Virus record (IMG/VR): IMGVR_UViG_3300046000_004764
Coordinates: 1 to 23,511 of that record
Strand: one strand, 5' to 3'
DNA: 23,511 nt
Source: a virus
Shown: positions 1 through 23,511 of the stretch, one piece after another
Position numbering within the stretch: position 1 is the stretch's first letter
Layout of the letters: every line of letters begins with the position of its first letter
Position numbers and translations under genes: made by a program
The notes under the pieces: model-generated
Seen by the model: only the letters and a program-made list of their open reading frames with translations
What the model was told of the DNA's origin: nothing
Databases searched by the model: none

Positions 1-1167
1 CGGAACTTCCACCTGGGCGAAGTCTACTTCGTTGAGAATCACGCCGGTGTGGTGGACACATTCTACCGCTGCTGGCACATGACCGCGCGCCAGATCGCGC
101 AGCAGTTCGACAAGCCCGGCGACAAGCTGCCGGAGGCCGTGACCGAGGCGATCAAGAATCCGCAGCAGGCCGAAAAGAAGTTTGAAGTCCTGCACTGCGT
201 CTATCCGCGTAATGACTTTGATCCACGCCGGGTTGACCCGAAGGGGATGCGGTATGCGTCCCTGTACATCTTCGTCCAGAACCAGGATGAAATCCGGGAG
301 TCCGGTTACAACAGCTTCCCCCTGCCGGTGGCCCGCTACACCCAGGTGTCCGGCGAGATTTACGGCCGCGGCCCGGCACAGTGGGTGCTGCCTGCCATCA
401 AGGTGCTGAACGAGCAGAAGAAGACCGTGCTGAAGCAGGGGCATCGTGTTGTTGACCCTGTGCTGCTGGCGCATGATGACGGCAACCTTGGCTCATTCAG
501 CCTCAAGCCTGGCGCGTTGAACGCCGGTGGCCTGAACAAAGACGGCAAACGCATGATCGACATCCTGCCCACCGGCAACATTGCGGTCGGTGACAAGATG
601 ATGCAGATGGAGAAGGATGTCATCAATGACGCCTTCCTGATTACGCTGTTCCAGATCCTGATCGACACGCCGCAGATGACGGCGACCGAAGTGTTGGAGC
701 GGGCACGCGAGAAGGGCATGTTGATTGCCCCGACCGCTGGCCGCCTGCAGGCCGAGTTCCTTGGCCGCATGATCGAACGCGAACTTGATCTTCTGTTCCA
801 GCAAGGGCTGGTGCCAGAGATGCCGTCGATCCTGCGCAACACCGAGGCGGCAGAGTACTTCATCGAGTACGACAGTCCGATGTCGCGGATGCAGCGGTCG
901 GAGAAAGCGGCTGGCTTCATGCGCGCGCTGGACGTGGCCGCCAACTACGCCAAGAACACAGGTGATCCGTCACCGTTGGACTTCTTCAACTTTGACACCG
1001 CCATGCCGGAAATCCTGGACATCCAGGGCGCGCCGACGGCATGGACACGTTCAATGCAGGACGTAGAGGCCGTGCGTGCGGGCCGCGCGCAACAGGCGCA
1101 AACTCAACAAATGATTGAAGCCGCCCCCGCCGTCGCCGGCCTGATGAAATCCGCACCCGCCGCTTGA
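1..1167 (+). CDS. Portal (head-to-tail connecting) protein, 3' part
   Basis: The frame is open from base 1, so the gene starts left of the window; 388 codons are visible. The portal forms the ring at one capsid vertex through which DNA is packaged and ejected and to which the tail attaches. The visible part (RNFHLGEVYFVENHAG, then a WHMTARQIAQQF helix, a LPTGNIAVGD loop, and a long helical stretch with LIAPTAGRLQAEFLGRMIERELD) has the character of the podovirus head-to-tail connector family. The C-terminal end is Ala/Gln-rich, as is common in portals. It is followed by a Bbp19-like gene and, a few genes on, scaffold and capsid, the usual portal context. The stop codon overlaps the -35 box of a strong promoter. 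Family assignment is by recognition of sequence character and gene order. Confidence 0.88.
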   Translation, partial: RNFHLGEVYFVENHAGVVDTFYRCWHMTARQIAQQFDKPGDKLPEAVTEAIKNPQQAEKKFEVLHCVYPRNDFDPRRVDPKGMRYASLYIFVQNQDEIRESGYNSFPLPVARYTQVSGEIYGRGPAQWVLPAIKVLNEQKKTVLKQGHRVVDPVLLAHDDGNLGSFSLKPGALNAGGLNKDGKRMIDILPTGNIAVGDKMMQMEKDVINDAFLITLFQILIDTPQMTATEVLERAREKGMLIAPTAGRLQAEFLGRMIERELDLLFQQGLVPEMPSILRNTEAAEYFIEYDSPMSRMQRSEKAAGFMRALDVAANYAKNTGDPSPLDFFNFDTAMPEILDIQGAPTAWTRSMQDVEAVRAGRAQQAQTQQMIEAAPAVAGLMKSAPAA

Positions 1168-1192
1168 CAACCCTCTTTGGCGGGCGTATCAT
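1164..1192 (+). promoter_or_regulatory. Sigma70-type promoter over the portal stop codon
   Basis: TTGACA at 1164-1169 and TATCAT at 1187-1192 are separated by exactly 17 bases. The -35 box is a perfect consensus match and the -10 box matches 5 of 6. The -35 box includes the portal TGA stop. Transcription would start near 1199, a few bases before the Bbp19-like ATG at 1214. It would supply an extra transcript for the Bbp19-like protein, the glycosyltransferase and genes beyond, using host RNA polymerase. A 6-bp inverted repeat (CCCGCC 1156-1161, GGCGGG 1179-1184) brackets it; whether that matters is unknown. Confidence 0.78.
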
Positions 1193-1213
1193 AGGTGGAA
1201 TGAATACGACCCT

Positions 1214-1498
1214 ATGCAAGTCATAGATTGGTGGGAGCAGGTTCGCCGTGTGCTTATGCGCCGGCGCCATGCCTACAACGTCACCTTCCGCGCGCCGCTG
1301 GGCGAAGAAGTGCTGCGCGACCTGGCACGGTTTTGCCGTGCGCATGAATCGACATTTCATTCGGATGCGCGGGCACACGCCATGGCTGAAGGTCGTCGTG
1401 AGGTGTGGCTGCGAATTCAGAATCACCTAAACCTGACGCCCGACGAATTGTGGCAGCTGTATTCGGGCCGACCCAGCGGAGACACGAATGTATCGTGA
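1214..1498 (+). CDS. Bbp19-like small phage protein
   Basis: 94 aa. The segment from about residue 22 onward (YNVTFRAPLGEEVLRDLARFC, then AEGRREVWLRIQNHLNLTPDELWQL) matches the pattern of the small Bbp19-like proteins found beside portal genes in BPP-1-like phages: a 'loss of residues from last round, drop the first, GRR..., hydrophobic helix' arrangement without enzyme motifs. Function is not established; position suggests a head-assembly or host-takeover role. It is the first gene after the promoter at 1164. The start is not certain: the ATG at 1214 has only a distant GGTGG, and an internal ATG at 1256 would give a shorter protein nearer the family core. It overlaps the next gene by 11 bases. 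Confidence 0.68.
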   Translation: MQVIDWWEQVRRVLMRRRHAYNVTFRAPLGEEVLRDLARFCRAHESTFHSDARAHAMAEGRREVWLRIQNHLNLTPDELWQLYSGRPSGDTNVS

Positions 1499-2480
1499 CG
1501 GCAAAATGATTGGCGATGGGCTGCCGATGAATTTCGTGCTGAACCATGGCGCACTGGGTGATGTAATCTGTTCGCTGCCGGCAGTGATTGCCGGGCGCAA
1601 GGCGGATCCATTCTCCATCATCCGCGTGTGGGCACCCCCGTGGCAGCAAGAATTGTTGGAACACTTGCTCAAGCCCTACGGTGAATTTGAAATCCGCAAC
1701 TTTGAGCACTTCCCCAAGACCAAGGCCGAGCGGGAAAACAGCGGTCTTGGCCACACGGCGCTGAACCAGATGCCGTTCAACACGCACACGCGCAACCGTG
1801 TCCACATGGTCGATTACGCCTTTGGCTGTCTGCTGGACGCGCGCCCGGAGGGCATGCTGGAGCGATGCTATCCGGCCAAGGCACCGCTGGGCAAGCGCCG
1901 ATACGACGAACCCTACGTGGTGTTTCCAGTGGGCAGTACGTCCGAGAACAAACTGTTTCGCGCCAGCGTTATGGCGCCGATCATTGATTGGGTGGACGCA
2001 CAGGGTTACATACCCGTGCTGGTCGGCACAAAGACCAGCCACACCAAGGCAGACGCAGGTGGGGTTTTAACTCCAATTGTGATCGTTGACGAAGTGGACA
2101 AATTACCGGACATCACACGCAGCAAATGTGTTGACCTGCGGGAGACAACGACGCTGCTGGAACTGCGAGACATTTTAGGTCACGCCGAAGCGGTGGTCGG
2201 GGTCGATGGCGGCACGCTGCACTTGGCCGGGACGACCGACACCAACATCATCTACGCCATGGGTGCAACGATCCCGCAGCATCGGTTCATCGCTCGCCAA
2301 GGTGATCCAAGCTACAAGATCCGCTACATCGGACCGCGTGACTTGGAGTGCGCCGGCTGCCAGTCGAAGTGGCGCATGAGCCGGCAGGACTTCCGGCATT
2401 GCGCATACGGAGACAGTCTTTGTATGGCGCAGTTAAGTCCTTTAGATTTTATTGATGGCTTAACGGAACTTGGCCTGTGA
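1488..2480 (+). CDS. Glycosyltransferase family 9-like (heptosyltransferase-like) protein
   Basis: 330 aa. The N-terminal GALGDVICSLP (residues 21-31) is the nucleotide-sugar transferase loop typical of GT9/LPS heptosyltransferases. The C-terminal half has VGVDGGTLHLAG (D240-G242, H245), the GT9 donor-binding motif. The end carries four cysteines (C288, C291, C305, C312) in the place where heptosyltransferases often have a Cys-rich ending. The two halves fit a GT-B fold. Known relatives transfer heptose from ADP-heptose to lipopolysaccharide; the acceptor here is unknown and could be host LPS or a virion protein. GGAG at 1478-1481 supports the ATG at 1488; ATG 1527 is an alternative that keeps the motif. 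It is an unusual gene for a head-assembly block and lies just behind a strong promoter. Confidence 0.75.
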   Translation: MYRDGKMIGDGLPMNFVLNHGALGDVICSLPAVIAGRKADPFSIIRVWAPPWQQELLEHLLKPYGEFEIRNFEHFPKTKAERENSGLGHTALNQMPFNTHTRNRVHMVDYAFGCLLDARPEGMLERCYPAKAPLGKRRYDEPYVVFPVGSTSENKLFRASVMAPIIDWVDAQGYIPVLVGTKTSHTKADAGGVLTPIVIVDEVDKLPDITRSKCVDLRETTTLLELRDILGHAEAVVGVDGGTLHLAGTTDTNIIYAMGATIPQHRFIARQGDPSYKIRYIGPRDLECAGCQSKWRMSRQDFRHCAYGDSLCMAQLSPLDFIDGLTELGL

Positions 2481-3118
2481 CCAGAGTGCTTACTGTAGAA
2501 CAAAAAGCAGCCAAAGCCGCTCAAAACAAAGCGTGGCGCAAACGTAATCCGGAAAAAATTCGTGCATACGAGGCGAAATATCACGCTGCCGCTCCAGAAA
2601 AAAGTAAAGCGAAAAACAAGGCGTATTACACGGCAAACGCACAAAAGCGTATAGCCGCTGCACGAGAATGGGCCGCCGCTAATCCGGAGCGAGTACGTGT
2701 ACGGCAGAACCGTCGCCGATGGCAGGCCGCAGGCATTGACCCAATTGCGGCGGAAGCGTTACACAAAACACACAGCGGCGTCTGTGATTGCTGCGGCCGC
2801 ACTAACCCTGGCGGCAGGTGGGGGTGGAATCTTGATCACTGCCACGATACAGGACGTATCCGAGGGATGCTGTGTCATAACTGCAACACCGCAATAGGCA
2901 AGCTGGGCGACAATCTTGAAGGCGTGATGAACGCCGTCCGTTATCTTGAAAAAGGAGCAGTAAAATGCCTGACCCGAATCCCGCACCCGCCCCGAACCCC
3001 GCTCCGGCGCCAGCACCCGCACCTGATCCCGCGGCTGCCCCGTGGCACGGCATCACCGATCCGGACGCCGCCGCCTACATTACCAACAAAGGCTGGACTG
3101 CTCCCGCGGATATTGTGA
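2477..3118 (+). CDS. HNH nuclease, recombination endonuclease VII type
   Basis: 213 aa from a GTG start that overlaps the stop of the glycosyltransferase gene (GTGA). Residues 1-85 are basic with repeated short units (NPEKIRAYEAKY, APEKSKAKNKAYY, NPERVRVRQNRRR), a likely DNA-binding arm. The catalytic part has C103, C105/C106, then LDHCHDTG (D120, H121, H123) and LCHNCN (C133, C136, N137): the zinc-bound beta-beta-alpha metal site of the T4 endonuclease VII family. In that family the fold ends about where YLEKG occurs (residue 156). Here there is no stop and the frame continues 57 codons, 154 bases of them inside the scaffold gene, as a Pro/Arg-rich tail. The 5' half is lower in GC than its neighbours (one 60-base line counts 43%), which suggests later insertion. 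Confidence 0.83.
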   Translation: MTRVLTVEQKAAKAAQNKAWRKRNPEKIRAYEAKYHAAAPEKSKAKNKAYYTANAQKRIAAAREWAAANPERVRVRQNRRRWQAAGIDPIAAEALHKTHSGVCDCCGRTNPGGRWGWNLDHCHDTGRIRGMLCHNCNTAIGKLGDNLEGVMNAVRYLEKGAVKCLTRIPHPPRTPLRRQHPHLIPRLPRGTASPIRTPPPTLPTKAGLLPRIL

Positions 3119-3813
3119 AATCCTACCAAGGCGTTGAAAAGCTGATCGGACGTGACCCGTCCACGCTGATCACCATGCCGCGCATGGACGACCCGGAAGG
3201 GGTCAAGGCCGTGTTCCAGAAGCTGGGTCTGCCTGAGTCGCCGGACAAATACGACATGACGGTTGGCCTGCCGAAAGAAGCCAAGGTCGATGAGACTTTT
3301 GCCAAAACCATGCAGGGCATGTTCCACAAGGCCAACCTGACGGTCGATCAAGCAAAGACCCTAGCGGCCGACTACAACGCGCTGTCGGTGGCGAAAGCAG
3401 CGCAGGAAGCCAAAGACTACGAACTGAACGTCCAGGCCGACAAGCAGGCGTTGCTTGACGAATGGAAGGGCGGGCATGACCGGATGATGAACCGGGCCAA
3501 GACCGCTGCGACCAGTCTGGGCTTCACCACGGAACTGATCGACGCTATCGAAAAGCAGGTCGGCTACGCGGCCACCTACAAATTGCTGGCTGAGATTGGC
3601 AGCAAGCTTGGCGAAGACACGCTGATCACGCAACACAAGAACACCGACTTCGGCACACAGTTGACTCCTGACGAAGCCAAGTCCCAGCTGGCGACCGCGC
3701 GCAGCGACCCGAACCATATTGCCGCCCTGAAGGACAAGAGCCACCCAGGACACAAGATGGCGCAAGAGAAGGAGAACAAGCTTTTTGCCATTATGTACCC
3801 GGGTAACAAGTGA
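2965..3813 (+). CDS. Capsid scaffolding protein
   Basis: 282 aa. Scaffolds guide capsid subunits into a procapsid and then leave. The protein starts with a Pro/Ala-rich stretch (residues 2-26), followed by an ITDPDAAAYITNKGW segment, a GLPESPDKYDM segment, a long charged helical middle rich in Ala, Lys and Glu, and a basic C-terminus (KMAQEKENKLFAIMYPG). Phage scaffolds of this type often have the pattern 'W....D, aYi.nKGW.....l..sY...EkliG' near the N-terminus, which is clear at residues 30-60. GGAG at 2954-2957, seven bases before ATG, supports the start. That ribosome site lies inside the HNH frame. It is placed directly before the capsid gene, as expected for a scaffold. Confidence 0.8.
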   Translation: MPDPNPAPAPNPAPAPAPAPDPAAAPWHGITDPDAAAYITNKGWTAPADIVKSYQGVEKLIGRDPSTLITMPRMDDPEGVKAVFQKLGLPESPDKYDMTVGLPKEAKVDETFAKTMQGMFHKANLTVDQAKTLAADYNALSVAKAAQEAKDYELNVQADKQALLDEWKGGHDRMMNRAKTAATSLGFTTELIDAIEKQVGYAATYKLLAEIGSKLGEDTLITQHKNTDFGTQLTPDEAKSQLATARSDPNHIAALKDKSHPGHKMAQEKENKLFAIMYPGNK

Positions 3814-3989
3814 TGGAAGAACGCGAAATCAGACTGCGCTGCATCGAAGCCGCCGCCAAAACCCCCACGGTCCACCCGAAAGGGCAGGCCGAGGGGGTAG
3901 TTGAAATTGCAAGTGCTTGGTTTAATTGGATTATTTCTCCACCGAAAGGAGAAACCCCGAAGACTCTTGGGTTACCGGGGAAGAAATAG
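3813..3989 (+). CDS. Small conserved phage protein between scaffold and capsid
   Basis: 58 aa. ATG overlaps the scaffold stop (TGATG), so translation is probably coupled. The sequence EREIRLRCIEAAAKTPT followed by EGVVEIASAWFNWI has the layout of small helical proteins often found after the scaffold gene in podo- and other phages. A few polar residues precede an R-L-R-C-I-E-A helix, then comes a second amphipathic helix ending in W..WI. Function is not known. The codons of its 3' end also contain two tandem hairpins (3934-3954 and 3956-3971), and the stop lies ten bases before the extended -10 promoter for the capsid gene. It is a real gene by overlap, codon use and sequence character, though short. 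Confidence 0.7.
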   Translation: MEEREIRLRCIEAAAKTPTVHPKGQAEGVVEIASAWFNWIISPPKGETPKTLGLPGKK

Positions 3990-3998
3990 CCAGCGGTG

Positions 3999-4007
3999 TG
4001 CTATCAT
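3999..4007 (+). promoter_or_regulatory. Extended -10 promoter for the capsid gene (candidate)
   Basis: TGCTATCAT matches the extended -10 consensus TGNTATAAT at all positions but one. The -10 hexamer TATCAT is the same as in the promoter at 1187-1192. No -35 box is visible at 16 to 18 bases upstream, which extended -10 promoters can tolerate. Transcription would start near 4013-4016, exactly at the left edge of the structured leader, which supports the call. Confidence 0.5.
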
Positions 4008-4012
4008 TAACT

Positions 4013-4153
4013 TGTAGGGAAGTCACGCGGACAAGGTGAAAACCCCCGCAATGTGATCGACCGACATGGCCCCCGAAGTTTGGGACAAGCCGGCAATGTC
4101 CAGCCAGATAGGACAAAACCTGTTTGTTTTAAACCTAAACTTCGGAGCATACC
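4013..4153 (+). promoter_or_regulatory. Structured 5' leader of the capsid mRNA with a ribosome-site pseudoknot (candidate)
   Basis: Two hairpins can be drawn by hand. Hairpin 1: 4022-4026 pairs with 4053-4057, 4027-4030 with 4046-4049, and 4035-4037 with 4042-4044 closing a GAAA tetraloop. Hairpin 2: 4063-4067 pairs with 4096-4100 and 4068-4070 with 4089-4091, leaving an 18-base loop. In that loop, CCGAAGTTTGGG (4073-4084) is complementary over all 12 positions (one G-U) to CCTAAACTTCGG (4134-4145). The latter includes the first two bases of the capsid Shine-Dalgarno GGAG (4144-4147). The loop can also pair on itself (CCC 4071-4073 with GGG 4082-4084), giving two exclusive states. What would switch them (capsid or scaffold protein, ribosome, ligand) is not visible. 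No protein-coding frame explains the region. Confidence 0.6.
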
Positions 4154-5047
4154 ATGCCGGATAACATCACAGTAGCCTCAGTACAACAGTACAAGGCGAA
4201 CGTCGAACTTCTGCTGCAACAAACCGATTCCCGCCTCGCCGGTGCCGTCACCGTTGGCAGTTACGTTGGCAAAGCCGCCAGCACTGTCGAACAGTTCGGT
4301 TCCGCCACGGCCGTCCAGCGCACCAGCCGTCACGCTGACACCCCGCTGCTGGACCTCTCGCAAGACAAGCGTTGGGTCTTCCCGACCGACTACGAATGGG
4401 CTTCGCTGATCGACAAGCAAGACCAGCTGCGCGCCATCGTTGAACTGACCAGCCCGTATGCCATGGCGGGTGCTGCCGCGATGAACCGCGTCAAGGATGA
4501 CATCATCCTGGCCGCGATCTTCGGCACCAACTACACCGGCGAAAACGGCACGACCGCTGAAACTTTTGGCACCGTCGGCTCCGGCACCTACGATGTGGGC
4601 GTCAACACGGGCGGCGCCGCTTCGGCGCTGAACGTGGCCAAGCTGCAGTCGGCCATCCAGAAGCTGATGCTGGCGAACAAAGGCGAACTGAGTGAGTCCG
4701 TCTACGGCGCCATCTCCAGTTACGAACACGACGCGCTGCTGAAGGAAATGCAAGTCGTCAACAAGGACTACGGCAACAGCGCAGTTCTGGTGGACGGCAA
4801 GGTCAAGCGTTTCATGGGTGTTGACTTCATCATCACTGAGCGCCTGACGGTCACGTCCGGCAATCGCCTGATCCCGCTGTGGCTCAAGTCTGGTATGCAC
4901 CTCGGCATGTGGGATGAAGTTCGGGCTGAAATTGGCCCGCGCGCAGACAAGGGTTACGCGACCCAAGTCTACCTCGCCATGACCCTCGGCGCAACCCGCA
5001 CGCAGCTGGGCAAGCAAATTCGCATCTCGTGCGACGACCAAATCTAA
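4154..5047 (+). CDS. Major capsid protein
   Basis: 297 aa. It forms the icosahedral shell. The sequence (VASVQQYKANVELLLQQTDSRLAGAV near the N-terminus, DTPLLDLSQDKRWVFPTDYEWASLIDKQDQLRAI at 55-90, MNRVKDDIILAAIFGTNYTGE, then AISSYEHDALLKEMQVVNKDYG and a FMGVDFIITERL segment) has the character of the BPP-1-like podovirus capsid family, which has an HK97-related fold. In BPP-1 the fold is a permuted version of HK97; that is family knowledge, not visible here. GGAG at 4144-4147 lies six bases before the ATG and is partly covered by the leader pairing. Scaffold precedes and a cementing-protein candidate follows. No cleavage site or protease gene is seen nearby. Confidence 0.9.
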   Translation: MPDNITVASVQQYKANVELLLQQTDSRLAGAVTVGSYVGKAASTVEQFGSATAVQRTSRHADTPLLDLSQDKRWVFPTDYEWASLIDKQDQLRAIVELTSPYAMAGAAAMNRVKDDIILAAIFGTNYTGENGTTAETFGTVGSGTYDVGVNTGGAASALNVAKLQSAIQKLMLANKGELSESVYGAISSYEHDALLKEMQVVNKDYGNSAVLVDGKVKRFMGVDFIITERLTVTSGNRLIPLWLKSGMHLGMWDEVRAEIGPRADKGYATQVYLAMTLGATRTQLGKQIRISCDDQI

Positions 5048-5059
5048 AGGGGATATGAC

Positions 5060-5566
5060 ATGACCATTCGCGGAGCAGTTTCACAAGTTGTTGCTGACCA
5101 GTCAGCTATCCCGGCAGTTAAAACCAACGGGCTGGAAAAAGGCGGCATCCACCGCACGGCGCAAGGCTATCTGGCCGCCGCGTCGTTTCCCGGCGCAACG
5201 GTCGGTCACTGGTACACGTTCGTTCGCCTCCCGGCGCGCGCACGTATCCTGGGTATCTACCTGACCGGTGCTACCACCACTACCGGTGCTGTCAAGTGCG
5301 GCCTGTATCGTCCCGATGGCATTGCCATTGACGACGATGTGTTTGCGACGAACTATGCAACGTCGGTCGAAAAAGACCGCGCGCAGATCGACGTGACGCA
5401 GACCGCTCTGGAGCGTTCGCAAGACCTGGCGACGGCTTACGCCACCGCCATCGGCACCGCCGGCGCGACAGCCGATGTTGAGTTTGACATCGCACTGACC
5501 ATCGTGACCGCGCTGGGCGCTGGTGTTGCGCACCTGATGGAAGTTGACTACGTTCTGCCGGAGTAA
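5060..5566 (+). CDS. Probable capsid cementing (decoration) protein
   Basis: 168 aa, twelve bases after the capsid gene, with GGGG (5049-5052) as ribosome site. The protein is rich in beta-forming and small residues (GHWYTFVRLPARARILGIYLTG, AVKCGLYRPDG, VEFDIALTIVTALGAGVAHLMEVDYVLPE), with few charges. In BPP-1-like phages the gene after the capsid gene codes for a jelly-roll cementing protein that clamps capsomers. Position, size and beta-rich make-up agree with this role, but no diagnostic motif was seen. It ends just before a terminator, so it and the capsid gene may share one abundant transcript, which suits a protein needed in hundreds of copies. Confidence 0.65.
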   Translation: MTIRGAVSQVVADQSAIPAVKTNGLEKGGIHRTAQGYLAAASFPGATVGHWYTFVRLPARARILGIYLTGATTTTGAVKCGLYRPDGIAIDDDVFATNYATSVEKDRAQIDVTQTALERSQDLATAYATAIGTAGATADVEFDIALTIVTALGAGVAHLMEVDYVLPE

Positions 5567-5578
5567 AGGCGGGTTTGA

Positions 5579-5612
5579 CCTCGGGGGCTTCGGCCCTCGG
5601 GGTTACTTTTTC
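5579..5612 (+). terminator. Rho-independent terminator after capsid and cement genes
   Basis: CCTCGGGGGC (5579-5588) pairs with GCCCTCGGGG (5593-5602) over ten positions, including two G-U pairs, around a TTCG tetraloop. TTACTTTTTC follows as a T-rich tract. It lies 13 bases after the cement stop and 12 bases before the next ATG. No promoter is visible between it and the next gene, so it is probably leaky and lets part of the transcription continue into the tail genes. Confidence 0.85.
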
Positions 5613-5623
5613 GGGAGAAGCAC

Positions 5624-5857
5624 ATGGCAGTAGCCTCAGTTCAAGTTACCCTGACGAACGGCCCGCACGTCAACGGCGATGATGTTACATTTGACGTGGC
5701 CGGCGGCACCCTCGACAACTCCAGCATTTGCCAGTTCAATTATGACGATGCGGTGTTTGTTGGCCAAGAAGGCAAGCAGCGTTTGCTGGCCCATTTGAAA
5801 ATTATCTACGATCGCATTTCGACCGCCAAGCTGTGGCCTGCCACGGCCGCGTCGTAA
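5624..5857 (+). CDS. Small virion-associated protein, function unknown
   Basis: 77 aa with GGGAG (5613-5617) seven bases before the ATG. The first residues AVASVQ repeat a piece of the capsid protein N-terminus (TVASVQ) with almost the same codons. The middle (VNGDDVTFDVAGGTLDNSSICQFNYDDAVFVGQEGKQRLLAHLKIIYDRI) suggests a beta-rich part and then one helix. I do not recognise the family. It is the first gene behind the terminator and may be a minor head protein or a short chaperone; this is inferred from position only. Confidence 0.65.
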   Translation: MAVASVQVTLTNGPHVNGDDVTFDVAGGTLDNSSICQFNYDDAVFVGQEGKQRLLAHLKIIYDRISTAKLWPATAAS

Positions 5858-5866
5858 GGAACCGCC

Positions 5867-6442
5867 ATGCAACTGTTGCGTATGCGCACTTCGACTGTAA
5901 TCCCGTGCGTTGCCGGTGCGTATGGCGCTGGCGATGAAATAAGCAGCAGCCAAACTGCGGGATCTGTTGTTCGTCCCACGTTCGACATGAGCGGTTTCAC
6001 CCGCGGACGCATTTACTCGGCGGCAATCGACTTGACGGCAGCGTCCAGTAACGTGGTCACCACCGCCAGCGACATGGAAATCCTGTTGTTTAGGACACCT
6101 GACGCACCGGCGGCTGTTGGTGATAACGTCACCCAGCCGCTTGCGGCCAGCGTTCGTGCCAAAGCCGTTGCGGCGTTTCGTTTTGATGACACGGGTTGGA
6201 CTGGCCCCCTCGGCACCGTTGCAGCGGGCACATCGCAGTTCCAAGCAGTGATGGCGCATTTGGTGCAGCCGCTGGCGACCAACGTGCTCCAAGCCCCGTG
6301 GCCCAATGGCTTCCACTTCAACTTTGAAGGACAGACATTGGCGCAGCGCGAGTTTACGGTTGTGCTTCGCGCACTTGCTGCGTGGACCCCGCTGGCGGTC
6401 AACAACACTATCGGGATCACGTTAGAGCTGGAAGCGGAGTAA
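5867..6442 (+). CDS. Probable structural protein between capsid and adaptor genes
   Basis: 191 aa; AAGGA at 5856-5860 precedes the ATG. The sequence is beta-rich with small residues and few Lys (SGFTRGRIYSAAIDLTAASSN, MEILLFRTPDAPAAVGD, FNFEGQTLAQREFTVVLRALAAWTPLAVNNTIGITLELEAE). Its alternating hydrophobic strands resemble in style the cement candidate at 5060, so it may be a second decoration or head-surface protein of jelly-roll type. No diagnostic motif was recognised. Its stop is followed three bases later by the GTG of the adaptor gene. Confidence 0.6.
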   Translation: MQLLRMRTSTVIPCVAGAYGAGDEISSSQTAGSVVRPTFDMSGFTRGRIYSAAIDLTAASSNVVTTASDMEILLFRTPDAPAAVGDNVTQPLAASVRAKAVAAFRFDDTGWTGPLGTVAAGTSQFQAVMAHLVQPLATNVLQAPWPNGFHFNFEGQTLAQREFTVVLRALAAWTPLAVNNTIGITLELEAE

Positions 6443-6445
6443 AAC

Positions 6446-7015
6446 GTGGCGATCAGCAATGTCGCCATTGCAAATCGCGCCCTGCAGAAGCTGGGCGCGA
6501 AACGCATCTCCAGTCTGACGCAAGACGCGCCGAACGCCCGCAGCATGAACGCGGCGTTTGAACGTGTGCGGGACGCTGAACTGCGCCGCTACGACTGGAC
6601 GTTTGCCATCAAGCGCGCGTCCATTGCTGCTGATGGTGCCTCTCCGGACTGGGGCGACTACAAGCGATACAGTCTGCCCAATGACTTTCTGCGGTTAATT
6701 CGGGATGACGAATCTGGCGCCAATGTCGACTGGCGTATTGAGGGGCTGTACATCCTGACCGGCGATGCTGCTCCGCTGAAGATCAAATATATTGCCCGCA
6801 TCGAAGATCCGAATTTTTACGACCCGTTGTTTGCCGAAGCCTTCGCTGGTCGCCTGGCTATGGAGTGCGCCAAAGAAATCACGGACAGCACTTCGGACAA
6901 GGAAAGCGTTAAGGACGACTACAAAACTGACATTGCAGAAGCCCGGCGCGTAGGAGCAATCGAAAAAGCGGCACAGGAGTTCCCGGAAGACCCGTGGTTG
7001 GCAGCGAGGCGCTGA
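6446..7015 (+). CDS. Head-tail adaptor (tail tubular protein A / gp4-like)
   Basis: 189 aa from a GTG with GGAG (6436-6439) at good distance. The start VAISNVAIANRALQKLGAKRISSLTQD, followed by FERVRDAELRRYDWTFAIKRA, SLPNDFLRLIR and FAEAFAGRLAMECAKEITDS, is characteristic of the helical adaptor ring that sits under the portal in podoviruses (T7 gp11/P22 gp4 class). It links portal to nozzle and closes the head. Adaptor followed directly by nozzle is the usual order. The ending FPEDPWLAARR is also typical of this group. Confidence 0.83.
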   Translation: MAISNVAIANRALQKLGAKRISSLTQDAPNARSMNAAFERVRDAELRRYDWTFAIKRASIAADGASPDWGDYKRYSLPNDFLRLIRDDESGANVDWRIEGLYILTGDAAPLKIKYIARIEDPNFYDPLFAEAFAGRLAMECAKEITDSTSDKESVKDDYKTDIAEARRVGAIEKAAQEFPEDPWLAARR

Positions 7016-7016
7016 C

Positions 7017-9314
7017 ATGGCCCGTGCCAGCCTGATCCAAAACACCTGTAATGCGGGCGAACTCAGCCCTCTTTTGCTTGGTCGACAAGACATCGCCAAG
7101 TACAAGAACGGATTGCAGGTCTGCAAGAACGCCATCCCGCTGACCCAAGGCGCGTGGACCCGCCGCCCCGGCACTGTCTACCAGCAGCAAGCGCGGCACC
7201 ATGACAAAGAGTGCCGCCTGTTCCCATTCCAGTATTCGGTCACGCAGACCTACGTGTTGGAGTTTGGCGAGAACTACATCCGGTTCTTCACCAACAACGC
7301 GCCGCTGACCCTGACCGCGCAGAACATTACTGGTGTTACCAAAGCGGCCACTGCGGTTCTGTCCTACAATGGCAGCGATACCTACGCCAACGGCGACCGC
7401 GTGTATGTGAAGGGTGCGGTTGGCATGACGCAGATTAACAACCGCGAGTTTGTTGTCACCAACGTCAACGCCGGTGCCAATACGTTTGAGCTTTACAACA
7501 GCGACGGCACGGCAGTCAACAGCACCGGTTATGGCGCGTGGTCGTCCGGCGGCACGGTGGCGGAAATCTATCAGGTCACGACCACCTACGCCGAAGCCGA
7601 TCTGGCGGACATCCGCATTGTCCAGTCAGCAGACACGCTCTATATCCTGCACCCGGACTTCCCGCCAGCAACGCTGGTGCGCGTATCCGCCACGTCTTGG
7701 TCGCTGGCCGACATCACGTTCCTTGACGGCCCCTATGAGGCGACCAACACGACAGGCACGACCCTTACCCCCAGTGCCGCCACTGGTTCTGGCGTGACAC
7801 TGACCGCCAGCGCAACCACTGGCATCAACGGCGATGCAGGCTTTGCCACAACCGACGTAGGCCGTCTGATCCGCATCCGGGAGGGGAGCACTTGGGGTTA
7901 CGTCACAATCACTGGTTGGACAAGCACGACCGTGGTGACAGTGACGGTGAACTCCACACTGACTGACACCACATCCAAAACCGACTGGCGCATGGGTCTG
8001 TGGTCTGACACTACGGGCTTCCCAACCTGCGCCACGTTTCATGAAGACCGGCTGTTTTTTGCTGGCTCGGCTACGGCGCCGCAGCGTATTGACGGATCCA
8101 AGACAGGGCTGTACGCCAACTTCGCACCGACTGGCACAGACGGCACCGTGGCAGACGACAACGCCGTATCGTTCACACTGAACGCAGACGATGTCAACGC
8201 CATCAAGTGGATGGCATCAAACGAGAAGGGGTTGCTGGTCGGCACCACCCGCGGCGAATGGCAGGTCAAGCCTTCGGCTTTGAACGAAGCCATCACGCCG
8301 ACCAATATCTCCGGCAAGCCATCCACCCGCCACGGCAGCGCCGATGTCGCGCCCGTGACCGCAGGCAACGCTTTGCTGTTCGTCCAGCGTGCGGGCCGCA
8401 AGCTGCGCGAGTTCGCCTACGTGTTTGAAGTCGATGGTTTCAAAGCCCCCGACATGACCCTGCTGGCCGAACATATCACCCGCCCTAGCATTACCGAACT
8501 GGCCTATCAGACGCAGCCGCAAGCCGTTGTCTGGGCCGTGCGGTCAGACGGCGTGCTGCTCGGCTTCACCTACGAACGGGACCAGGACGTGGTGGCTTGG
8601 CATAGGCATATTCTGGGCGGGGCCAGTAACTCTGCCGGAACCGCTGCGCCTGAAGTCGAATCGATCGCCGTGGTGCCGAACCCGTCCGCCAGTCGGGACG
8701 AACTTTATCTGGTGGTTAAGCGTTACATTAACGGCGCCACCAAACGCTACATCGAGTACATGAGTAAAATCTGGGAATACGGCGACACACGCTCTGCTGC
8801 GTTCCATCTGGACTGCGGTTACACAATCACCAACGGTTCGCCCAGCAGCACCGTGACCGGCCTGTGGCATCTGGAAGGGCAGAGCATCACACCCTACGTG
8901 GATGGTGCCGCGCACTCGGCCGTGACGGTGACAAATGGCACTGTCACGCTGAACCACACCGCCACGGTGGTCACGCTGGGCTACAGCTACGACAGTGACG
9001 GACAGATCATGCCACTGGAAGGCGGGTCGCAGGACGGCACGGCGCAGGGCAAGACCAAACGCATCCACGCAGTCGGCTTCTGGTTGATGGACACGTTGGG
9101 CTTGAAATTTGGCCCGGATTCTGATAACCTAACTGAGTTGCTGCAGACGCAATGGGGTGCTGACTTTGGAGAAGCGACTCCGTTGTTTACCGGCGTGACC
9201 AGCGAACGCTTTGAGGGAGACTTCGACAAATTGGGCCAAGTGTTCTGGCGGGCAGACGGCCCGTTCCCGGCAACTGTACTGGCAATCATGCCGAAAGTCA
9301 ATGTCTCAGACTAG
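7017..9314 (+). CDS. Tail nozzle (tail tubular protein B-like) with an FCCH-like insert
   Basis: 765 aa; GAGG at 7006-7009 and one base between the adaptor stop and this ATG. The N-terminus (TCNAGELSPLLLGRQDIAKYKNGL, CKNAIPLTQGAWTRRPGT, RLFPFQYSVTQTYVLEFGENYIRFF) is the signature of the podovirus nozzle that forms the distal tail tube. Residues about 103-182 (ITGVTKAATAVLSYNG, NGDRVYVKGAVGMTQINNREFVVTN, NTFELYNSDGTAVNS) look like the FCCH-type beta domain often annotated in phage nozzles. It is followed by the nozzle motif DIRIVQSADTLYILHP, and later by CATFHEDRLFFAGS and a C-terminal beta region. The end overlaps the next gene by 14 bases. Confidence 0.87.
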   Translation: MARASLIQNTCNAGELSPLLLGRQDIAKYKNGLQVCKNAIPLTQGAWTRRPGTVYQQQARHHDKECRLFPFQYSVTQTYVLEFGENYIRFFTNNAPLTLTAQNITGVTKAATAVLSYNGSDTYANGDRVYVKGAVGMTQINNREFVVTNVNAGANTFELYNSDGTAVNSTGYGAWSSGGTVAEIYQVTTTYAEADLADIRIVQSADTLYILHPDFPPATLVRVSATSWSLADITFLDGPYEATNTTGTTLTPSAATGSGVTLTASATTGINGDAGFATTDVGRLIRIREGSTWGYVTITGWTSTTVVTVTVNSTLTDTTSKTDWRMGLWSDTTGFPTCATFHEDRLFFAGSATAPQRIDGSKTGLYANFAPTGTDGTVADDNAVSFTLNADDVNAIKWMASNEKGLLVGTTRGEWQVKPSALNEAITPTNISGKPSTRHGSADVAPVTAGNALLFVQRAGRKLREFAYVFEVDGFKAPDMTLLAEHITRPSITELAYQTQPQAVVWAVRSDGVLLGFTYERDQDVVAWHRHILGGASNSAGTAAPEVESIAVVPNPSASRDELYLVVKRYINGATKRYIEYMSKIWEYGDTRSAAFHLDCGYTITNGSPSSTVTGLWHLEGQSITPYVDGAAHSAVTVTNGTVTLNHTATVVTLGYSYDSDGQIMPLEGGSQDGTAQGKTKRIHAVGFWLMDTLGLKFGPDSDNLTELLQTQWGADFGEATPLFTGVTSERFEGDFDKLGQVFWRADGPFPATVLAIMPKVNVSD

Positions 9315-9735
9315 AATGATTGTGCCATTCCGCCGCTGGCACATTGCGTGGCTGGTGGGGACAGGCAAGCCGGAAAGCGGGTTTATGCCGCTGGACACCG
9401 AAACATTGATGGTGTTGGAAAAGCAGAACAGCTGGACGGCAGTGATTGACGGTAACCCGGTGGCGTGCGGCGGAACCCTCCAACACTGGCCGGGACGGCA
9501 TCAAGGGTGGATGTATTTGAACAAGGCCAGCGGCAAGCACATGCGGTGGCTGACTGCTATGGTGTTCAATAAATTGAACAGTATAGAAGGGCGGTTGGAG
9601 ATCAGCGTCCGGTGCGATTTTGCACTCGGGCACAAGTGGGCAAAGATGCTGGGGTTCCGGGTCGAGACTGAGCGTATGGTGCGCTTCGGCCCGGAAGGCG
9701 AAGACCACACAGGGTACGTGAGGATTACGGAGTAA
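9301..9735 (+). CDS. GNAT-like protein, T7 gp13-type
   Basis: 144 aa. The ATG at 9301 gives MSQTRMIVPFRRWHIAWL; the longer frame from 9211 lies inside the nozzle gene and is not believed. ATG 9316 is an alternative; neither has a strong ribosome site. The fold signs are a GGTLQHWPGRHQGWMYL strand pair and the ending HKWAKMLGFRVETERMVRFGPEGEDHTGYVRI. That ending is the 'LGF..E..M..FG.dG.D...Y.R' tail of small phage acetyltransferase-like proteins related to T7 gp13. In T7 gp13 is needed for morphogenesis of the internal core. The acetyl-CoA loop Q/RxxGxG/A is not clear, so enzyme activity is doubtful. Confidence 0.75.
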   Translation: MSQTRMIVPFRRWHIAWLVGTGKPESGFMPLDTETLMVLEKQNSWTAVIDGNPVACGGTLQHWPGRHQGWMYLNKASGKHMRWLTAMVFNKLNSIEGRLEISVRCDFALGHKWAKMLGFRVETERMVRFGPEGEDHTGYVRITE

Positions 9736-9738
9736 AGC

Positions 9739-10335
9739 ATGTCACGGGCAGACAAACTTTGGGCGCTTGAAATTCCAGTCGGCAATCCGTTCGGCGGCCC
9801 GGCCTACGGACTGCGAGAAGATCCCGGCACGCTGGCTATTATCTCAGCAGTTGGCGCTGGTGTGTCTGCCGTCAGTTCGATACAGCAAGGCAATGCGGCA
9901 AAAGCCGCAGCAAATTTCAACGCCACCATCTCCATGCAAAACGCGGAGATTGCCCGGTCAGACGCGGCGGCGCAAGCCACGCAGATCGAACGCGAGAACG
10001 CTATGCGGCTGGGAGCCATTCGCACAGCGCAAGGCAAGAGTGGCGGTGCTGCGGATTCCGGTTCCGTGCTGGACGTGCTGGGCGACCAGGCGGCGCAGGG
10101 CGAACTGGAAAAACAATTTGCCATTTACCAGGGGGAACAGCGTGCGCGCGGTTTCGTAAACACCGCCAATCTGGACACCGCCAGCGGCAAGGCGGCGCAG
10201 AAGGCAGGTTACATGAAAGCTGGCGCAGAACTGTTGGGTGGCGGCGCAAAAGCCTACGACACGTACAATCGTGGCAATAACTTAAAACGCACTGGCGGCA
10301 TCTCTGTCAGTTCTTACGACGACCCCGGATACTGA
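9739..10335 (+). CDS. Internal virion (ejection) protein, T7 gp14-like
   Basis: 198 aa. After about 30 residues comes a small-residue hydrophobic stretch (TLAIISAVGAGVSAVSSI), then a long Ala/Gln-rich helix (NAAKAAANFNATISMQNAEIARSDAAAQATQIERENAMRLGAIRTAQGKSG). Next is the motif SGSVLDVLGDQAAQGELEKQFAIYQGEQRARGF. This layout, with a G-SGSVLDVL..Q..Q.....I.Y..E..A pattern, is common in the small core protein of podoviruses. In T7 the equivalent gp14 is ejected and makes a channel in the outer membrane. GGAG (9729-9732) precedes the ATG. Confidence 0.8.
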   Translation: MSRADKLWALEIPVGNPFGGPAYGLREDPGTLAIISAVGAGVSAVSSIQQGNAAKAAANFNATISMQNAEIARSDAAAQATQIERENAMRLGAIRTAQGKSGGAADSGSVLDVLGDQAAQGELEKQFAIYQGEQRARGFVNTANLDTASGKAAQKAGYMKAGAELLGGGAKAYDTYNRGNNLKRTGGISVSSYDDPGY

Positions 10336-10336
10336 T

Positions 10337-11866
10337 ATGCCAAGACTGCCTACTCGTAGTGCCGACATTCAGCCGGGGGCGATCTCCGGCGGGCGGCGTG
10401 CTGGTGCGGAAGATACCGGTGTTGTTGATTTTACACCTGCGGCACGGACTGTTCAAAACGTGGCTGAAAGCCAGATGCAACTGCAGGAGGAAAACGAATC
10501 CCGCAAGGTGCTGGTGCAGCAAGCAGAAATCCGCGCCAAGTATGCCAAGCGGCTGGATGACGCTGCCACGTCCGGTGAAGAACTCGGCAAAATCCGGGAA
10601 GAACTGGATTCTGACCTGTCCCGTGTTACGGAAAATTTGTCTACACGCAAAGGCGTGGAAACCGCGCAGATGCACGCGGCCAACACAGGCGCCGTGTTTG
10701 ACAACCAGGCCAACAACATTGCGGTCACGCGCGCAACACTAGAAGCGCGGGTGGAAGGGGCCAAGTTCCTGAACAGCACCGGCGCTATTCTGTCATCCAA
10801 TCCGGGCTACCTGCCACAGGCAGAGCAGGACGTGGACGCCTTCGTGGCCACCCTAGCCCGTGTGCCGCCGGAGAAACGAGCAGCTATTGCCGCGGACCTC
10901 AAGAACAACCTGAACGTGGCAGCGGCCATGCGGCAGGCGCAGATTGACCCGGACGGCACCATCGCTGCAGTCAAGGGCGGGCAATACAATCTTGACCCGA
11001 CGCAGCGGCTGCAGATTGAACGGGAAGCCGAACGCGAGAAACGTGCAAAAGAAGCCGACGCTGAACGGGCGAGACTGACCGCCCGCCGGGAAGAAGCCGA
11101 AAAAGTTGATCTGGCCCGCGGTGAAATGCTAGACGGTATCATCAAAGGGCGCGTCCGTTGGGCAGACATCCGCGACAACCCCGCCTTCGCTGGTCCGCAG
11201 GGCGCGAACGCCAAGAAGGAATTGTTCCTGATGATGGAAGCGCGGAACAAAGAGATGGCCGGCGGCGAGAGGAAATCCAACCCGGTTGTGGAGAAGAACC
11301 TGTGGATGGCAATTCATGCCCCTACCGGCGACCCGCGTAAAATTTACAATGCCACACCAATTTTTGAAGCGGTGCAGCGCGGCGAGATCACCACAAGCAC
11401 GGCGAATCAGTTGAACGCCATGGTGGCCAACCAAAAAGACGAGAATAACCGCACAATCGGCAGCCATTTAAACGGGTTGATGTCGATTGTCGGGCGTTCG
11501 CTGTCGCAAGACCCGCGCTACGTCGGGCAGCCGGGCACTGTGGCTGAAATTCAAATGGACTACCAAGACCGGGTGTATAAAAAGACCGAGGCTTTGCGGG
11601 CTGCGAAAATTGATCCGATGGAAGCCTTTAATCCGGCCAGCAAAGACTTTGTGGGTTCCCGTGAGTTTATTCAAGGGTCGATCGACCGGGTGAAAGGGAA
11701 CGCACAGCCCGCGGGCAGCGTTGATCTGCGCACAGCACCCAACCAAGCCGCCTCTGTGGCGGTCGGCCAAACCTTTATTGACCCGAACGGCGTGACCCGC
11801 GTGATGACTCAAGAACTCAAAGCTGCCCTGCCGAAGACGGCACCCGGCGCCAGCGGTAATTGGTAA
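10337..11866 (+). CDS. Internal virion (ejection) protein, T7 gp15-like
   Basis: 509 aa. It starts one base after the previous stop with no strong ribosome site, so coupled translation is likely. The protein is almost all charged helix: residues 50-140 (VAESQMQLQEENESRKVLVQQAEIRAKYAKRL and on) and 215-260 (LQIEREAEREKRAKEADAERARLTARREEAEKV) are predicted coiled-coil by heptad look. A short polar N-terminus and a C-terminal FIDPNGVTRVMTQELKAALP end frame it. Its place between a gp14-like and a gp16-like gene makes it the second ejection protein, which in T7 forms part of the trans-periplasmic tube. No enzymatic motif was noticed. Confidence 0.78.
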   Translation: MPRLPTRSADIQPGAISGGRRAGAEDTGVVDFTPAARTVQNVAESQMQLQEENESRKVLVQQAEIRAKYAKRLDDAATSGEELGKIREELDSDLSRVTENLSTRKGVETAQMHAANTGAVFDNQANNIAVTRATLEARVEGAKFLNSTGAILSSNPGYLPQAEQDVDAFVATLARVPPEKRAAIAADLKNNLNVAAAMRQAQIDPDGTIAAVKGGQYNLDPTQRLQIEREAEREKRAKEADAERARLTARREEAEKVDLARGEMLDGIIKGRVRWADIRDNPAFAGPQGANAKKELFLMMEARNKEMAGGERKSNPVVEKNLWMAIHAPTGDPRKIYNATPIFEAVQRGEITTSTANQLNAMVANQKDENNRTIGSHLNGLMSIVGRSLSQDPRYVGQPGTVAEIQMDYQDRVYKKTEALRAAKIDPMEAFNPASKDFVGSREFIQGSIDRVKGNAQPAGSVDLRTAPNQAASVAVGQTFIDPNGVTRVMTQELKAALPKTAPGASGNW

Positions 11867-14800
11867 TGGCTGAAATCTGGGATCTTGCGCCACGGGCAAC
11901 GCAACCGGCAAAGTCGGTGTGGGATCTTGCACCACCCATAGGCGGCACTCCGGCTGACCCGAAACGTGCCAAAGACATTGGTGATGCAGTGATTGCTGGG
12001 CTACAGAATAGCGCCACCGGTCTTGCCATCCGCGGCCAGATGCCGGAGCAGCAACTGGGCGAAGACGCGCCGTGGCATCAGCGCCTGGCCGCAGGTGCGG
12101 CAGGTGTCGTTGCAGACATCCCGCTGTCCGTTGCCGCCGCTGTTCCCGCCGCAGCCGGCGGACCGATCGCCATGGGGGCGGCCAGCTTTGCTGCCCCGAT
12201 GGCATTGCGGGATGCGCTGATTGAAGCCTACACCAACAACCATGCAGCCTCTTGGGGTGGTGTGTGGGAGATCGCCAAGGCGGCGATTGGTGGCGGCACC
12301 AAAGGTGCGGTAATCGGCGCGGCTACAATGGGTGCCGGGCGCGTTGTGGGCAAAGCCTTACCTGCAAGTGCTGGTGCGGCAACCCGAGGCACGGCGGTCT
12401 TCGGTGCAGAACTGGCAACACTGACCACAACCTCCACGGCTTTGGAAGGCCGTATGCCGACCGCCATGGACTTCATGGACAACGCCCTGCTGCTGGGCGG
12501 CATGAAGGGTGCCGTGAAGGTGGCGGGCGGTTTGCGCTCCATCTACGCGCAGACGGGACGCACACCGGACATGGTGGTTGGGGATGCGACGAAGAATCCT
12601 GAGATCAAGGTGGCGCTGGAGAAAGGCGAAACCCCGAAAGCATACGAAGCCGCTGCCTTGCAAGAACGCATCAAGTCAGCTATTGACGCGGACCCGCGCC
12701 CGGACATGCTGCGCGAAGCCTTAAACGCCGACCCGATGACCGTGCCAAAACCCGGCGGCGCATTGACGGACCCGGTGAAATACGAATACATCACGGACAG
12801 CGCAACCGCCAAGGGTGTGCTGCGTGGCGTCACGGAACTCTATCAGAACGAGATTCAGGCACAGACCCGCGGCGTGGTGCCGAACAAGCAGACGGCTACG
12901 GAAGCCCTGCAAGCCGTTGCTGGCGGCAAAGTCAGCGACCGGGTGATTGGTGAAGCGGGCAACGCGGCGGAAATCTACGCCCGCGCGCACCTGCTGAAAG
13001 GGGCCACCAATCACGCCATGCAGGAACTGGCGAAGATCAAAGACCTGACGCCAGCCGAACTGACACCGCAGGCCAAGCTGACCGCCCTTGCCGCCATTGA
13101 GCGGGTGGGTATGTTGAAGGCTGAACTGGAAGGTGTGGGTGCTGAAGCTGGCCGCGCGCTCCAGATCCTGCGCAGCATCAAGTATGACTCGACCTTGCTG
13201 GGCGAAGCCAACGTCCTGCTGGCCGCTGCCGAGCGCAAGGGCAGCCTGCAGGACATCGCTAAACTCATGTCGCAGATGAAAGACCCGGCACAGCAAGCCG
13301 AGTTTGCCAGTCTGTATTCCAAGGCCACGGCGACTGAGAAAATGATTGAAGCGTGGAAGGCGGGCATCCTGTCCGGCCCGCTGACCCATCTGGCCAACAT
13401 GATGGGTAACATGACTAAATGGGCGATTGACTTGCCAGAGAACACCCTGGCAGCAACGATCACCGCCGGACAGCGCGCGGTCAAAGGCGATCCGCTGACC
13501 ATGGCGCAGTATAAAGCGCGCGCTCTGTCGTCCGTCATCGGCCTGCAGCTTGGCACCGCGGATGCCCTCAAGGTGGCCGGAGAAGCCCTGCGCAGCGACA
13601 CGCTGAGTCTGGACAAGGGCGACATCTACCGCCCGGCCATCGAAGGCACCAAGGGCGAGATCATCCGCACCCCGTTCCGGCTGTTGCAGGCGCAGGATGC
13701 GCTGTTCCGTATCCCTGCCGAACGGGCAAAAGCCTACGAAATGGCGGTTGACCGGGTGGTCAAAGAAGGACTGCACCCGGAAACGATGGAAGCGAAAGCC
13801 AAGATCACTGAATACCTGAACAACCCGACTTCGGGACTGACGCCTGCTGCGGGTCAGAAAGTGCTCGACGCCATTGCGCAGACCGGTGCGGAAGCCGTGT
13901 TCTCGCAGCGTGTCGGCCCCCGTTTGGAAAAGGTGCAGGAGGCTATGGCGGGGCACTGGAGCCAGTTCGTAGTCCCGTTTGTGCGCACCCCGGCCAACCT
14001 TATTTCGTGGGCCGTGCAGCACACGCCGGGGCTGAACCTGCTGTCCGGTCGCTGGCGCGCGGACTTTGCCGCTGGCGGCGAAGCTCGCGCCCAGGCAATT
14101 GCCCGCGTCACTGTTGGCACAGGCATTGCTATGACGGCGTTTGCTATGGCAGAAGCCGGTGTCCTGACAGGCGCGGGTCTTTACGACAAAGAGCAAGGCG
14201 GGGCTAAACGCGCTGCTGGCTGGCAACCTTACAGCATCCAAATTGACGGCAAGTACTACAGCTTTCAGCGCATTGAACCGGTAGCTAAAGTTATGGGTAT
14301 TGCCGGCGACTTGGTGGATATGATTAAGGCCAGCAAAGACGAAGAAGATAAGGCTAAAATGGCGTACATGCTGATCCTGATGTTTGGCAACGCTACGGTA
14401 AGCACGACCTATCTGTCTGGTCTAGCAGGAGTGGTCAACGCCATGGTGGATCCAGTGCGCTACGGCGACCAGTTCATGGAAGGTTACGCCACGTCATTGG
14501 TGCCGAAGATCATCGGGCAGACAACGACTTTGGCCGACCCTTACAAACGGGAAGTGGACGGTGTGATGGGCGCCATCCAGTCGCAGTTGCCCTACTTCCG
14601 TGAGAAGCTGATGCCGAAGCGGGATGTGTGGGGCCAGCCATCCGCCAACAACAAGTGGTTTGCGGTGATGCCGGTCAATACCAGCGAAGTCAGCAAGGAC
14701 AAAGTGAAGACCGAAGCCGTGCGGCTGGAGATTGCCATGTCGCCGGCGCCGAAGTTCCTGACCGAGAAAGGCCCGTTCAAGCCCAGCGACAAGCGTATTG

Positions 14801-15084
14801 ACTTGACGCAAGAGCAGCGTGACGTGTTCGCCCAGGTGTCCGGCAAGAACGCCATGGAGATCCTGTCACCAATGGTCAACGCGCCGGACTGGGATCGTAT
14901 CCCGGACTTTGCCAAGGCAGAGATTTACAAGCGTGTGATTGAAGGCACCCGGAAGCAGGGCCAGTATGCCGCGCTGCCGGCGGACGCTGCGGAGCGGGAA
15001 AAAGTCCGCCGCAAGATCGTGGATACGATCATCAAGCAGACCGAAACTGCCGCACCTGAAAAACGAATCAAGGCTGAAAAATGA
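11866..15084 (+). CDS. Large internal virion (ejection) protein, T7 gp16-like in position
   Basis: 1072 aa from the ATG in TAATGG that overlaps the preceding stop; a TTG at 11860 is a less likely start. The N-terminus repeats WDLAP (residues 5-9 and 19-23). Residues about 75-120 and 135-195 are Gly/Ala-rich and hydrophobic, suited to membrane insertion. AWKAGILSGPLTHLANMMGN (about 495-515) is a motif typical of large podovirus core proteins. A further hydrophobic stretch lies near residues 750-770 (TVGTGIAMTAFAMAEAGVLTGAG). T7 gp16 starts with a lytic transglycosylase domain; I see no such domain here, so peptidoglycan digestion at entry must come from another protein or is absent. It is the largest gene in the window and is GC-rich (one 60-base line counts 70%). 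Confidence 0.8.
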   Translation: MAEIWDLAPRATQPAKSVWDLAPPIGGTPADPKRAKDIGDAVIAGLQNSATGLAIRGQMPEQQLGEDAPWHQRLAAGAAGVVADIPLSVAAAVPAAAGGPIAMGAASFAAPMALRDALIEAYTNNHAASWGGVWEIAKAAIGGGTKGAVIGAATMGAGRVVGKALPASAGAATRGTAVFGAELATLTTTSTALEGRMPTAMDFMDNALLLGGMKGAVKVAGGLRSIYAQTGRTPDMVVGDATKNPEIKVALEKGETPKAYEAAALQERIKSAIDADPRPDMLREALNADPMTVPKPGGALTDPVKYEYITDSATAKGVLRGVTELYQNEIQAQTRGVVPNKQTATEALQAVAGGKVSDRVIGEAGNAAEIYARAHLLKGATNHAMQELAKIKDLTPAELTPQAKLTALAAIERVGMLKAELEGVGAEAGRALQILRSIKYDSTLLGEANVLLAAAERKGSLQDIAKLMSQMKDPAQQAEFASLYSKATATEKMIEAWKAGILSGPLTHLANMMGNMTKWAIDLPENTLAATITAGQRAVKGDPLTMAQYKARALSSVIGLQLGTADALKVAGEALRSDTLSLDKGDIYRPAIEGTKGEIIRTPFRLLQAQDALFRIPAERAKAYEMAVDRVVKEGLHPETMEAKAKITEYLNNPTSGLTPAAGQKVLDAIAQTGAEAVFSQRVGPRLEKVQEAMAGHWSQFVVPFVRTPANLISWAVQHTPGLNLLSGRWRADFAAGGEARAQAIARVTVGTGIAMTAFAMAEAGVLTGAGLYDKEQGGAKRAAGWQPYSIQIDGKYYSFQRIEPVAKVMGIAGDLVDMIKASKDEEDKAKMAYMLILMFGNATVSTTYLSGLAGVVNAMVDPVRYGDQFMEGYATSLVPKIIGQTTTLADPYKREVDGVMGAIQSQLPYFREKLMPKRDVWGQPSANNKWFAVMPVNTSEVSKDKVKTEAVRLEIAMSPAPKFLTEKGPFKPSDKRIDLTQEQRDVFAQVSGKNAMEILSPMVNAPDWDRIPDFAKAEIYKRVIEGTRKQGQYAALPADAAEREKVRRKIVDTIIKQTETAAPEKRIKAEK

Positions 15085-15437
15085 TACTCGACCTTGGCAA
15101 TGGCAGGGAGTTGAAGCTGCCGGATGACACATCAGACGAAACCGCGCGCCAGTTGGGGCGGTTGATCCTGGTGCTGGAAGACCGCGCCGTGGCGGCAGAG
15201 GCCGAAACCCGTGACCTGCAATCGCAGATCGACGACCTGCGCCGGGAAGTGCAAAACCGCCCGGAACCCGTGGCGCCAATCCCGCCGATCGACACCACGC
15301 CGGCCATCGAAGACTTAAAGCAGACGTTCAATACCAAGCTGGATATGCTGCTCCGGGTCGCCATGGCCGACCGTGTTATCGTATATGACGAAGTGGGCAC
15401 GCCCCGTTCGCGTGTTTCTCTGAACAAAGGACAGTAA
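15081..15437 (+). CDS. Small coiled-coil protein, function unknown
   Basis: 118 aa; ATGA overlap with the large internal protein gene. It begins MILDLGNGRELKLPDDTSDETARQLGRLIL, then has a heptad-like helix (VLEDRAVAAEAETRDLQSQIDDLRREV), a Pro-rich hinge (PEPVAPIPPIDTTP) and a second helix. The pattern 'LDLGNGRxLxLPDDxxDETARQL' is one I associate with small conserved proteins placed between core proteins and fibre genes in related phages. It may be a fibre-attachment or trimerisation factor; that is an inference from position. Confidence 0.7.
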   Translation: MILDLGNGRELKLPDDTSDETARQLGRLILVLEDRAVAAEAETRDLQSQIDDLRREVQNRPEPVAPIPPIDTTPAIEDLKQTFNTKLDMLLRVAMADRVIVYDEVGTPRSRVSLNKGQ

Positions 15438-18268
15438 TGGCTTACATTGCAAGACAGACCACGCAGGAGTTTAGTTCTGCTGCGACTGCTACGCCTACGC
15501 TTTTAGCTCACGCCGCTGACGATGTAATCTTTTTTGTCATTACTCAGGACGGTGGCGGAACGGCAATCAGTGTCACGGTGGCTACGGGATGGACTGTCTA
15601 CAATCCTGGCTCGGCTTCTGGTGGTTCACGGCAGGCACTTGCGTATAAGAAAGCCGCCTCCTCGTCGGAAACGGCTCCGGTGTTTAACGGGGCGAATGAC
15701 CAGTGGATTCTTCAGCAGTTCATTCTGAAGGATGTAGATACTTCCACGGCCCCTGATTTCACTCCGGCTTCGTCTGCTTGGAACGTAGTTTCTAGTAAAG
15801 CCTCGCCGTCTGCGACCAGTGCAAATGCAGGAACCCTGCTGTTTTATTCGTGGGGTTCTGACTCAAACCAGCAGATGCGCCACAAGATCAGCGAGGCGGT
15901 TTATCTGGATAACTGGCGGCACTCCAATGGTGATTGTGCCTCGTTGGTTTGTTACTACCAGCAAGTCTCTGCGGGGTCTGTTCCTTCAGTGACGATGTAT
16001 GCGATTGATACCAATGAAGGCGGACACGCTTGGGTTATAGGATTTAGAAATAAATCCGGTGGCAGCTTACAGCCGATGCCGATTGTTTCAGCCAATGAAC
16101 TCCGGTGGTATGGCAACTACGGGACATTGCACGACGACACAACGACTTGGGGCGATGCTGATGATATTACCGGTGGTTCAACCATCGGAGGTTTGGCGGT
16201 TTCGACGGTAGCACCGACAATCTCTACACTGGTTCGTGACTCCACGCCGAACGGACGTATTACGCTGGTGGAACACAATACCAATCTTGGCGCGGCTTCG
16301 TGGATTGGCGGGGCGCACACCATAACGACTACAGATATGACAGGGAAAGCCCTGTGTATCCAGTGGGATGTTAGTCAGGTCAGCACTTCTGTTTTTGGAG
16401 CAGAAGGCGTTTTACTGCTTCTCGGTGATACCGGAGGCGGGTGGGTCGCTTACCGGCTCTCGAAACGTCAGGATGTTCCGGCTTTGTATCCGGCGTGGTC
16501 GCAACTGGTTGTCAATGAAGCTACTGAATACGCTTCGTCTGGCACTTTTAATGTTACGAATGTCAACCGTGTTGGGTATGCATACCACAGACTTTCAGGT
16601 TCCGCGCTGAGTCTTTACATCGGCATCAAGAATCTGATTCTTTTGGATAAGGTGACGCTTCGATCAGGCGGCTCCTCAAGCCCCTGCTCTCCGTCAGTGG
16701 TTGCCAATGCGCTCAATGCGGAGTGGTTCTATCGGCAGGCTGAACGTCAGGGTTCATCGCAGACGCTTGCGAAGTGTTTAATACAAATTGGCGATGGAAG
16801 TAGCGCGACTTATTACGATGGGTCTGCGACTTCGTTTGAGTTTCCGCCTGAGTATAACGCGGATAAATTCAAGCTGACCAACGTGGACCCGTTGTCTCTG
16901 GGTCTTAGTGTTTTGGCGAGTGCCAATGACACCATTAATATCACTTCATGCTTGTTAGGGGCGAATCAGGCCCAGACTTTTGTTATTGATGGTTCCTCTA
17001 GTAATTCGGCTAGTTACGACTTTACCGGTGCTTCATTTACTGGGCCGTGGGCACCTACTTTAAAAACTGGTGTTCCGGTAGTTGGTGCGACTTTCAGCGG
17101 ATGCGGTGAAATCGAAGCCAAAGGCGCAACGGTAACGAATTGCAACATCCTTAACACGTCAAGCGCTGATGCAGCCATAGCCTTTAGCGCAACTGATGGA
17201 ACTCTTGACGGGACGACAATCGACGTTACGGGGACTTCTGCGGCTTACCACTTGGAAGTCGGAGATGGCGGAACGGGAAACTTCGCGATTACCTTGACTG
17301 ACGTGACGTTCACGGGAACGCCGGGGACAGACAAGGTTCACGTAACGAATACCAGTGGAACCACTACGATCACGACTTCTGGGACGACCTCGTTAGTCGC
17401 TGGTGACGTGACTACTGCGGGCGCGACAGTCTCGATAGTTTCTGACCCTGTAAATCAGGTTGTTGTGGTTTCTGGCTTTACTTCTGGCTCTCGTATCCAA
17501 ATCTACGACACCACGAACGCGACGGAATTGTTTAATGGAACGGCATCTGCTGGTAATACGGTAATTTCAGGAACTACGGCGACTTGGACTGACCCTGTGG
17601 CAGCGACAGGCAATAGGGCTATTCGTGTAAGGGTTTCGTATGTATCAGGAGCTACGGCTAAAGGTTTTTTAGAATTAACCGGATTGACTGCGGGCACGAC
17701 TTCAGGAACCGCAAGCATTACCTATCCAGTGACACAAGTTGCCGATACGACTTACGACAACAACGCTATAGACGGGTCAACTGTTACCGGTGTGACGTTT
17801 ACAGACTCAAGCTCGGATGTGGTGAATATCGACGTTGCCTCAAATTCAATTACATGGCCGTCTATTTACGCGGCGTGGGTTTACTACGCATTTACCTCGA
17901 CGGGTATTGCTACGGACATTGATTATATCGACGGTGTAGATACGGCTAATTACATTCTGTCGAATATGAAAATCAAGAACACAAGCTCGCCAAGCGACCC
18001 GTTAGTGGTTTCTGGTGGATATGGTCGAGACTCCACAACGGGGGCTACTGTTGACCTTGTGGACACGACTGGAGGCACTTTGATATTCGCCCCAGATCAT
18101 GTGGTGTCTTACGCCGTGGGTTCTGGCGTGACCGCTGGCGATGTGACAGATATTGCGGCGGCGGTATTAACTGCCGCTAGTTCAGCCCCGATTCACGCGA
18201 ATATTAAGAAAGTCGCAGATACCACGGTAAACGGTTCAGGAACAGAAGCCTCGCCTTGGGGGCCTTAA
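15437..18268 (+). CDS. Large beta-rich tail fibre or spike protein
   Basis: 943 aa, with AAAGGA (15426-15431) and a TAATG overlap. Residues 1-205 form an N-terminal domain (FFVITQDGGGTAISVTVATGW, WILQQFILKDVD, LLFYSWGSDSNQQM, GHAWVIGFRNKSGG), likely the tail-binding part. The rest is Thr/Ser/Gly/Val-rich; residues about 490-660 (TFSGCGEIEAKGATVTNCNILN, DGTLDGTTIDVTG, ITLTDVTFTG) alternate strands and turns as in a parallel beta-helix. The end DVTDIAAAVLTAASSAPIHANIKKVADTTVNGSGTEASPWGP is of a kind common at fibre C-termini. Base use differs sharply from the neighbours: more T- and A-ending codons, one 60-base line counting 47% GC. This suggests replacement by transfer. Receptor specificity cannot be read. 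Confidence 0.75.
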   Translation: MAYIARQTTQEFSSAATATPTLLAHAADDVIFFVITQDGGGTAISVTVATGWTVYNPGSASGGSRQALAYKKAASSSETAPVFNGANDQWILQQFILKDVDTSTAPDFTPASSAWNVVSSKASPSATSANAGTLLFYSWGSDSNQQMRHKISEAVYLDNWRHSNGDCASLVCYYQQVSAGSVPSVTMYAIDTNEGGHAWVIGFRNKSGGSLQPMPIVSANELRWYGNYGTLHDDTTTWGDADDITGGSTIGGLAVSTVAPTISTLVRDSTPNGRITLVEHNTNLGAASWIGGAHTITTTDMTGKALCIQWDVSQVSTSVFGAEGVLLLLGDTGGGWVAYRLSKRQDVPALYPAWSQLVVNEATEYASSGTFNVTNVNRVGYAYHRLSGSALSLYIGIKNLILLDKVTLRSGGSSSPCSPSVVANALNAEWFYRQAERQGSSQTLAKCLIQIGDGSSATYYDGSATSFEFPPEYNADKFKLTNVDPLSLGLSVLASANDTINITSCLLGANQAQTFVIDGSSSNSASYDFTGASFTGPWAPTLKTGVPVVGATFSGCGEIEAKGATVTNCNILNTSSADAAIAFSATDGTLDGTTIDVTGTSAAYHLEVGDGGTGNFAITLTDVTFTGTPGTDKVHVTNTSGTTTITTSGTTSLVAGDVTTAGATVSIVSDPVNQVVVVSGFTSGSRIQIYDTTNATELFNGTASAGNTVISGTTATWTDPVAATGNRAIRVRVSYVSGATAKGFLELTGLTAGTTSGTASITYPVTQVADTTYDNNAIDGSTVTGVTFTDSSSDVVNIDVASNSITWPSIYAAWVYYAFTSTGIATDIDYIDGVDTANYILSNMKIKNTSSPSDPLVVSGGYGRDSTTGATVDLVDTTGGTLIFAPDHVVSYAVGSGVTAGDVTDIAAAVLTAASSAPIHANIKKVADTTVNGSGTEASPWGP

Positions 18269-18463
18269 TTGGCTTCCGCATGGGGGAATTCGTGGGGTGC
18301 GTATTGGGGTAACTCCTGGGGCGCGATCACGGTGGCCACGCCAGTCGTGCCAGCCGCGCCACCCATCACGTACTGGGATTCGATGTTGGTCGGGTCGCGG
18401 ACGCCAACAAAGAAAAAGCAAAAGAAACAAGAACTTGAAACAATGCTCCTGCTCTTAGGGTAA
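18269..18463 (+). CDS. WGNSWG-repeat small protein, or readthrough extension of the fibre
   Basis: 64 aa if it starts at the TTG immediately after the fibre TAA. It is in the same frame as the fibre gene. The start ASAWGNSWGAYWGNSWGAI has two WGNSWGA repeats, then a Pro-rich stretch, PTKKKQKKQELE and a hydrophobic end. GGGGG at 18258-18262 could serve as ribosome site for the TTG. Trp/Gly repeat mini-proteins after fibre genes are a known look in phages; their role is unknown to me. Stop-codon readthrough, or a recent nonsense change that split one gene, would also explain the arrangement. Confidence 0.6.
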   Translation: MASAWGNSWGAYWGNSWGAITVATPVVPAAPPITYWDSMLVGSRTPTKKKQKKQELETMLLLLG

Positions 18464-18485
18464 ACTGGATTATAGGGGATCAAAA

Positions 18486-19337
18486 ATGACTGTAAGTTCA
18501 ACGACCAACCGCAAGACCTACGCCGGCAATGGCGTGACGACCAGCTTCGCCACGTCGCCTTTGGTGTTCTTCGCCTCCGGTGATCTGGAAGTCTATGTCG
18601 TCACCACAGACACCGGGGCTGCTACTCTTTTAGTTGAAAACTCAAACTATACAGTCTCTGGCGGGGCAGGCTCCGCCGGCACAGTCAACTTAGCGGCTGG
18701 CGCCAGCCCGTATGGTGCGCCGAGCGCCAGTCAAACATTAGTTATTCGCCGGGCTTTGTCATATCTGCAAGACGATGACTTTGTAAATGGCGACATCAAT
18801 GATGCGGAAGTCGTTGAGCAACGGTTCGACAAGATCACAATGATGCTTCAGCAGATTGCCGAAAACGGAGATAGATCGTTGTCTCTCGCCATTGCAGACG
18901 TAAGCGGGGCCGAGGTCACTCTGCCTTTGCCGGAAGCCAATGCCCTTATTGGCTGGAACGCCGCCGGAAATGGCCTGGCCAACTACGCTTCGCCAGAGGC
19001 GGCCAGTCTTGGCGAAGCCCGGCGCTGCCCGCAAAACGCACAGAACGGAAACTACACACTGGCCTTGACTGACGCCGGCCATCACATTTATTCAAAGAAC
19101 ACGGGCGCACAGACGATCACCATCCCGGCTAACAGTTCAGTGGCGTTCGACACCGGGGCTATTATCACGATCGTAAACAACGGAACCACGGCAATCACGA
19201 TTGAAGACGGCACGACCACGTTGAAGCTCGCCGGCACAACGAGTACAGGCAACCGCACGGTAGCGATTGGTGGTATGGCAACGTTGCTCAACGTCGAGGA
19301 TGATGTATGGTTCGTTAGCGGCGCAGGCTTGTCATGA
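18486..19337 (+). CDS. Tail fibre protein with T7 gp17 N-terminus-like domain
   Basis: 283 aa; GGGG (18475-18478) precedes the ATG. The N-terminal half (TTNRKTYAGNGVTTSFATSPLVFFASGDLEVYVV, YTVSGGAGSAGTVNL, DDDFVNGDINDAEVVEQRFDKITMMLQQI) follows the tail-binding domain of T7-type fibres, including the 'DF.NG..........D......QQ' signature. The C-terminal part (NYTLALTDAGHHIYSKNTGAQTITIPANSSVAFD, TIVNNGTTAITIEDGTTTLKLAG) is a short beta domain often found at the end of phage fibre-related proteins. It is much shorter than T7 gp17 (553 aa), so it is probably an adaptor holding a longer fibre, perhaps the 943-aa protein upstream or the protein that follows. Confidence 0.8.
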   Translation: MTVSSTTNRKTYAGNGVTTSFATSPLVFFASGDLEVYVVTTDTGAATLLVENSNYTVSGGAGSAGTVNLAAGASPYGAPSASQTLVIRRALSYLQDDDFVNGDINDAEVVEQRFDKITMMLQQIAENGDRSLSLAIADVSGAEVTLPLPEANALIGWNAAGNGLANYASPEAASLGEARRCPQNAQNGNYTLALTDAGHHIYSKNTGAQTITIPANSSVAFDTGAIITIVNNGTTAITIEDGTTTLKLAGTTSTGNRTVAIGGMATLLNVEDDVWFVSGAGLS

Positions 19338-19954
19338 CTGTAAGCCAGTGCTTACTGCTCAACCGGGTCGCGCAGCCATCCCCGGTAAACATCACAGAGA
19401 ACACAGGTGTATTGGAGATATACGTTGATACCGTGGCGGGTGGTGCCGCCTTTGCAGTGGACGTAGGTACTGGAGTAACAGTCGGTACACTGCGCATCGT
19501 TGACACACCGGGCGGGTTTGCGGCGAGTAGCGTGTCGATCACAGGCGCCGGCACGATCGCCACGACAATCAACCCCAGCGGCGTAACAGTCACCACAGGG
19601 GGCGGCGCTACTCACACCCTGACTGCGGTAGTAATCGGCGCGAACGACACCGGGAAAACTAATCTTGTCGGAAGCATCTCCCCCACGACTTACAGCGGGG
19701 CGACCATCCGCACTTTGCAGGCCTTCTATTTTTACGACCCGGAATTCCCTCTGTGGACCCTTTACTTCGATCTGGCGTCAACCGGTCTAGCGCAGAATTA
19801 TTTTACGACACTCGTAGTCAACGAACAGGTTTTCTTGTCCTCTGAAGCGGCGCTGTTTGATAACAGCGGAGCTTATACGCGCTGGCAGTGGGAGGGTACC
19901 GACGACAACAACATACTCCCCGGTGCCGGTACTTATTCAGTCAGCATTACTTAA
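19334..19954 (+). CDS. Beta-rich tail-associated protein, function unknown
   Basis: 206 aa with an ATGA overlap to the fibre-adaptor gene, so co-made with it. The sequence is low in charge and rich in Thr, Gly and Val (LEIYVDTVAGGAAFAVDVGTGVTVGTLRIVD, TTINPSGVTVTTGGGATHTLTAVVIG). A more mixed C-terminal part (FYFYDPEFPLWTLYFDLASTGLAQNYFTTLVVNEQVFLSS) suggests a globular tip. It could be the distal, receptor-contacting piece of a two-part fibre or a fibre chaperone. I do not recognise the family. Confidence 0.6.
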   Translation: MTVSQCLLLNRVAQPSPVNITENTGVLEIYVDTVAGGAAFAVDVGTGVTVGTLRIVDTPGGFAASSVSITGAGTIATTINPSGVTVTTGGGATHTLTAVVIGANDTGKTNLVGSISPTTYSGATIRTLQAFYFYDPEFPLWTLYFDLASTGLAQNYFTTLVVNEQVFLSSEAALFDNSGAYTRWQWEGTDDNNILPGAGTYSVSIT

Positions 19955-19968
19955 TGAGAAGATAAAGC

Positions 19969-20262
19969 ATGGCCTCTCCGACCGACGATCCATCATTCCT
20001 GTCGCAGATTATTGCGTGGGTTGCCGCCGGTATTGCCGGACTCGCTACGTGGCTGTGGACTTCTACCATGGGGCGCATAGCCAAGCTGGAAGAAGGCAAA
20101 GTGAACCAGAAAACTTTTGACACCTACGTGGCGCGCGCCGACAAGGACAGGGACGAACGCCGCGATACGGAACTCTCTTTGTTTGCTGAGATCAAAGATC
20201 AGCGGTTACACTTCGACGCGAAGCTGGACAAGATCACCGACATGCTGCGGGATCGCAGATGA
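19969..20262 (+). CDS. Membrane-anchored coiled-coil protein of the lysis block
   Basis: 97 aa. Ribosome site GAGAAG at 19956-19961. Residues about 9-29 (LSQIIAWVAAGIAGLATWLWT) form one membrane segment; the remainder (MGRIAKLEEGKVNQKTFDTYVARADKDRDERRDTELSLFAEIKDQRLHFDAKLDKI) is a charged coiled-coil. This suits a small holin-like (XhlA-type) protein or the inner-membrane spanin. No embedded lipoprotein frame for an outer spanin was found, so the call stays open. It opens the lysis block and overlaps the zinc-protease gene by four bases. Confidence 0.65.
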   Translation: MASPTDDPSFLSQIIAWVAAGIAGLATWLWTSTMGRIAKLEEGKVNQKTFDTYVARADKDRDERRDTELSLFAEIKDQRLHFDAKLDKITDMLRDRR

Positions 20263-20603
20263 ACTTCGATGAAAGTGACCTGCGCGCGGGTTACTGCTTT
20301 CTCAAGAAGATAGCTTTCCACAACGACCGGCGGTTGCCGTCCGCACGCAACGTCAAATTCTACTGGAAGCCGTTGGCCGACCATGGCAACCATGACTTCA
20401 TCAAAGACCGGCATCATGTGTGGATCGACAGTGTTGATACAAAGTCCCTGACGCACATGCTGCAGATTATGGCGCACGAAATGGGGCACATTATTCTGTT
20501 GCCTCACCAAAAGATGTCCGGTGATGAACCACACGACGCGCAGTTCCAGGCGCTGATGCGAGTGGTTGAGATTGAAATGGGATGGCCAAAGGGGAGCGTA
20601 TGA
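20259..20603 (+). CDS. SprT-like zinc metallopeptidase domain protein
   Basis: 114 aa, ATGA overlap with the preceding gene. AHEMGHIILLPHQ carries the HExxH zinc site (H73, E74, H77); PHDAQFQAL (H92) gives a third ligand in the H-x-x-x-F setting seen in SprT-like proteins. The ending MRVVEIEMGWPKGSV resembles the 'C...G.dp..F' end of that group. SprT/Spartan enzymes cut proteins bound to DNA; other phage zincins act on cell-wall or host proteins. The substrate here is unknown. It is odd in a lysis block. Confidence 0.7.
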   Translation: MNFDESDLRAGYCFLKKIAFHNDRRLPSARNVKFYWKPLADHGNHDFIKDRHHVWIDSVDTKSLTHMLQIMAHEMGHIILLPHQKMSGDEPHDAQFQALMRVVEIEMGWPKGSV

Positions 20604-20899
20604 AAAACCTTGTGCAAGGATTGATTGCAGCGGCGCTGCTGCTGGTGTGGGCTGGGCTTTACGCCGCACCCATCGCCGCAGCCACTGCGCCGGGTGTCAC
20701 GGTCACGCTGTTCAGTGACAAGTGCAAACTGCCGGCCGTCAAGAATTTGCCATTGCGGGCGACGTGGACGCAGGATGGCAAAACAGTCGAGGGTTGCTTC
20801 GGCGGCTTTACAGAAGCCAATGCCATCGGCATCTATTTTGAAGATGGCACTGTGGCGGTGATCCCGGCGCAGGCCATTAAGCCTTTGGTGACGCTGTGA
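20600..20899 (+). CDS. Secreted small protein with a cysteine pair
   Basis: 99 aa from the ATG that overlaps the previous stop (ATGA); GGGGAG (20591-20596) lies just before it. An ATG at 20582 adds six residues but would put charge outside a normal signal peptide start. MKNLVQGLIAAALLLVWAGLYAAPIAAA is a signal peptide with a likely cut after AAA near residue 28. The mature part (FSDKCKLPAVKNLPLRATWTQDGKTVEGCFGGFTEANAIGIYFEDGTVAVIPAQA) is a small beta protein with two Cys that could form a disulphide in the periplasm. Similar proteins are common in phage lysis blocks, but their role is not established. Confidence 0.75.
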   Translation: MKNLVQGLIAAALLLVWAGLYAAPIAAATAPGVTVTLFSDKCKLPAVKNLPLRATWTQDGKTVEGCFGGFTEANAIGIYFEDGTVAVIPAQAIKPLVTL

Positions 20900-21231
20900 C
20901 CCTCGGCCAGAAACAGCGCAAGTTCGTCCGCATGATTGCGGACCTGATCGTCTGGGCGTACGACAACGGGTATGAACTGACCTTTGGGGACGCCTACCGC
21001 GACCCCCGGCTGCACGGCCAGATGGGCTGGAAGGTCGGCTACGGTGCCGCCAGTTCCTGCCACAAGATCCGCCTGGCCGTGGACTTCAATCTGTTCAAGG
21101 ACGGGGTGTTCTTGGAAACCACAGAGGGGCACGCCCCGCTTGGTGCTGAATGGGAGCGCCTCGGTGGATCGTGGGGTGGGCGTTTCAACGACGCCAACCA
21201 CTATAGCCTAGAGCACGAAGGGCGGCGATGA
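20896..21231 (+). CDS. Endolysin, M15-type peptidase
   Basis: 111 aa from a GTG overlapping the previous stop (GTGA). It degrades peptidoglycan peptide links at lysis. The sequence has AYRDPRLHGQ, then SSCHKIRLAVDFNLF with zinc ligands H56 and D63, and GGRFNDANHYSLEHEGR with H102 as third ligand: the zinc site of the M15 group (L-alanyl-D-glutamate or D-Ala-D-Ala peptidases). There is no signal peptide, so it depends on a holin for release. The size is that of a single-domain endolysin. It is placed with a secreted protein before it and a holin after it, with an HNH gene in between. Confidence 0.85.
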   Translation: MTLGQKQRKFVRMIADLIVWAYDNGYELTFGDAYRDPRLHGQMGWKVGYGAASSCHKIRLAVDFNLFKDGVFLETTEGHAPLGAEWERLGGSWGGRFNDANHYSLEHEGRR

Positions 21232-21686
21232 CTTGCCGTTTATGCGGGGCGGTGACAGACACGCGAGCAAAAGTGTGCCCAGCGTGCAAGCCGAAGGCAG
21301 CGGTCGCTAGAGCCAGAGCTTGGTATTTGGAAAACAAAGAGCGCAAGCGCGAGTATGACGCGGCGTATCGTGCGGCACGACGAGACTATTGGCGGGCTGT
21401 TGCTAAGCGGCACCGGGACAGAAATCCTGAAGCTAAAAAAGCGGACACTGGGGTTAGGCGGAAACGCAGTCAAGAAGCCACTCCGATTTGGGCCAACAGA
21501 TTTTTCATCAAAGAAATATACGCGCTTGCTATTCAGCGAACAGCGTTGACCGGGCGTAAGTGGCACGTTGACCACGTAATACCTTTGAAGCATCCGGCTG
21601 TGTGCGGGCTGCACGTTCCCGCAAACCTTCGCGTGGTTCCAGCAGAAATAAATCTACGTAAGCACAACAGATACGAGGTGGTGTAA
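21228..21686 (+). CDS. HNH nuclease with zinc finger
   Basis: 152 aa; ATGA overlap with the endolysin and TAATG overlap with the holin. Four N-terminal cysteines (C3, C6, C17, C20) form a zinc-finger pattern. Residues 25-80 are basic helices with repeated Y/W and R (WYLENKERKREYDAAYRAARRDYWRAVAKRHRDRNPE), a likely DNA-binding arm. The nuclease part is HVDHVIPLKHPAVCGLHVPANLRVVPAEINLRKHN, with D115, H116, N133, N142 and H146 in HNH positions. It sits between endolysin and holin without breaking either, as free-standing homing nucleases do. Confidence 0.85.
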   Translation: MTCRLCGAVTDTRAKVCPACKPKAAVARARAWYLENKERKREYDAAYRAARRDYWRAVAKRHRDRNPEAKKADTGVRRKRSQEATPIWANRFFIKEIYALAIQRTALTGRKWHVDHVIPLKHPAVCGLHVPANLRVVPAEINLRKHNRYEVV

Positions 21687-22087
21687 TGAACCCGTTACTT
21701 CTAGGCCCGCTGTTTGAGTTGGGCAAAGGCATCATCGACCGCATCTTCCCGGACCCGGCGCAGAAAGCTGCCGCTGAACTGGAACTGATGAAGATGACCC
21801 AGGATGGTGATCTCAAACAGATCATGGGCCAGTTGGAAATCAATGCGCGTGAGGCGCAGCACGCTTCCGTGTTCGTCGCTGGCTGGCGGCCGTTCTTCGG
21901 CTGGGCAGGCGGCGCAGGCTTCGTCTACGCCACGTTGCTGCAGCCGATCTTGGCTTGGGTTGGCGCCATCAAAGGTTGGCCATCGCCGCCTGACGTGAAC
22001 ATCGACCTGCTGTGGGTTGTTGTCACCGGCCTGCTCGGCCTTGGTACCTTGCGCTCGGTAGATAAAGCGAAGGGTGTCAGCAAGTGA
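21686..22087 (+). CDS. Holin, 3-TM type
   Basis: 133 aa. Ribosome site GAGGTGG (21675-21681) before the ATG. Residues 1-55 are an amphipathic helical region (FELGKGIIDRIFPDPAQKAAAELELMKM). The segment ASVFVAGWRPFFGWAGGAGFVYATLLQPILAWVGAI and then LLWVVVTGLLGLGTLRSV give three hydrophobic segments. The motif WRPFFGWAGG followed by TM helices is that of the 3-TM holins (also found in gene transfer agents). It permeabilises the inner membrane so that the endolysin can reach the wall. A 2-TM mini-protein follows with a four-base overlap. Confidence 0.82.
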   Translation: MNPLLLGPLFELGKGIIDRIFPDPAQKAAAELELMKMTQDGDLKQIMGQLEINAREAQHASVFVAGWRPFFGWAGGAGFVYATLLQPILAWVGAIKGWPSPPDVNIDLLWVVVTGLLGLGTLRSVDKAKGVSK

Positions 22088-22242
22088 CACCCTGGGAATT
22101 GCTGATCGCCGCCGGCCTGTATCTGTCGGTGGCGGTGCGCTACGGAAAAGCGGGCGACCCCGGTATGGCGCTGGCGTGGGCTGCGTACGCCGTGGCCAAC
22201 GTCGGGTTCATTTGGGCGGCGGTTCGGTCCGCAGTCCGCTAG
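22084..22242 (+). CDS. 2-TM mini-protein after the holin
   Basis: 52 aa from a GTG overlapping the holin stop (GTGA). Two hydrophobic segments, WELLIAAGLYLSVAVRYG and MALAWAAYAVANVGFIWAAV, are joined by a short KAGDPG turn. It is likely an inner-membrane partner of the holin (a co-holin or antiholin role is an inference). Small 2-TM genes in this place are common in phages. It is the last gene of the + strand operon; its final 35 bases overlap the end of a - strand gene. Confidence 0.68.
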   Translation: MTPWELLIAAGLYLSVAVRYGKAGDPGMALAWAAYAVANVGFIWAAVRSAVR

Positions 22243-22462
22243 GCAGTTCGTCCAGCCGCACCCCGAGCACGTCCGCGGTGAACCGATCAGGCCCGCCGCC
22301 TTTGAGCACCGTGCCCGCCATCTTGCCGTAGACCGGGGCAATCTTGACGGTCAGCACATCGCCATCATGGTAGCAGCGTTGGCTTAACCGGTCGTTGATT
22401 TTGCACTGGCGTTCGACCGTGCGGTGGCAGGTGGGGCACCACAGATCATAAAGTGGAGGCAT
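22208..22462 (-). CDS. Zinc-ribbon protein, FmdB-like
   Basis: 84 aa. MPPLYDLWCPTCHRTVERQCKINDRLSQRCYH starts like the FmdB-type regulatory zinc ribbons ('P.Y.f.C..C...'). It has C9 and C12 as one knuckle and C20 and C30 as possible partners. A GGGGGA motif lies before the ATG on the - strand. The role is unknown; such proteins are common, small and often near replication genes in phages. It is 17 bases into the end of the HNH frame. Its end overlaps the end of the + strand mini-protein by 35 bases, so the two operons converge here. Confidence 0.7.
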   Translation of the reverse strand: MPPLYDLWCPTCHRTVERQCKINDRLSQRCYHDGDVLTVKIAPVYGKMAGTVLKGGGPDRFTADVLGVRLDELPSGLRTEPPPK

Positions 22463-22835
22463 TTGTTTTCCCCCATCTGGCTGCGTGACCTTTTATAGAC
22501 ATTGCTTTTGCTCGATCTGCTGGCATGTGTTCTCGATGATGTTCGGATGCTGACAATAACTCCAAGTTCTCTAAACGATTGTCTTTTTTATCACCATTGA
22601 TGTGATGGACGTGTTCGCTTGATGCTAACGGCCGCTGAAGATGTTGCTCCATAACAACGCGATGCTCATAGCACTCTTTGCCATCGCGCATAATCATTAT
22701 GTATCCGGCCGCACTTATACGAAAAGGCGCGCCTTTGCCTTTTCCTGGATGATTGTGCTTAAACCTGCACGGCCTGCAATACATCGAGCGAGAGTCTTTT
22801 ATGCCGGAGCAAGCCGGGCATTTGTCTTTCCTCAT
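22446..22835 (-). CDS. HNH homing-type nuclease
   Basis: 129 aa; ATGA overlap with the stop of the ATPase gene, with GGAGG at a good distance in the end of that gene. C6/C9 and C20/C23 make a zinc finger. GYIMIMRDGKECYEHRVVMEQHLQRPL followed by HVHHINGDKKDNRLENLELLSASEHHREH is the HNH_3 homing nuclease pattern, with H77, H78, N86, N90 and H99 in the site. The C-terminal helix (ADRAKAMSIKGHAARWGKT) may bind DNA. It lies between the replication ATPase and the zinc-ribbon gene, and its last 17 bases cover the latter's start. Confidence 0.87.
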   Translation of the reverse strand: MRKDKCPACSGIKDSRSMYCRPCRFKHNHPGKGKGAPFRISAAGYIMIMRDGKECYEHRVVMEQHLQRPLASSEHVHHINGDKKDNRLENLELLSASEHHREHMPADRAKAMSIKGHAARWGKTNASTL

Positions 22836-23511
22836 TCCATCCTCCGTGTCACAAGCCCTTCGTTGTCAATGACAATGTAGCGTTTCTTCATTAGCACATT
22901 TTTCATATCGTAGAATGATGCCTTGCGCGCGGGCAGGAACTCAAGGCAGGCTTCCTTCCATTCAATGTCGCTGATCGAAGTGTTGTCCGGCCGCAGCTGG
23001 CACAGCACTTCGAACCCCCGCTTGGCGTGACCGGCCAGTCGGCCTGTGGGGCCTGTGCCTACGGCGTCCGGCTCCACCACGCAGCTTGTCATCTCGTCGC
23101 CATCGGAGTCCAGCCCCACCACCACGGGCACCAGCTTGAATCCAATAGGCGCTCCTATTTCCACGTCCCGCTGCTTGCTGGCCGTAACCCTATTGTCGCT
23201 GATCTGCAGTTCCGTGTCAATAGCCCCCAAGAGGGCTGACGACCCGCGCGCCCCGGCGTTCTGGTTCTTGCCGGAGTGGTGGACGATCAGCACGCAGGCG
23301 CCGGTCGATTCGATCAAGGCGGCCACCGCGCTGTTAAAAGCCCCTACGTCCTGTGCGGAATTTTCATCCCCGCCCATCAGCGCACGGGCCAAGGTGTCAA
23401 TCACAATCAGCACCGGTTTCTCCGGCAGGTCGGCAATTATGCTGGCTAAAACTTGCCTTCCTGCGAGTTCTCGCAAGTTAAAACTTGCCGGAGCAATGAA
23501 GAAGGGCACAT
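22832..23511 (-). CDS. RepA/RecA-like replication ATPase, C-terminal part
   Basis: The gene starts right of the window; about 226 codons are visible. KPVLIVIDTLARAL (D38 of the visible part) is a Walker B strand; GACVLIVHHSGK (H77-K81) is the sensor motif of RepA-type hexameric helicases and related AAA_25 ATPases. Walker A must lie outside the window. SSALLGAIDTELQI and ASKQRDVEIG are further family-like segments. The last 65 residues (RGFEVLCQLRPDNTSISDIEWKEACLEFLPARKASFYDMKNVLMKKRYIVID) look like a winged-helix domain. It probably unwinds DNA or loads at the phage origin. It belongs to a leftward replication operon. Confidence 0.83.
   Translation of the reverse strand, partial: VPFFIAPASFNLRELAGRQVLASIIADLPEKPVLIVIDTLARALMGGDENSAQDVGAFNSAVAALIESTGACVLIVHHSGKNQNAGARGSSALLGAIDTELQISDNRVTASKQRDVEIGAPIGFKLVPVVVGLDSDGDEMTSCVVEPDAVGTGPTGRLAGHAKRGFEVLCQLRPDNTSISDIEWKEACLEFLPARKASFYDMKNVLMKKRYIVIDNEGLVTRRME

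Follow-up and report, generated by a model that had tools for sequence, protein, structure and literature searches.

Control of gene expression by structured RNA at or near the start of a message is known from several systems that invite comparison with the locus described here. Translational riboswitches carry a conserved recognition part upstream of a platform that sequesters the Shine-Dalgarno (SD) sequence, and adopt mutually exclusive folds in one of which the SD is paired. The mRNA leader of T4 gene 32 controls an abundant phage protein by autogenous repression through a pseudoknot; the put RNA of phage HK022 consists of two hairpins transcribed early from a phage promoter (PMC9378689); and the coat-protein operators of MS2 and its relatives are small hairpins near the start codons of RNA phage genes. 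The timing and dosing of shell protein in tailed phages, for their part, have so far been attributed mostly to promoters and gene order.

The 5' leader of a tailed-phage major capsid gene resembles each of these RNAs in part: it has two exclusive folds with the SD paired in one, it stands before the gene of an abundant phage protein, and it contains small hairpins, two in number and made early from a phage promoter, near a start codon. An earlier note, made from the sequence alone, described it as a pseudoknot-like structure in which the loop of one hairpin could pair with, and so cover, the ribosome site of the capsid gene.

The head operon and its relatives

The window (the whole stretch of DNA analysed, a viral record of 23511 bases) contains a tailed-phage head operon in which a portal-like gene (PF12236) is followed by a probable scaffold gene, an ORF of 59 aa, the major capsid protein gene and the tail genes. 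The features around the capsid gene start are:

2965 to 3813, plus strand: probable scaffold gene, putative by position (phrog_3742, unknown function, 2.8e-32)
3810 to 3989, plus strand: small ORF of 59 aa just 5' of the leader, a conserved small protein with relatives in many loci
3999 to 4007, plus strand: extended -10 promoter element TGC-TATCAT; the transcript is predicted to start at about 4014-4017
4144 to 4147, plus strand: Shine-Dalgarno GGAG of the capsid gene, 6 nt before the ATG at 4154
4154 to 5047, plus strand: major capsid protein gene (PF19821, Pfam 9.3e-69; phrog_3437, PHROG 2.7e-63)

Elsewhere in the window, reading of the sequence indicated putative ORFs of HNH or endonuclease VII type at 2477-3118 and 21228-21686, and a putative glycosyltransferase ORF at 1488-2480, between the portal-like and scaffold genes. 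An HNH-like ORF on the minus strand (22446-22835) was the one protein found to have a counterpart in a phrog_14242 phage, G004.

Relatives were fetched by protein, with the RNA not used as a query: the capsid protein of the window yielded 80 IMG/VR loci, a second capsid query 80 further IMG/VR loci, and INPHARED some cultured phages. Leaders of clade 1 share a single layout, in which the extended -10 promoter stands at a fixed distance from the hairpins and is followed in order by P1, H1, H2, P4 (all defined below) and the SD.

Translation of the small upstream gene had been proposed in the earlier note as one possible means of switching capsid synthesis. Such control does not hold generally: the window clade has its conserved extended -10 promoter between that gene and the leader (TGnTAnnnT is found 18-24 nt 5' of the H1 motif in 44 of 46 clade-1 leaders, versus 4.5% in shuffles), and the gene was not detected in the records of several RNA-bearing phages (L176, L098, L202, L208, L183, L152 and L154), for which reason its product was also rejected as an obligatory partner of the RNA; the L165 record is a short fragment. 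The family of the small protein bears the signature EIRLRCIEAA..., and in some relatives the protein has a basic tail that is KRGRPPK-like; at L233-L235 and L265 its reading frame continues through the RNA element.

Hairpins of the open fold

The leader has two folds. Its first part contains four elements, of which H1 and H2 are the hairpins of the open fold:

4022 to 4057, plus strand: stem P1 (4022-4026/4053-4057), enclosing H1; present in predicted folds, absent from the RNAalifold consensus
4027 to 4049, plus strand: hairpin H1, GCGG-ACAA-GG-loop-CC-C-CCGC, module copy 1; in the RNAalifold consensus
4068 to 4091, plus strand: hairpin H2, GGC-C-CCC-GAAGUUU-GGG-ACAA-GCC, module copy 2, open state; in the RNAalifold consensus
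4097 to 4115, plus strand: hairpin P4, UGUCC-AGCCAGAUA-GGACA, a variable stem with a conserved AGCCnGAU loop; changes on both sides

Run unguided, RNAalifold recovers the open fold, returning H1 and H2 together with P4. The first hairpin of the earlier note (4022-4057) is present as it was drawn, with the addition of an internal loop missing from that description: ACAA (4031-4034) lies opposite C4045, between a stem of 4027-4030/4046-4049 and the cap GGU-GAAA-ACC. Across the wider set the outer stem of H1 varies (GCGG:CCGC, CCCG:CGGG, GTGG:CCAC, TCCG:CGGA and others). The second hairpin stood only in its inner portion; GGC:GCC (4068-4070/4089-4091) is conserved, but GACAU:AUGUC (4063-4067/4096-4100) was not seen in relatives, which instead pair UGUCC with GGACA (4097-4101/4111-4115). 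All five pairs of P4 show changes on both sides, with 90% of cells paired, and the hairpin outperforms shuffled and slid controls.

The internal loop of H2 places ACAA (4085-4088) opposite C4071. Its inner stem is CCC:GGG (4072-4074/4082-4084), so that bases 4073-4074 and 4082-4084, formerly counted as loop, belong to the hairpin. Inner pair 3 occurs as CG 33, TA 23, GC 18 and AT 3 times and is paired in 92% of cases versus 47% expected; H2 thus covaries independently of the SD helix. An upstream reading frame from the ATG at 4066 was considered and rejected, since that ATG is unconserved in relatives.

A helix that covers the Shine-Dalgarno

The second, closed fold consists of two helices:

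4073 to 4084 with 4134 to 4145, plus strand: helix P6, 12 bp, closed state; cognate versus swapped pairing z 9.8, core pairs changing on both sides
4085 to 4127, plus strand: predicted helix P5 (4085-4090/4122-4127 and 4092-4093/4119-4120), closed state; in the minimum free energy fold

P6 joins CCGAAGUUUGGG (4073-4084) to CCUAAACUUCGG (4134-4145) through 11 Watson-Crick pairs and one G-U, and in the window takes up 4144-4145, two of the four SD bases. P5 occupies the ACAAGC strand of H2, and P5-like pairing of the type AAGCCGG:CTGGCTT was seen by eye in relatives. The coordinates given in the earlier note were correct throughout, as was its judgement that a 12-bp match at this place is improbable by chance: dinucleotide shuffles of 4013-4153 contained a 12-bp helix at any place, with one G-U at most, in 3 of 2000 cases, and shuffling of the sequence 5' of the SD never gave one running through the SD in 5000 trials. 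Folding of 3990-4170 gave -62.7 kcal/mol (z -4.0), and the P6 core outperforms shuffled and slid controls. An attenuator or terminator was rejected, as the window has no U run 3' of P6.

Both H2 and the SD are base-biased, the former C-rich and the latter purine-rich, and their complementarity might on that account be fortuitous. In a swap test, each H2 region was therefore paired both with its own SD region and with the SD regions of other phages of the same group, a design that excludes base bias as the source of the pairing. Cognate pairing exceeded swapped pairing in clade 1 (z 9.8, or 9.7 with a wider region; 0 of 20000 permutations), in the second group (z 13.0; 0 of 20000) and in the mixed remainder (z 2.8; 84 of 20000). 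Strands of equal bias thus pair significantly worse when exchanged, which contradicts chance complementarity and leaves it extremely improbable.

The SD helix of clade 1 takes such varied forms as CCGUAAG/CUUACGG, CCCUGAA/UUCAGGG, CCUCCUG/CAGGAGG and CCGUUA/UAACGG, and part of the second group pairs the SD region with the strand immediately 3' of H2 (AAGCCCUCC with GGAGGGUUU), an arrangement that still uses the outer stem of H2. Among 98 leaders, 79 have an SD helix with a score of at least 14 (median overlap with H2, 7 nt); the helix takes in at least one of five SD bases in 67 and at least three in 41. On comparison of these sequences, homologous capsid leaders keep the SD helix by compensatory change. 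The earlier note had been prepared to abandon its proposal should related phages display neither covariation nor conservation of the pairing; the z values of 9.8 and 13.0 are the opposite outcome. The substance of that proposal, an RNA fold able to gate translation of the capsid gene, is very likely, given that covariation preserves the helix.

Two exclusive folds rather than a pseudoknot

The pseudoknot form itself was not borne out. P6 takes both arms of the H2 stem, which makes the two mutually exclusive, and many relatives close H2 with a tetraloop (GUAA, GAAA or GCAA), which is unable to pair while H2 stands. Coexistence of a hairpin with pairing of its loop, as in a leader of the T4 gene 32 type, was accordingly not found; what was found is two conserved exclusive folds, one of them covering the SD, as in an RNA switch, and the leader is better read in that way. 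Because the SD helix covaries and H2 covaries on its own, both folds appear to be under selection.

Predicted folds also suggest an order of formation. The median predicted probability of H2 is 0.62 before the SD region has been synthesised and 0.0006 after, with a drop of more than 0.5 in 43 leaders and a rise in 2; successive prefixes of the leader of the window are predicted to contain H2 up to about 4132 and P6 from about 4140. That leader folds at -57.0 kcal/mol, versus -41.4 kcal/mol without P6, and over the leaders the median advantage of the closed fold is about 10 kcal/mol.

The internal-loop module

H1 and H2 have in common a module, GG-AYAA-G opposite C-C-CC, which they cap at opposite ends. 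When 3+2 pairs were required, the H2 kind was found in 94 of 112 non-redundant capsid leaders (84%), as against 8 of 1002 coding segments (0.8%) and 1.4% of shuffles; the corresponding figures for the H1 kind were 64 of 112, 24 of 1002 and 1.2%. Where H2-type 4x1 hairpins were collected with the loop sequence unselected, 83 of 106 in leaders proved to be ACAA, AUAA or AUAC. H1 and H2 were also examined for joint change at position 2 of the module, and none was seen. Trained solely on clade 1, a covariance model matched the window and 38 more places, nearly all of them leaders ending at a capsid start codon; it found second-group leaders and also the starts of operons in L176 (E 2e-4) and L098 (E 0.04).

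These counts bear on the idea of a ligand-free kinetic timer, by which only nascent mRNA would be translated before P6 closes, with H1 and H2 guiding the folding or protecting the message. The predicted order, in which H2 forms first and the completed P6 then wins, is what such a timer would display. The AYAA/C loop, however, is conserved far more than a folding guide requires, and recurs where an SD helix is not evident, so that a timer is quite unlikely.

Module arrays with other capsid families

In phages with phrog_14242 capsids, up to four modules surround the start of a scaffold-like ORF, two of the H1 type before it and two of the H2 type inside, the latter visible as a peptide repeat, APxxxGQA. 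Two H1-type and two H2-type hairpins lie around the scaffold-like start codon in L176, L168, L175 and L200-L210. All detected copies read AUCA in L206 and L207, as do three of four in L209 (the fourth being ACCA); in their relatives L208 and L210 the loop stays ACAA. This concerted change, seen in few and related loci, suggests that each phage has a single recognising partner. In phages with phrog_1328 and phrog_267 capsids, too, arrays stand before scaffold ORFs or at their beginning. L348, L376, L382, L435, L483, L494, L528 and L530, from phages of the phrog_14242, phrog_1328 and phrog_267 capsid families, have arrays at, or within, the opening codons of scaffold-like ORFs. L098 and its relatives have an array at the start of a gene for a 437-aa protein. 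That protein, which stands behind the module leader in L098 and L211-L215, has a position suggesting a capsid protein; it had no PHROG or Pfam match, and its structure model was uninformative (pLDDT 33). As the later loci came from pattern searches, they speak to the occurrence of the module rather than to its frequency. Cultured phages with related capsids (Rhizobium, Microbacterium, Arthrobacter, Brevibacterium and the thermophilic D6E) gave no clear array at their scaffold starts. The only phage proteins found to be shared among carrier lineages were an HNH-like ORF (in one pair) and a weak 161-aa match (in another).

Such placement brings to mind an autogenous operator, in which unassembled capsid or scaffold protein would bind the paired modules and repress initiation, with P6 as the repressed fold, and would so match shell protein synthesis to assembly. 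The scaffold of P22 regulates its own synthesis; the modules sit before scaffold or capsid genes of the phrog_3437, 14242, 1328 and 267 families, and the four that flank the phrog_14242 scaffold start codon, two per side, are disposed like a blocking operator. This reading is nonetheless rather unlikely, in that P6 destroys H2 in capsid leaders, so that binding to H2 should open the SD and not close it, and in that the capsid proteins of the carriers are without recognisable sequence relationship.

Processing or antitermination of the transcript, with nascent modules recruiting a factor to RNA polymerase in the manner of lambda nut or HK022 put, would suit modules that open long late operons and, in the window clade, an RNA immediately downstream of a conserved promoter. 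A lambda-type nut site comprises boxA and a boxB hairpin, whose GNRA-like pentaloop is bound by an N peptide; loop and partner typically co-evolve in the case of N and boxB. Such a signal would leave the covarying SD helix unexplained; many second-group leaders have an H1 that overlaps the upstream gene's end, with no promoter recognised there by eye; and a module scan of HK022 (24.5-40.75 kb) gave four scattered weak matches and no module pair. Antitermination is decidedly unlikely.

A candidate two-state switch

The preferred reading, to which a probability of about 0.5 is assigned, is that the leader of the capsid mRNA (about 4016-4153, with its own promoter in the window clade) is a two-state RNA switch, in which P5/P6 lowers capsid translation and a module-binding factor holds the open fold. 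During transcription H1 and H2 would fold first, while the SD region is still unmade or free; once that region is transcribed, the more stable P5/P6 could form and consume both strands of H2, P6 pairing two SD bases (up to five in other phages) and so lowering translation. A putative factor, probably a protein and probably phage-encoded, would bind H1 and H2 and stabilise the open fold; capsid would then be made in its presence, with the closed fold as the default. This factor and the sign of its effect are the weakest part of the reading. The two folds, their exclusivity, the module and its spread are established by comparison of sequences; lowered translation is the probable consequence of P6, given that it pairs the SD. 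The concerted loop change in L206, L207 and L209 fits a co-evolving partner. Unless it acts during transcription, a bound factor would have difficulty in overcoming the closed fold's advantage of about 10 kcal/mol. Also against this reading are two negative results given above, on joint change at module position 2 and on a phage protein common to the different carrier lineages.

Around scaffold start codons the module is found with no SD helix in evidence, and its basic role may therefore be a different one. A broader proposal, offered more tentatively than the switch and at clearly less than even odds, is that the module in generalised form (GG-AYMM-G/C-C-CC, in two to four copies and either strand order) is a head-operon signal of several lineages with different capsid families, through which a co-evolving phage factor times shell building, and which is coupled to the SD in PF19821 phages. 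Taken together, the comparisons point to a new family of structured leader RNAs that would control head-gene expression, in the window clade by way of an SD switch. If this is true, a capsid mRNA switch conserved across many uncultured phages and built from a portable module adds an RNA-level layer to phage assembly, and could both help to locate head genes in metagenomes and serve as a compact switch for laboratory gene control.

Comparison with known systems

The earlier note knew of no described element of this form, and the searches agree: Rfam 15 gave no match at gathering score over the whole window, none at E up to 5 in 3800-4300 and, in nine related loci, again none at E up to 1; no description was found in the literature searched, which includes few subscription journals. 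The capsid-leader RNA differs from translational riboswitches in its lack of a known ligand or Rfam match, in its place before phage capsid genes, and in carrying two copies of one internal-loop module. Unlike the T4 gene 32 leader, it has no stable pseudoknot, its hairpin and long helix being exclusive, and both sequence and gene are different. HK022 put belongs to an early operon, whereas this RNA belongs to a head operon and has a covarying SD helix. Finally, where the operators of MS2 and its relatives are built from a bulged A and a loop, the module is a 4x1 internal loop, usually present in two to four copies, and its carriers are tailed phages with double-stranded DNA.
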